Positions 1 through 64,000 of a stretch of DNA of 64,000 bases are shown here, one piece after another. The DNA is from Terriglobia bacterium (GTDB taxonomy: Bacteria; Acidobacteriota; Terriglobia; Terriglobales; Acidobacteriaceae). The notes beneath the pieces were generated by a model. That model did not search any database and was not told where the DNA came from. It was given only the letters and a program-made list of their open reading frames with translations. The position numbers were made by a program, and so were the translations under genes. The stretch covers positions 272,117 to 336,116 of the forward strand of contig JAIQGK010000004.1 of the NCBI GenBank assembly GCA_020072645.1, in the 5' to 3' direction. Each line of letters begins with the position of its first letter. Position 1 is the first letter of the stretch.

Positions 1-308
1 CAGTACCAGATGCCGGCCAGCACCGTTACTACTGAACTCCAGCGGAACCACCACAGCGCCCGAGGCATCAGCAGGGGCACAACTTTTATGCGTGTGGGAG
101 CGTCCAGTGCGGGAAGAAACTTGGCGTTGATGAGAACAAAGAAATACAGCAGCCCAACCCATGTAATGCCTGCGGCAAAATGGATCCAACGCAGCAGGAG
201 CTGGATGTGCGGCGTAGAGCCTTCAGGAAAAACGATCTGCGGAGAATGAAACATCATCAGCGCCAACGCTTGCATATGGCCTCCCATGTGTTGTGAACTG
301 GTCATCAT
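1..308 (-). CDS. PuuD-like (urate oxidase N-terminal family) membrane protein, 5' part only
   Basis: The reverse strand is open from an ATG at 308 to the window edge, so only the first ~102 residues are present. A hydrophilic Met/His-rich start (MMTSSQHMGGHMQ) is followed by a membrane segment with RWIHFAAGITWVGLLYFF, then LLMPRALWWFRWSS and a second segment. A hydrophobic helix carrying His followed by GITWxG, then PRALWWFRW, is typical of the urate hydroxylase PuuD / Urate_ox_N membrane family, whose members are often joined to a cytochrome c domain that would lie outside this window. AAGGA sits about 10 nt upstream of the ATG. It is divergent from arsR, with an 86-bp shared spacer. The family call is fairly good; the substrate is unknown, and many relatives have no proven link to urate. 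Confidence 0.6.
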   Translation of the reverse strand, partial: MMTSSQHMGGHMQALALMMFHSPQIVFPEGSTPHIQLLLRWIHFAAGITWVGLLYFFVLINAKFLPALDAPTRIKVVPLLMPRALWWFRWSSVVTVLAGIWY

Positions 309-359
309 GGTAGCTGATCCTTCATTTATTGCTCCGATATTTCTGGCAAGAGCGCCACG

Positions 360-395
360 TTGACAACTGAAGTTATTTCGATAATAATAGAAATA
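360..395 (+). promoter_or_regulatory. arsR promoter with overlapping ArsR-type operator; transcript probably leaderless
   Basis: A perfect -35 box TTGACA (360-365) is followed after 17 bp by AATAAT (383-388), five of six matches to the -10 consensus. A start about 7 bp later falls on the A of the arsR ATG at 395, predicting a leaderless mRNA; no Shine-Dalgarno is visible. An inverted repeat TATTTC (374-379) / GAAATA (390-395), extended inward by AT/AT, overlaps the -10 and the start codon, as expected for an autorepressing ArsR/SmtB operator. Confidence 0.65.
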
Positions 396-748
396 TGGAA
401 ATTAAATTGGCATCGGCCAGTGACCAGAAGGTATCGCGCTATGCAGAGATGTTTTCCGCTATGGGCGCGGAGCCGAGGCTGCGTATCCTTCGGTTGCTGC
501 TGGCGGCTCATCCCGGAGGGATGGTGGTAAATGAGATTGGCGAGGAATTGGAAATCGCAAACTCAACGCTTTCTCACCATCTGGATAAGTTAAAGAATGA
601 AGACCTGGTGGAAGTGCGGCGGGAAGGGACTTTCCTGCGTTATTCGGCAAACACCAAAGCGCTGGCTGAACTGCTGGGCTTTTTGTATGCCGAGTGCTGC
701 ACCCGCAACAAAGCAGTAGAGCCGCAGCGTATTACATGCTGCAAATAA
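395..748 (+). CDS. arsR: ArsR/SmtB-family metalloregulatory repressor (arsenite-responsive type)
   Basis: This 117-residue winged-helix repressor matches the usual ArsR size. The core EPRLRILRLLL, the recognition helix ANSTLSHHLDKLKN and the wing VRREGTFLRYS are typical. There is no E. coli-type CVC site in the DNA-binding helix; instead paired cysteines lie at residues 101-102 and 115-116 at the C-terminus, similar in placement to the Acidithiobacillus-type arsenite site. It should repress its own operon and release DNA on binding As(III). arsM lies 30 bp downstream on the same strand, which supports arsenic as the inducer. The start has a promoter directly in front and no ribosome binding site, so translation is probably leaderless. 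Confidence 0.9.
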   Translation: MEIKLASASDQKVSRYAEMFSAMGAEPRLRILRLLLAAHPGGMVVNEIGEELEIANSTLSHHLDKLKNEDLVEVRREGTFLRYSANTKALAELLGFLYAECCTRNKAVEPQRITCCK

Positions 749-778
749 TCCGTATTCATAGATTTGAGGAGAAGCAAA

Positions 779-1651
779 ATGAGCGCACAAGATATCAAGG
801 AAGTCGTAAAAGAGCGCTACGGCGCGGCTGCCCGGCGCGTGACCACAGGTGAAGGAAGCTCCTGCTGCGGCGCGTCCGCACAGTGCGGCACAGACATCGA
901 TCCCATCACGCGCGATCTGTATGACGCTTCGCAAACCGGAATTTTGCCCGAAGAGGCGGTAAAAGCTTCTCTGGGATGTGGCAATCCAACGGCGCTGGCT
1001 GAACTCAAGCCGGGCGAGACGGTGCTGGACCTAGGGTCGGGCGGCGGGATTGACGTTTTGCTTTCCGCACGCCGAGTTGGGCCAACCGGCAAAGCTTACG
1101 GCCTGGACATGACTGATGACATGCTGGCGCTGGCGCGTGAGAACCAAAAGAAATCAGGCGTTACGAACGTTGAATTCCTGCGCGGCGAAATTGAAAACAT
1201 TCCGCTGCCGGCAGATTCCGTGGATGTAATCATCTCCAACTGCGTCATCAATCTTTCTGCCGACAAGGATCGCGTGCTCAGCGAGGCCTTCCGTGTGCTT
1301 AAACCGGGTGGCCGCCTGGCGGTTTCCGACGTTGTGGTGCACGGCGACGTACCGGAGGAGATCCAGCAGAGCTTGCTGCTGTGGGTCGGCTGCATTGCCG
1401 GGGCGCTGCGTGATGAAGACTACGTGAGCAAATTGAAAGCTGTGGGCTTTGAGTGCGTCAGCATCGAACCCACGCGCGTTTACCAGATTGAAGATGCAAG
1501 AGCTTTTCTGACCGGGCAGGGAATGGACGTTGACGCAATCGCGCCGCTGGTAGAAGGCAAGTTTATGAGCGCCTTCATCCGTGCCAGCAAACCGCCGTTC
1601 GGGACGGTACTGAAACAAAGCCTGGGACTGAATGTCTTGAAGTGCTGCTAA
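779..1651 (+). CDS. arsM: Arsenite S-adenosylmethionine methyltransferase
   Basis: This cytosolic enzyme methylates As(III) to methylated arsenicals using SAM. The 290-residue protein has the SAM motif DLGSGGGID (84-92) and the three cysteines expected for As(III) binding: C67 (LGCGNP), C155 (SNCVINL) and C205 (VGCIAGAL). Further cysteines occur near the N-terminus (CC at 29-30, C36) and at the very end (CC 289-290). The ATG at 779 is chosen because GAGGAG lies 766-771; an in-frame TTG at 764 would put the ribosome site inside the gene. It is co-transcribed with arsR and followed by a strong hairpin terminator. No arsenite pump gene is visible nearby, so methylation may be the local detoxification route. 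Confidence 0.93.
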   Translation: MSAQDIKEVVKERYGAAARRVTTGEGSSCCGASAQCGTDIDPITRDLYDASQTGILPEEAVKASLGCGNPTALAELKPGETVLDLGSGGGIDVLLSARRVGPTGKAYGLDMTDDMLALARENQKKSGVTNVEFLRGEIENIPLPADSVDVIISNCVINLSADKDRVLSEAFRVLKPGGRLAVSDVVVHGDVPEEIQQSLLLWVGCIAGALRDEDYVSKLKAVGFECVSIEPTRVYQIEDARAFLTGQGMDVDAIAPLVEGKFMSAFIRASKPPFGTVLKQSLGLNVLKCC

Positions 1652-1690
1652 GCCGGGAAGCGAACGCCGCTGAACGATCCTTAAAATTCA

Positions 1691-1756
1691 AGCCCTGTGA
1701 CAAAACGGCTGGGCGCATGGCGCAACAGCCTGTGCCAACTTGTCACAGGGCTTTTG
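1691..1756 (+). terminator. Terminator-like hairpin after arsM
   Basis: A 13-bp perfect inverted repeat, AGCCCTGTGACAA (1691-1703) with TTGTCACAGGGCT (1740-1752), is followed by TTTT. The 36-nt loop contains its own GGCTG/CAGCC stem, so the transcript would fold as a branched hairpin. It probably ends the arsR-arsM transcript. Confidence 0.7.
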
Positions 1757-1941
1757 TTTACCAATGACGGTCCCTTTATTTTCATCAACTTACGCGCATC
1801 CTCGTTTGGTCTCGGTCTTGCAATAAGAATAGGCAGACGGTAGCTGACTAAGAGCGACGCGCACTGTGCTTGGGTCGGTAGGTGAAGAGTGGCGCTGACG
1901 CTGGTAGCAAATGAGCTTTGCGGAGGAGAAGTATGGTGGGT

Positions 1942-2029
1942 GAGATAAAAGGACATCGGCTGTGGCGTTTTCCGGGGAAGGTGCCTCCAAGCCTTTTCTT
2001 ACGTCCGGATGTCCTTTTATCTCTTTTTT
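1942..2029 (+). terminator. Long-stem hairpin with T-tract, possible small RNA 3' end
   Basis: A 16-bp perfect inverted repeat lies at 1942-1957 and 2008-2023, immediately followed by six T. The 50-nt interior is rich in G and C and includes CCGGGGAAGGTGCC. The stem is longer than a normal terminator, and the nearest plus-strand gene already has one at 1691-1756. It could terminate a separate short transcript from the 1757-1941 spacer or be a remnant repeat. The rest of the 445-bp spacer (1652-2096) shows no convincing gene; two minus-strand frames there look non-coding. Confidence 0.45.
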
Positions 2030-2096
2030 CCGAGTTACTTTACGGCCCGCTTCCAAAAGCAATCACGTGGGCATGCCGCCTGTAATATTTTTCAAC

Positions 2097-3476
2097 TTAA
2101 AAATCTTTAGCCTGATTTGACCAGGTCTTCCTGAGCGGATGCGCCTCGGTGTTGAACACCACTTTATTCAGGTCCATGGTTTCGCGCGGCGCGAACAGCA
2201 AATAAAGGTACTTGAGCGTCTCTGCCAGAAAATAACTTTCCATGCTGTCTCGTTTGGCCTTGGTTTCCACGCTGCTCAGCGCGGCATATCCGGCGTCCGT
2301 CTTACAGAAGCGGACCAGACTCAGCAGAAAAGTGGATCCCATCTCCTGGTAGCGATCATCTTTGGTATAAAAAGCCAGATAATAGGCGGACTCGATAATC
2401 TCCGGACGCAGCTGATATCCCGGAGCTACGACCTTCATGGTGCTGTAGTCCAGCGTCTCTGGCTCAATCCCAAAAGTCGTCCACATCTTGTAGGACGATT
2501 CCTGCAATTTGCGCGCGCGATCCAGATCGCCAGAACGCGCCAGCGCTGCGGGAAAGAACGCATCGAGTGCGCCATACTGCGTGGAAATGCGCTTGCCGGT
2601 GTTCATGTCCGCCTGTCCGTACCAGAGGCCGTTGCGAGTGTTATCAGCCAGATACTTGTTTACGGCCTTCACGCTGTTCTCCCACATCTTTTTGCAATCC
2701 TTATCACCAAACAACAGCCATGACTTGAGCAGGTACTCGTAATAGGAATCAATGCCTCCGCTGATGTGGCTGGTGGCGTCTATCCACTGACCGGTTTCAA
2801 CGTTGATGGTAGAACCCACCAAGCCGATCTTGGATCGCCTGCTGTACAACGCGACCACGGCACTTTTCGCCTTGTCGTAATAAATCGGCTTGCCGGTAAG
2901 TTTGCTGAGCGTGCCGAACTCCAGCAGCAGCGTGCCGATTTCCGCGGGATTGCTCTCTATGCCGCGCGTTTTGCCCGTCTTAAGATTTATGAACATGTAA
3001 GGCATGCCGGTGGGAGAATTAAAGACCGGCAGAAGCCGATTCCCCAGATTGTCGGCCAGGTCCAGCAGCCGATGATCGCCTGTCATCTGGTAGCTGCTTA
3101 GCAATCCGCCCAGAAGGCGGATGGTGATTTCAAAATTCTTGACTTCAATGTCCTGATCAAAGGAGAGGTTTGTCGCGATAAATTCCCGCGTCTTGTCCGC
3201 TTCATCGGTCAATCCCATGATCAACATCGTGTCCAGGGCATCGACGGGCGTCATGAGCAAAGATTTGCTGTGCCAGTCATGATGGCCTTTGCTGAGCGGC
3301 GTGAGCTCATCGTGTCCCCAGGCATATTGCTTGTAGGCATTCCATGCGTAGAGAAACTCAGACCGAACTTGCAGCGCCATGGGGCCGGGCGCGGGGACGA
3401 CAGATTTTTGCGCGACGGCGACGGCTGGCGGAATAAGAGTGCCAAGCAGGGTGAAGGTGCATAACCATCTGCGCAT
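2097..3476 (-). CDS. Secreted GH47 family alpha-mannosidase
   Basis: Glycoside hydrolase family 47 contains class I alpha-1,2-mannosidases that trim mannose from glycans. The ATG at 3476 is preferred over an upstream frame start because it begins with MRRWLCTFTLLGTLIPPAV, a clear Sec signal peptide, with GGGAGA about 10 nt upstream. In the 459-residue product the GH47 landmarks are FEITIRLLGG (acid residue E116), GGIDSYYEYLLK (D243), LRPEIIESAYYL (E359) and the calcium-binding FNTEAHP near 441-447. The protein should work in the periplasm or outside the cell. GH47 is mainly eukaryotic, with a limited set of bacterial members. It stands alone between the arsM terminator region and a broken DUF1203 gene. 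Confidence 0.88.
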   Translation of the reverse strand: MRRWLCTFTLLGTLIPPAVAVAQKSVVPAPGPMALQVRSEFLYAWNAYKQYAWGHDELTPLSKGHHDWHSKSLLMTPVDALDTMLIMGLTDEADKTREFIATNLSFDQDIEVKNFEITIRLLGGLLSSYQMTGDHRLLDLADNLGNRLLPVFNSPTGMPYMFINLKTGKTRGIESNPAEIGTLLLEFGTLSKLTGKPIYYDKAKSAVVALYSRRSKIGLVGSTINVETGQWIDATSHISGGIDSYYEYLLKSWLLFGDKDCKKMWENSVKAVNKYLADNTRNGLWYGQADMNTGKRISTQYGALDAFFPAALARSGDLDRARKLQESSYKMWTTFGIEPETLDYSTMKVVAPGYQLRPEIIESAYYLAFYTKDDRYQEMGSTFLLSLVRFCKTDAGYAALSSVETKAKRDSMESYFLAETLKYLYLLFAPRETMDLNKVVFNTEAHPLRKTWSNQAKDF

Positions 3477-3577
3477 GACGCGAAAGTCTCCCTGCCAAAT
3501 TCGATTGAAATCGCATCCATGATAGCGCAGAGGTGAGCCTGCGGGGTTATGCATTCTTAAACCCAGCGGAGAGGCGT

Positions 3578-4080
3578 TTAGCTGTGATGGTCTGGTGCGT
3601 CAGCATCCCGCTCGATCCGCGCGATGAAGCAGCCCGCCTCAGTGTTGCGAATGTGAATGTAACGAACGCCACTGGTTTGCAGGAGCCGCTCTACCGAGCT
3701 TTCAATCTCATCTGCCGACGGACGTTCACGGACGATGATCCAGCGGTTTTCGCCGTAGGCTTCCAGAGTCAGAGGGAGACATCGCAGTTCTTCGGGAAAG
3801 GCCCGCTGATCGTCATAGCCAGGGCACGATTTTGCATGAATTTTGCATGAATAAAGACAGGACCCGGTGACGGGTAGCTGTCCAGACTCTCAAACGGGTT
3901 GTAAGTGAACAGAATGCGGTCTTCTTCGCCAGTCCGAAACTGTTTTAGACACAGGCGGCAAGGGCCGTAGCCAGTGGCAAGCTCTTTATGGGCAGGGTGT
4001 CCGTATTGTGGAGACTTCAGTGTGCTGCGGACCTGCTCTGCAATTTTAGAGTCGATAGGTACAACGCGAAATCCAGCCAA
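3578..4080 (-). pseudogene. DUF1203 protein gene disrupted by an 11-bp tandem duplication
   Basis: The ATG at 4080 has AGGAGG upstream. The first frame encodes GYGPCRLCLKQF, DRILFTYNPFE and YPSPGPVFIHA, all DUF1203 hallmarks, then drifts into a non-homologous tail. The rest of the domain, with LPLTLEAYGENRW and YIHIRNTEAGCFIARIER, continues in another frame to a stop at 3578. The break coincides with an exact duplication of TTTTGCATGAA at 3830-3840 and 3841-3851. Removing one copy restores a continuous reading frame through FIHAKSCPGYDD. An 11-bp gain is not a multiple of three, so the full-length protein cannot be made. The function of DUF1203 is unknown. A sequencing or assembly error is less likely for an exact 11-bp duplication, but possible. 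Confidence 0.85.
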
Positions 4081-4170
4081 GGTTTCCTCCTAGAGTCGGC
4101 GCTGATGTCGCCGTGATTAAGAGGTTAGAGCCAAGGCTGGATCTCGCACACTCCGCAGCTTGCGTTCAAA

Positions 4171-5235
4171 TTATTTATTGATGTCCTGCTTGGCCTCCAG
4201 GCGCTTTACCAGACCCTCAAGCGTCGGCTTTGCCGGACCAGGAGCAGCGGCCAGGGCAAGTTTCATTTCTTTGGTTGCGCCGTCATAATCGCCCTTGGCC
4301 GCTGCCAGCCGTGCTGCTTCTGTTCGAACCAACCAGTGATTGGGGTCTTTCTTGATGTTGTTGCGGAAGATCACAAATGCCTCATCCTGTTTGCCAGCCA
4401 GTTGCAACTGGCGGCCGTAGCCATGCAGTTGCGTGATGCTCGCGATCCCCAGGGCCTTGTTGCGCGCGACGGTTGCTTCTTCCTTGCGGTTCAGCGCATC
4501 AAGAATCTGCGACTTGTTCATCAGATTGTCAAAGCGCTCTTCCACCCCGATTGATCGATCTTCATACTTGAGCGCTTCTTCCAGATTGTATTTGTTGGTC
4601 AGCAAGTAAGTGGCGGCGTCGTTCCAGCCGTCCCAGGTGTACTGGGCCAGCCCGCGGAGTTGCGAATGCAGGTTCTGCGCCACAATCTCATTGGTGTTGA
4701 CCTCTATCTTGAACGGCACAGCAAGTTTTTCCCAGCGCATGGTCACCACTGCGGAATCAGGAGTGACCTCGTCAAAGTCATAACCAAGGGCTTCACGCAT
4801 TTCGGCAGCCTGCGGCTTCACTGTCACGCGAAGGGCATCCTCAGACTGGTTATAGGTAAAGCTGCCCCATGAGGTCGCGGCCTTGGAAAAGATGATGGTC
4901 CATTCGTTCTCCGTGGGAAGCATGTGCAGGCCATAAATGCCCTTGGCCAGCGGCTTGCCCTCCACGGTTACTGGATCGGTGAATTCGATCGTTGTGTTTT
5001 CATTGGCGCCGGCACGCCACACCTGACCGTACGGCACAAGTCCGCCCCATACTTTTCTGCCTTTCACCAGCGGGCGATGGTAATTGATGGTGATGTCCGT
5101 GATACCTACTCGCTGGATGACCTTTGCATGCTGGCTGTCACGCGGCAAATCGAGTACAGCGGATTGCGCGTGGCCCAAAGTTGCGGCGAAAACAATGGCG
5201 ATGAATACTGGGGTAAGCGCGAAGTTCCTGCGCAT
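4171..5235 (-). CDS. DUF2911 protein with C-terminal TPR-like region, exported
   Basis: The 354-residue protein starts with a signal peptide ending near HAQSAV. Residues ~30-175 form a DUF2911 domain: INYHRPLVKGRKVWGGLVPY, WRAGANENTTIEF and a beta-rich segment ending VVTMRWEKL are typical. From ~200 to the end are helical repeats resembling TPRs (YNLEEALKYEDRS, LAGKQDEAFVIFRNNIKKDP, KGDYDGATKEMKLALA). DUF2911 proteins are common in Acidobacteriota and Bacteroidota and have no established activity; export is predicted. It is a single gene, 90 bp upstream of the broken DUF1203 gene in the same direction. The family call is confident; the role is unknown. Confidence 0.85.
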   Translation of the reverse strand: MRRNFALTPVFIAIVFAATLGHAQSAVLDLPRDSQHAKVIQRVGITDITINYHRPLVKGRKVWGGLVPYGQVWRAGANENTTIEFTDPVTVEGKPLAKGIYGLHMLPTENEWTIIFSKAATSWGSFTYNQSEDALRVTVKPQAAEMREALGYDFDEVTPDSAVVTMRWEKLAVPFKIEVNTNEIVAQNLHSQLRGLAQYTWDGWNDAATYLLTNKYNLEEALKYEDRSIGVEERFDNLMNKSQILDALNRKEEATVARNKALGIASITQLHGYGRQLQLAGKQDEAFVIFRNNIKKDPNHWLVRTEAARLAAAKGDYDGATKEMKLALAAAPGPAKPTLEGLVKRLEAKQDINK

Positions 5236-5289
5236 GTTAGTGCCTCCAGGGGGATCAATTTTACTGAACGAGGAATGACCGAAGTTTAG

Positions 5290-5330
5290 ACGCGAAGCCC
5301 GCGCGGTTGTTAGCGCAGGCTTCGTCAGAG
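5290..5330 (-). terminator. Weak hairpin downstream of the OsmC gene
   Basis: CGAAGCC-C-GCGC (5293-5304) pairs with GCGC-A-GGCTTCG (5313-5324) with one mismatch, in the spacer between osmC and the DUF2911 gene. No strong T-run follows, so it may be a weak or factor-dependent terminator or simply a repeat. Confidence 0.3.
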
Positions 5331-5337
5331 CGGATGG

Positions 5338-5763
5338 TTAATTTTCCAGTTGAGCGTCCATGGTGATCTTTGCATTCAGCAGCTTGGAGATGGGGCAGCC
5401 CTCTTTGGCGTTTTTGGCCGCTTCTTCAAACTTGGCTTTATCCGCGCCGGGAATCTTCACTTTTACCTGCAGGTGGGACGAGGTGACCGCGAAGCCGGAG
5501 TCGAGCTTTTCCAGCGTGACGGTGGCTGTGGTGTCTATGGACTGCGCCGTCATTCCGGCGTTGCCGAGCTGCGCTGAAAGGGCCATGCTGAAGCAGCCGG
5601 CGTGGGCCGCGGCAATCAGTTCTTCAGGGTTGGTGCCTGGCTGCGATTCAAAACGGGTGGCAAAAGAATATGGCGTGTTCTTTAAAACTCCGCTGGGGGA
5701 TGTGAGCGTGCCCTTGCCATCTTTCAGGCCGCCGCTCCAGTGTGCGCTTGCATTGCGTTGCAT
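5338..5763 (-). CDS. OsmC-family peroxiredoxin
   Basis: OsmC/Ohr enzymes reduce organic hydroperoxides with two active cysteines. Both are present in this 141-residue protein: HAGCFSMAL near residue 57 and EGCPISKLLN near residue 122. The opening with TSPSGVLKNTPYSF and the PEELIAAAHAGC segment fit the OsmC subgroup better than Ohr. It is cytosolic and a single gene, divergent from the ClpC-like gene across a 180-bp spacer that holds a dispersed repeat around 5838. Confidence 0.9.
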   Translation of the reverse strand: MQRNASAHWSGGLKDGKGTLTSPSGVLKNTPYSFATRFESQPGTNPEELIAAAHAGCFSMALSAQLGNAGMTAQSIDTTATVTLEKLDSGFAVTSSHLQVKVKIPGADKAKFEEAAKNAKEGCPISKLLNAKITMDAQLEN

Positions 5764-5837
5764 GAGTTATTTTGCTCCTCAAATGAGATAGAAGAATTGT
5801 ATACGGATGGCGCCGATTGGTGAGACGAAGCAGGAAA

Positions 5838-5862
5838 CACCCACCACGGAGACACGGAGTAA
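5838..5862. repeat. Dispersed spacer repeat, family 3 (CACCACGGAGACACGGAG type)
   Basis: The short element CACCACGGAGACACGGAG between osmC and the ClpC-like gene matches, directly or inverted, elements near 27641, 28524, 32170 and 32938. It is a single copy of the composite repeats that fill the 27.6-33.1 kb spacers. Confidence 0.5.
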
Positions 5863-5943
5863 AGCGAAGACGAAAAGTCCTGATAGGCAGCGATATATCC
5901 TCCAAATTGTACAATGATCGGCGCTAGTGCAAGAGGACGATCC

Positions 5944-7470
5944 ATGTTCGAAAGATATACAGAAAAGGCGCGGCGTGTAATCTTTTTCGCCCGGTATGAG
6001 GCCAGCCAGTTCGGCAGCCCTTATATAGAGACCGAGCACCTGCTGCTGGGCTTGTTGCGTGAAGATAAGGCCTTGGCGCATCGTTTTCTGCCTGCAAAGA
6101 CTGAGGACATCTACCGAACCATTGAAGCGGCCACGATCAAACGAGAAAAGGTTTCCACGTCAGTGGATTTACCTCTTAGCGAGGAAGGGAAGCGCGTTCT
6201 TGGTCATGCCGCGGAAGAGGCTGAGCGGCTTTCCCACAAACATATCGGGACGGAGCACCTTCTGCTGGGACTGCTGCGCGGAGAAACGTCCTTTGCCGCA
6301 CGGATCCTGAATGAGAATGGTGTTCGACTCCCGGCTGTGCGGGAAGAACTCTCCCGAGTAATGGAAGATGCGCAGCCTATTGCGCCCAAAGCATTCGTAT
6401 TGCTTTCAGAATTCAGCGAGTACATGACGCGAATCGCACGCGAACAACGCTATTCAGCACTTGTCGGAAGAGAGAAGGAGTTCGAGCAGATGGTCCATAT
6501 TCTTGGCCGCTCGAACAAGAATAATGTCGTCCTTGTGGGCGAACCCGGAGTAGGGAAAAAGACGATGGTGGAAGAGTTGGCCCAGCGGGTGGCAGACAAT
6601 AAGGCAACGGCGTTTCTACAGGACAAGCTGTTTGTCTCAATTGATCTGGCGATGGTTGTTACTGCGGCCCAGCATAGCCGGCGCTCCACAGAGTTTCTGA
6701 AAGCGATTACAGCGGAAATGGTCAAGGCCGAGAAGGACACTCAGTTCTTTTTCGACGAACTGCACGCCTTGCTCGCTGCAGGTCCGGAAGGTGGCGCTAA
6801 CGAAATTACTTTGCTGCTCAAGCCTGTGCTGCTGAGCGGAAAAGTCAGATGCATTGCATCCGCCACGGCGGCTGAGCATCACGCGGCGCTCGAGCAAGCT
6901 CCATGGCTGAACGAGCGATTTCTTGCCGTAAAGGTGGAACCGCCGACCGAAGAGACAGCTCGCAAAATCCTGCAAGTCGAGAAAGATCGGTTTGAAAAAT
7001 TTCACTCCGTACAATTTACCGACGAAGCGATTACCGCAGCCGTGGTCCTTTCCAACCGCCTCATTGCAAATCATTCTCTGCCCGACAAGGCCATTGACCT
7101 AATTGACGATGCCGGCGCTTACGTGAAGATGAAGCAGGAGAAAGCCGTACTGCCGGAAGAAGTAAAGGAGGCGAGAAAGCGGCTTAAATTTATTGCCGCC
7201 CGTCATGAGAATGCAGTAGACAACCATGAATTTGAAAAGGCACGTTTTTATGCTAACGAAGAGCGGACGCAGCGTGAGGTCCTGGCGCAGTTGCACCTGA
7301 AACATAATATTCCGGAGAGGCAGATCGTCGTGAAGGAGGACGTTGAGGAAGCCCTGGCGCGGTGGACCGGAATGCCCATAGAAGCTGTGCGGGAGGTCTC
7401 CCGCAGTATGGAAATCGCAAGCCAGAAGCCGAAGACATTGCCTAAGAAGAAGCCAAAGAAAAAAACCTAA
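5944..7470 (+). CDS. ClpC-like AAA+ protein with only the first ATPase domain
   Basis: ClpC unfoldases normally have ~810 residues: an N-domain, D1, a middle domain and D2. This product has 508. Residues 1-145 are two Clp_N repeats (YIETEHLLLGLLR, HIGTEHLLLGLLR). Residues ~170-385 are D1, with GEPGVGKK (199-206) and FFFDELH (268-274). Residues ~400-445 form a UVR-like middle segment, and a Lys-rich tail (KPKTLPKKKPKKKT) ends the protein exactly where D2 would begin. D2 with the ClpP-docking loop is absent, so it cannot feed ClpP in the usual way. The Walker A Thr/Ser after the lysine is replaced by Lys, which may weaken nucleotide binding. The ATG at 5944 has GAGG upstream. It may be a remodelling or regulatory ClpC relative. 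Confidence 0.8.
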   Translation: MFERYTEKARRVIFFARYEASQFGSPYIETEHLLLGLLREDKALAHRFLPAKTEDIYRTIEAATIKREKVSTSVDLPLSEEGKRVLGHAAEEAERLSHKHIGTEHLLLGLLRGETSFAARILNENGVRLPAVREELSRVMEDAQPIAPKAFVLLSEFSEYMTRIAREQRYSALVGREKEFEQMVHILGRSNKNNVVLVGEPGVGKKTMVEELAQRVADNKATAFLQDKLFVSIDLAMVVTAAQHSRRSTEFLKAITAEMVKAEKDTQFFFDELHALLAAGPEGGANEITLLLKPVLLSGKVRCIASATAAEHHAALEQAPWLNERFLAVKVEPPTEETARKILQVEKDRFEKFHSVQFTDEAITAAVVLSNRLIANHSLPDKAIDLIDDAGAYVKMKQEKAVLPEEVKEARKRLKFIAARHENAVDNHEFEKARFYANEERTQREVLAQLHLKHNIPERQIVVKEDVEEALARWTGMPIEAVREVSRSMEIASQKPKTLPKKKPKKKT

Positions 7471-7480
7471 GACAGCCGCC

Positions 7481-8143
7481 TTAGCGCTTCACAGTACTGG
7501 AAGCGAGTTCAAGGGCGACGTCCCCGTCGCGCAATGTTGCCTTCACATCCGCCAGATTGCCAATGATGGCATGGGCGGCTTGCAGTTGATCTGCCGGATA
7601 AGTGGTTTGCAGCGCAATAGCTTTCATCCCGGCAGATCGTGCCGAGGCAATCCCTGCCGGAGAATCTTCAAACACCAGGCACTCCGCCGGCACAAATCCG
7701 AGCAATGCCGCGCCTTTAAGGAAAGGCTCGGGCGAAGGTTTACCATGGATGACGTCATTGGCGGTGATCATATGGCGGGGAACCGGAATGCCGGCATAGC
7801 CAAGACGCGCAACCGCCAATGGTCGCGTTGCCGAAGTGACGATGGCAAAGCGGTCAGGAGGCAGGTGGGTAAGCAGTTCCGCCGCGCCGGGCAGGGCCGT
7901 TACGCCTTCTTTGTCATCGATTTCCATTTGTTCCACGACAATATTTTCTTTTTCGGCGTCCAATTGCGGAGCCACCGCGCGGATGGTTTCAACGCTGCGC
8001 CGACCATGTGCCAAAGACGCGACGCGTTCTGGATCGAACCCATGTTTGGCCGCCCATGTCCGCCACACGCGTTCTACAGACGGAGTGGAATCCATCAACA
8101 CGCCGTCCATATCAAAGAGAATTGCTTTGGCGGAGAAGATCAT
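7481..8143 (-). CDS. HAD-superfamily sugar-phosphate phosphatase
   Basis: This 220-residue HAD hydrolase has all four catalytic motifs: FDMDGVLMDS (nucleophile Asp 11 and acid Asp 13), IVTSA, the lysine in GKPSPEPFL, and VFEDSPAGI. A helical cap lies between motifs I and II, placing it among beta-phosphoglucomutase/glycerol-3-phosphatase-like cap type I enzymes. The likely reaction is hydrolysis of a small sugar or polyol phosphate; the exact substrate cannot be read from the sequence. It is convergent with the ClpC-like gene, with 10 bp between stops. Confidence 0.87.
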   Translation of the reverse strand: MIFSAKAILFDMDGVLMDSTPSVERVWRTWAAKHGFDPERVASLAHGRRSVETIRAVAPQLDAEKENIVVEQMEIDDKEGVTALPGAAELLTHLPPDRFAIVTSATRPLAVARLGYAGIPVPRHMITANDVIHGKPSPEPFLKGAALLGFVPAECLVFEDSPAGIASARSAGMKAIALQTTYPADQLQAAHAIIGNLADVKATLRDGDVALELASSTVKR

Positions 8144-8357
8144 TTTCCAGAATAACAGCTAGAGCCGTGATGGCCAGTGGATAGTCTTAACAAAACAAAA
8201 CGAATGCCCGAGCAAAAGGCATGAAACCAGCTTGATACCATCGGATTCTGGACATAGTTTGCCGCTGGTAGGATAATCGGCCATAGTTGCTGATAGATTG
8301 AGGGATGGATAGATTTGGCATTTAGGCTCGTCCAGCCTTCACGTATTGGAGAGAGAC

Positions 8358-8942
8358 TTGAAAAAACTATCGTTTCTTGTAATGACATTCGCACTGATTT
8401 TTCTGCTGGGAAGCCCCGCGCTGGCACAGCAATTTGACCTTTCGGCCGGCGTTTCCGGGTTGACCGGCCCATCCAGCACTCCCGATTTACAAACCATCGG
8501 CGGAGGGGCCTACCCGACTTTTGGTCTGGATTTTCTGTTCTACCACAACCTGGGAGTCGGATTTAACGCGGCTTTCCGCGCCAACCAGAACCTATACCAG
8601 GGACAGTTACCGTTCCGGCCCTTTTTCTATGACGTGGATGCGGTGTATGCACCGCCGCTGGGCAAGCGCGCGCAGTTGGAATTTTCGGCCGGAATCGGGG
8701 CCGAGAGTGTCCGTTTTTACACGCCGACTTTCCAGTGCTCGTTCACCGGCTGTACGAATTTTGTGAGCAGCAATCATTTCCTGGGACAATTTGGCGCGGG
8801 CTTCAGGCTGTACGTGACCCCCAAAATTTTCATCCGGCCTGAAGCGCATCTGTATGAAGTACATAACAATGTTGAGTTCAGCGGTGCGCGCGCTACCCGC
8901 TTTGGTGTATCGATCGGCTATTCGTTTAAGAACCAGGAATAA
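8358..8942 (+). CDS. Outer-membrane beta-barrel protein, OmpW/OprF-barrel-like size
   Basis: The product has about 194 residues. The TTG at 8358 is preferred since GGAGAG precedes it and translation begins MKKLSFLVMTFALIFLL, a signal peptide cut near LAQQF. The mature part alternates polar and aromatic residues in short strands (VGFNAAFRAN, FFYDVDAVYAPP, LGQFGAGFRLYVTPK) and ends with a terminal beta strand GVSIGYSF, the usual outer-membrane assembly signal. No enzymatic motif is seen. A cysteine pair in FQCSFTGC could form a loop disulfide. It stands alone and is followed by a clear terminator. The exact barrel family is uncertain. Confidence 0.75.
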   Translation: MKKLSFLVMTFALIFLLGSPALAQQFDLSAGVSGLTGPSSTPDLQTIGGGAYPTFGLDFLFYHNLGVGFNAAFRANQNLYQGQLPFRPFFYDVDAVYAPPLGKRAQLEFSAGIGAESVRFYTPTFQCSFTGCTNFVSSNHFLGQFGAGFRLYVTPKIFIRPEAHLYEVHNNVEFSGARATRFGVSIGYSFKNQE

Positions 8943-8965
8943 GTCCGCAAAGCATTGCATTCAGG

Positions 8966-8994
8966 AAGGCCCATCTGGCGAGGATGGGCCTTTC
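8966..8994 (+). terminator. Intrinsic terminator after the beta-barrel gene
   Basis: The perfect 9-bp stem AGGCCCATC (8967-8975) / GATGGGCCT (8983-8991) with a 7-nt loop is followed by TTC, 25 bp after the stop codon. Confidence 0.75.
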
Positions 8995-9106
8995 GTACGA
9001 TGCAGTATCTTCCAACCGGACAACTGGCCTACCGCTCATCCCTCTTATCTTTTCTCGGTGTCCAACGATACGGATGCAAAAATCATCCAAGTTGCTGGAG
9101 TTGAAA

Positions 9107-9928
9107 ATGGCGACCCGGATTTTGTTCGTCGACGACGAGGCGGGGATACGCAATACACTAAAGCCAATACTTGAACAGCATGGGTTTGAAGTGACTGCGG
9201 CGGCAACCGTTCCTGAAGCACTGGAACACATGAACCATGCGACTTTTGATGTGCTGCTTTCCGATTTGAACATAGGGCAGCCGGGAGACGGCTTTACCGT
9301 GGTGAGCGCCATGCGCCGCGTCCAGCCGAAAGCCGCAACCTTTATACTTACCGGCTATCCGGATTTTGATACTGCGCTACAAGCCATTCGCAGCCAGGTG
9401 GACGATTACCTGCTCAAGCCTACTGACGTTCCGACACTGATTCATACAATACAGAGCCGGCTGGAGAACCGCCGCCATGTCCCGCCAGACAGGCCGATCA
9501 AGCGAGTTTCAGATCTTATGGAAGAAAGCCTTGCGGAAATAACCAAAGAATGGCTGAGGCTGGTGAAAGCACATCACGAAATAGGGGCCATACGGATCAG
9601 TGACAAGGACCGGGTTGATCACTTGCCCCTGCTCATTGATGAAATGGCAAAGCGGGTAGATCAAGATTCTGAGATTACAACAGAGCGGGCAAAATTGGCA
9701 GCGGTAGACCACGGGAAACAGCGCGCACTTCAGGGGTACAGCATCCCGCTGGTTGTGATTGAAATGCGATTGCTGCAGCATGTGCTCTCTGCGGTGTTGC
9801 AACACAATCTCATTCGCATGGACTTAAGCACGGTGATCGGCGACATGATGCTGGTGGGCGAAAGCCTGCAAGAACAACTGGAATTCTCCATTCGAGGATT
9901 TCAGCAAGGCGCGCGCGAAGCTGCTTAA
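9107..9928 (+). CDS. Response regulator with C-terminal RsbRD_N-type domain
   Basis: The 273-residue protein begins MATRILFVDDEAGI; GGAG lies about 7 nt before the ATG, so the longer upstream frame is rejected. Residues 1-120 are a receiver domain with acidic pair VDDE, phospho-acceptor Asp in LLSDLNIG, Thr in FILTGYPD and Lys in YLLKPTD. Residues ~140-270 are all-helical and open with DLMEESLAEITKEWLRLV, resembling the RsbRD N-terminal sensory domain. There is no DNA-binding or enzymatic output, so it probably works by protein contact, possibly in a partner-switching pathway. No kinase lies next to it. The receiver is certain; the C-terminal assignment is moderately sure. Confidence 0.82.
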   Translation: MATRILFVDDEAGIRNTLKPILEQHGFEVTAAATVPEALEHMNHATFDVLLSDLNIGQPGDGFTVVSAMRRVQPKAATFILTGYPDFDTALQAIRSQVDDYLLKPTDVPTLIHTIQSRLENRRHVPPDRPIKRVSDLMEESLAEITKEWLRLVKAHHEIGAIRISDKDRVDHLPLLIDEMAKRVDQDSEITTERAKLAAVDHGKQRALQGYSIPLVVIEMRLLQHVLSAVLQHNLIRMDLSTVIGDMMLVGESLQEQLEFSIRGFQQGAREAA

Positions 9929-9937
9929 CTTCACAGG

Positions 9938-10447
9938 CTATTTCTTTGCCGGAGCGATTTTTGGTTGCGGGATTACCGGGACGTGTCCGCGTTTGTAAAT
10001 CATCATCGTGCGGGTGAATTCGATCACTACGCTACCATCCTGCTTGTAGCCAATTGTTTTTACCTTAACGATACCCACGTTAGGGCGTGACTTAGATTCG
10101 CGTTTTTCCAGAACTTCACTGCGGGAATAAACCGTGTCACCTTCAAAGAGTGGATTGGGCAGGCGCACTTCATCCCAGCCCAGATTTGCCATGGCGTTTT
10201 GTGAAACGTCGGCCACGGACTGTCCGGTAACCAGCGCCAGAGTGAACGTGGAATCGACCAGCGGCTTGCCATATTCGGTTTGCGCACTGTACGCCGCGTC
10301 AAAGTGAATGGGATTTGTATTCTGCGTGAGCAGCGTGAACCAGATATTATCGGCGGCAATCACAGTTCGTCCCAGTGGATGCTGATAAATATCACCCACT
10401 TCGAAATCTTCAAAAACGCGTCCAGTCCAGCCTTGTTTAACCGTCAT
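9938..10447 (-). CDS. MaoC-family (hot-dog) enoyl-CoA hydratase
   Basis: A 169-residue hot-dog dehydratase with the MaoC hydratase motif NTNPIHFDAAYSAQTEYG (catalytic Asn/His region) and GRTVIAADNIWFT near the start. MaoC enzymes add water to enoyl-CoAs or remove it from hydroxyacyl-CoAs. It is last of three closely spaced minus-strand genes (CoA-ester lyase, acyl-CoA dehydrogenase, MaoC), 14 bp after the dehydrogenase stop. The trio resembles sets for branched C5 dicarboxylyl-CoAs, for example mesaconyl-CoA hydration followed by lyase cleavage; that substrate is inferred from context only. Confidence 0.88.
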   Translation of the reverse strand: MTVKQGWTGRVFEDFEVGDIYQHPLGRTVIAADNIWFTLLTQNTNPIHFDAAYSAQTEYGKPLVDSTFTLALVTGQSVADVSQNAMANLGWDEVRLPNPLFEGDTVYSRSEVLEKRESKSRPNVGIVKVKTIGYKQDGSVVIEFTRTMMIYKRGHVPVIPQPKIAPAKK

Positions 10448-10461
10448 GGTTGTTCTCCGTG

Positions 10462-11628
10462 CTAATACGAACGCGGCAATCCCAGCACGTGTTCGGCAAT
10501 ATAAGAAAGGATAAGGTTGGTGGAAATCGGCGCTACCTGGTAGAGTCGCGTTTCACGGAACTTGCGTTCTACGTCATACTCCTCGGCGAAGCCGAAGCCG
10601 CCATAGGTTTGCACCGTGGCATTGGCCGATTCCCAAGACGCGTCCGCTGCCAGCAGCTTGGCCATGTTGGCTTGTGGGCCGCAAGGCAGGTGGGCGTCGA
10701 ACAGCGTTGCGGCTTTTTCCACCATGAGCGATGCTGCTTCACCATTGGCATACGCGCGGGCAAGAGGGAACTGGAGGCCCTGGTTCTGCCCGATAGGCCG
10801 ACCAAACACGACGCGATCCCTGGCGTAACGGCATGCGCGCTCCAGAAACCAGCGTCCGTCGCCAATGCATTCAGCAGCAATCAGAATGCGCTCGGCATTC
10901 AGGCCGTCGAGCAAGTAGCGGAAACCCTGACCTTCTTCGCCGATAAGATTTTCCGCAGGAACTTCAACATCATCAAAAAAGACCTCTGTCGTTGCATGGT
11001 TCATCATGGTGCGTATCGGACGGATCGTGAGCCCATGATTCTTGGCGTGGCGAAGATCCACCAAGAGGGCGGAGAGACCTTCGCTCCGTTTCTTTACCTG
11101 CTCGATTGGCGTTGTCCGCGCGACCAGCAGCATCAGGTCAGAATGTTCCGCGCGGGAGATCCATATCTTCTGGCCTTTCACCAAGTACTTGTCGCCAACG
11201 CGGCGAGCAAAGGTCTTCATCTGCGTGGTGTCGGAACCGGTGGTCGGCTCGGTGACGCCGAAGGCCTGAAGACGAAGCTCACCACGGGCCAGTGCAGGTA
11301 GATATTTCTTCTTCTGGGTCTCCGAGCCGTGGCGCAGAAGCGTTCCCATTACATACATCTGAGCATGGCAGGCCGCGGCGTTGCCGCCGGAACGGTGGAT
11401 TTCTTCCAGAATGGTTGCGGCTTCACTGATACCCATCCCAGCGCCGCCGTATTCTTCTGGAATGAGCGTAGCCATGTATCCGGCCTTGGTCAGCGCCTGC
11501 ACAAAAGCTTCAGGATAAGCGCGCCGGCTATCGAGTTCACGCCAGTAAGAATCGGGAAAATTGCGGCACAATTCAGCGACGGCGCTTTTGAGTTCCTGTT
11601 GCAGCTCGGTCTTTGTAGTAGGAGACAT
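10462..11628 (-). CDS. Acyl-CoA dehydrogenase
   Basis: This FAD-dependent enzyme makes an alpha,beta-double bond in an acyl-CoA and passes electrons to ETF. The 388-residue length is normal. Landmarks are IPEEYGGAGMG, LQAFGVTEPTTGSDT (flavin and substrate contact), KIWISRAEHSDL, QNQGLQFPLARAYA and the C-terminal VQTYGGFGFAEEYDVERKFRE. The catalytic glutamate of this subgroup would be expected in the YGGFGFAEEYDVER area. It sits between a CoA-ester lyase and a MaoC hydratase on one strand, giving a desaturate-hydrate-cleave gene order. Substrate is not readable from sequence; medium-chain or dicarboxylyl-CoA are both possible. Confidence 0.9.
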   Translation of the reverse strand: MSPTTKTELQQELKSAVAELCRNFPDSYWRELDSRRAYPEAFVQALTKAGYMATLIPEEYGGAGMGISEAATILEEIHRSGGNAAACHAQMYVMGTLLRHGSETQKKKYLPALARGELRLQAFGVTEPTTGSDTTQMKTFARRVGDKYLVKGQKIWISRAEHSDLMLLVARTTPIEQVKKRSEGLSALLVDLRHAKNHGLTIRPIRTMMNHATTEVFFDDVEVPAENLIGEEGQGFRYLLDGLNAERILIAAECIGDGRWFLERACRYARDRVVFGRPIGQNQGLQFPLARAYANGEAASLMVEKAATLFDAHLPCGPQANMAKLLAADASWESANATVQTYGGFGFAEEYDVERKFRETRLYQVAPISTNLILSYIAEHVLGLPRSY

Positions 11629-11658
11629 GATGGTTCGGCGTTCGACCGCGACTGCACT

Positions 11659-12579
11659 CTACACTAATCCAATTTTTCTGGCGATAGCCAGCTTCTTGCG
11701 TTCGGCGGGCAAGCTGGCCGCATCCACCATTTCATCTTTATAAACCATGGCGCCGACGCCGGAATTAACATCAGAGTGCTCGTAAAGATCAATGATCTCC
11801 CGCGCCCGCGTGATTTCCTCCGGTGAAGGAGTGAAGACCCGGTTGATGACCGGAACCTGATCGGGATGAATGGCCCACTTTCCGTCGAAACCCATTTGCG
11901 CGGCGGAACGCGCATCATGCTCGCATTGTTTCAGGTCGCGAAACTGAAGCGTGACGCCATCCACAACGTCGATTCCGGCGGCCCGCGCAGCGGCTGCCGT
12001 CTTGGCTTTGGGGTAGTGATAGAGCGCGAACTGCTCGCGCACCGCATCTCTTGCGCCGATGCTGCCGGCATAATCCACCACGCCAAAAATCAGACCAGCC
12101 AGGCGCGGCGTTGATGCTGCAATCTGCTCGGCGTGGAGAACACCTTTCGCGCTCTCAATTAGAACTTCCAGCCGGATACGGCCAGCAGGGAGTCCAATGT
12201 TCTGCTCAATCTGCGTGAGCAGCCGGTCCGCGAAGTGCACGTCAGATGCATCCTCCACTTTGGGAACCACAACGACATCAATGTTTCTGCCCGCTGCTTC
12301 CACAACATCGATTACGTCGCGGTAGAAGAATTTCGTATGAATCCCGTTTGCGCGGAAGGCGCGAATCTTGCCACGAAAGTCGAGAGAAGTAAGGGCCTCT
12401 ATCAGCGTTTTGCGCGCGGCAACTTTCTGCGAAGGAGCGCAGCCATCCTCCAAGTCGAAGATGACCTCGTCGGCTTCGCTGGTCGCGGCCCTGGCCATCA
12501 TCTTGAGAGAATGCGCGGGACAGGCGAGTTCACTGCGCCGGACAGTGATGGCGTCGGCGCTATCTAGCGAGGCTGACAT
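11659..12579 (-). CDS. HpcH/HpaI-type CoA-ester lyase (CitE-like)
   Basis: The 306-residue protein starts with RRSELACPAHSLKMM and carries EVIFDLEDGCAP (metal-binding Glu/Asp), IRAFRANGIHTKFFY, VVVPKVEDA and the downstream ALYHYPKAKTAAAARAAG region of the CitE/Mcl TIM-barrel family. Such enzymes cleave or form malyl-CoA, methylmalyl-CoA or citramalyl-CoA, using Mg2+. It lies 30 bp upstream of the acyl-CoA dehydrogenase and likely heads the operon. Acting with the MaoC hydratase it could split a beta-hydroxy dicarboxylyl-CoA into acetyl- or propionyl-CoA plus glyoxylate or pyruvate; the specificity is inference. Confidence 0.87.
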   Translation of the reverse strand: MSASLDSADAITVRRSELACPAHSLKMMARAATSEADEVIFDLEDGCAPSQKVAARKTLIEALTSLDFRGKIRAFRANGIHTKFFYRDVIDVVEAAGRNIDVVVVPKVEDASDVHFADRLLTQIEQNIGLPAGRIRLEVLIESAKGVLHAEQIAASTPRLAGLIFGVVDYAGSIGARDAVREQFALYHYPKAKTAAAARAAGIDVVDGVTLQFRDLKQCEHDARSAAQMGFDGKWAIHPDQVPVINRVFTPSPEEITRAREIIDLYEHSDVNSGVGAMVYKDEMVDAASLPAERKKLAIARKIGLV

Positions 12580-12614
12580 CGTATCTCCTCCCGTCGCGGC
12601 GAGTTCGCATGGGA

Positions 12615-14024
12615 TTATTGTGCTCCCAGAGATTTGATGAATTCATAATAAAAGTCCACGCCATCGTAAAAATCCTTTACTCCAATGCGTTCGTCTTTGC
12701 CATGCGCGCGCACATCGTCCACATCTTCAAACACGCCGGGAACGCCGTAGGTGGGAATTCCTGCGATGCGCAGGTACTTGCCGTCGCTAGCCCCGGTATC
12801 CATTACTGGAACAATGGGAAGGCCGCCATACAATTTTGCGCTCAGCGCTTGCAGCTTGCTTACAATTAAAGGATTGATGGCAGACGCAGGAGCGGGAATG
12901 GCTTCACCAGACACACTCACCATGATGCGATCATCCGCCAGTACGCGCTTTAATGTGTCCTGAACATTCTGTAGTGAATCCTGGGGCAGCATGCGGCAAT
13001 TCACGTTGGCGGCAGCGGTTTGCGGCAGGGCGTTGTTGGCGTGCCCGCCTTCAAGACGCGTTGCGACGCAGGTGGTGCGCAGAAGAGCATTGAAGAATGC
13101 CGACTGGCTCAGGCGCTTGGCGGCTTCATCCGCTTTGGCGTGGTCGGAACCAGTCACTGCGCGAAAGTCGGCACCGGTGGCTGGCGTCTCCAGCGCGGCG
13201 GTCCGCTCAAAGTATCCACGCGTCGTCTCATTGAGGCTCACAGGAAAATCAAAGTCTGCGAGACGCGCCAATCCCCGCGAAAGATGATAGATTGCGTTAT
13301 CTTTCACCGGCCGCGAGCTGTGGCCGCCATTGCTTTTTACTTCCAGACGGAAATCGACGTAGTTCTTTTCGCTGGTCTGCATGCCCAGCAGCATGCGCTT
13401 GCCTTTTTTGGTTTCGAAGTCGCCGGCATCGGTGTTGATGCAGTACTCGGCATCGATCCAATCGTGATGGTTTTTAGCCAGCCATTGCGCGCCATTGGAG
13501 TCGCCGCCCTCTTCGTCTGCCGTGAGCGCCAGGATGAGGTCGCGCGCGGGAACCCAGCCTTCTTTTTTCAAGCGGATAAAATTTGCGACCAGGATGGTGT
13601 CGCCCTGCTTGATGTCAGACGTGCCGCGGCCATAGAAAAAGCCATCCACTTCATTGAACTTGAACGGATCCATGGACCAATCCTGACGCAGAGCCTCTAC
13701 CACGTCGAGATGAGCGATAAACAGGATGGGCTTGCCTGCGCCGCGTCCGTGCAGGCGGACGACAAGGTTCTTCTTGTTCGGCTTTGGCCCATCGACGTGA
13801 ATATCTTCTGCGGGGAAGCCTGCCGCCCGAAAACGCTCGGCCATAGCTTCTGCGGCGGCGGTTACGTTGCCGGCAGGCGTGTCAGTGGTGTTGATTTCAA
13901 TGAGCTGCTTAAAAATGTCACGGGCAAACTGATGTTCCGGTGACAGAGCAGCTTGAGATTGGGCGAAAGCGACGCCGCACAGCAAAGCCGCGCCGCAAGC
14001 CAGAGTTAGAAACCATTTAATCAT
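12615..14024 (-). CDS. Secreted M20-family zinc metallopeptidase
   Basis: An internal ATG at 14024 gives a signal peptide (MIKWFLTLACGAALLCGV ... AFAQSQ); the 18 residues upstream in frame are not signal-like. The mature protein has the M20 zinc and catalytic set: FIAHLDVV (His/Asp), YGRGTSDIKQG (bridging Asp), LTADEEGG (general base Glu and ligand Glu), INTDAGDF and a C-terminal DVRAHGKDER (last His). A dimerisation domain lies between (~225-340). Relatives remove N-terminal or dipeptide residues; here export indicates a periplasmic or extracellular peptidase or carboxypeptidase. At ~470 residues it matches the family. It sits 35 bp before the CoA-ester lyase in the same direction. Confidence 0.9.
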   Translation of the reverse strand: MIKWFLTLACGAALLCGVAFAQSQAALSPEHQFARDIFKQLIEINTTDTPAGNVTAAAEAMAERFRAAGFPAEDIHVDGPKPNKKNLVVRLHGRGAGKPILFIAHLDVVEALRQDWSMDPFKFNEVDGFFYGRGTSDIKQGDTILVANFIRLKKEGWVPARDLILALTADEEGGDSNGAQWLAKNHHDWIDAEYCINTDAGDFETKKGKRMLLGMQTSEKNYVDFRLEVKSNGGHSSRPVKDNAIYHLSRGLARLADFDFPVSLNETTRGYFERTAALETPATGADFRAVTGSDHAKADEAAKRLSQSAFFNALLRTTCVATRLEGGHANNALPQTAAANVNCRMLPQDSLQNVQDTLKRVLADDRIMVSVSGEAIPAPASAINPLIVSKLQALSAKLYGGLPIVPVMDTGASDGKYLRIAGIPTYGVPGVFEDVDDVRAHGKDERIGVKDFYDGVDFYYEFIKSLGAQ

Positions 14025-14096
14025 TGTGCGTTGGATTATAAATTCTGGCGGCAGAAAAACAGCTCGCAATGCGACCAAAATCCTTATAATTAAGGT

Positions 14097-14351
14097 ATGG
14101 CAAGAGGTTGGGAAAGCAAGTCAGTTGAAGCGCAAATGGAAACTGCAAATGATGGCGCGACGCCAGGCGCAAAGGGCCCACTTACTGACGGCGAGAAGAA
14201 AGCCCGGCACGAGCGCGATAGCCTAAAACTTTCCCGCGCTTATATCGTGCATCAGATTGAAGCTTCCACCAATGAGCGTTACACCAGGTCCTTGCAGCAG
14301 GCGTTGAGCGAAATCGACGAGAGGCTGGCCAGGCTGGTGAAGCCGCAGTAA
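14097..14351 (+). CDS. Small conserved hypothetical helical protein (84 aa)
   Basis: No known family is recognised. The protein is charged and helical: a Ser/Gly-rich head (ARGWESKSVEAQM), then KKARHERDSLKLSRAYIVHQ and a second helix SLQQALSEIDERLARLV, suggesting a two-helix or coiled-coil cytosolic protein. No signal peptide or membrane segment is seen. A TATAAT at 14085-14090 lies 7 bp before the ATG, so the message may be leaderless or start with only AAGG in the 5' end. It is divergent from the M20 peptidase gene. Coding potential is supported by continuous codon bias and the promoter; function unknown. Confidence 0.65.
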   Translation: MARGWESKSVEAQMETANDGATPGAKGPLTDGEKKARHERDSLKLSRAYIVHQIEASTNERYTRSLQQALSEIDERLARLVKPQ

Positions 14352-14417
14352 AGAACGCCAAAGCCGGACTTCGGCGGAAGCCAAGCCAGAAGTGTCCCGA
14401 TAGCCGAGCGAGTGAAA

Positions 14418-14567
14418 TCAAATAGCTGCTCTGCGCCCCGTTATCACCTCAATCAGCAATACGACCAGGGCAATGACTAGAATCAAGTGAATCAAACTTC
14501 CGGCGATATGAAATCCCCAACCTAACAGCCAGAGAAGCAGCAGAATTGCAAAAACCGTCCAAAGCAT
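14418..14567 (-). CDS. lmo0937-family small membrane protein (49 aa)
   Basis: The product is 49 residues: MLWTVFAILLLLWLLGWG, a short HIAGSLIHLI turn, a second helix and the basic end TGRRAAI. This two-helix layout with a Trp-rich start and a C-terminal GRR is that of the lmo0937 family of small inner-membrane proteins, often stress-induced and of unknown function. A longer in-frame extension upstream to 14927 is rejected because the real start has GGAG about 9 nt before the ATG at 14567 and the extension has no family likeness. It is convergent with the 84-aa gene. Confidence 0.78.
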   Translation of the reverse strand: MLWTVFAILLLLWLLGWGFHIAGSLIHLILVIALVVLLIEVITGRRAAI

Positions 14568-14912
14568 TCGCGTCTCCAGGCGGGCGCGACACCCCACCTT
14601 TTGTCTATTAGATGCTTGAGTCCAGACACGAGTTGACACGCTGGACTGAACTAGGAGTCCGTGAGCGGGAATGCGCCAGCGACTCTGGTGGACGAACTCC
14701 GAAAAGTTCAACCCTGCTTCAGAATACGCAATCAGCAACTCTGCTGAAGCAGGTCTGCAAAGCAGCAGCTCTGCTTTACCCGCAATGATGCGGGTCTTCC
14801 GGCAGGTCTCTCTGAGTGAGCAACGAGAAGTCTCTGCTTCCACTCTAACCAAAGAGGCAATTGGCAGAGCTGCGGCATCGCTGGCCGCACGGATTGGCAG
14901 ACCTTCAGCACA
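14568..14912. other. 345-bp spacer with inverted repeat, no gene
   Basis: The spacer lies between the lmo0937-type gene (reading away) and the TamA-like gene. A perfect 10-bp inverted repeat CCTGCTTCAG (14713-14722) / CTGAAGCAGG (14744-14753) with a 21-nt loop is present, and GAAGCAGG/GCAGAGCTGC-like words recur around it. No T-tract follows, so it is more likely a regulatory or repeat hairpin than a terminator. I see no coding frame. Confidence 0.4.
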
Positions 14913-17891
14913 ATGACAACTTTTCAAAGATGGATCGGCACTTCAATGCTAGTGGCGGTGGCCGCGGGGCTGACTTTGCTGGCGCCAAAGATACACTCGC
15001 AGCAGGTGCAAGCTGAGACTGCGGCCGTTTCTTATGAAGGGCAGCGCGTGGCGTCAGTGCAGTTGGCTGGCCAACCGGATGGCGCGCCACGCAGGCTGAA
15101 GGCATTGATCACTCAGCCCATCAATGCGCCGTACTCGCAGGCAAAAGTAAATGAAACCGCGCAAGCCCTCATAAAAGGTGGGGGTGCGAAGGACGTGGAA
15201 GTACAGGTAACGCCTGCGCCCGAAGGACTACACGTGCTCTTTGTGTTGAAGCCCGCCTACTATTTTGGCGTTTATACGTTTCCCAAGGCAGAGAAGGTTT
15301 TTTCTTACACGCGTCTGCTGCAAGCAGCCAGCTATTCCAAGCAGGAGCCATTCGCCCAGGAAAAAGTAGAAGAGGCGGAATCGAACTTACTGGAATTCTT
15401 TCATCGCGTCGGTTTCTTTATGGCCACGGTGGAACCGAAGATGCAAACCGACGAGGCCCATCGCATCGTCAATGTGGAATTCGACATCAACTTGAAACGC
15501 CGTGCGAAGTTTGGAAACGTGATCTTAACCGGAGTTTCAGAGCAGCAAACCGCGAGGTTGAATGCCAGCCTTCGTTCCATCAAGGCGCGAATCAAAGGCG
15601 CGTACATCAAGCCGGGGAAACCGTATCGCCTGAAGAAGTTGACCGCGGCAACGGCATTTCTGCAACAGCAGTTGGCAAGCCAGCACTTCCTTGCCGCCCG
15701 GGTGAAGCTGGTCTCAACGCTATACAATCCGGAAACCAACCGGACTGACATTCGATATGACATAAATCAACGGTCGAGGATCGAGATCAAGCTGGCTGGA
15801 GCGCACGTTTGGGGACGAACACAAAAGAAGCTTATCCCCATGTACCAGGAAAATACTGTTGATCCGGACCTGGTGAATGAAGGCGCACAGGACCTGACGT
15901 CCTACTTCCAGTCGAAAGGTTACTTTGGCGCAAAAGTGCAGAGCAAGATTCAAAGAGACCCGTCGGGCGTGACGGTCTTATATCAGATCACCAAGGGCCC
16001 GCGAGGCAAGGTAGAAGCTATTGAATTCCATGGCAACGAGCACTTTTCTGACAAAGACCTGAAATCACACGTGCTGGTAACCAAACGTACTCCGCTGATC
16101 CCGTTTTCTCATGGGAAATATAGCGAACAGCTGGTGCGTAAGAGCGTGAAGAATATTGAAGGGCTGTATCGGGGCGCCGGATATAGCCAGGTGAAAGTCA
16201 CGCCGAAGGTGGTGAACAAGGACAATGAGCTGCAGCTTGCGTTCCAGGTGGAAGAAGGCGTGCGTGACGTGGTGGAGTCATTACAGGTGGAAGGGACTAA
16301 GGCGCTCACACAGCAGGAGCTCGCGCCCAAGGGCATGAACCTGGAGCCGGGGAAGCCTTACTCCACACTGCTGCTAACCAAAGACCGCGACCAGATCATG
16401 GCAACGTACCTGGACAAAGGTTTTCTGAACGTGACGTTTAAGTCGAAAGTGGAGCACACGAAGGACGATCCGCACCATGTGCACGTGGTTTATGAGATAG
16501 ACGAGGGACCGCAGGTGCATACGGCCAGCGTGGAGCCAGTGGGAGCCCAGCATACGCGTCCGGAAATTATTGCGCGCAATGCAAATATCAAAGTGAACAA
16601 GCCGTTGAGCGAGACAGCCCTTCTACGCGGCGAGAGCCAGCTCTACACCCTGGGCGTGTTTGATTGGGCCAGCGTGGATACACGCGCGCCGATCACCGAC
16701 GATCCCAATGCGGCCGTGCTGGTGAAGCTGCACGAATCAAAGCGCAACACCATTGCGTATGGATTCGGCTTTCAGGTCATCAATCGCGGTGGCAGCATTC
16801 CCAGCGGAACGATTGCGCTGCCGGGACTTCCGCCCGTAGGTCTGCCGCAGAAATTTACCACCAGCCAAAAAACATTCTGGGGACCGGAAGGGTCGGTTGA
16901 GTACACACGCAGGAATTTCCGAGGTCGCGCGGAGACTGTAACTCTCTCTGCGTTTGGCGGAAGGCTGGACCAGCGTGGGTCAGCAAGCTGGAACAACCCT
17001 ACAATCTGGAATACAGGATGGAGTTCCACCGTCACATTCTCCGGCGAGCGGACGAGCGAAAATCCCATCTACACCGCGCGCCTGGGCGGAGCGGGAGTCC
17101 AGTTCCAGCATTATCTGGATAGGAACCGGCAAAAGTCCGTGATTTTCCGCTACGACTTCCGCCGCACGAACCTTTCGAACATAGTGATACCAGACCTGGT
17201 GCTGCCGGAAGACCAGAACGTGCGGCTCTCAGCACTCTCCGCATCCTTCAGCCGTGATTCGCGCGACAACTTGCTGGATGCGCACAAAGGAATCTATGAG
17301 AGCTTTCAAGTGGACATAAACCCGAGCTTTCTTGGATCGAGCACAAGCTTTGGACGCTTTCTGGGACAAACCGCTTACTACAAATCTTTGACGAGCGATT
17401 CATCGCTGGTGTGGGCCAACAGCCTGCGGCTGGGAATGGAGCATGCATTTGGAGGCGCGCACATTCCCATCAGCGAAAGCTTTTTCTCTGGAGGCGGCAG
17501 CACGTTGCGCGGCTTCAGCTTGAATGGCGCCGGACCGCAGCGCGAGGTCCTGGTCTGTCCAACGGACAACCCGAACTGCGGTGAAAAGATTGCTGTGCCG
17601 GTAGGTGGTAAGCAGCTTGTGATCCTGAATTCAGAGCTGCGATTTCCGCTGGGCATTTCCGTACCGTTTGTGGGCGGAACTCTGGGCGGCGCGGCATTTT
17701 ATGATGCCGGCAACGTTTATTCCAACGTGAGTTTCAAGAACGTGGCCTCCGACCTGACGCATACCGTTGGATTCGGATTCCGTTACAAGACGCCGGTGGG
17801 GCCGGTCCGCATTGATATTGGACATCTGCTAAATGCGCCGCCGGGAGTGAAGACATATCAATTCTTTTTGACGCTGGGACAGGCATTCTAA
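14913..17891 (+). CDS. tamA: BamA/TamA-family outer-membrane assembly protein
   Basis: This Omp85-superfamily protein has 992 residues. The N-terminus has a signal peptide (TSMLVAVAAGLTLLAPKIHS). Residues ~45-600 carry a series of POTRA domains, visible as repeats such as VEFDINLKRRAKFGNVILTG, RSRIEIKLAGAHV and GKVEAIEFHGNEHFSD. Residues ~620-992 are the 16-strand barrel of the surface antigen family, with RGFSLNGAGPQ (the conserved RGF loop-6 motif) and a terminal strand YQFFLTLGQAF. It is followed 31 bp later by a TamB-like gene, so it most likely acts as TamA in the envelope translocation and assembly module. More POTRA domains than E. coli TamA (three) are apparent; a BamA paralogue is the alternative. 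Confidence 0.85.
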   Translation: MTTFQRWIGTSMLVAVAAGLTLLAPKIHSQQVQAETAAVSYEGQRVASVQLAGQPDGAPRRLKALITQPINAPYSQAKVNETAQALIKGGGAKDVEVQVTPAPEGLHVLFVLKPAYYFGVYTFPKAEKVFSYTRLLQAASYSKQEPFAQEKVEEAESNLLEFFHRVGFFMATVEPKMQTDEAHRIVNVEFDINLKRRAKFGNVILTGVSEQQTARLNASLRSIKARIKGAYIKPGKPYRLKKLTAATAFLQQQLASQHFLAARVKLVSTLYNPETNRTDIRYDINQRSRIEIKLAGAHVWGRTQKKLIPMYQENTVDPDLVNEGAQDLTSYFQSKGYFGAKVQSKIQRDPSGVTVLYQITKGPRGKVEAIEFHGNEHFSDKDLKSHVLVTKRTPLIPFSHGKYSEQLVRKSVKNIEGLYRGAGYSQVKVTPKVVNKDNELQLAFQVEEGVRDVVESLQVEGTKALTQQELAPKGMNLEPGKPYSTLLLTKDRDQIMATYLDKGFLNVTFKSKVEHTKDDPHHVHVVYEIDEGPQVHTASVEPVGAQHTRPEIIARNANIKVNKPLSETALLRGESQLYTLGVFDWASVDTRAPITDDPNAAVLVKLHESKRNTIAYGFGFQVINRGGSIPSGTIALPGLPPVGLPQKFTTSQKTFWGPEGSVEYTRRNFRGRAETVTLSAFGGRLDQRGSASWNNPTIWNTGWSSTVTFSGERTSENPIYTARLGGAGVQFQHYLDRNRQKSVIFRYDFRRTNLSNIVIPDLVLPEDQNVRLSALSASFSRDSRDNLLDAHKGIYESFQVDINPSFLGSSTSFGRFLGQTAYYKSLTSDSSLVWANSLRLGMEHAFGGAHIPISESFFSGGGSTLRGFSLNGAGPQREVLVCPTDNPNCGEKIAVPVGGKQLVILNSELRFPLGISVPFVGGTLGGAAFYDAGNVYSNVSFKNVASDLTHTVGFGFRYKTPVGPVRIDIGHLLNAPPGVKTYQFFLTLGQAF

Positions 17892-17922
17892 CAAGGGCGA
17901 GGCATTAAAAAAGGGTGAATCA

Positions 17923-20900
17923 GTGAAGAAGTGGAAAAAGATTACTCTGTGGAGTCTGGCGGCAATCATCGTGCTGCTTGTGGGTACCGTGGTGACGCTG
18001 GTGTTGTTGCTCGACCACAATGAAGGTTTTCGCCATAGCATTCTGGCCAAGGTGGAGAAGAGCGTGCGTGAATCGACCGGCGCGCGGCTAGAGGTGCGAG
18101 ACTTCAGCCTCAGGCTCTCCAATCTAAGCCTGGATCTTTACAATGTCGTGGTGCATGGGACCGAAGCCGATCCCAGCAAGCCATTGGTGGCAGTTGACCA
18201 TCTGCAGGTGGGGTTGACGATTGATTCATTGCTGCATAAGAAGTGGCATGTGCGCGACATTATTGTGGACCATCCAGTGGTGCGGATGGCGGTGAACAAG
18301 GCAGGGGAAAACAATCTGCCCAAACCGGAAAAGAAAAGCACCAGCAGCAGCAACACGAACGTTTTTGATCTGGCGATACGGGAACTGCGCCTGAACAACG
18401 GCGAAATTTATTACAACGACCAGAAGACGCCGCTGGAAGCCGATCTGCATAACTTTGCGGTGAATGCGAACTACGATCCGGCGCAGAAGAAATATACTGG
18501 CGATCTTGGCTACAACACGGGAAAAATCGTGTATGGAAAATATTCGCCGGTAGAGCACAACTTGCAGGCAAAGTTTGGCGTAACGCCACAACAATTCACG
18601 CTGGACAGACTTGATCTTACGGCAGGGGAGTCGCGGGTTGGGTTGAATGCAACGGTAAACGATTACAGCTCGCCGAACATGCAGGCCACGGGCAGATATG
18701 AAGGGACGCTGGTCATCAATGACTTCAAACGAATCCTGAAAGATCCTTCGCTTCCCGGCGGGACGGTGAAGCTAACGGGACAAATGAAGTATCAGGCTGA
18801 CCCGAAGCGGCCGATGCTGGAGACGGTGTCTATTGACGGCAACGTGAGCAGTGCTGGGCTCAACGTGAAGACGCCGAGATTGCAGACCGAAGTCCGCGAT
18901 CTTTACGCGAAGTACCAGCTTTCAGGCGGCAATGCGGAAGTGAATGACATTCGCGCGCGAGTGCTGGGCGGCACGCTGAGCGGCAAGCTGACGATTAAAG
19001 ACGTTGCGGGAGCGTCGATCGCGCAGTTGCAGGCTTCGCTGAAAGGTTTGTCGCTGGACCAGGCGCAGACGGCGACGCACAACACGTCGATGCGGCAGGC
19101 GCATTTGAGCGGAAGCGTTGATGCGGATGCGAGCGCGCATTGGGCCAAGACGCTGGACAATCTTGTAGCGCATAGCGATGCCATAATCAAAGCAAGTCTT
19201 GGACAAGGGCCTGCGATGCCGGTGAATGGCGTGATCCATGCTGACTACGCCGCGGCGCATAAAGAGCTTGCGCTGGCTAATAGCTACATTCGGACGCCGC
19301 AAACAAGCATTAACCTGAATGGAAAAATCAGTGATCGTTCGCAATTGCAGGTGGCGTTGCGATCGAATGATTTGCACGAATTGGAGACGTTGTCGGCGGC
19401 ATTGCAGAAACCCATGCCCGGGCAGCCCGCGCCACAGCCGCTGGGACTTTACGGCACAGCCAATGTGAATGCGACGGTGAGTGGATCGCTCACGGCGCCG
19501 CGGATCAATGGCCAGATGGATGCGCGCAATTTCCGCGTAAAGGGAAGTTCGTGGAAGGTGCTGCACACGGCTTTTGCGGCGAATCCTTCACAGGTGACGC
19601 TGAGCAATGGCAACCTGGAAGCTGTGCCGCAGGGCCGAATCAATTTCAGCGCGCAAGCGCGGCTGAAGAACTGGGCCTACACGCCGTCCAGTCCGATTAC
19701 GGCGAATATTTCCGGCTCGCAGATTTCGATTGCTGACCTGGAGCGGTTGTTGAATAAGACGTACCCGGTGAGCGGCACGCTTGCGCTCAACGTTTCTGTC
19801 CACGGATCGCAGCTCAATCCCGTGGGGCAGGGAACGTTGACGGTGACGAAAGCGAAGGTATCGACCGAGCCGATCCAAAATCTGAACGTGAAGTTTGAAG
19901 GCGATGGTAACACCGTGAAAGCGAATCTGACGGTGCAAATGCCGGCCGGGTCGGCGCGGGCGGATGTGAATTATTTTCCCAAGACGGAGGGATACGATGC
20001 GCATGTGCAATCGCAAAATTTCCGGCTGGAAAAGCTGCAGACCGTCATCGCGCGGAACATGCAGATTGCGGGCGGCGTGAACCTGAATGTGAGCGGGAAG
20101 GGAACAGTCAAAGATCCGCAATTGCAGGCGACTATCGAAGTGCTGCAATTGCAGATGCAGAAGCAGACGGTGCAGGGGGTGAAGTTCCAAACCACGGTGC
20201 AGAACCATGTGGCGACAATTGCGCTCGATTCAGACGTAGCCAAGGTCGCGCTCAAAGCGCGCGGCACGGTGGGAATCGAGACGCCGTATATGGCGGACAT
20301 CCGCCTGGACAGCGGGAAGATTGATTTCCAGCCGCTGGTTGCGCTGTATGCTCCGGCGCAGGCGGCAGATTTGTCCGGTCAGACAGAGCTGCATGCGACG
20401 GTGCGCGGACCGCTGGCGGATAAGAACCGAGTGGAAGCGCATCTTGAAGTGCCGAACCTGAACGTAAACTACAAACAATTTCAATTGGCGGCGGCAAAAC
20501 CCATTCGCGTTGACTACCAGAACGGCACCGCAACGCTGCAGCCAACTTCAATTCGCGGGACCGGCACGAGTATAGATGCGCAAGGAATAGTGCCGGTGAC
20601 TACGCCAAAGGCCGCGTCGTTCCTAGTGAAAGGCAATGTTGACCTGGGAATTGCGCAACTGGTTGTACCGGACATTACCAGTTCCGGCCAGTTGCAATTT
20701 GATGTTGATTCAAAGCGTTATGGCCAGGGGACGAATTTGAACGGCCAGATCAAGATTGTGAATGCCAACCTGCATACGGCGGATTCCCCCGTTGGCCTGG
20801 ACCACGCGAACGGGGTGATCAATGTAACGCATACACGGCTGGAGATCAGCAGCTTTCAGGGGCAGATGGGCGGAGGGACCATCAATGCGACGGGCGCAGT

Positions 20901-21885
20901 GGCGTACCGGCCGGCAATCCAGTTCCAGCTTGGGCTTTCAGCCAACAACATCCGTGTGCGCTATCCGGAAGGGGTACGCGCCATTCTGGCCTCTAACCTT
21001 GCGCTCACGGGGAACCCGCAAGCGTCAGAGCTAAACGGCCAGGTGAGAATTGAGCGCGTATCATTCACGCCGGACTTTGATCTGGGCACATTTACTTCGC
21101 AGTTCAGTGGGGAGTCGAGCGACAGCGGAACGCCAGGCTCATTCACGCAGAGCATGAAGCTGAATATCGCGGTGCAATCGACGAGCCAGATGAACCTGGT
21201 GAGCAGCCAGGTAAGCGTAAAGGGTGACGCGAATTTACGCGTGGTGGGCACGGCCGCTGATCCTGTGATTCTGGGGCGCAGCAACCTGACAGGCGGCGAA
21301 TTCTTTCTGGCCGGGAACCGCTATCAGGTGGACCACGGAACAATCGATTTCCTGAACCCCGTACGCACAGAGCCGGTGCTGAACATCCAGGTAAAAACCA
21401 GGATTGACGAATACAACATCACGCTGGCGTTGAATGGACCGGTGGAACGCCTGCAAACAACGTACACGTCCGATCCTGCATTGCCGCCGGTGGACATTAT
21501 TAACCTGATCGCGACGGGGAAGACCGTGGAGTCAGCGGCGGCCAATCCAAGCCCAAGCCCGACGAGTTCGCTGGGCGCGCAATCACTGCTGGCATCGGGC
21601 ATCAGCAGCCAGGTAAGCGGCAAGATCGCCAAGCTGGCCGGCGTGTCACAGTTGCAGATCGACCCCGGCTTGGGAACCGACAACGGACAGAACCCCGGGG
21701 CGCGCGTCGCAATCCAGCAGCGCGTTACCAGCAACCTGCTGGTGACATTTGCCACTGACATTACATCGACGCAACGGCAGGCAATACAGATTGAGTACAA
21801 GTTCAATCCAAAATGGTCCGTGAGCGGAACGCGCAACCAGAACGGCGGCTTTGGCGTGGATGGAAGGTATAGGAAGGATTTTTAG
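17923..21885 (+). CDS. tamB: TamB-like inner-membrane-anchored AsmA-type bridge protein
   Basis: The 1320-residue protein starts with one membrane helix (residues ~7-30) and a following DUF748/AsmA-like head (LEVRDFSLRLSNLSLDLYNV, VGLTIDSLLHKKWHVRDI). A long repetitive beta-rich body follows, ending in the TamB/DUF490 C-terminus: GGEFFLAGNRYQVDHGTIDF, LNIQVKTRI, LALNGPVERLQTTYTSDPAL and the closing GVDGRYRKDF. Family members form a hydrophobic beta-taco across the periplasm that moves lipids or assists barrel assembly with TamA. The tandem position after the Omp85 gene and the shared direction make an operon almost certain. The length is close to E. coli TamB (~1260). Confidence 0.9.
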   Translation: MKKWKKITLWSLAAIIVLLVGTVVTLVLLLDHNEGFRHSILAKVEKSVRESTGARLEVRDFSLRLSNLSLDLYNVVVHGTEADPSKPLVAVDHLQVGLTIDSLLHKKWHVRDIIVDHPVVRMAVNKAGENNLPKPEKKSTSSSNTNVFDLAIRELRLNNGEIYYNDQKTPLEADLHNFAVNANYDPAQKKYTGDLGYNTGKIVYGKYSPVEHNLQAKFGVTPQQFTLDRLDLTAGESRVGLNATVNDYSSPNMQATGRYEGTLVINDFKRILKDPSLPGGTVKLTGQMKYQADPKRPMLETVSIDGNVSSAGLNVKTPRLQTEVRDLYAKYQLSGGNAEVNDIRARVLGGTLSGKLTIKDVAGASIAQLQASLKGLSLDQAQTATHNTSMRQAHLSGSVDADASAHWAKTLDNLVAHSDAIIKASLGQGPAMPVNGVIHADYAAAHKELALANSYIRTPQTSINLNGKISDRSQLQVALRSNDLHELETLSAALQKPMPGQPAPQPLGLYGTANVNATVSGSLTAPRINGQMDARNFRVKGSSWKVLHTAFAANPSQVTLSNGNLEAVPQGRINFSAQARLKNWAYTPSSPITANISGSQISIADLERLLNKTYPVSGTLALNVSVHGSQLNPVGQGTLTVTKAKVSTEPIQNLNVKFEGDGNTVKANLTVQMPAGSARADVNYFPKTEGYDAHVQSQNFRLEKLQTVIARNMQIAGGVNLNVSGKGTVKDPQLQATIEVLQLQMQKQTVQGVKFQTTVQNHVATIALDSDVAKVALKARGTVGIETPYMADIRLDSGKIDFQPLVALYAPAQAADLSGQTELHATVRGPLADKNRVEAHLEVPNLNVNYKQFQLAAAKPIRVDYQNGTATLQPTSIRGTGTSIDAQGIVPVTTPKAASFLVKGNVDLGIAQLVVPDITSSGQLQFDVDSKRYGQGTNLNGQIKIVNANLHTADSPVGLDHANGVINVTHTRLEISSFQGQMGGGTINATGAVAYRPAIQFQLGLSANNIRVRYPEGVRAILASNLALTGNPQASELNGQVRIERVSFTPDFDLGTFTSQFSGESSDSGTPGSFTQSMKLNIAVQSTSQMNLVSSQVSVKGDANLRVVGTAADPVILGRSNLTGGEFFLAGNRYQVDHGTIDFLNPVRTEPVLNIQVKTRIDEYNITLALNGPVERLQTTYTSDPALPPVDIINLIATGKTVESAAANPSPSPTSSLGAQSLLASGISSQVSGKIAKLAGVSQLQIDPGLGTDNGQNPGARVAIQQRVTSNLLVTFATDITSTQRQAIQIEYKFNPKWSVSGTRNQNGGFGVDGRYRKDF

Positions 21886-22022
21886 CCGGTACTCATAGCC
21901 CCGATTTTTGTGCCGCCGTTTCACTGGCTGAATTCCCACATTGCTGTCTTGTGACCATGGCCTGGCGCGCTGCTGGCGTTTTATTCGCTGCGCCTAATGC
22001 TGCCCATCATTAACTCCTTGTT

Positions 22023-22078
22023 CTGTAAACTGAAGTGCAACTTCATGCACTCGAAGCAGGTTTGCAGTATGTTTACAG
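22023..22078 (-). terminator. Inverted repeat downstream of the ABC-3C operon
   Basis: CTGTAAAC (22023-22030) pairs with GTTTACAG (22071-22078), and inside it GTGCA/TGCAC can pair. It lies in the convergent space between tamB and the ABC-3C ATPase gene. It may be a weak terminator or mark the island edge; no T-tract is obvious. Confidence 0.35.
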
Positions 22079-22095
22079 CGCTTAATCGGCGGCGC

Positions 22096-24057
22096 TTATA
22101 CGTCGGCGCGCACGGGCCAGTCCAGCGGGATTAGCGCTTTGCCTGAAGCGCGGTTCCAACGCTCCCGGGTAGCGGCTACATAGCGCGCATCATCAGCAAA
22201 ATATGCGTGCTCAATAAGCAGAACCTGCAAGCCCGATCGCCGTGCGGTTTCGGTGAAAAGGAAGTCGATATGCTTGCGCATCGCTTGCATGTCCTCATCC
22301 TCTTCGCGGCCCACAATTTCAGTTTCATCCTCGTCCTCACCGCGTGTCGGGAAATATGGCCGACTCACTTGATCCAGTATGAGCAGCCCAGGTACGGGTG
22401 CCTCGACTGTTTCGAAGTAGCGCTGCAGCGCAAATGATAATGCAATGTGCACGGCCAGGTAGTTTTGATCCGAACCCACATCAGGCATCCGCAGAACTGC
22501 CTGACTCCCGGCTTCGATAACCGCAACTTCGGGCACGTGAGAGGAGAAAGCGAGTTCGGCACCGACGCACGGAGCGACAGTTGGCAAGACAGCGAATGCC
22601 TCAGACGCAAACTGCGAAATCTTCATCTCTGCCCGGTGGACTTTGATCGCCTTGGATTCGCGATCAACGCGCGCCTCAAGCTCAGCAATCTCCGCCCTGA
22701 GCACGGTCAAGTCTCGCGAAACTTGGCGCGGCTCGTCTGCGCTAGTCTCAAGGAAAAAGGAGATCCGGCCTAACAGATGCGCTCGGAGTTGCGCAATGTT
22801 AGCAAGTTGCCGCGTTTCCGCGCTCTGACGAAGCCAACTTTGGATCTGGTCGTCTACCCGGCGTAACTCACCATTGAGCGCGGTAATTGCCTCGTCGAGA
22901 GTCCGGTCATGCTCAACTAGTCTCGGCTTCACTCTTTCAACCGCCGCACTCTCCGCTCGCACGGTACGCAGGGTGGACTGCAATGCCCGTGCTGCTTCCC
23001 GTCCAAGCTCCGAAGGAGCCTGACAAACAGGGCAAACTTCCGAAATATCTTGGAGGTGGAGATGTTCGGCTAACATCAACTTGTCGCGCTGGCGCGTGAC
23101 TGCGCCCTCGAAACCTGTTGCTTCCCGAACAGCGTCTCGCGTCGCTTGTAATTGACGGCGCGCTATACCTACGGCTTCCAAAATTTCGCGCCGGCGGGTA
23201 TGTAGTGTTCCAAGTTCACCCTCAGCCGGGTAGGAGTTGGCTTGGAGTTGGGTATCTGAAATCGTTCTTAGGTGCGCCAGCAAGTCTGCTTCGGAAGCCT
23301 GTTCAGATAATGCGGCAGATATCCCTATTCGGACAGCCTCCGCTACTAGACCAAATGCGCGCTGCTTGAGTGCACTATCAGATGCTGCCCGCGAGCGCTC
23401 ACGTGCTCTTTCTCTTTCGAGTACCCGCTGCAGCCTGCGTAGCTTCCGCTCGTCGACGCCGCTAGCTTCGTCCGTCGCACGTAGGAAATAGGGTATGGCT
23501 GCGACAATGTCGTGGGCCTTGTCGGCCTTCTCCAACCCGTGGAGTAGGACCGACTCGCTGTAGATGACTTCCTTCGTGACAAAAAGGTATGGAGTCACAT
23601 GGCGTAAGGTGGCGCGTCCTCGTTCTTCGCCCTCCTCATTTGGTTCGCCCGCCAAGTCGCCGATACCAAACGCCCGCTCAATAAAAGATTTAGCCGCCTC
23701 AATTGTGGTCGCACCGTCGAAGTCATCTAGATTCCTCGGCAAGGGTAGATTGCGGCCGGCCACCACGAACATGTGCGTACTAGCACGTTGGCCTACAGGC
23801 GGAATGATGCGGCCCACTATCATCTCCGCATCTCCGGCTATCCACTTGACCCCGACAGCTACGCTGCGCCTACGCACGTGTACGGGAAGTTCGCACGTGT
23901 TCGAGCCAAGGCAATAATCGATTGCCTTGATCAACGTTGACTTCCCGGTGCCTGATGCGCCAGTAATTATGTTAACGGCATCGGATTCGAGTTTCACATC
24001 GCGCCGCTGGCCGGATGTTCCAAGAAAAAAAATGTTATCAATGTTCCAGCGAATCAT
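22096..24057 (-). CDS. DUF3732 Rad50/SMC-like ATPase of an ABC three-component (ABC-3C) system
   Basis: The start is set to the ATG at 24057, which overlaps the stop of the previous gene as ATGA. The 653-residue protein begins MIRWNIDNIFFLG and has Walker A GASGTGKST at 33-41. Long coiled coils at ~200-330 and ~350-480 flank a Rad50-type zinc hook CPVC at 342-345. Then come a signature-like GSDQNYLAVHIALSFAL (~528-544) and Walker B LLILDQ (558-563) followed by VSRPYFP. Gln replaces the usual catalytic Glu, as is normal in this family. Such ATPases are proposed to sense or remodel nucleic acid and license the partner effector. It is the third gene of a tightly overlapping set. Family call is strong; a defence role is predicted, not shown. 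Confidence 0.88.
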   Translation of the reverse strand: MIRWNIDNIFFLGTSGQRRDVKLESDAVNIITGASGTGKSTLIKAIDYCLGSNTCELPVHVRRRSVAVGVKWIAGDAEMIVGRIIPPVGQRASTHMFVVAGRNLPLPRNLDDFDGATTIEAAKSFIERAFGIGDLAGEPNEEGEERGRATLRHVTPYLFVTKEVIYSESVLLHGLEKADKAHDIVAAIPYFLRATDEASGVDERKLRRLQRVLERERARERSRAASDSALKQRAFGLVAEAVRIGISAALSEQASEADLLAHLRTISDTQLQANSYPAEGELGTLHTRRREILEAVGIARRQLQATRDAVREATGFEGAVTRQRDKLMLAEHLHLQDISEVCPVCQAPSELGREAARALQSTLRTVRAESAAVERVKPRLVEHDRTLDEAITALNGELRRVDDQIQSWLRQSAETRQLANIAQLRAHLLGRISFFLETSADEPRQVSRDLTVLRAEIAELEARVDRESKAIKVHRAEMKISQFASEAFAVLPTVAPCVGAELAFSSHVPEVAVIEAGSQAVLRMPDVGSDQNYLAVHIALSFALQRYFETVEAPVPGLLILDQVSRPYFPTRGEDEDETEIVGREEDEDMQAMRKHIDFLFTETARRSGLQVLLIEHAYFADDARYVAATRERWNRASGKALIPLDWPVRADV

Positions 24058-24536
24058 ACTGTGAACCCCATCATGTGGAAGACCGCGCGAGTCGACCCCG
24101 CTTTTGCGAACCAATAGCCAAGCCGAGCGGCGCGCTTAAGCACCTGGCCCGGCTCTTCACCTAGGGCTTTCGCCACGCTTGTTTTGATTTTCCTATCACC
24201 GATACCAAGGCGGGCACCCTCACCAAACTTCAGGACACGCGTAAAGCATCCGAAGCGAATCGCCTCTGTGACAATATCTATAGAGCCGTTGACGCGTTCG
24301 GCGAGACCGATTTGCACTTGCGGACTGCGCTCCAACCACTCGAGTAAACCGGTATTCTTGTTTGTTCCCAAGAAGGCGCTGTCGAAGTCGCCGGATAAGG
24401 CAAGAGGCAGTGAGAGATAGGCAACTGGAACTTCCGGCCCGTTCGCATTTATGGAAAGGTATGTTTTTATGAAGGCAGCCAAAGCGTATGCACAAAATGC
24501 GGGGTTAGTCTCGGAGTAGATATCGTGGGCAGTCAT
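24054..24536 (-). CDS. ABC-3C middle component
   Basis: This 160-residue protein lies between the effector and the ATPase with 4-bp ATGA overlaps on both sides, so the three are translationally coupled. It opens with YSETNPAFCAYALAAFIKTY, has the small conserved core YLSLPLALSGDF and NTGLLEWLERSPQVQIGLAERV, and ends with ARLGYWFAKAGSTRAVFHMMGF, all in the style of middle components of ABC three-component systems. No catalytic motif or membrane segment is visible. It is thought to bridge the ATPase and the effector, by analogy; the molecular role is unknown. Confidence 0.8.
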   Translation of the reverse strand: MTAHDIYSETNPAFCAYALAAFIKTYLSINANGPEVPVAYLSLPLALSGDFDSAFLGTNKNTGLLEWLERSPQVQIGLAERVNGSIDIVTEAIRFGCFTRVLKFGEGARLGIGDRKIKTSVAKALGEEPGQVLKRAARLGYWFAKAGSTRAVFHMMGFTV

Positions 24537-25750
24537 CCATTCTCCCCAAGAAGCTTCCTGTACTCTGGATGCCAGCCAACTTGCAGGCTAATCGCAAGCA
24601 CTTGATAACTGCCGCGGACGTAATAGGCGGCGTTCCAACCCTCGGCAATTGGACGCACCACGTTGGGGGCTTCTTCGTGTGTCCAGCGCAGTATCTTCAA
24701 TCCGGACGCGCATTTCTCCTTGTGCTCAAGTTCGGCGCAGCGCTCCGACATCTGCTTATGGCGATCTGACCAGTGTTCTTCCAGTATGCTGTCATACTCA
24801 TTGATAACCGGCCCCATGGCGGGGTTACTGTTAAGCCATTTCGAGCGTTGTTCGCGGGCCTTCCACTCCTCTCGAATGGCTTTTGAATGGTCGGACGGCG
24901 TACCGTCAACGAGCTTGATCTGACGAGCGAGTAAGCTGTCCGGCTGGTAATCATCAGGCGGGCTCACGGTTTCGAATTCCGCCAATAGCTTTCCCTGCTG
25001 AATGTCTGCCACGATGGCACTTACCTGATGCTGCAACTCAGCTCTCGATATGACACGTTGCCGCTTGTTGCAGAGGGAGTAAACAATCTGGCGATCCCAC
25101 CATTCGATCAAGCGCTGCGCTACCTTCGGCCGCTGCTCGGCGGGGAGTATTTTCAAATGGTCGGCAACAAGATCCTCAATCGCAGCGATATTTGGGCTGT
25201 GAAGCTGGATCTTCACGCGGCGCATTAGGTTCAGCCGCTCCGCTCCTGAGAGTGCGATAAAGGCGCGGCAACCATCCACACGATCTGCGTACGGCAGCGG
25301 ATTCTTGGATTTCTCAGCAGCAGCGCGACTGTCAATCACCCGCTGCGCTTCTTCTAAAATTACCGCAACGAGTTCCGCACGATCTGCATCGCTATCCCTC
25401 AGAGCGTTAAGCGAGCTATCGGGCGAAATGCTGCCAACGGCGACGAGGTGAAAGGTAGTTTCGGATAGCGTCACTGCCGGCAGAATATCGATCCAGGCCT
25501 TCATCGTACGCCAGAGAGACTTAGATTTAACGCTGATCGCCGGCGGCTCTGAAATCATCGAATGCTTCAGCTGGTACAAAAGCGTGTGACCATCGGCCTT
25601 CAGTTCTACGTCATCGAGCTGCTCGATCGCCACTGCTGCATTATCGGTGTTCTGTCCGAGTAGCGTAAGCAGCGCAAAGAACGCTTGATAGTAAAATCCC
25701 AGCGCGGCGGCTGCGGCGGAATGACCTCCGCCCTGCCGACTGTCATCCAT
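24533..25750 (-). CDS. ABC-3C effector with predicted N-terminal nuclease-like domain
   Basis: The 405-residue protein is first in the operon, with GGGAG upstream of the ATG at 25750. The N-terminal third contains ALGFYYQAFFALLTLLGQ, IEQLDDVELKADG (E43, D46/D47, E49) and LLYQLKHS (Q60-L-K62). This G-YQ / E-DD / QxK arrangement resembles the restriction-endonuclease-fold Cap4/DUF4297-type dsDNA nuclease domain. The C-terminal half has LLARQIKLVDGTPSDHSKAI, YDSILEEHWSDRH, LRWTHEEAPNVVRPIAEGWN and LQVGWHPEYRKLLGE, matching the ABC-3C C-terminal domain. It is probably a nuclease effector controlled by the DUF3732 ATPase. Membership in the system is confident; nuclease activity is inferred from a few motif residues. 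Confidence 0.78.
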   Translation of the reverse strand: MDDSRQGGGHSAAAAALGFYYQAFFALLTLLGQNTDNAAVAIEQLDDVELKADGHTLLYQLKHSMISEPPAISVKSKSLWRTMKAWIDILPAVTLSETTFHLVAVGSISPDSSLNALRDSDADRAELVAVILEEAQRVIDSRAAAEKSKNPLPYADRVDGCRAFIALSGAERLNLMRRVKIQLHSPNIAAIEDLVADHLKILPAEQRPKVAQRLIEWWDRQIVYSLCNKRQRVISRAELQHQVSAIVADIQQGKLLAEFETVSPPDDYQPDSLLARQIKLVDGTPSDHSKAIREEWKAREQRSKWLNSNPAMGPVINEYDSILEEHWSDRHKQMSERCAELEHKEKCASGLKILRWTHEEAPNVVRPIAEGWNAAYYVRGSYQVLAISLQVGWHPEYRKLLGENG

Positions 25751-26165
25751 GGTGTTTCTCCCAAAGCGAGAGCTAGCTCAGTCGACTGGAATTACCCTTA
25801 CCCGACGCGGCAGAAAACGGCTACCATCTTCTGCAGATTGCCGCGGGCACTGGTAACCTGAGCAACGCATGAGCCGATGCGGAAATGTCTTGTTCGACGT
25901 GCTCATGCGGCAGGCGTCGTCCGGCTAAAGCTTTCTTGTGAGAAGAATGTAGCACCCGCGAACGCAGATGTCGATGCAAATTAAAAGCTCGGAGAGCAGC
26001 GCAATATATATTCTAATAAACGCCTTTTCTGTCATTTTGCCGAATTATGAGTAGTTCTAAACCTAGCTAGGACACTATCGACCTATCGGCAACACGGAAT
26101 GATCGACTGTCGGGCACCATGCCACGATTGCCTCAAACTCACCTTGCATGAGACCATGCACACTC
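25751..26165. other. 415-bp divergent spacer between ABC-3C operon and NAMPT gene
   Basis: This divergent region must hold promoters for both operons. It has a locally AT-rich patch at about 25978-26060 (AATATATATTCTAATAAAC), unlike its surroundings, which could be promoter or junction DNA of an acquired island. No RNA gene, attachment-site repeat or coding frame could be supported. Confidence 0.4.
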
Positions 26166-27617
26166 ATGCCCAAGACAGAGCAACGCGACATTTTATCGAG
26201 AACCCATTTATCTGGAAACCTGGTCCTGCAAACCGACAGCTATAAGTTCACGCACTGGAAGCAGTATCCGCCGGGGACGCAGTACGTTTACAGCTATCTG
26301 GAGTCGCGCGGCGGAATGTTTTCCCAGACGGTTTTCTTTGGCCTGCAATATTACCTGCTGAGATATTTGTGCGGCACCGTGGTGACGGAAGAAGACGTGG
26401 GGGAAGCACGGGACTTCGTTGATCGCCACATTCGGCCTGGCATGTTCAACGTTGAAGGATGGATGCATATTGTTCGTGATCTGGGCGGAAGATTGCCGGT
26501 AGAGATTAAGGCCGTGCCGGAAGGCAGTTCAGTGGGTGTGCAGAACGTACTGATGACGATTGAAAATACCGACCCTGCCTGCTACTGGCTGACGAATTAT
26601 CTTGAGACTCTGCTGCTGAAGGTGTGGTACCCGATCACGGTAGCGACGCTTTCACGAGGGATACGTAAGGTGATCCTGGATGCGCTGCATCGCTCGGGCG
26701 ATCCGTCGTTGATCGATTTCAAACTGCATGATTTCGGTTATCGAGGCGTCTCAAGCGAGGAGACGGCCGGCATTGGCGCGGCGGCGCACCTGATCAACTT
26801 TAAAGGCACGGATACGGTGGCGGGCATCCGCGTGCTGCAGGAGTTTTATCAGTCGCAAGAGATGGAAGGATTCAGCATTCCGGCGGCGGAGCATTCGACG
26901 ATTACCGCGTGGGGCCGCGAAAATGAAGACCAAGCCTATGAAAATATGCTCACACAATTTCCGCAGGGCTTAGTGGCCGTAGTGAGCGATTCCTATAACG
27001 TTTATGAAGCGTGTGAAAAACTCTGGGGCACGCTGCTACGCGAAAAAATTGAACATCGGCAGGGAACGCTGGTGGTGCGGCCTGATTCAGGCAAGCCGCG
27101 CGAGGTGGTGCTGAAGGTGCTGGACATTCTGGGCGCGAAGTTTGGCTATGAGACGAATGCGAAGGGCTATCGCGTGTTGAACCCGAAGATACGCGTGATC
27201 CAGGGCGATGGCGTGAATTACTGGACGATTCAGGACGCGATTACGGCGATGAATCGCGCTGGATGGTCGGCGGACAACATTACGTTTGGCATGGGTGGCG
27301 CACTGTTGCAACAACTGAATCGCGATACGCAGCAGTTTGCTTTCAAATGTTCCAACGTGACGGTGGATGGCGAAGACCGCGACGTGTTTAAAGATCCTGT
27401 GGAAGGACACGACAAAGCTTCAAAACGTGGGCGGCTGGCCCTGTACTTGAAAGATGGCAAGTGGAGCACGGTGCGGGCGCGCCGGGGAGTGGAAGATCCG
27501 GAAGACAGGCTGAAGCCCGTGTTCCGCGATGGGGAACTTTTGGTGGAGCAGAGCGTGACGGAAGTGCGGAGACGGGCAAGACTGGAAGAGAATGGAGCGG
27601 GGAAGAGTGGCGGCTAG
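26166..27617 (+). CDS. nadV: Nicotinamide phosphoribosyltransferase (NAMPT/NadV)
   Basis: The enzyme converts nicotinamide and PRPP to NMN, the salvage route to NAD. The ~483-residue product has the NAMPT landmarks: NLVLQTDSYKFTHWKQYPPG at the start, YLESRGG, TDPACYWLTNYLETLL, VGVQNVLMTIENT, DFGYRGVSSEETAGIGAAAH, FSIPAAEHSTITAWG, VVSDSYNVYEACEKLWG, VVRPDSGKPREVVLKVL and NITFGMGGALLQQLNRDTQQ. Catalytic and PRPP-binding Asp/Arg and His lie in these segments. The ATG at 26166 is preferred; an in-frame ATG at 26148 would add six residues with no ribosome site. It stands alone between the ABC-3C island and a repeat-rich spacer, and a Gly/Lys-rich tail (ENGAGKSGG) is non-conserved. Confidence 0.92.
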   Translation: MPKTEQRDILSRTHLSGNLVLQTDSYKFTHWKQYPPGTQYVYSYLESRGGMFSQTVFFGLQYYLLRYLCGTVVTEEDVGEARDFVDRHIRPGMFNVEGWMHIVRDLGGRLPVEIKAVPEGSSVGVQNVLMTIENTDPACYWLTNYLETLLLKVWYPITVATLSRGIRKVILDALHRSGDPSLIDFKLHDFGYRGVSSEETAGIGAAAHLINFKGTDTVAGIRVLQEFYQSQEMEGFSIPAAEHSTITAWGRENEDQAYENMLTQFPQGLVAVVSDSYNVYEACEKLWGTLLREKIEHRQGTLVVRPDSGKPREVVLKVLDILGAKFGYETNAKGYRVLNPKIRVIQGDGVNYWTIQDAITAMNRAGWSADNITFGMGGALLQQLNRDTQQFAFKCSNVTVDGEDRDVFKDPVEGHDKASKRGRLALYLKDGKWSTVRARRGVEDPEDRLKPVFRDGELLVEQSVTEVRRRARLEENGAGKSGG

Positions 27618-27950
27618 CCCTACAAAAAGACGGAATTTTCACCACGGAGGAGCGGAGAAAACCAAAAACCTTACCGCGGACTGACACGAATAAACGCGGA
27701 TCAGGAACATTGCTAGAAATGCCAAAATTGCCAAACGTCGCCGAAAGTGGAAAACCTTTTACCGCAAAGGCCGCAGAGGAACGCAAAGGTAGATCGGGTG
27801 ATCGCCATGATCCCACCCCAACACGCGAAAACTGCGCGTGTCGGGCGCCCCGGTGATTGGGTGATCGGGAAAAACCAGAATCACACTGCGGAGGCGCGGG
27901 GAAATGAAGCAATGCTGCATTCCTCGCACTCTGCCAGGGCTGAACTGTGC
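27618..27950. repeat. 333-bp spacer made of dispersed composite repeats
   Basis: No gene. The stretch contains reversed copies of at least three short elements found again at 32-33 kb: CCACGGAGGAGCGGAGAAA (27641-), CCGCGGACTGACACGAATAA (27673-) and GTGATTGGGTGATCGGGAA (27852-), plus ACCGCAAAGGCCGCAGAGG (27760-). They look like mosaic spacer repeats rather than a mobile element with genes. Confidence 0.6.
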
Positions 27951-28415
27951 TCAGGTTCCGGTGGAAGAGGCAGGATTGGTTGAGGCGGTTTCGGCTTCCA
28001 GGGCCTTGAAGAAGCGCGCGGCAAGCATGTTGGCTGTGGCTTGAATCATGCGCTGGCCAACGCTGGCGATAAGGCCGCCGATGTTGACGTCTCCTGTGTA
28101 CTGGATTTCAGTTGCGCCATCAGCGTCTTTTAAATTAAGTTCGCCGGAGCCTTTTACGAATCCCGGCTGGCCTTTGCCCTCGACGACGAGTTTGTAGTGC
28201 TCCGGTGCGACGATATCCTGAAGCGAGACCGTGGCGGTAAAAACGCCTTTCACAGGGCCGACTCCAGCGGTGAGCTTGGCTTTGTATTGATTGTCCCCGG
28301 TTTTTTCCATCTGCTCACAGCCAGGGATGCACCTTTGCAAGATGGCAGGATCGATCAGCGCGGCAAAGATGCGTTCACGCGGTGCGGCGATTTTCTGAGT
28401 GCCTTCAATCTTCAT
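27951..28415 (-). CDS. coxG: CoxG-like SRPBCC protein
   Basis: A 154-residue SRPBCC/CoxG protein starting MKIEGTQKIAAPRERIFAAL with CIPGCEQMEK, the segment GVGPVKGVFTATVSLQDI, the GKGQPGFVKGSGELNL loop and the closing NIGGLIASVGQRMIQ helix. CoxG proteins assist maturation or membrane recruitment of CO dehydrogenase-type molybdenum enzymes. Here it is the last gene of a minus-strand S-L-M-G order, 196 bp after the CoxM stop with repeats between. A short Ser/Thr-rich tail (ASTNPASSTGT) lacks the C-terminal membrane helix of full-length CoxG, so recruitment, if any, must be indirect. Confidence 0.85.
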   Translation of the reverse strand: MKIEGTQKIAAPRERIFAALIDPAILQRCIPGCEQMEKTGDNQYKAKLTAGVGPVKGVFTATVSLQDIVAPEHYKLVVEGKGQPGFVKGSGELNLKDADGATEIQYTGDVNIGGLIASVGQRMIQATANMLAARFFKALEAETASTNPASSTGT

Positions 28416-28611
28416 GGGAAATTTTTAAACACAAAGGATCACGAAGGAGTTTTGATCTTGCGATTCCATCGTGCTGGCTTGTGTTCTTTGTGGTTAACAG
28501 CTTTACAAAAACAAAAAACTTTTACCACGGAGGACACAGAGGATCACTGAGGGAGTTTTGTGATTCGTTGGGTTCGTTCGTGCTCCTTAGCGCCTTTGTG
28601 GTTAATACGTT
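28416..28611. repeat. 196-bp repeat-rich spacer inside the cox cluster
   Basis: Short elements of the dispersed repeat family occur here: TACCACGGAGGACACAGAGG (28522-), GTGCTCCTTAGCGCCTTTGTGGTTAA (28580-28606) and a TTTGTGGTTAACAG copy (28488-). No gene is seen. Confidence 0.55.
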
Positions 28612-29475
28612 TTATTTTGCTCTGCTTGCCGCCATTTCAATCGCACGGCGCGTATAGACACTTGCCAGTTGCTTGCGGTACTCGGCTGAAGCGTAGAGAT
28701 CGGAATTGACATCGACTCCAGCGGCAGCGTGGGCGCAAGCGGCGCTGAGAGTCTTGGCATCGAGCGCATTGCCTTTCAGCGCGCCTTCAACTTTGCTCGC
28801 ACGGTACGCCTTGGGAGAGACACCGGTGATTCCGATGGCAGCCGATTGGCACTTGCCTCCGTCGATGGAGAGATTGACGGCGACGCCGACGACCGCAAAT
28901 CCAGAAGCTGGATGACGAACCTTGACATAAGCCTGCGCGAGTTTGCCTTTAGCGGCAGGAATGCGGATTTCGCGCAGAATTTCACCAGGCTGCAGGGAAG
29001 TGGTGAGCATTTCTACGAAGAAGTCAGCGGCTTTGATTACGCGGTCACCCTTGGCGCTGGTGGCGACAAGCTCTGCGTCGAGCGCGAGGATGGCGGCAGG
29101 CCAGTCAGCCGCGGGATCGGAGTGAGCAAGGCTTCCGCCGATGGTGCCTTTGTTGCGCACCTGCATATCGCCCAGGTGGCTGGCGGTTTCAGGGAGCAGC
29201 GGGCAGGAGCGGCGCAGGAGATCGGAGATTTCAACCTGGAAGTGCGTGGTCATGGCGCCGATCCGAATTTGTCCGCCATCTTCCTTTATATAGGAGAGGT
29301 CGCGGATGCGGCCGAGATCGATGAGAACTTTGGGCTGCATGAGACGCAGCTTCATGGCGGGGAGCAGGCTGTGTCCGCCAGCCAGAATCTTGGCGTCATC
29401 TTTGTGCTTGGCCAGGAGCGAGAGTGCTTCGTCGAGGGACTTGGCGGCGATGTAATCAAAACTTGCTGGGATCAT
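28612..29475 (-). CDS. coxM: CO dehydrogenase-type FAD-binding medium subunit
   Basis: The 287-residue subunit carries FAD and passes electrons from the iron-sulfur centres to the acceptor. Two FAD-binding motifs are present: LAGGHSLLPAMKLRL near residue 32-46 and GTIGGSLAHSDPAADWPA near 113-130; the C-terminal domain (SAAIGITGVSPKAYRASKVE) is typical of CoxM/xanthine-dehydrogenase FAD subunits. It is 15 bp downstream of the large-subunit stop, in the same operon. Length is normal. Confidence 0.92.
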   Translation of the reverse strand: MIPASFDYIAAKSLDEALSLLAKHKDDAKILAGGHSLLPAMKLRLMQPKVLIDLGRIRDLSYIKEDGGQIRIGAMTTHFQVEISDLLRRSCPLLPETASHLGDMQVRNKGTIGGSLAHSDPAADWPAAILALDAELVATSAKGDRVIKAADFFVEMLTTSLQPGEILREIRIPAAKGKLAQAYVKVRHPASGFAVVGVAVNLSIDGGKCQSAAIGITGVSPKAYRASKVEGALKGNALDAKTLSAACAHAAAGVDVNSDLYASAEYRKQLASVYTRRAIEMAASRAK

Positions 29476-29490
29476 GTGAGTCTCCTGCGC

Positions 29491-31899
29491 TTACGCGGCG
29501 CCTGCTGAATTCTTTTTAGGACCGTTTTTGATGAGCTGCCAGACGACTTCCGGCTTGATGGGCATATCGATGTGGCGAACCCCGTAAGGCGAGAGCGCAT
29601 CAACGATTGCGGCCACGATTGCCGGTGTCGCTCCGATTGTCCCAGCCTCACCTACCCCTTTTGCCCCAAGAGGATTCACCGGCGACGGCGTTTCTGTGTG
29701 ATCAAGCTCAAGATGTGGGATCATCACAGCTTTGGGCAGAGCGTAATCCATCAGCGTGCCGGTGACGAGCTGGCCGGTCTCGTCGTACACAACTTCTTCA
29801 AACATGGCCTGGCCGATCGACTGAACAATTCCTCCGTGGACCTGCCCAGCCACAAGCATGGGATTGATCTGCTTGCCGCAATCATCGACCGCGACGTAAC
29901 GCTGGAAATGGATTTCGCCGGTGTCGGGGTCAATATCCACCACTGCAATATGCGTGCCGAACGGGAACGTAAAGTTCTTCGGCTCGTAAAAAGCCGTGGC
30001 GGAAAGTCCGGGCTCCATGTCCGCAGGCAGGTTTTTGGCGACGTGCGCTTCCAACGCGATATCCATCATCGTCAAAGTTTTTCCGCTTGTATTCGGCTCC
30101 GGCAAAGCCGCTGCGGGAGCCTGTCCCACCGGCATCGACGGCGCGCCCACTTCGCCCTTGGCTTTCCCATCGGCGCAAAATTTTCCGTCAACGAAACTCG
30201 CCTTCTCGCACTGCAACACGTGCGCCGCAATCTTGCTGGCCTTGTCTTTCAGCTTTTGGATCGCCATATACACCGCGACTCCGCCTACTGCAAGCCCGCG
30301 GCTGCCAAACGTGCCAATGCCGTACTGCACGATGGCGGTATCACCGTGGATCACCGTCACGTCATTCACTGCCACGCCCAGTTCGTCCGCGGCGATTTGC
30401 GCAAAAGAAGTCTCCTCGCCCTGGCCGTGCGGAGAAGCTCCTGTCAGCACCGTAACTTTTCCCGTCGGCTCCACACGGACAGTTGCGCTTTCCCAGCCGC
30501 CCGCCGGCATTGCAGAAGAAGGCCCAAGCGCGCAGATCTCCACATAGGTCGATACGCCAATCCCCATAATGCGGCCATCTTTGCGCGCGGCTTTCTGCTC
30601 TTCACGAAGCTTCTTGTAATCCGCCATCTTCAGCGCTTTATCCAGCGCGCCTTGATAATTGCCGCTGTCATAAAAAAGTCCGGTTGCGGTCTTGAAAGGG
30701 AATTCATTCGGCTGCGGAAAATTCTTTCGCCGCACTTCTACCGGATCCATCCCCAACTCCGCAGCTACAAGGTCGAGCGCGCGCTCCACTACATATGTTG
30801 CTTCCGGCCGTCCCGCGCCGCGGTAAGCATCGGTTGACATCTTGTTCGTAAACACGCCGGTCACGTTAATCTGGATCGCCGGAATTTTGTAGCAGCCAGA
30901 AAGCATCAGCCCGGTCAGCGTCGGAATCGCCGGCGTCAGCAGTTGGAAGTACGATCCCATATCGGCAAACACGTTGTAGCGCAGACCGGTAAGCGTGCCG
31001 TCTTTCTTGAAGCCAATCTCAATGTACCCAGTCTGCCCGCGCCCATGGATCGTTGCTTGCATATTTTCGCGGCGGCCTTCAATCCATTTCACCGGACGAT
31101 TGAGCTGCATGGAAATCCATCCCATCAGCGCTTCTTCCGCATACACGTTGAGCTTTGAGCCAAAGCCGCCGCCGACCTCCGGCGTAATCAGCCGCAGCTT
31201 GTTTTCCGGCATGCCAATCATGATCGCCACTTGCGTCCTGCACAAATGCGGTATCTGTGTCGACGTCCACAGCGTCAGCTCCTGCTCGCCCGGAAAATAT
31301 CTCGCCAGCACGCCGCGCGGTTCCATCGCAATCGGCGCCAGGCGTTTGTGCAGGATTCTCTGCTTCACCACTTTGTCCGCACTCTTCAGCGCCGCTTCAA
31401 TATCGCCCTCGCCCGCCGTCAGCTTGTAAGCCACGTTCGTGCCAAACTGCTCATGGATCACCGCGCTCTTTGCGTCCGCGGCTTTTTCTTCATCCAGCGC
31501 CACCGGCAGCTCTTCATAGTCAACTTCAATCAGGTCCACGGCGTCACGCGCGGCAGATTTTGTTTCCGCCACCACCACCGCCACCGGATGCCCCACAAAA
31601 TAAACTTTGTTGCCCGCCAACGGACGATGGTCCGGCACCTTCAAGTCCGGCAACGCCGCCGCGCACGGCACCGGCCCAATCTTGGCTGTGTCTTTACCCG
31701 TATAGACGGCCACCACTCCAGGCAGCTTCTGCGCCGCCGTGGTGTCAATGCTCTTGATCCGAGCGTGCGCATAAATGGAGCGCAGAAACGCCGCATGCAG
31801 CGTGTCCGGCAGGCGAATGTCGTCAACGTAATGCGCCAGCCCCTGAATCAGCCGGGGATCTTCCGTGCGCTTGATTGGTTTGCCAACTGTCTTTTCCAT
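29491..31899 (-). CDS. coxL: Form II CoxL-like molybdopterin large subunit
   Basis: The 802-residue catalytic subunit holds the Mo-cytosine-dinucleotide cofactor. It opens VGKPIKRTEDPRLIQGLAHY, contains LITPEVGGGFGSKLNVYAEE and the active-site loop STDAYRGAGRPEATYVVE, and ends with PLGAKGVGEAGTIGATPAIV. The loop is AYRGAGR, the form II signature, not the form I AYxCSFR of proven CO dehydrogenases. So it is a member of the broad xanthine-oxidase family with unknown substrate; some form II enzymes have been linked to CO, many are not. It is co-transcribed with coxM and coxG, and a repeat-filled 297-bp gap separates it from coxS. Confidence 0.92.
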   Translation of the reverse strand: MEKTVGKPIKRTEDPRLIQGLAHYVDDIRLPDTLHAAFLRSIYAHARIKSIDTTAAQKLPGVVAVYTGKDTAKIGPVPCAAALPDLKVPDHRPLAGNKVYFVGHPVAVVVAETKSAARDAVDLIEVDYEELPVALDEEKAADAKSAVIHEQFGTNVAYKLTAGEGDIEAALKSADKVVKQRILHKRLAPIAMEPRGVLARYFPGEQELTLWTSTQIPHLCRTQVAIMIGMPENKLRLITPEVGGGFGSKLNVYAEEALMGWISMQLNRPVKWIEGRRENMQATIHGRGQTGYIEIGFKKDGTLTGLRYNVFADMGSYFQLLTPAIPTLTGLMLSGCYKIPAIQINVTGVFTNKMSTDAYRGAGRPEATYVVERALDLVAAELGMDPVEVRRKNFPQPNEFPFKTATGLFYDSGNYQGALDKALKMADYKKLREEQKAARKDGRIMGIGVSTYVEICALGPSSAMPAGGWESATVRVEPTGKVTVLTGASPHGQGEETSFAQIAADELGVAVNDVTVIHGDTAIVQYGIGTFGSRGLAVGGVAVYMAIQKLKDKASKIAAHVLQCEKASFVDGKFCADGKAKGEVGAPSMPVGQAPAAALPEPNTSGKTLTMMDIALEAHVAKNLPADMEPGLSATAFYEPKNFTFPFGTHIAVVDIDPDTGEIHFQRYVAVDDCGKQINPMLVAGQVHGGIVQSIGQAMFEEVVYDETGQLVTGTLMDYALPKAVMIPHLELDHTETPSPVNPLGAKGVGEAGTIGATPAIVAAIVDALSPYGVRHIDMPIKPEVVWQLIKNGPKKNSAGAA

Positions 31900-32196
31900 A
31901 TATCGCCTCTTTAAGTTTCCCGTCGCTCTCGACTAGCTGCTAGCTGCTGGCCATTAGCTTTTGGCTCTTGGTTCTTGGTTCTTAAGCTCGGATTTCAATC
32001 ATGGCCGCTTTTCCTAATCCCTGCTTATCCGTGTTAAGCCGTGGTATGCCTTTGCTTTTCCGATCACCTGATCCACCTTTGTGTTCCTTAGTGCCCTTTG
32101 TGGTTCAAGCTTTTTCCGTTTTCCTAATCCGCGTTTATCCGTGTTAATCCGCGGTAAGCAGTTGCTTTTCTCCGCGTCTCCGCGGTGAACCCTCCT
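31900..32196. repeat. 297-bp repeat-filled gap between coxS and coxL
   Basis: A mosaic of dispersed elements: CTAGCTGCTAGCTGCTGGCC and TTGGTTCTTGGTTCTT short tandem words (31930-31985), two copies of the family ending GTTTATCCGTGTTAATCCG (32012-32050 and 32121-32160), a CTTAGTGCCCTTTGTGGTT copy (32086-) and CCGCGTCTCCGCGGTGAAC (32172-). No gene. It interrupts what is normally a tight S-L operon. Confidence 0.6.
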
Positions 32197-32691
32197 CTAC
32201 CGCGCCACGCTCTTCGATTTCATCTTCTTAGCCGCGCACTGCACCGCCTGCACAATGTTCTGGTATCCAGTACACCGGCACAGATTTCCTTCCAGCCCGT
32301 GCCGTATCTCTTCATCCGTGGGATCAGGATTGCGCTGCAGAATCTGCGCTGCCGCCATGATCATTCCCGGCGTGCAGTATCCGCATTGCAGCCCATGATG
32401 TTCCCAGAAACCGTTCTGCACCGGATGCAGCTCGCCGCCCTGCGCCAGCCCTTCAATCGTCGTCACCGTCGATCCGTCCGCCTGCGCCGCCAGCATCGTG
32501 CAGCTCTTCACGGCCTGCCCGTCAACCATCACCGTGCATGCGCCGCACAAAGAGGTTTCGCATCCCACGTGTGTGCCGGTCAGGTTCAGCACGTCGCGTA
32601 TGTACTGCACCAGCAGCAGGCGCGGCTCAATTTCGTTCTGGTGCGTCACGCCATTCACGGTCACGTTGATTTGTTTCTTCATTTGCTCCAC
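32197..32691 (-). CDS. coxS: CO dehydrogenase-type 2Fe-2S small subunit
   Basis: The 164-residue electron-transfer subunit carries two [2Fe-2S] clusters. The first is plant-ferredoxin type ([15 protein letters not shown] with the distal Cys in KSCTMLA); the second is the helical type with QCGYCTPGM and [11 protein letters not shown]. All eight ligand cysteines are present. The N-terminus [14 protein letters not shown] shows no twin-arginine signal, so the complex is cytosolic. It is the first gene of the S-L-M-G order on the minus strand. Form I clusters usually run M-S-L, so the order here fits the form II type. Confidence 0.92.
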
Positions 32692-33063
32692 CTCATATCC
32701 AGCAGCTGGTCTGCAAGAGCTTGTAACTTTTGGTCGCAGGACATATTAAATGGTTCCACAGCGACTTGCCACCACGGGGGCTGGCGATTTCCGATTTTGA
32801 ATTTTCCGATCACCCGATCACGCGCGATCTCCCGATCTTCGTCTGTGTTCCTTCGTGTCCTTTGTGGTTAAAGGTTTTTCCGGTTTCCTGATCCGCGTTC
32901 ATCCGCGTAAATCCGCGGCAAGCCTTTTTCTCCTCCCTTCTCCGTGTCTCCGTGGTAGGTGTTGTTTTGCCGATCACCAGATCACCAGATCACCCGCGAT
33001 CTCCCGATCTTCCTCTGTGTTCCTTCGTGTCCTTTGTGGTTAAGTTTTTTCCGATTTTCCTCA
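32692..33063. repeat. 372-bp spacer made of repeated composite elements
   Basis: Two tandem-like copies of one composite block are visible. Block A runs from the GATCACCCGATCACGCGCGA word (32808) through TGTTCCTTCGTGTCCTTTGT (32846) and ATCCGCGTTCATCCGCGTAA (32890) to CTCCGTGTCTCCGTGGTAGG (32940). Block B repeats ATCACCCGCGATCTCCCGAT (32990) and TGTTCCTTCGTGTCCTTTGT (33018), then TCATCTGCGTCAATCTGCGG at 33070-33089. The same words occur, often reversed, at 5.8, 27.6, 28.5 and 32.0 kb. No gene. Confidence 0.65.
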
Positions 33064-33923
33064 TCAGCGCTCATCTGCGTCAATCTGCGGCGAACGTCTC
33101 CTGCCCTCTCTCTGCAGCCGTTCAAACTCCGTCTTCAGCTCAATTACTTCAATCGGACACTCCGGCCAGTTATGTTCCCAGCACACAATCAAATCGCATT
33201 TGTTGGGATCGTGCATGTGTGAAACAAAATTCCGGCTGTATTGCTCCAGTTCAATGTCCACCGGCTGCCATACGCCGGGCGCAACCTCGCGCATGGCTTC
33301 GCAGTCAGGGAACGCGATCTGGACTCGAGTCACCACAAATCCCAGGTCTTCGGCAATTGATCCAAACAGAAACAGCACGCCCTGCTCATTGGTCGGCCCA
33401 CTAGCGGCACCTTCATCAGCGGAGGCCCATAGGTTGGACGGTCTCTCATGATCTTGGGCTGGTTTGGCGTCCTGTTGGCCGTCCTTGACCTCCTTACCGC
33501 CTTCCCCGCGTCCCGTAAATGGACGCGCGCCACCTCCAGTACGTCTTCCCATCCGCCTTCCCAGCCCTGCTGTTCTGCGGCAAACAGCAGCCCAGCCGGG
33601 ACATCGCCCCATGTCCCAAACCGCGTAAGCAGTGGCTTGGCGCTGTACTTTGCGTACATCTCGTACTCGCCAATCTTCGGCACCCTGCCCAGCTTCCGCG
33701 TGAGCTCCGCCCAGTCTTTAAACAGGGCATCCATCGGCGTCGTGTATCCGGCGCCTCCTCTTTCCAGGCCGCATGCTTTGAGCGCGCCCGTGTACGATAA
33801 AAAATTTCTCCTGACCTGCCGCGGACTGATCCCGCTCCTGTCTCTCAGCTCCGGCAGGCTCGGCGCGCGGCCCAGCTCTTCAGCCATCTTCTTGATTGCT
33901 TCAAGGATTTCTTCTTTGCTCAC
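33064..33923 (-). pseudogene. Homing-endonuclease-associated-repeat protein gene with a frameshift
   Basis: A GTG at 33923 with AAGGAG 6 nt upstream starts VSKEEILEAIKKMAEELG. Two homing-endonuclease-associated repeats follow (PSLPELRDRSGISPRQVRRN and the RVPKIGEYEMYAKYSAKPLL region). The frame then leaves homology at YGPPLMKVPLVG. The C-terminal domain (NEQGVLFLFGSIAEDLGFVV, FPDCEA, CDLIVCWEHNWPECPIEVIE) resumes one frame over. One missing base near 33391-33402 explains it: adding any base after GTGGG gives VGPTNEQG in one frame. Such proteins recur in soil Acidobacteriota and are probably DNA-binding with a nuclease-like C-terminus. The tail runs into a dispersed repeat (RRRSPQIDADER), so the end is also altered. 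Could also be a sequencing error. Confidence 0.72.
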
Positions 33924-35033
33924 GGCCTGCTCCTTATATAAAGCCAGATAGTGAATGCCAACCTGCCGATAGCAGCTCTCAAAGTGAACCCAGCCTCCCC
34001 TACGACATGCCATCCTGAATCCCGAGGTCGAACCTTGGTGAGACCGCAGGTGAAGGATCTGCTCCGCTGCTACTTCGCGGTAGCCATCCCTTATCCCAAC
34101 CAGGCTTCCAACGTCACCCATGCCCAATAACCCTGTCATCCTGACCGAGTCCGGACGACGGAGGAGTTCGGGCGAGTGGAAGGACCCCGAGAATGCATCC
34201 TTTAACATGCCGCATCAGGGAGTTCTTCCCAGACAGCCTCATCTGCACTGCATCCGATTCCAGTAACACCTATCCCCCACGACATGCCATCCCGAATCCC
34301 GAGGTCGAGCCTTTGGTGAGACCGCAGGGTGAGGGACCGGCTCCGCTGCTGCCTGGCGGTAGCTGGCGATCAAATCTCCTGCTGGATCACAAAGCCAACA
34401 GCCAATAGCTAAGAGCCCAACAGCTAATTGCCAATGGCTAATTGCTAAGTGCTTGTATTGGGATCGGTTTGAACACACGAAAGCCCGCAACTTTAAGGGG
34501 CTGATTCAAACCACATGAGGCCGCGGTAACTGTGGACCCAACGATGGCCCGCAGACTGCAGGGTTGCTGGCCTTTCCGGGTGTTCAAGGGTTTTTCCCGC
34601 CGATGCCGCTCTCGGTCTTTCGCCTTGCATTATCGGCGAAAAAAATACGGCAGTCAATGGGATTTTCGGCCAGTCCTCGGGCGGGAAACAGGACATCTTG
34701 GGCCGTATTGGTGGCGTCCCGGGTCGGGGTCCCCAACGCGCGCGGTTTTCGCGCATTGGGATGGGAGTGGAAGCACCCCGAGGATGCATCCTTCAACAGG
34801 CTGCATCAGGGAGAAACTCCAGTCCCGCCCGATTAGTCCCCTTCAGGGATGGCTGAGTCCAGAATCAATGCTTTCGGACACATTGGGTATCCATAGAGGT
34901 GCAGCGGGAGCCGCTTCCCGCATAGTCATGAGTTGCTTTTTGCGAGGTGGCTGGCATGCTGGAACTGACGGAAAGCAAGCCCGCGCATACTCCACACGCG
35001 AGCTTGCCTTTGTTAGTTGTGAACGCTGAAGAG
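33924..35033. other. 1.1-kb gene-free, repeat-rich region
   Basis: Besides the pair at 33995-34363, a second element occurs at 34174-34222 and 34765-34813 (GAGTGGAAGCACCCCGAG...GCATCAGGGAG type). At 34393-34450 there are repeated GCTAATTGCC/GGCTAATTGCTA words. An inverted repeat GGTTTGAA (34466-34473) / TTCAAACC (34505-34512) also lies here. An open plus frame at 34532-35029 has no family likeness and overlaps the repeats, so it is not called. Confidence 0.55.
33995..34363. repeat. Pair of ~90-bp direct repeats
   Basis: A ~90-bp element occurs at about 33995-34084 and 34273-34363. Shared words include ACGACATGCCATC, AATCCCGAGGTCGA, GGTGAGACCGCAGG and CTCCGCTGCT, at roughly 85% identity by eye. 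No terminal inverted repeats or coding frame are seen. It resembles the CATCCTGA-type dispersed repeats of Acidobacteriota. Confidence 0.6.
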
Positions 35034-36377
35034 TTAGCTCGTCCACAGAATTGCCGGCGGGCTCACGGATTGGTCATAAAGCACTACGTGATCGTTATCC
35101 TGCATCAATAGCTCATACCTTCCATTCGGTGAAACAAAACATTGGCCTACACCCAGTACTCCGGTCGATCCTGTTCCAGGCCCGACGTCGCATGCCGGGT
35201 GGGGATAGCTGTTAGTGTCCCATCCCCGTGAAGTACCTGCATTCCAGACAGGGGCATAGAGAATGATTCGTCCATCGTTTTCCATGTTGAGCAGATCAGC
35301 GCCGGAGCCTGTCGTTACGCTGTTCCACAAACCTATCGTACCAGCCGAGTTGTAGACAACCAGGTTGCCGTTCGTCTGAAGGAGGACATAGTCGCCTGCG
35401 TTTCCTCCGGTTCCTGGCGCTGCCCAGGTTCCAGTAGAATGTGCGATGTCGTAGATAAAGGTAAGCCCGCTGGGGTCAACATAGAACATGTATTGTCCGC
35501 TGGGTGAAACAATACACTGGCCGCCAAACATGAACTGCGGGGCATGGAGAAGGGTACCAATCTTACAGGTTTGTGGCGGGAATGGGCCCGGAGCTGGGGT
35601 TGCATAGGTGCCTGCCTGCCATATGAATTTATAGAGCACAAGATTGCCATCATCCTGTACTCGAATGATCACTGCGCCGGTGCCGGCCGTTCCTGTTGAA
35701 AACACTGCCGAGCCGGAAGAATTAAAGACAACAAAATTCCCGTCGCTCTGCATGGTCGCATGGATCGGCTGCGGCGGCGGCACGTTATTATTTTGAATCA
35801 CTTCATACCCGCTGCCGCTGGATCCTCCGCACGTTGAATTGCTGCCCGTGCTGATCACAGACCAGCCTGACGGAACGGTACTGATGCGGCACACGGTCTC
35901 CTGGATCCCCGTGGGTAAATTCGCCACATTCAGGATGTTGCGGCCAGTTCCTGTACCGCTTCCGCAAGCGCTGATTGTTGGCGTGTCGGTGATCACCCAG
36001 AAGGCAGGAATGGTCGATTGAAAGCACACATTATTTACGGAGAATCCGGATGACTCGCCGTTGATGTTGAAGAGGCTTTCCGCGGTGTTGGAGCCGCAGA
36101 CGGAGCTAGCTGGAAACCCGGTAATCACCCATCCCGAGGGAATTGGCAGGCCGTCGTTGCACGCTCCTACACTGGCTCCCGTGGACAAGGTTGAAATCTG
36201 TTCAATCGTTCTCTGGTTGTTGGTTCCGACGCCGCAGCCTGAGTTCGTCGAATAGCTAACGGATACCCATCCCGCTGGAACGGAGACAGAAGTACATTGG
36301 GTCGTGGTAGCTTGGGCGCTGGCATGCACTGATAGTATGGCTATTGCCAGCAGTAGAAAGAGAAATTTTCTATACAT
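35034..36377 (-). CDS. Secreted bulb-lectin (B-lectin) protein with four N-terminal Cys/PxGW repeats
   Basis: The 447-residue protein starts with a signal peptide (MYRKFLFLLLAIAILSVHAS, cut near AQA); AAGGA lies 8 nt upstream of this ATG, so an in-frame earlier start is rejected. Residues ~28-195 hold four ~45-residue repeats, each with two cysteines about 20 apart and a PxGW/PxFW core: C28/C48, C73/C94, C118/C138, C163/C183. Residues ~205-447 contain bulb-type mannose-lectin units with MQSDGNFVVFN, VQDDGNLVLY, LQTNGNLVVY, MENDGRIILY and MQDNDHVVLYD. The QxDxNxVxY pocket is best kept in the first three. It probably binds mannose-type glycans outside the cell. It stands alone in a gene-poor region; the N-terminal repeat has no family name I know. 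Confidence 0.82.
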   Translation of the reverse strand: MYRKFLFLLLAIAILSVHASAQATTTQCTSVSVPAGWVSVSYSTNSGCGVGTNNQRTIEQISTLSTGASVGACNDGLPIPSGWVITGFPASSVCGSNTAESLFNINGESSGFSVNNVCFQSTIPAFWVITDTPTISACGSGTGTGRNILNVANLPTGIQETVCRISTVPSGWSVISTGSNSTCGGSSGSGYEVIQNNNVPPPQPIHATMQSDGNFVVFNSSGSAVFSTGTAGTGAVIIRVQDDGNLVLYKFIWQAGTYATPAPGPFPPQTCKIGTLLHAPQFMFGGQCIVSPSGQYMFYVDPSGLTFIYDIAHSTGTWAAPGTGGNAGDYVLLQTNGNLVVYNSAGTIGLWNSVTTGSGADLLNMENDGRIILYAPVWNAGTSRGWDTNSYPHPACDVGPGTGSTGVLGVGQCFVSPNGRYELLMQDNDHVVLYDQSVSPPAILWTS

Positions 36378-37054
36378 AGAGGAGGTCCTTTTTCCTTGGA
36401 TGCTTTCTAGAGTTGCGATCTGATGCATACACCACGCCCGCCAAGCCTTTGCTTTCTGCATGCTGGTATGCAGCTACTTCTTCAGCCTGGTTATTTCAGG
36501 TTGTGAAGCTATAGTGAGATAGTGAACGAACATTTAACTACTGAGTTTGTCTACATTGTAGGCTTTGCCTTGATAGATATGATCTAAGTAAACTAAAAAA
36601 TATTATGTTGCTTCCCATTATGGGACTTCATTGGTACCATCCCTTTCGTCACAAGGGCTTTGTGAAAAAGCTATGGTTAGATTGCGAAGGTGTATTTTGG
36701 GTGGGCTGATAGATAGAGGGCTTGCCCTGCCACCGCAAGATGGGTTTCTTGAGGTCGAGGTGTACATGGTTTCGATACCATGTAGGCAGGGAAGCGCCGG
36801 AGGCGCGCCCACAGATTAGCCCGCGCTGAAGGCGAGCGCATGCGAACGGGCCCCGGAACGCGCCGCTTTTGCGCGTTTTGGGCAGGAAGCCGGAAGGGCG
36901 GGTAAACGGGAAAAATGACTTCGAGCGCCGTAGGTGCGGCACATCCACAAAAAATTTCCTTGGGCTTTGAAATTCCCGGTATTCTGATCACCATCAAAAG
37001 GCAACAGACAAATCGCATTTGACTGCCTATGATTCAGATTGGTCGAGATACATC
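36378..37054. other. 677-bp spacer with dispersed repeat, no gene
   Basis: The region 36480-36620 is AT-rich and probably holds the lectin promoter. About 36690-36945 is a G+C-rich dispersed element ending TCGAGCGCCGTAGGTGCGGC (36921-36940). A near-copy (one mismatch over 23 bp) is at 37762-37784. Short frames here show no family likeness. Confidence 0.5.
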
Positions 37055-37657
37055 ATGGTCACATTTCCAGCTTTCCTTGGAAACTTCGAAACGTACCCGA
37101 AGGACGGTATAGCGCATGATTTCTTGTCGACACTCCTAGGGCATCTTAAGAGGGTTGATTATGTTCTCAGCGTCGCAGATCCTTCGCGAAACCCAGGGCA
37201 GATGATGTCCGACCTGGATAAGGCCCTGGAAAAGAGCATCGTTGCCCTTGGGGCATTGTCCGTTGATTTTCCGCTTCCCTTGGGGGTTCCCCAAGAATTG
37301 GATTTCGCCTTCGAATATGCTGGGCGCACCATAGCTGTTGAAATCGAGAAAACGAATCAAGAGAAAATTCTCCGCGACATCCTGAAGTGTCACATGTATT
37401 TGCACTGTGGTGCTGATTTTGCAATTGTTGCGCTGCCCAAAAACTACCCCCACAAACTCGGTGTGTGGAACCTCTTCGAGTTGGTATGCAGAGATTCAAA
37501 GAATGCAACACCTACGGATTCGGTACCGGACAGAATCTTGGGCGGATTCTTCTCTTGGGTTTCCAACAGTTCGATGCCATCACCAACGAGCCTTTATCTG
37601 TTGAGACAAGACAAAAAATGCGTAGCAATGCAGTTGGCCGATGATTGGATTAGATGA
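37055..37657 (+). CDS. Orphan PD-(D/E)XK-nuclease-like protein (hypothetical)
   Basis: No certain family. The ~200-residue cytosolic protein contains ELDFAFEYAGRTIAVEIEK (D83, E96, E98, K99), then KILRDILKCHMYLHCGADFA and IVALPKNYPHKLGVWNLFE. An acidic residue before a hydrophobic beta strand ending ExE(K), then a helix and another strand, is the core layout of restriction-endonuclease folds, with the ExE variant known from BamHI-type enzymes. A methyltransferase partner is not present. It is flanked on both sides by dispersed repeats (36921 and 37762), suggesting insertion into a plastic region. The ATG at 37055 is chosen; an in-frame TTG at 37019 has no ribosome site. Confidence 0.55.
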   Translation: MVTFPAFLGNFETYPKDGIAHDFLSTLLGHLKRVDYVLSVADPSRNPGQMMSDLDKALEKSIVALGALSVDFPLPLGVPQELDFAFEYAGRTIAVEIEKTNQEKILRDILKCHMYLHCGADFAIVALPKNYPHKLGVWNLFELVCRDSKNATPTDSVPDRILGGFFSWVSNSSMPSPTSLYLLRQDKKCVAMQLADDWIR

Positions 37658-37985
37658 CCGTTGGAGCGCATTTTCGCGCAATGTCGCAAAACAACTCGGC
37701 CCGACAACTCACTCTGCATTAGCTTTTCTAGTTTCGTGGAACGTAGGCTGCAAAATGAAACTCGAGCGCCGTAGGTGCGCCACAGAGTTATTCTTCTGCG
37801 CGCTGCGCGCCATAACCATGGGCGTACCCAGATACAAAGGCTAATTGCTAATGGCTAATTGCTAGCTGCTCGCTCCCGCTTCGCCTTGGGAAGGCTACCT
37901 TTTCTTACTCAGACGGCAGCCGTGCCGCGCTCTACCGTCTGGGAAGACATGGGCGCGGAGCGGGACCAACCCCGCGCCGGACATT
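37658..37985. repeat. 328-bp spacer with second copy of the GAGCGCCGTAGG repeat
   Basis: CTCGAGCGCCGTAGGTGCGC at 37761-37780 repeats the element at 36921. GGCTAATTGCTAATGGCTAA (37841-) repeats words seen near 34430. No coding frame or RNA gene is evident. Confidence 0.5.
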
Positions 37986-38732
37986 TTATTTGCTGTTTTG
38001 GCGACGTTCAGCACGATGGCTGGGCAGTGCCTGCTCCGCCTGCTTGGCAGAGATGAGCGGGCCCGGCACGCGGATGGTCTTATAAAGCACAGCGGCGAGA
38101 ACGCCGCCGCACATCGGCGCCACAATGAACAGCCAAAGTTGCTGTATGGCCCATCCGCCCACCAGCACCGCGGGTCCAATGCTGCGGGCAGGATTAAACG
38201 ATCCATTGGTGACCGGGATGCCGGCGAGAATAATAACTGTGAGGATCAGGCCGATAGGGATTGCGGCAAACCCCGCCGGGGCCCGATCATCTGTGGCGCC
38301 AAGGACCGTAAACACCAGCAGGGAGGTAAGAAACATTTCCGCCACAAAAGCGGCTGCCATGGAATAGTTGGCGGGAGAATGCTCGCCAAAACCATTGGCC
38401 GCGCCAGCCAATGATGCAATGGAGCCGCCCGGCGCACCGCTCGCTATAAACAGCACTATGGCGGAGGCGATAATCGCGCCCACGCACTGGGCCACCCAGT
38501 AGCCGGCCGCTTCTTTGATCCCCATGCGGCGGCTGACCAACATCCCCAGAGTGACGGCGGGATTGATGTGGCAGCCGGAAATTGGGCCCACGGCAAATGC
38601 CATGGCCAGCAGAGAGAGCCCAAAGGCCATGGCAACGCCCACATTGCCAACTTTTCCGCCAGCGATCACGGCTGTGGTCAACCCGGCGAAGACCAGAACA
38701 AATGTGCCAAACAACTCTGCAGCGTATTTCAT
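37986..38732 (-). CDS. aqpZ: Aquaporin Z-type water channel
   Basis: This MIP-family channel has 248 residues and six membrane helices. Both NPA boxes are present: GCHINPAVTLGM (first) and GSFNPARSIGPA (second, with the selectivity Arg). The N-terminal MKYAAELFGTFVLVFAG matches AqpZ. The His in the helix-5 position typical of water channels is replaced around LTVIILAGIPVTNGS, so glycerol or gas conduction cannot be excluded. A charged C-terminal tail (SHRAERRQNSK) is cytosolic. It is a single gene. Confidence 0.9.
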   Translation of the reverse strand: MKYAAELFGTFVLVFAGLTTAVIAGGKVGNVGVAMAFGLSLLAMAFAVGPISGCHINPAVTLGMLVSRRMGIKEAAGYWVAQCVGAIIASAIVLFIASGAPGGSIASLAGAANGFGEHSPANYSMAAAFVAEMFLTSLLVFTVLGATDDRAPAGFAAIPIGLILTVIILAGIPVTNGSFNPARSIGPAVLVGGWAIQQLWLFIVAPMCGGVLAAVLYKTIRVPGPLISAKQAEQALPSHRAERRQNSK

Positions 38733-39127
38733 GCGACTTTCACCTCAGGGAAAATTCAGCCACTGCCTGGTCCGCGCAATGTCCCGCGCGGCAAGGCCTG
38801 ACAGTTATAGTGCAGACTCATTCTGCAAAAAATTGCCTTGAAATTCTCAGCGGGAATTCTACATGGCGGAAGTTGTTTTCGCACGTATCTGGGCTGGTGC
38901 GTTGCGGTTGGCGGACCTGGTTTAGCGGCACAAGGTACCCAGGAGTTTAATAAAGGAGAGAAATAGGCCATGGCACTATTGGCATCTGTTATGGAGTGCC
39001 GCGGTCTCTATATAGTTTTCTATCAGGCTATGGATTGTCTGTCTGTAAGTTGCTGTAACCAAATGGTTTAACAAAAGCTCGGCTTCATTCGGCACCCCTT
39101 CAATCTGCAAACCGGGAGCGCGGCGCA
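38733..39127. other. 395-bp divergent spacer, promoters only
   Basis: Divergent region between aqpZ and the diguanylate cyclase gene. I see no gene, strong terminator or repeat. It presumably contains both promoters, but no -35/-10 pair is good enough to call. Confidence 0.35.
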
Positions 39128-40417
39128 GTGATCAAGGTCAATCGAAAAATATTCACCATTTTGTACCGGCTGACTCTGCCGGGAAGCCTTCTTTTGGTTT
39201 TCTCCGCGCTTCTGATCCGCGTAGGCGTGCTGGCCGATCCGCAATCATCGTTGGTCAAGTTTTTTCCCGTAACGGTCTTCGGTATCGGGCTGGCGGTCAG
39301 TGCATTTTTCCGGCGCAGCCGGTTGTTCTTTGCGCTGCTGGTGATCGCTCTGGCGCAAAGCGCTTTCGCATGGGTGATGCCACGTCTATCAGTGGATTCC
39401 GCCAGGATCGTAGCTAACGCAATCGCCATCCTGTTGCCGCTGAACCTGCTGGTGCTGGCGTTCCTGCGTGAGCGCGGAATTATTTCACCCGCAGGCCGCC
39501 GTCGCCTTGCGATGGTGGCTTTGCAGGTGATGAGCGTCGCCATTCTGTGCATGCCTGCCGTGGCACATATTGCCGCGCAGCTAAGGCGCGCATTTATCCC
39601 ACTGATATTCTCGCAGTGGAGCCGCTTGTCACAGCCGGCGCTGCTGGCGTTTATCCTGGCGATAACCGTGATGACGGCCCTGCTGCTGCGTCGTTATAAA
39701 GCGGTGGAAAGCAGCTTGTTGTGGAGCGTTGTAGCGTCGTTTATCGCGCTACACGCCGCGGGCACAAGCCATCTGGACGGAGTTTACTTCGCCGCCGGTG
39801 GGCTGGCGCTGATCGTGGCGTTAATTGAAACGTCTTACGCCATGGCGTACCTGGACGAGCTGACGCAGCTTCCCAGCCGCAGGTCGTTGAATGAAGCGCT
39901 GCTCAAACTGGGCGATACATACTCCATCGCCATGCTGGATGTTGACCACTTCAAAAAATTTAATGACAGTTACGGCCATGAGTCGGGCGATCAGGCGTTG
40001 AGGCTCGTGGCGTCCAGGCTGTCACACATTACCGGTGGCGGAAAAGCTTATCGCTACGGCGGAGAAGAATTCGCCATAGTGTTCCCGAATAAATCTTCAG
40101 AGGAAGTGTTTGTTTACCTTGACCGGATGCGGCGGGTGATTGAGCAATCGGTCTTCACCGTGCGCGGCGCGGACCGGCGCAGAAAAGGGAAGAGCGGAAT
40201 CGGTCGCGGTGCCAGGAAACAAACCAACGTAACAGTAAGCATTGGGCTGGCCGCAACCAACGGCGACAAACTTGCCCCGGCAGAAGTGCTCCGCATGGCC
40301 GACCAGGCGCTCTACAAGGCAAAAGCCAAAGGCCGCAACTGCACCATTACCGCCAAGCTGAGCAAATCAGCATCGGCAGTGCAGCAGCCCAGCATGAGAG
40401 TGCTGAGTGTGAGTTGA
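39128..40417 (+). CDS. Membrane diguanylate cyclase (GGDEF)
   Basis: The 429-residue protein has about six or seven membrane helices in residues ~10-245 with no recognised sensor domain, then a GGDEF domain (~250-415). The active site is GGEEF (YRYGGEEFAIVF), with DELTQLPSRRSLNEAL and LDVDHFKKFNDSYGHESGD upstream, so it should make c-di-GMP. The inhibitory I-site RxxD is missing: the residues in that place are ITGG, so product feedback may be absent. A basic insert RGADRRRKGKSGIGRGARKQ precedes VSIGLA. It lies beside a group of response regulators but on the other strand. Confidence 0.92.
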   Translation: MIKVNRKIFTILYRLTLPGSLLLVFSALLIRVGVLADPQSSLVKFFPVTVFGIGLAVSAFFRRSRLFFALLVIALAQSAFAWVMPRLSVDSARIVANAIAILLPLNLLVLAFLRERGIISPAGRRRLAMVALQVMSVAILCMPAVAHIAAQLRRAFIPLIFSQWSRLSQPALLAFILAITVMTALLLRRYKAVESSLLWSVVASFIALHAAGTSHLDGVYFAAGGLALIVALIETSYAMAYLDELTQLPSRRSLNEALLKLGDTYSIAMLDVDHFKKFNDSYGHESGDQALRLVASRLSHITGGGKAYRYGGEEFAIVFPNKSSEEVFVYLDRMRRVIEQSVFTVRGADRRRKGKSGIGRGARKQTNVTVSIGLAATNGDKLAPAEVLRMADQALYKAKAKGRNCTITAKLSKSASAVQQPSMRVLSVS

Positions 40418-40497
40418 GGACCCTCAACAGGCATGGTTTCCGTCAGTCCACCGCCTGAATAAGTTTGGCTGGTTCACGGGAATCCGCGGCAGCGGCC

Positions 40498-40962
40498 TTA
40501 TGAGAAGTGATTCAAAAGGCACGGAGAGATAAACCGCTCTCCAGACAACGCGGCATGGATCGCAGGAACCAGGTCATTGGCCAGATGGGATTTCACCACG
40601 TATGCTGATCCGCCCGCAGTCAGTGCGGCGCTGATAAAGTCCGACTCCTGATGGACGGTAAGAAAGACGATGGGCGACTGGCTCCCGCTCTCGCGCAGGA
40701 GTCGAGCCACTTCCAAGCCGCCGACTTTTCCCATAGAAATGTCCAGGATAAGCAAGTCTGGCTGGCGTTCATGGTAGGTGCGTAGAGCGGATTCCCCGTC
40801 AGTGACGGCGGCTACGATATGGAAATCTTTTGCGAGAAAATCAGAAACATGATTCAGGACGGCGGTATTGTCATCCGCCAGAAGCAGCCGCGGTTTTTCA
40901 GTGACAGCTTCAGAACTTCTGGAATACTGCTCCGTACCCGGTCTTTGGTGAGGAGACATCAT
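40498..40962 (-). CDS. Stand-alone receiver-domain response regulator
   Basis: About 154 residues containing only a receiver domain: acidic pair LLADDN, phospho-acceptor Asp in LLILDISMGKVGG, Ser/Thr in FLTVHQES and Lys in YVVKSHLAND. The end, HAALSGERFISPCLLNHFS, corresponds to the linker that normally leads into the LuxR-type HTH of NarL proteins, but the HTH is gone. It is a close paralogue of the next regulator and lies downstream of the sensor kinase gene set, so it could be a phosphate sink or competitor. ATG at 40962 is chosen over an upstream TTG. Confidence 0.85.
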   Translation of the reverse strand: MMSPHQRPGTEQYSRSSEAVTEKPRLLLADDNTAVLNHVSDFLAKDFHIVAAVTDGESALRTYHERQPDLLILDISMGKVGGLEVARLLRESGSQSPIVFLTVHQESDFISAALTAGGSAYVVKSHLANDLVPAIHAALSGERFISPCLLNHFS

Positions 40963-41050
40963 GTTTAAGCATAATCCGCCCAATACGGATGCCTACTGTT
41001 AAAACTACCGGGGGTGGCTGAAAGCGCCGCAAAATTTGGGTGCCGCAATT

Positions 41051-41446
41051 TCAGTGCAATAGCGACGCAGAAAAGAATTTTTCGCCGGAAAGCACGGCAT
41101 TCAGCGCGGGAATGAGCTCACTCGTCATATGTGATTTCAGCACATATCCTGATGCGCCGGCCGCCAGCGCCGCGGTAACAAAGTCCCGCTCATTGTGGAT
41201 CGTGAGAAACACGATTGGGCCGGAGTAGCCCTGTTCCGTTAACTTGCGGGCAAGGACAAGACCGGAGAGCGGAGGCATGGAAATATCTGAAACCACAATA
41301 TCTGGTTTCAATTCGCTCCAGGCGGCGATCAGGGCATGGCCATCATCAAAAGAGGCGATCACGTGAAAGTCTTGCATCAAAAGAGTTCGAGTGCGCTCCA
41401 GGAACTCAGGATTGTCATCGACCAGAATCACTCTTGGTGCTGGCAT
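41051..41446 (-). CDS. Stand-alone receiver-domain response regulator
   Basis: A 131-residue receiver with VDDNPEFLERTR, Asp in IVVSDISMPPLSG, Thr in FLTIHNERD and Lys in YVLKSHMTSE. It ends LSGEKFFSASLLH, again the NarL linker without the HTH. GGGGAG lies in front of the ATG. It is about as similar to the REC-only neighbour at 40498 as to the NarL regulator at 41648, which suggests local duplication and loss of output domain. Confidence 0.87.
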   Translation of the reverse strand: MPAPRVILVDDNPEFLERTRTLLMQDFHVIASFDDGHALIAAWSELKPDIVVSDISMPPLSGLVLARKLTEQGYSGPIVFLTIHNERDFVTAALAAGASGYVLKSHMTSELIPALNAVLSGEKFFSASLLH

Positions 41447-41647
41447 TACTGCTCCCCGTAGGCGGGATCAGCGATGAGCTGCTGAAAGCCCAGAACTGTA
41501 AATCAACACTTTCAGATGCTTGGAGATGCGTGGTCAGAATCTGACCAGGCAAAAATTCTTGCGTCCGAACCGTGCGCTTTCTTTCCGGGCAACCTGAAGC
41601 AGCAAAGCCCGGGTGCAGCATTTTGTGAGACTCGTATTCTAACGCGG

Positions 41648-42289
41648 TTAAGCTGAAACCAGGTGGTGTTTCATCGCAAACTGTACCAGTTCGGCATTTG
41701 TCCTGAGCTTCAGCTGCTCCATCATACGATATTTGTGAAAAGCCACGGTCCGGGTTGCCACGTTCAGTATGGCGCCCACCTCTTTCATGGATTTTCCTTC
41801 AGCCAGAAGCTGAAGCACTTCACGCTGGCGCTCCGTCAGGCGTTCTGATTCGGCAATACATTCATCGCCCTGGCGGACCAGGAAGCCAACAGACTCTTTT
41901 GAGATCGTCGGGGAGAGGTACGTGCCTCCGCGCAGCACAGCGCGAACGGCCACCAGGAGTTCCGACGCCGCACACGTTTTTAGCACATAGCCTGAAGCTT
42001 TGTGACGGAACGCTTCAGCCGCCAGTTCGATGTCCGGATTCATGGTGAGATAAATGATCTTGATGGACGGCATGGCTTCCTTGATCTGTCGTCCAGCATC
42101 GAGGCCATTCAGGATGGGCATGCCAATATCCGCGAGGATGACGTTGGGCTTGAGTTCGGCGGCTGTTTGAACCAGAGTGCGCCCATCGCAGACGGTCCCC
42201 ACTACTTCATATTCCGGTTCCAGCAGTTTCTTGCAGGCTTCGGCTACCAGAATATGGTCATCGGCGATAAGAATCTTTGGCTTTAACAT
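41648..42289 (-). CDS. NarL/FixJ-family response regulator
   Basis: The ATG at 42289 has AAGGAG 5 nt upstream, so a longer frame is rejected. The 213-residue protein has a receiver (LIADDHILVAEACKK, Asp in VILADIGMPILNG, Thr in YLTMNPD, Lys in YVLKTCAASE) and a LuxR-type HTH (LTERQREVLQLLAEGKSMKE, ILNVATRTVAFHKYRMMEQL). It starts 13 bp after the sensor kinase stop, hence they are the cognate pair. It should activate or repress genes when phosphorylated. Confidence 0.92.
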   Translation of the reverse strand: MLKPKILIADDHILVAEACKKLLEPEYEVVGTVCDGRTLVQTAAELKPNVILADIGMPILNGLDAGRQIKEAMPSIKIIYLTMNPDIELAAEAFRHKASGYVLKTCAASELLVAVRAVLRGGTYLSPTISKESVGFLVRQGDECIAESERLTERQREVLQLLAEGKSMKEVGAILNVATRTVAFHKYRMMEQLKLRTNAELVQFAMKHHLVSA

Positions 42290-42302
42290 AGTTACTCCTT
42301 GT

Positions 42303-45300
42303 TTATCCAGCCAGTCCAATGGCTTTCGACTTTGCGTGTCCCAGATCGTTGCTTTCACTTTGCAAAGGGATGATTGCAGTGATTGTGGTTCCCTCGGGAT
42401 CTGAAAGGACAGAAAATGTCCCATTCACCAGCCTCAGCCGTTCCCGCATGCTGATGAGGCCAAGCCCCGGTTCCTGTCGCATGCCCACTTTTGCCGCATC
42501 AAACCCAACCCCATTGTCAGAGACGTTCATGCGGAGTGTCTGGCTGTCCCAGAGCAATTCCACTTTGGCGTGCTTTGCCGTGCTGTGCTTGGCCGTATTG
42601 TTAAGGCACTCCTGCGCTACACGGAAAAGACCCAGACTCACTTCCCGCGGCATGTTGGCCGGTACAGTTCCAATGGCGCAGTCGGTTGCAATATGGTGTT
42701 GCTCGGCGAACTCCTGGCATAAGCGGCGCAAGGCCGCGGGCAGTCCCAGGTAATCGAGCCTGGAGGAGTGCAGTTGGTGTGAGAGTCTTTGCACGTCGCT
42801 TGAAATGTGGTTTGTTTTTTCGAAAAGCTGCGTTAAGGCGCAGTGTCCGCTCGCATCCAACCCCGGCAGACTCTGTTCCAGTTGTTGAATGTCAATGGCC
42901 AGCAGGCCAAGCTTCTGGTTGATGTCGTCATGCAGCTCGCGCGCGATTCTTGCGCGCTCTTCTTCCTGGGCGCGGATGAGCCGCCCGCTGATTTCCGCGC
43001 GCGCCGCCTCCGTTTCCTTTTGCACGGTGATATCGTCGGCGCAACCGATATAGCCGGAGAAAGTCCCGTCTGTCCGGAACCTTGGCACGCCACGGTCCAC
43101 CACCCAGCGGTACTGACCGTCAGCGCGGCGCAGCCGGTATTCCATGGTGAACCGCTCTCTGGCATCAAACGCGGTGGTGTAAACCCCAAGACAGTGCTGC
43201 AGGTCTTCCGGATGGACGCCTCGTAGCCAGCCTTCTCCTACTTCGTCCTCCATCCGGTTTCCGGTGAAATCCAGCCAGCTCTTATTAAAATACGTGCAAA
43301 GCTTGTCCCCTCCTGACATCCACATCAATACCGGCGCCGAGTCTGCCATAAGCCGGAAGCGGGTCTCGCTTTCCTTAAGGTTAAATTCCGCGAGTTTGCG
43401 TAGAGTGACATCCGTATGGCTTACCACGACCCCACCTTGCTTCCCAACCAAAGGAACGGCCGTCATGTGGAACCACTGCTCCTGCGCCGCAGTTTCGGAA
43501 GGGTATTCCATTTCAAACTGGCTGCTGGCTTTGGAGCAGACCTGCTGGAGTCCTTGCAGGGCCATCGGCGCATACTGCGAACCGCTTGCCGTGGCCGCCC
43601 TGCAAATATCAAAGTAGTTGAGACCAGGGCGCAACACCTCGGCCCTGAGTCCGGCGTTCCTGGCGTCCATCAGGGCTGTGGGATTAACGCTAGTGATATT
43701 GCCTTCCAGGTCGAGCACTACAACTAACGAAGGCAACGAAGCCAGGATCGCAGTTTTGAGCCGTTCTGATTGCTCCAGTGCCGCGTTCGTGCGCATCCGT
43801 TCCAGGCCGATCCCGACAATGTTGGCAATCCTTTGTAACTCCGCTAATAAAGTGGCGTCCCAATCCCGCTCTTTTGAAGATGAGAAAAAAAGCACGCCAG
43901 TAACTTTGCCCGCGGCTTTTAGCGGCACTCCGGCAAAGGAGTGGAGCCCAGCCTGGGTAACTGCCGGCACTACGCTGGGGGTTTCACGATGCAACTGGGC
44001 ACGCGTGCGGATGGCGACTGTTTGGCCGTGAAGTAACTGGCTGCTTGCCCACGCGCAGTCTTCCTGCTTCAGCCGCGCCATCCGCAGGGAACTGCCCCGG
44101 ATACTGCGATGATGCAGCAGATGAAACCGGCCCTTATCCTCCAGATATTCGAACAGGCTGATGCAGTCAATCCCGAAAAAATCAATGAACTGTTTAAAGC
44201 CGCGATCGATCGCCGCATTTAGCATCTCCGCCGGAAGATGGAGCAACGTTGCGGCCAGTCCAATCTCCAGGTTCTCCACGGCACGCATACGCGCCAGCTT
44301 GCGTTCCGCGCGCTGGCGCTGAGTGCTGATCTTTAGAAGTGAAGCAATTAACGTTCCTTCCAGGAATACCGCGACGCCTAGTCCGAAAATCTGCCATTTG
44401 TACTGGTTCCATGGGCTGCTTTCCTGACCGATCACAATGCTATTGGTTGGCAGGTTGATGATGCCCCATCGCGCCATTTCCGCTGCATCAAAAACATAAT
44501 GCTGGAATTCGGCAGCCGTAACCGGAATGGACTCGGGCTTTTCACCCTGCAATACGCGCAGGGCGGTTTTTCCCATCATTTGCCCGACCTCACGCATGTC
44601 AATTACGCTGCCGCCCACAACTCCTTTTCCAACTTGTTCTGAAGAGATTCCATAGATAGGTCTGTTGGCTGCTTGCGCTATTTCCGGCAGCACACGCGCG
44701 CTGATGTACTCTTCACCAGTCTTATCGGCTGTTAAATCCAGAAAAAGGATGATTGATTCAGGCCCGAGGGTGGCGACTTTTAACTTCAGTTCATCCACGC
44801 TATTATCTGTAAAATCCACTACCTTGATGTCCGGAAAATTGCTGTTGAATTCCTTCTTTGCCTCGTCCACCTTCAACCGATCATGGCGGGAAGACCCGGC
44901 AACCAACACCACCTGGCGTGTGTCAGGATTCTGGTCCAGGGCCGCCTTGAGAGTCGGTACAAAATTCAGCAGGACTTGAACAGAAACTCCCGTATGCACT
45001 GGGCCCGGGGAAGGCAACGCAGAATCGATCAGCAGGGAAACGATGGAAGCCTGCGGGAATAGACGCGGCCCTTGCTTTTCAGCAAATGCAAGCGGCTGGT
45101 CGCCGATGGTGATGATGACGTCAAATCTCTGGTGGCTGTACTTTGCCTCAAGGAAAGCTGCAATCCTGGTTTCATTTTCTCCCGTGTGGGCGAAAAGATA
45201 CGGGTCCAGATACTCAACATCAAAATGGACAGGACGATCAATGCCCGCCTGAATTTCAGATCGTGCTTCATCGATCACCGTCGCAATGCCCGGCTGGTCC

Positions 45301-45425
45301 GGATCCACTGAAGTAATAAACAAAATCCCGAACTGGTCCCGGGGCTCCGCGGGTTCTGAGGCAGGGCGGAGGCCGAGCATAAACATCATTAACACGGCAA
45401 GACTAAGTGGCCGAAAAAACATCAT
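42303..45425 (-). CDS. Sensor histidine kinase with periplasmic ABC-substrate-binding-like sensor
   Basis: The 1040-residue protein has a signal-like N-terminus ([12 protein letters not shown]). Residues ~30-325 resemble the ABC_sub_bind periplasmic-binding fold ([50 protein letters not shown]). A membrane helix lies near 350 ([18 protein letters not shown]). A GAF domain follows at ~390-555 ([20 protein letters not shown]), then two PAS domains (~570-700 and ~705-825, the second with [20 protein letters not shown]). The HisKA_3 phospho-acceptor is in [20 protein letters not shown], and the ATPase has VSDNGVGFD. It forms a two-component system with the downstream NarL regulator. The ligand is unknown. 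Confidence 0.9.
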
Positions 45426-45779
45426 TTTTACTCAGTTCAAGGACAGTTGATTAGCTTGTGGGCCCAGCCGGCATGCGAGTCCGTTCACGAATGCAGACTC
45501 ATCAAAGGAACTTGTACTCCTTTCGTCCCCTGGTGCACCGTGATGCTCGTCACACACTTGTGAGGCGGCTTTTCTCCCCAACTGATTGCGGAAAAAGGAG
45601 TTGGAATGCGCCCATCAGCTCAATTTCGCCCGTTCTCGCGTATTTGGTAGAAATTCACGACTTTTCTGGTTGTGGGCTGGGTTGAGATGATCTGGCAATT
45701 TTGCCAGTTCTGCCGCCGCTGCAATCGGGTTAGTTTCTTCAGCACAGGCGCGATTAGCGATGGTGGAAAAGAGGATGTG
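45426..45779. promoter_or_regulatory. 354-bp divergent region with a 16-bp palindrome
   Basis: The divergent spacer between the sensor kinase and an ECF sigma factor has a perfect palindrome CTGGCAA-TT-TTGCCAG at 45692-45707, about 72 bp before the sigma factor start. This looks like a dimeric regulator site. No coding frame is supported. Confidence 0.45.
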
Positions 45780-46376
45780 ATGAAAACGGCGGAAAGCAAC
45801 AGCGATCAACGAATACCGGAAAAGACAATCGTGGCACAAGCGCAGCAGGGTAATGAGGAGGCGTTTCAACTCTTGTACCATCGGTACAAAAGCTACGTTT
45901 CTGGCCAGTGCCGTCGTCTGGGCTGTAATCGCGAATTGGCCGAAGAACTTACCCAGGAGGTGTTCATTCAGTTATGGGAAAAGCTGGCTGACTTCCAGGG
46001 GCGTTCAGCATTCAGGACGTGGCTGCATCGGATCGCGGTAAACATCATTTTCCGCCATTTTCGCAAGAATAAGCGCAATTTCCTACAGCTGGAGATCACA
46101 TCCCCGTCAGGCGAGAGCACCGATCTTTCTGACCGGGTTTTTGGCAAGCCGTGCGGCCTGGACGACCGTATTTTCATCTCGCAGATCCTGTCTAGCCTGT
46201 CATCAACCGATCGAAGTCTCATCATGCTTCATACCGCCGGATTCAAGCACAAGGAGATTGCCCGCATGCTCAAGATCTCCGGTTCTACCAGCCGCTCCCA
46301 GTTGTTTCGTGCACGGGCCAGGATGCAAAGACAACATTTTGGTCTGCAACAAAATCCAGCACAGATTGCGGCGTAA
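45780..46376 (+). CDS. ECF RNA polymerase sigma factor
   Basis: The ATG at 45780 has GAGG 7 nt upstream; the longer frame has a non-homologous N-terminus. The 198-residue protein has region 2 (FQLLYHRYKSYVSGQCRRLG, ELAEELTQEVFIQLWEKLAD, FRTWLHRIAVNIIFRHFRKN) and region 4 (LIMLHTAGFKHKEIARMLKI, SRSQLFRARARMQ). Region 3 is absent, as in all ECFs. No anti-sigma factor is next to it; the next gene, 228 bp on, is an exported OmpA-type protein and may be a target. The promoter region holds a perfect palindrome. Confidence 0.9.
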   Translation: MKTAESNSDQRIPEKTIVAQAQQGNEEAFQLLYHRYKSYVSGQCRRLGCNRELAEELTQEVFIQLWEKLADFQGRSAFRTWLHRIAVNIIFRHFRKNKRNFLQLEITSPSGESTDLSDRVFGKPCGLDDRIFISQILSSLSSTDRSLIMLHTAGFKHKEIARMLKISGSTSRSQLFRARARMQRQHFGLQQNPAQIAA

Positions 46377-46603
46377 AAGATCATCGCGGCAGATGTTCAA
46401 TGAAGGCAATGAATCCGGCTTACAGGAACTCCCTTTCCAGATTTGACGTTCAGGCGAACTAGTATTTTTGCCAGTTTCATCCATCCATTCTTAGTCCCAT
46501 GATTGAAGCTGAAAAGTGGGAACCAGAAAGCAATCATTCAGTTTTTTGAAAACCTGGCGGCGACAAAAAGATTGGCGCCATGACAGGTTCGAGGAGGAAA
46601 GAG

Positions 46604-48340
46604 ATGTACCGTAAAATTATGAGTCGCTTCGTTATTATCGCGGCACTTCTTGCGCTCGGCGTTAGCATCGCATCAGCGCAGGATGCATCCATAAAGGTGA
46701 GGGTAAGTCCACCGGAAGCCTACATTTTTGTGGATGGGCAGCCTTTTGCGCACCGCAGCCAAACCATCAATCTCTCCGCTGGTGAGCACACCATCGGTGT
46801 TTACAACTACGGCTTTGTGCCGCAGGTACAAACAGTAACGCTGCAAGCGGGCCGCAATCCGGAAATCGTTGCGCGGCTGCAGGCAGTACCGGGATCTGTA
46901 AGCGGTCCGTGGGGACGCATTCAGATTGAGGGCAATGTAAACGACAAAGCCGCTGTATTCATTAATGGTGTGAAGCCGGAATATTTCGTTGGCCACATCG
47001 ATGAAATGAACAATGAGAAGCTCGCCACGCAGAAACTCGTTCTGCCGGTGGGGACCTATGAGTTGTTCCTGGTGAATCCAAAGGAAACCGAGCCGTTCTT
47101 TACCGACAAGATTGAAGTGCTGGCAAACCAGCGCCTGGTAATCGACATCGGAGACAAGACGCACAAATACCACAACTGGGACAAAGCCGGACACAAGGCT
47201 TCACTGAACCGCTTCCATACTGGCGCAAACTCGGCCAGCATCGCCGTTGCCCCGGTCACCGGCAATTTCACCGCAAACAAGATTGACATCCAATGCGGCG
47301 AAACCGTTACGCTGAGCTGGAATTCAACTGAAGCCGCCGAAGTTGGCATCGCAGCATCACCGATGCAAGCAGTGCCGGCCTCCGGAGAGCGGGTTGATTC
47401 TCCGACCCAGACCACAACCTATACGTTCCAGGCGAAGGGTCCTGGCGGAATCGTCACGCAGGCAGCCACTGTGCATGTTGACCCCAACGTGCAGACTGCT
47501 CTGACGGCGAATCCAACTGAAGTCCACTATCGCAAGATCGATGACAAAGTCATCGTTCCCGGAACGTCAACTCTGGCGTGGACCACGACGAACGCGCAGA
47601 CGGCTGCCATCAATCCACTGGGCGCGGTTGCGACCAATGGAGAGAAGGCAGTGCCGGCGGATCCCAAACAGACCAACATCGGTCCTGTGGACGAGATGGC
47701 CATGTACGTACTCACGGCCACCAACAATTGCGGCGGTCTGGATAAAACTCTGGCTGCAGTTCATATCACCGGCACCATTGAGCCTCTGCCCGTGGTTCCG
47801 CTAGCCAGCGTCTTCTTCCCCACGGCTTATCCCACGGAAAAGCATCCGGAAATTGGCCTGCTCAATGGCGAGAAATCGCTACTGGACGGTGCGGTAGCCG
47901 GTTACAAGAAGTTCCTGGAATACGATCCTGACACCAAACTGAAAATCATCGCGAATACTGACCCCCGCAGCTCCGATGACTTCAATATGGCGCTTAGCCT
48001 GCGGCGCGCTAACATCGTGAAAGCCGCCCTGGTATCTCTTGGCGTAGATGAAAGCAAGATTGTTATCGAAGCCCTGGGAGAAAACCAGCAACTAGACAAG
48101 GCTGCTGTGAAAGCCCTGGAAGAAAAGAACGGCTTGAACCGTCGGGTTACAACCGCATTGGTTCTGGCTTACAACCGTCGCGCGGACCTCGTCATGGTTC
48201 CAACAGAGAAGCCTGCGCAGACGTCTGAAGTAAAGCTGCCCAAAAATAAAATTATTGAGAGCAGCAAGTTCAAGGGTCTCCGGACCGTTGAAAAAGCGAG
48301 CGCTGTCGTAGCTGAAACCGCTGCCGCGGGTCAGCAATAG
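46604..48340 (+). CDS. PEGA/OmpA-type envelope protein
   Basis: GGAGG precedes the ATG at 46604, and MSRFVIIAALLALGVSIASA gives a signal peptide. Residues ~27-95 form a PEGA domain (IKVRVSPPEAYIFVDGQPFA, HTIGVYNYGFVPQVQTVTL). Residues ~100-185 form another PEGA-like segment (INGVKPEYFVGH). Residues ~215-390 have Ig-like repeats with CGETVTLSWNSTEAAEV and STLAWTTTNAQTAAI. A C-terminal OmpA-like domain (~410-540) has LKIIANTDPRSSDDFNMALS, RRANIVKAALVSLGVDESKI and ALGENQ, normally binding peptidoglycan. GHTD is replaced by ANTD. It likely links wall and surface. A strong terminator follows. Confidence 0.85.
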   Translation: MYRKIMSRFVIIAALLALGVSIASAQDASIKVRVSPPEAYIFVDGQPFAHRSQTINLSAGEHTIGVYNYGFVPQVQTVTLQAGRNPEIVARLQAVPGSVSGPWGRIQIEGNVNDKAAVFINGVKPEYFVGHIDEMNNEKLATQKLVLPVGTYELFLVNPKETEPFFTDKIEVLANQRLVIDIGDKTHKYHNWDKAGHKASLNRFHTGANSASIAVAPVTGNFTANKIDIQCGETVTLSWNSTEAAEVGIAASPMQAVPASGERVDSPTQTTTYTFQAKGPGGIVTQAATVHVDPNVQTALTANPTEVHYRKIDDKVIVPGTSTLAWTTTNAQTAAINPLGAVATNGEKAVPADPKQTNIGPVDEMAMYVLTATNNCGGLDKTLAAVHITGTIEPLPVVPLASVFFPTAYPTEKHPEIGLLNGEKSLLDGAVAGYKKFLEYDPDTKLKIIANTDPRSSDDFNMALSLRRANIVKAALVSLGVDESKIVIEALGENQQLDKAAVKALEEKNGLNRRVTTALVLAYNRRADLVMVPTEKPAQTSEVKLPKNKIIESSKFKGLRTVEKASAVVAETAAAGQQ

Positions 48341-48353
48341 CGACTCATCGACA

Positions 48354-48397
48354 ATGGCCTTCCTCCATCGCTAGGTGGAGGAAGGCCATTTCGTTTT
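48354..48397 (+). terminator. Strong intrinsic terminator after the OmpA-type gene
   Basis: A 14-bp perfect stem, ATGGCCTTCCTCCA (48354-48367) with TGGAGGAAGGCCAT (48376-48389), 8-nt loop, then TTCGTTTTT. Confidence 0.9.
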
Positions 48398-48420
48398 TCA
48401 CCCGTGGACGCCAGGGATTT

Positions 48421-48582
48421 GAGACATCCCCGCCGAGACATCCCCGCCGAGACATCCCCGCCGAGACATCCCCGCCGAGACATCCCCGCCGAGACATCCC
48501 CGCCGAGACATCCCCGCCGAGACATCCCCGCCGAAACATCGAGACATCCCCGCCGAAACATCCCCGCCGAAACATCCCCGCA
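48421..48582. repeat. Tandem array of a 14-bp unit (11 full copies plus one partial)
   Basis: The unit is GAGACATCCCCGCC. Eight exact copies run 48421-48532, then a truncated GAAACATC (48533-48540), then GAGACATCCCCGCC (48541-48554), GAAACATCCCCGCC (48555-48568) and GAAACATCCCCGCA (48569-48582). The unit is not a multiple of three, so any translation cycles through three phases; open frames on both strands are a by-product. There are no spacers, so it is not CRISPR. It lies between the OmpA terminator and a membrane protein gene. Confidence 0.95.
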
Positions 48583-48712
48583 GAAGAACTTGTATGCAAT
48601 TCTTTCTGTCAGTTTTGCCAGTAGCAGCCCGTTGCTGCAGTTTCTAAGCTTAGGTCAATGTCAGAGCAGCACTCAAGAGCGGGCGGAGCTGCGCAGGAGA
48701 AGAGGTAATCCG

Positions 48713-49159
48713 TTGAACGACATATGGCAAAGAGTGGTCGATAATCTCTTCGGGCGTTTAGATGGCCCGCTTCACTTCCGGTTCATCATGCAGCCCGTGA
48801 TGGCGATGCTCCTGGCGATGATTGGCGGGATCAAGGATGCAAAGCTCGGCAACCCGCCATATCTCTGGGGCATGTTTTCGGGCTCTCAGCATCGCAAAGA
48901 GTTTTTACAGGACGGCTGGAAGCATGCCGGCAGGATCTTCATTCTCGCGACCGTGCTGGAACTCATCTACCAGCCACTCGTTCTGCATGCGTTTTATCCG
49001 GGAGAAATGCTGATTGTCGCGTTTGTGCTGGCGATTGTGCCTTACGTTCTGGTACGCGGGCCGACGAATCGCATTGCGCATCTCTTTATTAAAAACGCGA
49101 ACAAGGCTGCTTCCGCTCCAGCCGGGGTTGGTAGCCGGGTAAAGCGGAAACCTGCTTAA
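48713..49159 (+). CDS. Small membrane protein, 148 aa (hypothetical)
   Basis: The TTG at 48713 with AGAGG upstream gives LNDIWQRVVDNLFGRLDGPL as the first residues, followed by FRFIMQPVMAMLLAMIGGIK, a loop (NPPYLWGMFSGSQHRKEF), then helices GRIFILATVLELIYQPLVLH and MLIVAFVLAIVPYVLVRGPT. Three or four membrane segments are likely, ending in a basic tail. I recognise it as a conserved hypothetical of soil bacteria but cannot name a function. The longer frame through the 14-bp repeat array is rejected because the repeat translates to a low-complexity artefact. Confidence 0.7.
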   Translation: MNDIWQRVVDNLFGRLDGPLHFRFIMQPVMAMLLAMIGGIKDAKLGNPPYLWGMFSGSQHRKEFLQDGWKHAGRIFILATVLELIYQPLVLHAFYPGEMLIVAFVLAIVPYVLVRGPTNRIAHLFIKNANKAASAPAGVGSRVKRKPA

Positions 49160-49181
49160 AGAAACTTTTGCTCCGCCAGCC

Positions 49182-50027
49182 CTAGCCTTTCTTCTTCGGC
49201 TTCATCATTTGCCACTGCTCTTCCGTCAGCATATCGCCCATATGCCCGAACTCGCTTGCGCCTTTGAGTTGCTCGCCGCCGTCCATAACGATTTGTTCTC
49301 CGTTCACGTAGCCTGATCGGTCGCTCAGCACAAAGGCCGCCAGGTCGGCCAGCTCTTCATGCGTGCCAAAACGTCCCAGAGGATTTTTCTTCTTTGCGAT
49401 TTCTTCCAGGGATTTCACGGGCATCAACCGCGAGAATGCGCCTTCTGTCGGGACCGGACCGGGCGCGATGGCGTTAAATCGAATTCCGTATTTCCCCCAC
49501 TCCACCGCGAGGCTGCGCGTCATGTTCAACACGCCCGCCTTGGCCACCGACGAAGGCACCACATAAGGCGAGCCCCACTGGGCGTACGTGGTGGTGATGC
49601 TCAGGACGCTGGCTTTGCGCTTTTCTTTGATCCACCGCTTGCCGCACGCCATGGTGCAATGAAGCGTGCCCATGAGCACGATTCCGATCACAGCTTCAAA
49701 CGCTCCAATGGAAAGCTCTTCTGTGCGGCAGAGAAAATTACCGGCAGCGTTGTTCACCAGCGCGTCCAGCGGCCCATCTTGCCAGATCTCGTCGATCATG
49801 GCATTGACTCGCTGATTATCGCGAACATCGCAGGAAAACGTCTTCACCGTCCCGCCAGTAGCTTTGCTTAGCTCATCGGCGGCTTCCGTAAGCACGTCTT
49901 CGCGCCGTCCGCAGATGTATAGCGATGCGCCCAGTTCAAGGAAGCGTTTGCCCATGCTCTTGCCCAGGCCGGTTGCCCCGCCGGTGACCAGAATTCTCTT
50001 GCCTGCGAGTAAGTTCTTTTCAAACAC
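49182..50027 (-). CDS. 2,4-dienoyl-CoA reductase-like SDR
   Basis: The 281-residue short-chain dehydrogenase has the NADP-binding GGATGLGKSMGKRF, NNAAGNF and the distinctive SSVAKAGVLNMTRSLAVEWG followed by FNAIAPGPVPTEGAFSRL. The classical Tyr-x3-Lys is altered: the Tyr position is Ser, and GPxPTxGAFSRL is typical of mammalian-type 2,4-dienoyl-CoA reductases (DECR). It would reduce the 2,4-double-bond intermediate of unsaturated fatty-acyl-CoA oxidation with NADPH. It is 107 bp downstream of a short CoA transferase on the same strand, in line with an acyl-CoA role. Confidence 0.85.
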   Translation of the reverse strand: MFEKNLLAGKRILVTGGATGLGKSMGKRFLELGASLYICGRREDVLTEAADELSKATGGTVKTFSCDVRDNQRVNAMIDEIWQDGPLDALVNNAAGNFLCRTEELSIGAFEAVIGIVLMGTLHCTMACGKRWIKEKRKASVLSITTTYAQWGSPYVVPSSVAKAGVLNMTRSLAVEWGKYGIRFNAIAPGPVPTEGAFSRLMPVKSLEEIAKKKNPLGRFGTHEELADLAAFVLSDRSGYVNGEQIVMDGGEQLKGASEFGHMGDMLTEEQWQMMKPKKKG

Positions 50028-50133
50028 AGGTGTTTGTCCTTCTTCTTAATAGAGTGTCGAAACATCGTACATGGCAGATGGGCTTACTTGCCAGCGCGAC
50101 GACCCGGCCGCGGACGCTGCGAATACCAAACTT

Positions 50134-50988
50134 TCATCCTGCCTCTCGCACCGCGACCAGCGGCAGGTCGAGTTCCGCCGCCCATTTTTCCCAGGACGCG
50201 GCTTTGCGTTGGAGAAAGATGCGTTCAAGTGCTGTGCGGTCCGCTTTCTTGAGGCCAAGTTCAGACAGCAGCTTTTGCGCAAAATGCGGCTCCAGCGCCG
50301 CTACGGCAATCCATCCATCGTTGGTCCGATAAAAACCATAAAGCGGGTACGCTCCTCCCAGCAATCCGTTGGACGTTGTAAGACCGGCTTTGAGCGGCAT
50401 CGCCAGATCGCGCGCGCATTCATGAAGGGAAACCCACGCGCAGCCTGCCTCGCCTTTGCGCGCCGATCGATTCAGAAGCGCCAGCGCCATGCTTACAGCC
50501 CTTTCAGCACCCGCAAGGTCGATAAACAAAGTTGGCGGCATCTGCGGCGGCCGCACCAGCCCCAAATCACACTGATAGGTCAGATCGTGGCCGGTACGCT
50601 CCTGGTGTGGAGCAGGGTATCCAATGATCCCTACAAAACACAGCTTGGGATGGCGAGCATGCAGACTTTCCCAATCCAGCCGCAGCCTCTGCAATGCCGA
50701 CGGACGAAATGACGCGAGCAACAAGTCCGCCTTCGCCAGCAAATCATCCAGCTCTGCGCGTCCTTCCGGAGATTTAAGATCCAGGCGCAATACCGTTTGC
50801 CCTTGGCAGAGCGATTCGTACAATGCTGGCGCAGCGATCTTGGTGGCGTCTCCAGTCGGTGGCTCGACTTTAGTGACCTCAGCCCCAAGCTTGGTCAGGC
50901 GCGCCGCTGTCACAGGCCCGGGAACATTCAGCGCCAGGCTTACGATCTTTACTCCCTGCAAGAGAGTCGTATTATCACTCGTGGTCAT
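50134..50988 (-). CDS. Short CaiB/BaiF-family (class III) CoA transferase
   Basis: The 284-residue protein starts TLLQGVKIVSLALNVPGPVT and has LTKLGAEVTKVEPPTGD, VLRLDLKSPEGR, the catalytic Asp in ERTGHDLTYQCDLG and PLYGFYRTNDGWIAVAALEP. Typical members are 360-400 residues; this one stops at LPLVAVREAG, just before the usual C-terminal return strand, so it is a short form or truncated. It would move CoA between carboxylic acids or racemise acyl-CoAs. It lies upstream of the dienoyl-CoA reductase-like gene. Function could be reduced if the missing end is needed. Confidence 0.75.
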   Translation of the reverse strand: MTTSDNTTLLQGVKIVSLALNVPGPVTAARLTKLGAEVTKVEPPTGDATKIAAPALYESLCQGQTVLRLDLKSPEGRAELDDLLAKADLLLASFRPSALQRLRLDWESLHARHPKLCFVGIIGYPAPHQERTGHDLTYQCDLGLVRPPQMPPTLFIDLAGAERAVSMALALLNRSARKGEAGCAWVSLHECARDLAMPLKAGLTTSNGLLGGAYPLYGFYRTNDGWIAVAALEPHFAQKLLSELGLKKADRTALERIFLQRKAASWEKWAAELDLPLVAVREAG

Positions 50989-51126
50989 GCTGTACTTTCT
51001 CCCTGAGTCTCAAGCGAAGCAAAAGATTGCAATGATCATAGAAACAGAATCGGAGCTGCAATGAAAACGCTATTTGTTCCTACGCATTTTTAAGGTAACA
51101 GTAGGGTACCCTCGCTCTCGGGTTGT

Positions 51127-51155
51127 AAAAAAGCCCGGATTGCTCCGGGCTTTGC
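51127..51155 (-). terminator. Intrinsic terminator of the M16 peptidase pair
   Basis: AAAGCCCGGA (51130-51139) pairs with TCCGGGCTTT (51144-51153), loop TTGC. Read on the minus strand it is followed by six T (A-run 51127-51132 on the plus strand), right after the M16 stop at 51176. Confidence 0.88.
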
Positions 51156-51175
51156 CTGGGGGAGGGCAGTTCGAC

Positions 51176-52696
51176 TTACTTTGTGCCGGGCGCTGCATCT
51201 TGTTTGGCTTCTGCTGGCTTGGCTTCCACGGGCTTGCCTTCCGCGTCGTACACTTCAACAGTCCCGTACTTGGCCACCGCGTCGCGCACCTGCTTGGCAT
51301 CGCCCACCACTACAACCTGCAAATGGTCCAGATCAACATACTTTCGCGCCATCCGCTGGACTGTGTCAGCGTCCACCTTGGCCAACTCGTCTGAGTAATG
51401 GTCCCAATAGTCCTTGCTCAGGCCGTAATACTTCACCGCCATCCAACTGTTGACGATTCCCGCCGGGTTCTCCAGGGACAGCGCAAAGCTGGAGATGATA
51501 GAGCGCTTGGATTCTTCCAGTTCGCCCTGGGGAACTTTCTCGTCCCGCAGCCGCTTGAACTCATACATCAGCTCATGCAGTGATCCGTCAGTCACTGCGT
51601 TGCGCACTTCTGTATTGGCCACAAACGACCCGGGATAGAGATCGCTGCTCACTCGGCTGTAAGCCCCGTAGGTGTAGCCCTTTTCTTCGCGAAGATTGGA
51701 AAAGAGTCGCGCCGCCGCTCCGCCGCCCAGAATGCGGTTCATCACGACCAGTGGGATATAGTCAGGATCAGACCGTTTAAGCGAAAGCCCTCCGGCAAGG
51801 ATGTTGCTCTGCACTGATCCAGGCCGGTCCACCAGAATGGTCTTTGCTGAAGTGAGCGCCGGCACAGTCCCAATGCCGGGCGCATCGATGGGATGGTTTT
51901 TCCACGCGCCAAAGTATTTTTTTGCCAGCTCGGTTGCCTGTGCAACCGTTATGTCACCGGACACGGCGAAAATGGCATTGTTGGGCGCATAGTATTTATC
52001 GTGAAAGCCTTTCAATATTTCCGGTGAGGCTTTCTTCAGAGAGTCGGACGTAGGCGACAGCACCGCTGCGGCAAATTCGCCATAGACCGCGCGGTTGAAA
52101 CGTTCGCGCGCCAGAAAGGCAGCATTCGAGCGCATCTGAATCAGCCGTGCGCCTTCCCGCCGTTGATATTTCTGCAACTCGTCGGCGGGGAAGCTGGGAT
52201 TAAGCACGATGTCGCTCATGATGTCCATCAGCTTGTCGGCCGATTGGCTCAGACCAGACGACGTGATGGTGGTCACGTTTGAGCCAAAAGCGGCATCAGC
52301 ATTAAATGTGGCCCCCATCTCGTCCAGGTCAGTGGCGATCTGCGTGCTATTTCGTTTTGCGGTGCCATCGCGGAGCAACTCGGCAGTGAATGATGCGAGG
52401 CCGGGCATATCTTTCGGATCAGAGAGCGCGCCTGATTTGATCCACAGGCTGAAATAGACGGTTGGCAGGCGGTGCTGCTCAAGCACCATCATGGTGAGGC
52501 CGTTAGGCAGAGCTACTTCCACCGGGTGCGGCAACTTCACCTTTAAAATCTCATTGTTTACCGGCGCCTTATTGAGCCGCTGCACTTTGGAAGGCAACTG
52601 CTTGCTGTCGGGCCCCGGCCCTTGCGGCTGCTGTGCGAACAAACCAGCTGTAAACAGGAAAAGCGCGAAATTGAGTGTCAGTATTTTCTTCAGCAT
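51176..52696 (-). CDS. M16-family peptidase homologue lacking the zinc motif
   Basis: AAGGAG stands 6 nt before the ATG at 52696, and MLKKILTLNFALFLFTAGLF is a signal peptide. The 506-residue protein has the M16 fold (LPNGLTMMVLEQHRLPTVYF, GNTI-like core, RILGGGAAARLFSNLREEKG, YTYGAYSRV) but the zinc site HxxEH is missing: the matching stretch is LASFTAELLRDGT. So it should be the catalytically silent partner of the M16 gene just upstream (10-bp gap), as in beta subunits of processing peptidases. A Lys/Ala-rich C-terminus is non-conserved. Likely periplasmic. Confidence 0.9.
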   Translation of the reverse strand: MLKKILTLNFALFLFTAGLFAQQPQGPGPDSKQLPSKVQRLNKAPVNNEILKVKLPHPVEVALPNGLTMMVLEQHRLPTVYFSLWIKSGALSDPKDMPGLASFTAELLRDGTAKRNSTQIATDLDEMGATFNADAAFGSNVTTITSSGLSQSADKLMDIMSDIVLNPSFPADELQKYQRREGARLIQMRSNAAFLARERFNRAVYGEFAAAVLSPTSDSLKKASPEILKGFHDKYYAPNNAIFAVSGDITVAQATELAKKYFGAWKNHPIDAPGIGTVPALTSAKTILVDRPGSVQSNILAGGLSLKRSDPDYIPLVVMNRILGGGAAARLFSNLREEKGYTYGAYSRVSSDLYPGSFVANTEVRNAVTDGSLHELMYEFKRLRDEKVPQGELEESKRSIISSFALSLENPAGIVNSWMAVKYYGLSKDYWDHYSDELAKVDADTVQRMARKYVDLDHLQVVVVGDAKQVRDAVAKYGTVEVYDAEGKPVEAKPAEAKQDAAPGTK

Positions 52697-52706
52697 GGTT
52701 TTCTCC

Positions 52707-54071
52707 TTACCGCATTCCTGCCGCGCCGGAAACCGCACCACGGGCCTCAGGGACAGTGATCACAACAGCACGATGAGCGGACACCAGATACTTTTGCGCT
52801 GCCTGCTTTACCTGCTCGGCGGTGACAGCCGCCAGCTTCTCATATGCGCTATTGATCAGATTGGGTTCGTTGTACCAGACCGTCTGTGTGCCAATCAGGT
52901 TTGCCATCCCCAGAACTGAAGCGCGCGTCTGGATCGACTGCCGGAGGAAAATGGTGCGTACTTTCTGCATCTCCTGCGGTGTGGGGCCATCTTTCTTGAT
53001 GGCTTCAATTTCATCGTCGATGGCTTTTTCCAGGTCCTCTACCTTCACACCGGGTCGCGGAAACCCGCCCACGTTGAACAGGCTGGGACCCCGCCTCGAC
53101 TGAAAACCGGCATTGACGTTCAGCGCCAGTTGCTTCTCAGAAATCAGATGCTGGTAGAAGCGCGAGCTGCGGCCATCAGAAAGTAAGGCTGCAAGGACGC
53201 GCAGAATGTACGTGTCAGGCGTATTTCCCGGAGGAGCGAGGTATACGGCGCGGTACTGGGGAAGACGTGCCAGCGGATCGTTGAGCGTCTTGCGCCTTTC
53301 CTTGTCGTGCTCCGGCTCTTTCATATCGACGGCAGGCGGCGCCGGTTGCCGCGGAATGCTGCCGAAGTATTTCTTCACCTTCGCCAGCGTCTCTTTCGGA
53401 TCAAGATCCCCGGTCAGCACCAACACCACGTTGTTCGGCGCGTAATAAATGCGGAAGAAGTCTTTTACGTCGTCCAGCGTAGCGGCGTTCAGGTCGTCCA
53501 TGGAGCCGATTACCGAATGATGGTAGGCGAAATTGTCATACGCCATGGCTTCCAGCTCTTCAAACGATTTGCCATAAGGCTGGTTATCCACTCGCAGGCG
53601 GCGTTCTTCCTGCACGGCGTTGCGCTGGTTGTCCAGGTTCGCCTGGGTAATGTTCAGCGCCTTCATCCTGTCCGATTCCAAAAACAATGCCATGTCGAGC
53701 TGGTTCTTCGGTAGCTCTTCAAAATAGTTAGTCTGGTCGTTGTTGGTGCTGCCGTTGAGGGAGCCGCCGTAGTTCTGGACCAGCAGCATGTGCTCGCCTT
53801 TTCCGACATTGGCGGAGCCTTCAAACATCATGTGCTCGAATAGATGGGCGAATCCCGTGCGCCCCTGCTTTTCATTGCGCGAACCGGTATTGTAGGTGAG
53901 AGAGATGGCGATCACGGGGGCTGTGTGCTCGGGAACGATGATCACCCGCAAGCCATTATCAAGCGTGGTATCCGTGAATTCCACTTTGGGAAGTTTCGAT
54001 TGCGCAAAAGTTGCCGTGGCCAGAGAGAGCAGCAACCCACACAGCAACGGCTTGATACGTGCACTTTTCAC
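52707..54071 (-). CDS. M16-family zinc peptidase (active subunit)
   Basis: A GTG start at 54071 with GAGG just upstream gives KSARIKPLLCGLLLSLATAT, a signal peptide; ATG at 54083 would place the ribosome site in the gene. The catalytic HxxEH is present in GFAHLFEHMMFEG, and the distal zinc Glu fits FEELEAMAY. VFPxP-type core, YYAPNNVVLVLTGDLDPKET and RSSRFYQHLISEK are standard M16. It is followed 10 bp later by a zinc-less M16 partner, making an active/inactive pair as in mitochondrial processing peptidase-like heterodimers. It probably degrades peptides in the periplasm. It is divergent from an exported aminopeptidase. Confidence 0.9.
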   Translation of the reverse strand: MKSARIKPLLCGLLLSLATATFAQSKLPKVEFTDTTLDNGLRVIIVPEHTAPVIAISLTYNTGSRNEKQGRTGFAHLFEHMMFEGSANVGKGEHMLLVQNYGGSLNGSTNNDQTNYFEELPKNQLDMALFLESDRMKALNITQANLDNQRNAVQEERRLRVDNQPYGKSFEELEAMAYDNFAYHHSVIGSMDDLNAATLDDVKDFFRIYYAPNNVVLVLTGDLDPKETLAKVKKYFGSIPRQPAPPAVDMKEPEHDKERRKTLNDPLARLPQYRAVYLAPPGNTPDTYILRVLAALLSDGRSSRFYQHLISEKQLALNVNAGFQSRRGPSLFNVGGFPRPGVKVEDLEKAIDDEIEAIKKDGPTPQEMQKVRTIFLRQSIQTRASVLGMANLIGTQTVWYNEPNLINSAYEKLAAVTAEQVKQAAQKYLVSAHRAVVITVPEARGAVSGAAGMR

Positions 54072-54288
54072 AAAACACCTCATTATTGGAATCAAAAAGA
54101 AGGACGCATCGGAAGACGCATAAGGTTCTGCGAAACCGGGCAGAAAATCAACTAAAAAATGTTCTTACCGTACGGCTGGGACGGAATGCATTCATGCTGG
54201 TCGGCATTGGGGACGCTAGTCTGGCCACGTGGGGAGATAAACGTTACGTCGCATGGTAAAATCCGCCCTGCGTTTACTGGAGAAATGA

Positions 54289-55614
54289 ATGGGCATGCGA
54301 AAACTAGCCTTACTGATATGTTCGTGGATGTTGGTTGCGGGCATCTATGCCAACGCAACTGAACGCCAGAACAATGCGGACTACCATGCTCGTCGGGTAG
54401 CACTGGCCAAACAGATGGAAGGCGGCACTCTCGTCCTGTTTGCTCCCACTGAGGCTGAAGGCCCCAATAACCTTTACGGCTTTCGCCAGGACGATAACTT
54501 CTTTTATCTCACCGGATGGCTGGAACCCGGCGCGGCGCTGCTCATCAATTCCAATCCTTACGTCGAGATTCTTTTTCTGGCTGAGCACAACGTAACCCAG
54601 GAAAAATGGACTGGCCCCAAGCTCGGCCCGGAAAACCCTCAAGCGCCGCAGCAGACTGGCTTTGACAAGGTCGAGAGCCTGGACAAGATGCATGATGAGT
54701 TGCTCAAGCTTCTGCCTCAGCCTCGCGCAACTGTTTATTCCGATCTTGGCGCCAACGGCGCGACGACGGCCTCAACTGGCCCGCTGGAATGGCTGCGTCG
54801 CGGTAACTCATTCCCAAATTACGTTTCTTTCAAGGACGCCAAGCCGCTGATCGCCCGCCTGCGCACCGTTAAAGATGCCGGCGAGCTGAAGATGATTAGT
54901 CGGGCGTCAGACGCTTCAGTCGCCGCTCACCTTGCCGCATTGAAAGCTATTCATGCCGGCGTCAATGAACGTGAGATTTCCGCGCTGATGCAGTATGAAT
55001 TTGGCAAGCGCGGCTGTGAGCGTCCTGCTTACGCGCCTATTGTTGGATCAGGGTTCTTCTCCACTGTTCTGCACTATTCCGCTGATGACCGCACCATGCA
55101 GGATGGAGACCTAGTTGTAATGGACGTAGGCGGCGAGTATTCGATGTACGCCACCGATATCACGCGGACAGCCCCTGTCAATGGCAAGTTCACCGCCCGC
55201 CAACGCGAGATTTACAACATTGTTCTGGCTTCGCAGGAAGCGGCGATGCAGGCGTTCCAGGCGGGAAAATCCAAGCTCCCCACCAGCCGCACCGATCCAG
55301 ATTCACTGTACAAAATCGCTTTTGACTACATCAATACGCACGGCAAAGATCTTCATGGCGAGCCGCTGGGCAAATACTTCATCCACGGTCTGGGACACCA
55401 CGTGGGGCTCAACGTCCATGATGCGAACGATCCTTCTATGCCGATTGACAAAGGCATGGTGTTCACGCTGGAGCCTGGTATCTATATTCCGGAAGAAAAG
55501 CTCGGCGTCCGCATTGAAGATATATTTGCCGTGGGCCAGGACGGCAAACTCATCATGCTCAGCCATGGCCTGCCGCGCACCGCCGACGAAGTTGAAAAAG
55601 CGATGGCGAAGTAA
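54289..55614 (+). CDS. Exported Xaa-Pro aminopeptidase (M24B)
   Basis: GGAG lies 8 nt before the ATG; the N-terminus (LALLICSWMLVAGIYANA) is a signal peptide. The 441-residue enzyme has an AMP_N domain (~30-165, DDNFFYLTGWLEPGAALLI) and the M24 pita-bread fold with the metal ligands VMDVGGEYSMYATDITRTAP (two Asp), GLGHHVGLNVHD (His), FTLEPGIYIP (Glu) and LGVRIEDIF (Glu). It cleaves the N-terminal residue before proline, requires two metal ions and should act in the periplasm. Together with the divergent M16 pair it points to extracellular peptide use. Confidence 0.92.
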   Translation: MGMRKLALLICSWMLVAGIYANATERQNNADYHARRVALAKQMEGGTLVLFAPTEAEGPNNLYGFRQDDNFFYLTGWLEPGAALLINSNPYVEILFLAEHNVTQEKWTGPKLGPENPQAPQQTGFDKVESLDKMHDELLKLLPQPRATVYSDLGANGATTASTGPLEWLRRGNSFPNYVSFKDAKPLIARLRTVKDAGELKMISRASDASVAAHLAALKAIHAGVNEREISALMQYEFGKRGCERPAYAPIVGSGFFSTVLHYSADDRTMQDGDLVVMDVGGEYSMYATDITRTAPVNGKFTARQREIYNIVLASQEAAMQAFQAGKSKLPTSRTDPDSLYKIAFDYINTHGKDLHGEPLGKYFIHGLGHHVGLNVHDANDPSMPIDKGMVFTLEPGIYIPEEKLGVRIEDIFAVGQDGKLIMLSHGLPRTADEVEKAMAK

Positions 55615-55630
55615 AGATAGGACTTGTGGA

Positions 55631-55651
55631 CCGCAGGCGCCCCGCCTGCGG
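55631..55651. terminator. Hairpin between convergent genes
   Basis: CCGCAGGCG (55631-55639) / CGCCTGCGG (55643-55651), 3-nt loop, between the convergent Xaa-Pro peptidase and a hypothetical gene. It may be a bidirectional terminator or a dispersed hairpin. Confidence 0.5.
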
Positions 55652-55666
55652 CTTGCAAAGACAACT

Positions 55667-56401
55667 CTACTTGATCGCAACCGCCAGCGTGTCATGGTGT
55701 TCGCGGATGAACCGACGCAGGTATGGGCCGATCTGGCTGGGAGCGTCAAATCCCGCGGCTTTCGCCGCTGCTTCCTGGTCTTTCGGTAAAGCGTCGGCGC
55801 TCTCAGCGTAATGTTTCAAGTCGCGGAACACGCCGATGGTGAAGATGTCCCACGCTGCTCCCTGATCGCGCACAAAGATGAAATTTTCCGCCTGCTTCAA
55901 GACTTTCGAATAGGCATTTTCCATCTCGCGCTCTTTATATAGTTCGGCAAATTTACCCGGCAGAGCTACAAACATCTCAACGTGAAAGAACGCCCCATCG
56001 GCAAAGGCCTTTCGCAGGTCGGCCAGGGGTGGTCCGTAGGCAAACAAGTCTTCCTGCCACGCAATCTGTTCTTTAAATTTGTCGTCGAGCTTTGCGGCCT
56101 GCTGCGCTTGCTGCCTCTTGGCGATTCGCGCCGGCTGGTAATACTCCGCGTAGCTGCCAACAGGGAAGAGCACCATCAGGTCCCAATGATCGCCCTGGCT
56201 GTGTCGCATCCATAGCGGTGCTTCGTCTCCGGCCTGTTTCAACTCTGCTGCGCGCGCTTTGTAGAGGTCGATCAGGTCCAGCAATCTTCCCGGCGCGGCC
56301 TGTACCAGCGTGACTTTATAGAGATAAGGATTGTCGGCAGCGCGTGCCGCTTGGGCAAGAAACGAGCATAGGACGAGCAGAAACACAGCTTGTTTGCGCA
56401 T
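55667..56401 (-). CDS. Exported hypothetical protein, probable dimeric alpha-beta barrel fold
   Basis: The 244-residue protein has a signal peptide (MRKQAVFLLVLCSFLAQAAR, cut near ARAAD). The mature part has two similar halves with YLYKVTLVQAAPGRLLDLID plus HWDLMVLFPVGSYAEYY, and FFHVEMFVALPGKFAELYKE plus AAWDIFTIGVFRDLKHYAE. The two-fold beta-alpha-beta layout resembles NIPSNAP/ABM dimeric barrels. No catalytic set is recognised. It is a single gene, divergent from icd. Confidence 0.65.
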   Translation of the reverse strand: MRKQAVFLLVLCSFLAQAARAADNPYLYKVTLVQAAPGRLLDLIDLYKARAAELKQAGDEAPLWMRHSQGDHWDLMVLFPVGSYAEYYQPARIAKRQQAQQAAKLDDKFKEQIAWQEDLFAYGPPLADLRKAFADGAFFHVEMFVALPGKFAELYKEREMENAYSKVLKQAENFIFVRDQGAAWDIFTIGVFRDLKHYAESADALPKDQEAAAKAAGFDAPSQIGPYLRRFIREHHDTLAVAIK

Positions 56402-56536
56402 TCAGGGTAACTCTCTTTCATGGAATTGGAAAAATGCCGTCAGTGCCGCTGTGATCAGTGTCACAGCGTTTGCGCCATCTCCGCTGCGATGGTAACGTAA
56501 GAAGTTTGCATTGTGAATGTATTTCGGGGAGGAAGC

Positions 56537-57964
56537 ATGGCGTCATCTTATAACGGGGTTCCACTGCCGGCAGGCGGCAGCCCCATTACTTACAGCGGCG
56601 GCAAGATGCAGGTTCCGGATAATCCAATCATCCCTTACATTGAAGGTGACGGCACGGGCCGCGACATATGGGCCGCATCTGTTCGTGTGTTCGATGGCGC
56701 TGTGGAGAAAGCTTACGGCGGCAAGCGCAAGATTCACTGGTATGAAATCTTTGCTGGTGAGAAGGCGTTTACTAAATTCAAAGATTGGCTGCCGCAAGGC
56801 TCGGTTGACGCGGCGCGTGATCTCCATGTTTCCATCAAAGGCCCGCTCACCACGCCTATTGGCGGTGGCATTCGTTCGCTGAACGTCGCCTTGCGGCAGA
56901 TCATGGACCTTTATGCATGTATTCGTCCCGTACGCTATTACTCAGGCGTGCCTTCGCCGGTAAAGCATCCTGACCAGCTTAACGTGATCATCTTTCGCGA
57001 AAACACTGAAGATGTTTACGCGGGAATCGAATGGAAGCAGGGAACGCCTGAAGTAAAAAAGCTGATCGATTATCTCAACAACACCATGCTGGCCGGGACC
57101 AAAAAGCACATCCGCGAAGATTCCGGCATCGGCATCAAGCCGATTTCCATCTTCGGCACCAAGCGCCTAGTGCGCATGGCGATCCAGCACGCGGTCAAGA
57201 ACAAGCGCCGTTCCGTGACTCTGGTACACAAAGGCAACATCCAGAAATTTACTGAGGGCGCATTCCGCGAGTGGGGTTATGAAGTAGCGCGCGACGAATT
57301 CCGCGACCTGATTGTCACAGAGCGCGAGAGCTGGATTCTGGATAACAAAGATAGGAATCCAAACCTGAGCATTGAGCAGAACGCCGCGATGGTCGAGCCC
57401 GGAATGGACTTTGCGCCTGCCAGTTTCAGGCAGGAAGTTGAGGCCGAAGTAAAGCATGTGCTCGATTCGCTCGCTAAATCGCACGGCAATGGCGAGTGGA
57501 AAAAGAAGATCATGGTCAATGACCGCATTGCTGACTCGATCTTCCAGCAGGTCATCATCCGTCCGGCGGAGTATGACATTCTGGCGACGCCCAACCTGAA
57601 TGGCGACTATATCTCTGACGCCTGTGCGGCTCAGGTCGGCGGGCTGGGAATCGCCCCGGGAGCCAACGTAGGCGATCAGCACGCTGTTTTTGAAGCCACA
57701 CACGGTACGGCGCCAAAGTATGCAGATAAAGACGTGATCAATCCGGGATCAGTGATTCTTTCCGGCGTAATGATGCTCGATTACCTTGGCTGGTCAGAAG
57801 CCGCGCGCATGATTGAAACCTCTCTGGAAGCAACGATCCAACAGAAGTTCGTCACGTATGACTTTGAGCGTCTGATGCCAGGCTCCACCAAGGTAAAAAC
57901 CAGCGAGTTTGCCAAGCACATGGTTGAAAACATGGTTGACCGGCGCAAGAAAACAGCAGTGTAG
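56537..57964 (+). CDS. icd: NADP-dependent isocitrate dehydrogenase
   Basis: GGGAGG precedes the ATG at 56537. The 475-residue TCA-cycle enzyme oxidises isocitrate to 2-oxoglutarate and CO2. Landmarks are [31 protein letters not shown] (with the substrate and phospho-switch Ser), [59 protein letters not shown]-type [36 protein letters not shown] and [20 protein letters not shown]. The HGTAPKYA loop supports NADP preference. mdh lies 29 bp downstream, forming a TCA operon. Confidence 0.95.
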
Positions 57965-57993
57965 ATTTCATAAAAATTCAGGAAGGAATTGGA

Positions 57994-58920
57994 ATGCGCA
58001 AAAAAGTGACGATTGTAGGTGGAGGAAACGTGGGCGCGACGTGCGCTCACTGGGTGGCGTCAAAAGAGCTGGCCAATGTTGTTTTGATTGACGTGCTGGA
58101 AGGCGTGCCTCAGGGCAAAGGTCTGGACCTGCTGGAAGCGATGCCGATTGAGAAACGCGATTCTTACGTGATGGGCACGAACGATTATGCCGACACTGCG
58201 AACTCTGACATTGTGGTGATCACCGCTGGAATCGCTCGCAAGCCGGGCATGAGCCGCGACGACCTGCTCAACACGAACTACAAGATCATGCAGGACGTGA
58301 TCGCCAAAGTTGTTGCCAACTCGCCCAACTGCATCCTGATCGTGGTTTCCAACCCGCTGGATGCGATGTCACAGGCGGCATTCAAGCTGAGCAAGTTTTC
58401 CCGCAATCGCGTCATCGGAATGGCGGGCGTGCTGGATTCAGCGCGCTTCCGCACTTTTATCGCACAAGAACTGAACGTAAGCGTGGAGAACGTGACGGCG
58501 TTTGTGCTCGGCGGTCATGGTGACACTATGGTGCCGCTGGCGCGATACTCCACCGTTGCCGGTATCCCGATCACGGAATTGATCCCCAAAGACCGGCTTG
58601 ACGCCATCATCCAGCGCACGCGCGACGGCGGCGCGGAGATCGTGAAATATTTGAAGACTGGCAGCGCTTATTACGCTCCATCCGCTGCGGCCACGGAGAT
58701 GGTTGAAGCCATTCTCAAGGACAAGAAAAAGATCCTGCCCTGCGCCGTCCATCTTGAGGGCGAATACGGCATTAAAGGCCTCTTTGTCGGCGTGCCGTGC
58801 AAGCTGGGAGCTAACGGCCTGGAGCAGATCATTGAAATTAAGCTCACGGCAGAGGAGCAAGCCGCCTTGCAGAAGAGCGCCGATTCCGTGACTGAGTTGG
58901 TGAAGGTGATCGGGGTCTAA
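57994..58920 (+). CDS. mdh: Malate dehydrogenase (LDH-like type)
   Basis: AGGAAGGAATTGG precedes the ATG. The 308-residue NAD enzyme interconverts malate and oxaloacetate. Landmarks are [13 protein letters not shown] (dinucleotide fold), [17 protein letters not shown] (Asp after strand two, NAD preference), [20 protein letters not shown] (mobile loop with two Arg), [24 protein letters not shown] and [15 protein letters not shown] (catalytic His). It follows icd in an apparent operon, and a strong terminator ends the unit. Confidence 0.95.
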
Positions 58921-58940
58921 ACTCTTAAGGATGTCCAAAC

Positions 58941-58967
58941 GCCGGTGCGCAATGCACCGGCTTTTTT
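58941..58967 (+). terminator. Intrinsic terminator of icd-mdh
   Basis: GCCGGTGC (58941-58948) / GCACCGGC (58954-58961), 5-nt loop, then six T. Confidence 0.93.
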
Positions 58968-58974
58968 ATGCTGA

Positions 58975-59544
58975 TTATTCCAGGGAATCCGGGTCGGGAA
59001 AGGCATTTGCCTCGTGATCGAACCCTTCCACATAGGATTCGATGATGTGAGCAACCACCGTTTCCAGGATCAAAGGCAGGTCCCACCGGGAGACAATAAA
59101 TGCATGTTCTTTCAAGTGAAGGGCAGGAAGATGGTTGCTTGCCAGCGCCTTCTGCAGTCCTAAGGGCGTTGCGACAAAATATTTGTAGACAATTCTGTGC
59201 TCATTTTCTACGTCTCTGGCCTCGAGAAAGAAATGATCGTAAAACGTTGCTGGATCGGCTGGGCCGCTAAGCAGATCGGTTTTTTCAAAATAATAATTAT
59301 GAAATTCCGGCCTGTTGTACCTGCCGTCCGGATCGCGGGTGAGCTCAGGTAGATAGATGGGAAAGGGAAGCTCGGCCCCAATTACGGCAGGCTGCCTTGC
59401 TTGTTTTTGGTCGTCTTCTACGGGACCGCCTGTGCTGATAGGAGCAGGAATTGGGATTGACTCGCCATGGGAAGATAGCTTCCGGCCAAGGAAGAGCAGC
59501 AGTAAAAATGCTACGACAAAGATGACAATCTTGACCGGATCCAT
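58975..59544 (-). CDS. Membrane-anchored hypothetical protein (189 aa)
   Basis: One N-terminal membrane helix (KIVIFVVAFLLLLFLG, residues ~5-20), then a Pro-rich linker (IPIPAPISTGGPVEDD) and a soluble domain from ~55. That domain holds YLPELTRDPDGRYNRPEFHN, DPATFYDHFFLEARDVENEH, RIVYKYFVATPLGLQKAL and a Glu/Asp-rich end. No catalytic motif or family is recognised. It is 12 bp upstream of the cyclophilin gene in the same direction on the minus strand, hence perhaps co-transcribed. Confidence 0.7.
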   Translation of the reverse strand: MDPVKIVIFVVAFLLLLFLGRKLSSHGESIPIPAPISTGGPVEDDQKQARQPAVIGAELPFPIYLPELTRDPDGRYNRPEFHNYYFEKTDLLSGPADPATFYDHFFLEARDVENEHRIVYKYFVATPLGLQKALASNHLPALHLKEHAFIVSRWDLPLILETVVAHIIESYVEGFDHEANAFPDPDSLE

Positions 59545-59556
59545 GCTGGGCCGTTG

Positions 59557-60084
59557 CTAGGTGCGCTCAATTGTGATGGAGTTGATCACCACCGGCGTCA
59601 CGGGCTTGTCCTGAGCACCCTTTTTTACTTTAGAGATTTTGTCTGCAATGTCCTGGCCTTCCACCACTTCGCCAAAGATCGTGTGATTGCCTGTGAGCCA
59701 TGGCGTAGCGGCGACGGTGATAAAAAACTGGCTGCCATTTGTTCCCGGGCCGGCGTTGGCCATGGCCAGCTTGCCTGCTTTATCGAATTTATAAGGCGAG
59801 CCTTTGGTTTCATCGCCGAATTTGTACCCCGGGCCGCCCATTCCGGTGCCGCTGGGATCACCGCCCTGAATCATGAAGTCTGGAATTACGCGGTGAAAAA
59901 TTGTGCCGCTGTAAAGCGGGCCATCACCACTTTTGCCGCTCACGCTGTCTTTCCAGCTTCGCTTGCCTTCGGCAAGGTCGGTAAAGTTCTTAGTGGTAAT
60001 GGGCGCTTCTTTCTCAAAAAGTCGGCAAACAATCTTGCCTTCAGTAGTATCAAAGATCGCGTATGTGCCTGGCTGGCGTGCCAT
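59557..60084 (-). CDS. Cyclophilin-type peptidyl-prolyl isomerase
   Basis: The 175-residue cytosolic protein has the complete cyclophilin core: FDTTEGKIVCRLFEKEAPIT, YSGTIFHRVIPDFMIQGGDP (catalytic Arg of FHR and FMIQGGDP), NAGPGTNGSQFFITVAATPW and HTIFGEVVEGQDIADKI. It catalyses cis-trans proline isomerisation. No signal peptide is present. It lies 48 bp downstream of a second, exported cyclophilin, so the pair serves two compartments. Confidence 0.93.
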   Translation of the reverse strand: MARQPGTYAIFDTTEGKIVCRLFEKEAPITTKNFTDLAEGKRSWKDSVSGKSGDGPLYSGTIFHRVIPDFMIQGGDPSGTGMGGPGYKFGDETKGSPYKFDKAGKLAMANAGPGTNGSQFFITVAATPWLTGNHTIFGEVVEGQDIADKISKVKKGAQDKPVTPVVINSITIERT

Positions 60085-60132
60085 AGAGTGTTCCTTTCGA
60101 AAATATTTATAAGTAGCAGGTCAACGTCTTAC

Positions 60133-60906
60133 TTATTTCTTGGGCGTTGCAGGTGCTTTTGTGCCGGTCGACTTCTTGGCCGCTGGTTTTGCCCCGCCCG
60201 CCCCCACAATATCAATGTGCGAGATTTTTACCGGATTCTGGGGACGGCTATTGTTTCCAGTACATGTCATGCCGCCGCCACAAGGCATGCGGGCGATCTT
60301 CTTTACCAACTCCACGCTGGCTTCATCACACTGGCCAAAGATGGTATAGCCGCTGTTGGGCGGTCGGCGGCCACCCATGCACCCATTGGGGTCGAGGCAT
60401 GGATTGAGGAAGGGAACTTCCTTCTCTGTAATAAAGAACTGCGAACTGTTGGTGTTCGGCCCGCGATTGGCCATGGCGAGCCGGCCCGGCTGGTCAAAGA
60501 GCAGGTCGGCGTGCAATTCATCTTCAAATTCAAAGCCAACGTCACCGCTTCCGGTTCCGGAAGGATCGCCGCCCTGGATCATGAATTCAGGAATCGTCCG
60601 ATGAAAAATCACGCCGTCATAGAGGGGCTTGCCATGAACCGTGTTACCGGTTGCCGGGTCCTTCCAGGGCTTGGTGCCTTTGGCCAATCCCACAAAATTG
60701 GCTACGGCTTTGGGGGCCTGTGCAGGGAAAAGCGTGCACTTTAAATCGCCAGCGGTCGTATGGATGATAGCTGTGGGGGACGCCTTGGCCGGCGCTGCTT
60801 TGCCGGCATTCTTGACGGGCGCGGCTTTAGTCGGCGCTTTTGGCTTGCTCTGCGCCCCAGCGGCAAGACCCAAACACAGTAGAATCAACGCTGCACGAGT
60901 CACCAT
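60133..60906 (-). CDS. Exported cyclophilin with cysteine-containing inserts
   Basis: The 257-residue protein has a signal peptide (MVTRAALILLCLGLAAGAQS) and an Ala/Lys/Pro-rich linker to ~residue 45. The cyclophilin domain has GVIFHRTIPEFMIQGGDPSG, MANRGPNTNSSQFFITEKEV and YTIFGQCDEA. Two extra loops carry paired cysteines (NPCLDPNGCMGGRRPPNSG and MPCGGGMTCTG), unlike the cytosolic copy next to it; they could form disulfides in the periplasm. A Lys-rich tail (KKSTGTKAPATPKK) ends it. It is a periplasmic folding catalyst. Confidence 0.9.
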   Translation of the reverse strand: MVTRAALILLCLGLAAGAQSKPKAPTKAAPVKNAGKAAPAKASPTAIIHTTAGDLKCTLFPAQAPKAVANFVGLAKGTKPWKDPATGNTVHGKPLYDGVIFHRTIPEFMIQGGDPSGTGSGDVGFEFEDELHADLLFDQPGRLAMANRGPNTNSSQFFITEKEVPFLNPCLDPNGCMGGRRPPNSGYTIFGQCDEASVELVKKIARMPCGGGMTCTGNNSRPQNPVKISHIDIVGAGGAKPAAKKSTGTKAPATPKK

Positions 60907-61153
60907 TCATCTCTCCTTGTATGAGCGTAACCGGATATTAGAAATGGAGAGGCGACAGTATGTAAAGGCTCTTTGGCGGGAAACCGCCGCAAGGCCGACC
61001 CGCGCGCCGAGCGGCATGCTTCAGGCGCATAAATGATCAAAGAGGAAGAGAATCTCGGGCGGGTGGGAGCAAAGCGACAGAAATCAATGGGAACCTTTTC
61101 TGCTGCCCTCAGTAATCATCCTTGAAAGGACAAATAACCGCCTGCCGCCGCCG

Positions 61154-61750
61154 ATGGCCAACTCGATGTCCGACGAAGAACTTATGGCCCAGGTACGCAG
61201 TGGCGTTGGCGAGATGCTGGGCGTGTTATTTGAGCGCTATCACGTGCCTTTATTCAATTTTTACTTGAAGTTAACGGGAGAGAGAACGGTGAGTGAAGAC
61301 CTGGTGCAGGAAGTCTTCTTCCGGATACTCAAGTATAGGCACAGCTATCGACCGGAAACGGCATTCCGGGCATGGATGTACCAGATTGCCCGCAACGCAC
61401 GCGTTGACTTGCTGCGTAAGCGCCGGCCAGAAACGGCATTCGAGCCTGAGATGGCTCCGGCTATCGCGCCTGTGGATACGGCCCAGCAAAGCCAGGAGGC
61501 ATTGTTGCTCCACAGCGCGCTCATGCAGATATCGGAAGACAAGCGCGAAGTTCTGGTCCTGAGCCGCTTCCAGGACCTTAAGTATGAAGAGATTGCTCAA
61601 CTGCTCGGTTGCGAAGTCGCCACAGTGAAAACCCGAGTCCATCGCGCGCTGCAGGACTTGAAGGAAATATTTCAACAGCTTGAAAGCGGTAAAGCTTTAC
61701 GCGGCAAGGGACGGCAGGGAAGATGGCCTGCGCCCGGGAGTGTGCAATGA
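61154..61750 (+). CDS. ECF RNA polymerase sigma factor (RpoE-like)
   Basis: The 198-residue protein has region 2 (LFERYHVPLFNFYLKLTGER, VSEDLVQEVFFRILKYRHSY, FRAWMYQIARNARVDLLRKR) and region 4 (LVLSRFQDLKYEEIAQLLGC, VATVKTRVHRALQDLKEIFQ). The stop overlaps the start of a zinc anti-sigma gene (ATGA), giving the classical coupled pair. Two DUF4097 genes follow. No ribosome site is obvious near the ATG at 61154; ATG at 61166 is also possible. Confidence 0.93.
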   Translation: MANSMSDEELMAQVRSGVGEMLGVLFERYHVPLFNFYLKLTGERTVSEDLVQEVFFRILKYRHSYRPETAFRAWMYQIARNARVDLLRKRRPETAFEPEMAPAIAPVDTAQQSQEALLLHSALMQISEDKREVLVLSRFQDLKYEEIAQLLGCEVATVKTRVHRALQDLKEIFQQLESGKALRGKGRQGRWPAPGSVQ

Positions 61751-62565
61751 ACTGCGACGAAATTGGCGAACTTTTACCGGATTATCTGCAAGGCAGGCTC
61801 GACCCTGAGCATACGGGGGTGGTGGAAAAGCACCTGGCGGAGTGCGCCGAGTGCGGCCAAGAAGCTGCTTTGTGGCAGAAATTAGCCCAGTTGCCGGAAG
61901 AGCAGCCCAGTCCAGCGCTGGAATCGCGCTTTAAAGCGATGCTTGAGAGTTATCAGGAAGGTCGCTGGGAACGAAGCAGCTTGGCGGCGGAAAAGACAAA
62001 GGCTCCTGCCCCGATGTTGTGGGGGCTGGGCAACTGGAGACAACTGCCGGCAGCGGGGATTGTTTGGGCCTGCCTTTTTCTGGCATGCGGATATTTTATC
62101 GGCAAACATGCAGATCATGGCGCGAACCCAGAAGTACAGAAACAGCTGGCAGATCTGCAAGGCGAACTTGCCGCGACACGGCAGACGGTTGCGCTCTCAA
62201 TGTTGCAGCAGCAGTCCGCCAGCCAGCGCCTGGAAGGCGTGAGCTGGACTACCCGTCTGCCTGAACCCGACCAGAAGGTGATGGGCGCATTAATGCACAC
62301 CGTGCGCTTTGACAATAACGTGGACGTGCGTCTGGCCGCTCTGGATGCGCTGAGCCGCTATGCTGACCGGCCCGAGGTTCGTCGCGATCTGGCGGATGTG
62401 CTCCAGACCACGCAGTCGCCCATGGTGCAGGTGGCATTAATCGACCTGTTGGTGGACTTGCATGACAAGAGCGCAATGCCGCAACTCAGAAGAGTTCAGC
62501 AGGACCCGAACGTAAATCCCACGGTAAAGAAACGCGTGGATTGGGGAATCCAGCAGTTGAACTAG
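61747..62565 (+). CDS. Zinc-finger (ZAS) anti-sigma factor with HEAT-like C-terminus
   Basis: The ATG at 61747 overlaps the sigma stop by 4 bp. The 272-residue protein begins MNCDEIGELLPDYLQGRLDP and has the ZAS motif HLAECAEC (H-x3-C-x2-C). A single membrane helix follows (~106-125, GIVWACLFLACGYFIG), then a predicted coiled coil (EVQKQLADLQGELAATRQTV). A periplasmic region of HEAT-like helical repeats follows (VDVRLAALDALSRYADRPEV, VQVALIDLLVDLHDKSAMPQ). It should hold the sigma factor at the membrane and release it on an envelope signal; the HEAT repeats may be the sensor. Confidence 0.88.
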   Translation: MNCDEIGELLPDYLQGRLDPEHTGVVEKHLAECAECGQEAALWQKLAQLPEEQPSPALESRFKAMLESYQEGRWERSSLAAEKTKAPAPMLWGLGNWRQLPAAGIVWACLFLACGYFIGKHADHGANPEVQKQLADLQGELAATRQTVALSMLQQQSASQRLEGVSWTTRLPEPDQKVMGALMHTVRFDNNVDVRLAALDALSRYADRPEVRRDLADVLQTTQSPMVQVALIDLLVDLHDKSAMPQLRRVQQDPNVNPTVKKRVDWGIQQLN

Positions 62566-62624
62566 CTTTTATCCCGAGCGTAGCGAAAGATCGCTCTAGC
62601 TAAAAAGGATTGGAGGGAACCGTG

Positions 62625-63536
62625 ATGAAACAGAAATTCCTTGCATTCATTTTGATGTATTCCGTTGGTTTGCTGTTCCTGCCTGCATTCGCCAGTGTGC
62701 TCCATGCATCTGGCGACGATGATGACTCTGATTCAAGCATGCGCCTCGAGGAGAAGGAGACGATTCGCAAGACCTTCAATCTTACCGCCGCCCACAAGAT
62801 CCTGGAGATCGATAACATCTTTGGTTCGATTGAAGTGACAGGCGGACAGAGTGATCAGGTCCAACTGGTGGTCAATAAGACAATCTCTGCCGAGTCCAAA
62901 GACCGCATGGACGCTGCAAAGAAAGAAGTCACTCTGGACATTACGGATCAGCCGGATTTCTTAAAGCTCTACGTCAACGGGCCTTTCCGCTGCAAGTGTG
63001 AGAACGGCAATGATGGATGCACAAACTGGCACGGCGATCGCGGTTACAAAGTGAAGATGGATTTCCAGCTTCAGGTGCCGCGAAACATTGAAGTCAAGCT
63101 AAAGACAGTTAACTCAGGCCACGTCAATGTGCAGGATGTAACCGGCGATTTTTCCGTCCACAACGTGAATGGCGGCATTGATATGAAAAATGTCGCGGGC
63201 TCGGGCGTGGCGAAGACGGTCAATGGCCCCGTGAAGGTTTCATTCCGCGAAAACCCACGCGAAAAATCGGATTTTGCCACCATCAATGGCAACGTGGAAC
63301 TCTATTTCGTCCGCGGGCTATCGGGCGACTTCCGTTTTAAGACCATGAACGGCGCAGTCTATAGCGATTTTGAAATGACATCACTGCCGGCGCAGCCGGT
63401 AAGCAGTGAACGATATGGGAGCAAGTTTGTGTTCAGGTCAGACCGATTTACCGGAGGCCGCGTCGGCTCCGGCGGGCCAGAAATAAAAGCAGAAAATTTA
63501 AATGGCGACATACGCGTTCTTGAGCGCCATGAATAA
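62625..63536 (+). CDS. Exported DUF4097 (adhesin-like beta-repeat) protein
   Basis: GGAGGG precedes the ATG at 62625; the upstream TTG start is rejected. A signal peptide (MKQKFLAFILMYSVGLLFLP) leads into an Asp/Ser-rich segment (GDDDDSDSS) and a DUF4097 beta-helix-like domain. That domain is built of short strands: LEIDNIFGSIEVTGGQSDQV, VKLKTVNSGHVNVQDVTGDF, SVHNVNGGIDMKNVAG, FATINGNVELYF and FRFKTMNGAVYSDFEM. A CKCENGNDGC cysteine cluster near residue 123-132 is unusual and might bind metal or form disulfides. DUF4097 proteins are often co-transcribed with ECF/anti-sigma pairs, as here; their function is unknown. Confidence 0.85.
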   Translation: MKQKFLAFILMYSVGLLFLPAFASVLHASGDDDDSDSSMRLEEKETIRKTFNLTAAHKILEIDNIFGSIEVTGGQSDQVQLVVNKTISAESKDRMDAAKKEVTLDITDQPDFLKLYVNGPFRCKCENGNDGCTNWHGDRGYKVKMDFQLQVPRNIEVKLKTVNSGHVNVQDVTGDFSVHNVNGGIDMKNVAGSGVAKTVNGPVKVSFRENPREKSDFATINGNVELYFVRGLSGDFRFKTMNGAVYSDFEMTSLPAQPVSSERYGSKFVFRSDRFTGGRVGSGGPEIKAENLNGDIRVLERHE

Positions 63537-63554
63537 GCCAAGGAAAACTACCAT

Positions 63555-64000
63555 ATGAACTATTACTTTAAGTCTCATAAACGCATTATTTCGATCGCAG
63601 CCGCCGCCCTGTTCGCTTTGGCGCAGCCAATGTGGGCGCAGAATGATAATAAAGTAACTGTCCCCCTTACTGATCCGTCGCGTCCTGTGACGCTTCGTGC
63701 TCACCTGGTGAGCGGCAGCATCACCGTAAAAGGCGCAGACGTAAAAGAGGTGGTGGTGGAAGCGAAAGCGCGCGGAGACGAGGCACACACTGGCGGACGG
63801 GCTGAAGGCATGAAGCGTATTCCCATGACTTCTACCGGCCTGAACATTGAAGCGGAAAACAACAATGTGCGGGTGAGCACCGATTCCTATCAGCGGACGG
63901 TCGATCTGACGATCACCGTTCCAACCCATACCTCGGTTTCTTTGCATTCCGTGAACGATGGCAACATTGTGGTGAGCGGAGTTGATGGGGACCTTGATGT
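63555..64000 (+). CDS. Second DUF4097 protein, 3' end outside window
   Basis: An ATG at 63555 opens a frame that runs to the window edge (~148 residues). It has a signal peptide (HKRIISIAAAALFALAQPMW, cut near WAQND). A beta-rich domain in the DUF4097 style follows: PLTDPSRPVTLRAHLVSGSI, TVKGADVKEVVVEAKA, LNIEAENNNVRVST, LTITVPTHTSVSLHSVNDGN and IVVSGVDGD. It starts 18 bp after the previous DUF4097 gene and is the fourth gene of the ECF operon. The two DUF4097 proteins may form a pair. Confidence 0.85.
   Translation, partial: MNYYFKSHKRIISIAAAALFALAQPMWAQNDNKVTVPLTDPSRPVTLRAHLVSGSITVKGADVKEVVVEAKARGDEAHTGGRAEGMKRIPMTSTGLNIEAENNNVRVSTDSYQRTVDLTITVPTHTSVSLHSVNDGNIVVSGVDGDLD

Follow-up and report, generated by a model that had tools for sequence, protein, structure and literature searches.

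Organization of the locus and anatomy of the array

The tandem array spans positions 48421–48582 of the window (the whole 64,000-nucleotide stretch of DNA that was analyzed), exactly where the earlier note had placed it, and occupies the spacer between two genes of the plus strand. The upstream gene (46580–48340), taken from the list of open reading frames (ORFs), encodes a protein of 586 aa in which a domain search detected PEGA and OmpA domains. Behind this gene, a terminator scan located an intrinsic terminator on the plus strand with a stem of 17 pairs (48353–48390) followed by TCGTTTTTCA, which bears out the terminator previously noted upstream of the array. The repeats begin 30 bp past the stem and end 130 bp before TTG 48713, the start codon assigned to the downstream gene (48713–49159, plus strand) from the ORF list and the starts of its homologues. 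The product of this gene, 148 aa in length, has no matching family in Pfam or NCBIfam; judged by eye from its hydrophobic stretches, it looks like a small membrane protein. The former description of the flanks as two envelope genes is thus correct in part. A convergent SDR gene (49182–50027) is directed toward the array. The products of the six neighboring genes examined are an ECF sigma factor, the PEGA/OmpA protein, the unknown membrane protein, the SDR, a CoA-transferase and a histidine kinase.

A recount of the array gave 12 units, 11 of full length and one truncated. Eight exact copies of GAGACATCCCCGCC follow one another in tandem from 48421 to 48532, as delineated from the sequence and by TRF, and are succeeded on the same (plus) strand by a truncated 8-bp unit, GAAACATC (48533–48540), a ninth exact copy (48541–48554), and two variant units, GAAACATCCCCGCC (48555–48568) and GAAACATCCCCGCA (48569–48582). 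Both variants carry GAA in place of GAG, and the last unit additionally ends in A. The eleven copies reported earlier correspond to the full-length units, the total being 12 when the truncated one is counted. Likewise, the eight contiguous exact copies and the truncated unit had been described correctly, but one of the three supposed variants is the exact copy at 48541–48554. The array received a TRF score of 259 with a period of 14 and 11.9 copies. Among 100 first-order Markov sequences, each 64 kb long, the best score was 60 and the highest copy number 2.3; the array is, therefore, not a product of chance.

The truncated unit is spanned by a perfect 22-bp tandem duplication (48519–48562, plus strand), in which 48519–48540 equals 48541–48562, as found by TRF and by direct comparison. 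The duplication may be a relic of slippage or of an unequal-duplication event, with the truncated unit at its seam; a 6-bp deletion within one unit accounts for the truncation equally well. The variants sit toward the 3′ end of the array and the contiguous identical copies at its 5′ end, a placement that would fit an old, degenerate end and a recent expansion.

The copy number is that given by the draft assembly, which consists of 42 contigs and in which such an array can be collapsed or altered; short reads handle perfect repeats of this length poorly. A misassembly that made the copy number or the whole array is nevertheless extremely improbable, as the distinct variant and truncated units are unlike the outcome of a simple collapse and the flanks are continuous genes.

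Distribution of the repeat in this and other genomes

No genome site other than the array matched the 28-letter dimer with up to three mismatches. A search of the whole genome for the single unit, which the earlier note had suggested, did not rise above chance level: with at most one mismatch allowed, two sites, both with one mismatch, were found outside the array, against three for the reversed control. Because the dimer is confined to the array and the single unit occurs elsewhere at chance level, the array is locus-specific and does not belong to a dispersed repeat family. A TRF analysis of 1,670,117 bases, window included (26% of the 6.44-Mb genome), ranked it first in copy number among arrays whose units measure 10 bp or longer. 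The next value in this sample is 3.9, so that only this array exceeds four copies. Six TRF rows of the same sample outscore it, all with longer units (107–243 bp) in 1.8–3.1 copies. The best 15 TRF rows obtained from relatives (427,578 bases) include no array of ≥10-bp units above 4.0 copies.

A tie between the array and the PEGA/OmpA gene family was considered and rejected, since inspection by eye revealed no array in the ~800 and ~900 bases behind the paralogues on contigs C21 and C7, respectively. The paralogue on C21 (G000:C21:41034–42791) is full-length and 69% identical to the PEGA/OmpA gene, with an open frame and a TAA as the codon just before its ATG; the match on C7 is shorter and 53% identical.

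A 26-letter stretch of the array was searched with up to three mismatches in 300 genomes of the family, a draw from a larger group in a collection that holds one genome per species. The only genome that matched was the window's own; the other 299 did not. Few relatives have a homologue of the downstream gene: one draw gave 1 of 60 relatives (own genome excluded), and a second one, from the phylum, 6 of 296 other genomes. Seven homologue loci were read for 1.5 kb to either side, and none of them holds such an array.

Whole-genome searches of the congeners gave no match to the small downstream gene in any of eight genomes and only partial matches, with at most 52% identity, to the PEGA/OmpA gene. 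A counterpart of the SDR gene is present in all nine genomes of the genus that were searched, own included. Seven congener stretches were compared (G001 and G003–G008, the SDR match of G002 being left out). The SDR gene occurs in all of them and its CoA-transferase neighbor in five, and the ECF, PEGA/OmpA and small membrane-protein genes occur in none. Some of the contigs are short (that of G006 ends ~2 kb behind the SDR gene), and the comparison is weak when taken by itself. No orthologous empty or shorter spacer was found in these seven stretches, where the flanking genes are missing. The similarity to the congeners ends just behind the SDR gene, at 49160–49187 of the window, and G004 has a fatty-acid hydroxylase-family gene behind the SDR gene instead.

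An exact-pattern search of 84,980 species genomes matched a single stretch, L050, from a Verrucomicrobiales MAG. At L050:828–865, 2.8 tandem copies of GAAACATCCCCGCC lie between a MotA/ExbB-family and an ExbD-family gene, and 33 bases are identical to 48549–48581 of the window. Such identity to the 3′ end of the array in an unrelated genome was counted against the minisatellite account developed below. The flanks of L050 show no likeness to those of the window by eye, and the dimer, with up to three mismatches, was found in 1 of 239 genomes of that order, namely that of L050, the other 238 being without it. As 1.67 Mb contained one other exact array of period 14 that is 28 bp or longer, ~150,000 would be expected in 257 Gb. 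There are ~10 million 14-bp words when rotations and both strands are pooled, which gives 0.03–0.1 chance matches to this word, an estimate whose rate comes from one array. The likeness is thus unlikely as chance but not compelling, and we regard it, with low confidence, as probably a coincidence.

Were the likeness more than that, GARACATCCCCGCC could be a tandem element, functional or mobile, that different phyla have in common, acting as a length-tunable spacer just upstream of membrane-protein genes here and at the exbB–exbD pair of L050; we consider this very improbable. Iteron arrays of plasmid origins are direct repeats of a length order similar to that of the array. In contrast to these, there is no replication gene among the six neighbors, and no match to the array exists in 72,556 plasmid records. 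The latter result, obtained by blastn with a low-complexity filter that does not hide the query, extends to phages and led us to reject a mobile origin. Searches of viral contigs with exact patterns gave no match to the array either.

Coding, regulatory and structural readings

A 251-aa ORF (48404–49159) runs through the array in frame and would extend the downstream membrane protein; copy-number changes would then switch the N-terminus of the product. The frame is indeed open, and the frames of the homologues L171 and L173 also continue upstream of the likely start. However, the ORF exists because the array lacks stops in all six frames, and a motif resembling a ribosome-binding site, AGGAGAAGAGG, lies directly before TTG 48713. 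The 251-aa reading is not credited for two reasons. Start codons of the homologues are situated near the residue of TTG 48713 in L171, L172 and L174, and as one among several in L173 (L175, L176 and L010 were left out of this comparison); in addition, the codon-position GC of 48584–48712 is flat (0.47/0.51/0.53) in comparison with that of the gene (0.60/0.38/0.64). A coding array is accordingly a very poor candidate. To judge from the sequence, translation of the downstream gene probably does not include the repeats, and their place outside the coding sequence is supported.

The earlier note had suggested a protein-binding array with the potential to tune the promoter downstream of it. More generally, the array could be a promoter-associated variable-number repeat, i.e., a contingency locus, whose length would tune transcription of the downstream gene via a bound protein or the structure of the DNA. 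Its location behind a terminator and upstream of a gene start is consistent with this possibility, and there are precedents in other bacteria. According to the part of PMC12817950 available to us, tandem repeats in Mycobacterium tuberculosis promoters vary in copy number, and the unit, 57 bp long in the dop repeat, carries or abuts the promoter. In Mycoplasma hyopneumoniae, repeats are found upstream of genes showing expression differences (available excerpt of PMC5179023). The present locus shares with the M. tuberculosis cases, as that part of the paper presents them, a tandem repeat upstream of a gene, but differs from them in that its unit is 14 bp long, has no promoter-like match, and stands 130 bp from the start codon. 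Between the array and the start codon, the best sigma-70-type match reaches 8/12 with a 15-bp spacer, and the sole match of a standard scan of 48200–48900 is at 48717–48745, inside the downstream gene. Furthermore, the unit is not dispersed in the genome, its 14-bp spacing is no multiple of the helical repeat and would turn each site by ~120 degrees, and none of the seven homologue loci read around the downstream gene's relatives has a comparable array.

A DNA structure was considered in the form of a G-quadruplex. The minus strand contains four GGGG+ runs with loops of up to 12; this pattern has two matches, both in the array and none elsewhere in the window. Over its 162 nt, the minus strand of the array has a mean G4Hunter value of 1.22 (absolute), compared with at most 0.69 elsewhere in the window. 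Against this, neither strand of the window carries a canonical motif (runs of at least three G, loops 1–7), and RNA folding with quadruplexes allowed uses none on the minus strand. Rfam gave no match in 48300–48800 at E values up to 1. Literature searches found no paper containing the 14-letter rotation of the array unit, and none matched a query on repeats upstream of promoters. A promoter-tuning repeat is unlikely, though less so than the other alternatives discussed here; the proposed protein-binding array is not supported, given the lack of dispersed units, of a good sigma-70-type promoter, and of arrays at the homologue loci, and a regulatory role for the array lacks support.

The minus strand was also analyzed at the level of RNA. 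When transcribed from this strand, the array is predicted to form two long G–U-rich hairpins, which could stop or stabilize transcripts that read through from the convergent SDR gene aimed at it. The predicted energy of this RNA, −95.6 kcal/mol, is striking (z −8.1 versus dinucleotide shuffles), compared with only −15.0 for the plus strand. However, when arrays were built from 11 copies of a randomly permuted unit, 135 of 600 were at least as stable on one strand. Folded as DNA, the minus strand reaches −24.1 kcal/mol (z −2.5), a value matched by 130 of 200 permuted units. Because the period-preserving control attains the stability of the pure array so often, the minus-strand fold is no sign of selection, and a selected antisense hairpin was discarded; an antisense RNA element at this site is highly improbable. 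In our reading, the modeled fold would arise from G–U self-pairing of GGGAUGUCUC.

Interpretation as a probable lineage-specific minisatellite

Most likely, and with good confidence, the array is an ordinary lineage-specific bacterial minisatellite, expanded by slippage; the spacer that contains it separates a terminated gene from an accessory gene for a membrane protein. It consists of head-to-tail units above chance and is specific to its locus, as anticipated for a minisatellite. The bacterial minisatellites or VNTRs described in the accessible part of PMC2884548 resemble it in their near-identical, head-to-tail intergenic units, their occurrence in one lineage and their internal degenerate units. 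They differ in size, as only units of at least 20 bp are counted there, a cut-off that lies above the 14-bp unit of the array. The same part of that paper discusses minisatellites and replication slippage, and the use of tandem repeats in strain typing.

The array may have originated from a short GC-rich intergenic word that was duplicated once and subsequently expanded in this lineage by slipped-strand mispairing (or unequal exchange), with changes in the length of the spacer being probably nearly neutral. The recent expansion proposed in the earlier note gains support from the nine identical units, the perfect internal duplication of 22 bp, and the absence of the array from the 299 other genomes of the family. 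We infer recency, the slippage mechanism, near-neutrality and variation of copy number between strains; a variable-number locus, the other suggestion made in that note, is plausible. Room for selection remains, since the copy number is unusual for the genome.

If the minisatellite account is correct, the array has little importance by itself: it would be a candidate marker for typing strains of one bacterium, and a clean example of a minisatellite that is probably young. If its length varies and alters expression of the downstream gene, a contingency locus would be added in Acidobacteria, a group for which none of the titles found in a literature search concerned such repeats.

Other, degenerate tandem arrays were observed in the course of the analysis. 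A heptad array of GCTAATT is present in 6.4 copies at G000:C4:266664–266708, and similar heptad-type arrays occur at 34401–34445 and 37840–37864 of the window. Two degenerate decamer arrays with related words, TAATCCGCGT and ATCCGCGTAA, are located less than 800 bp apart at 32125–32157 and 32891–32917 of the window.
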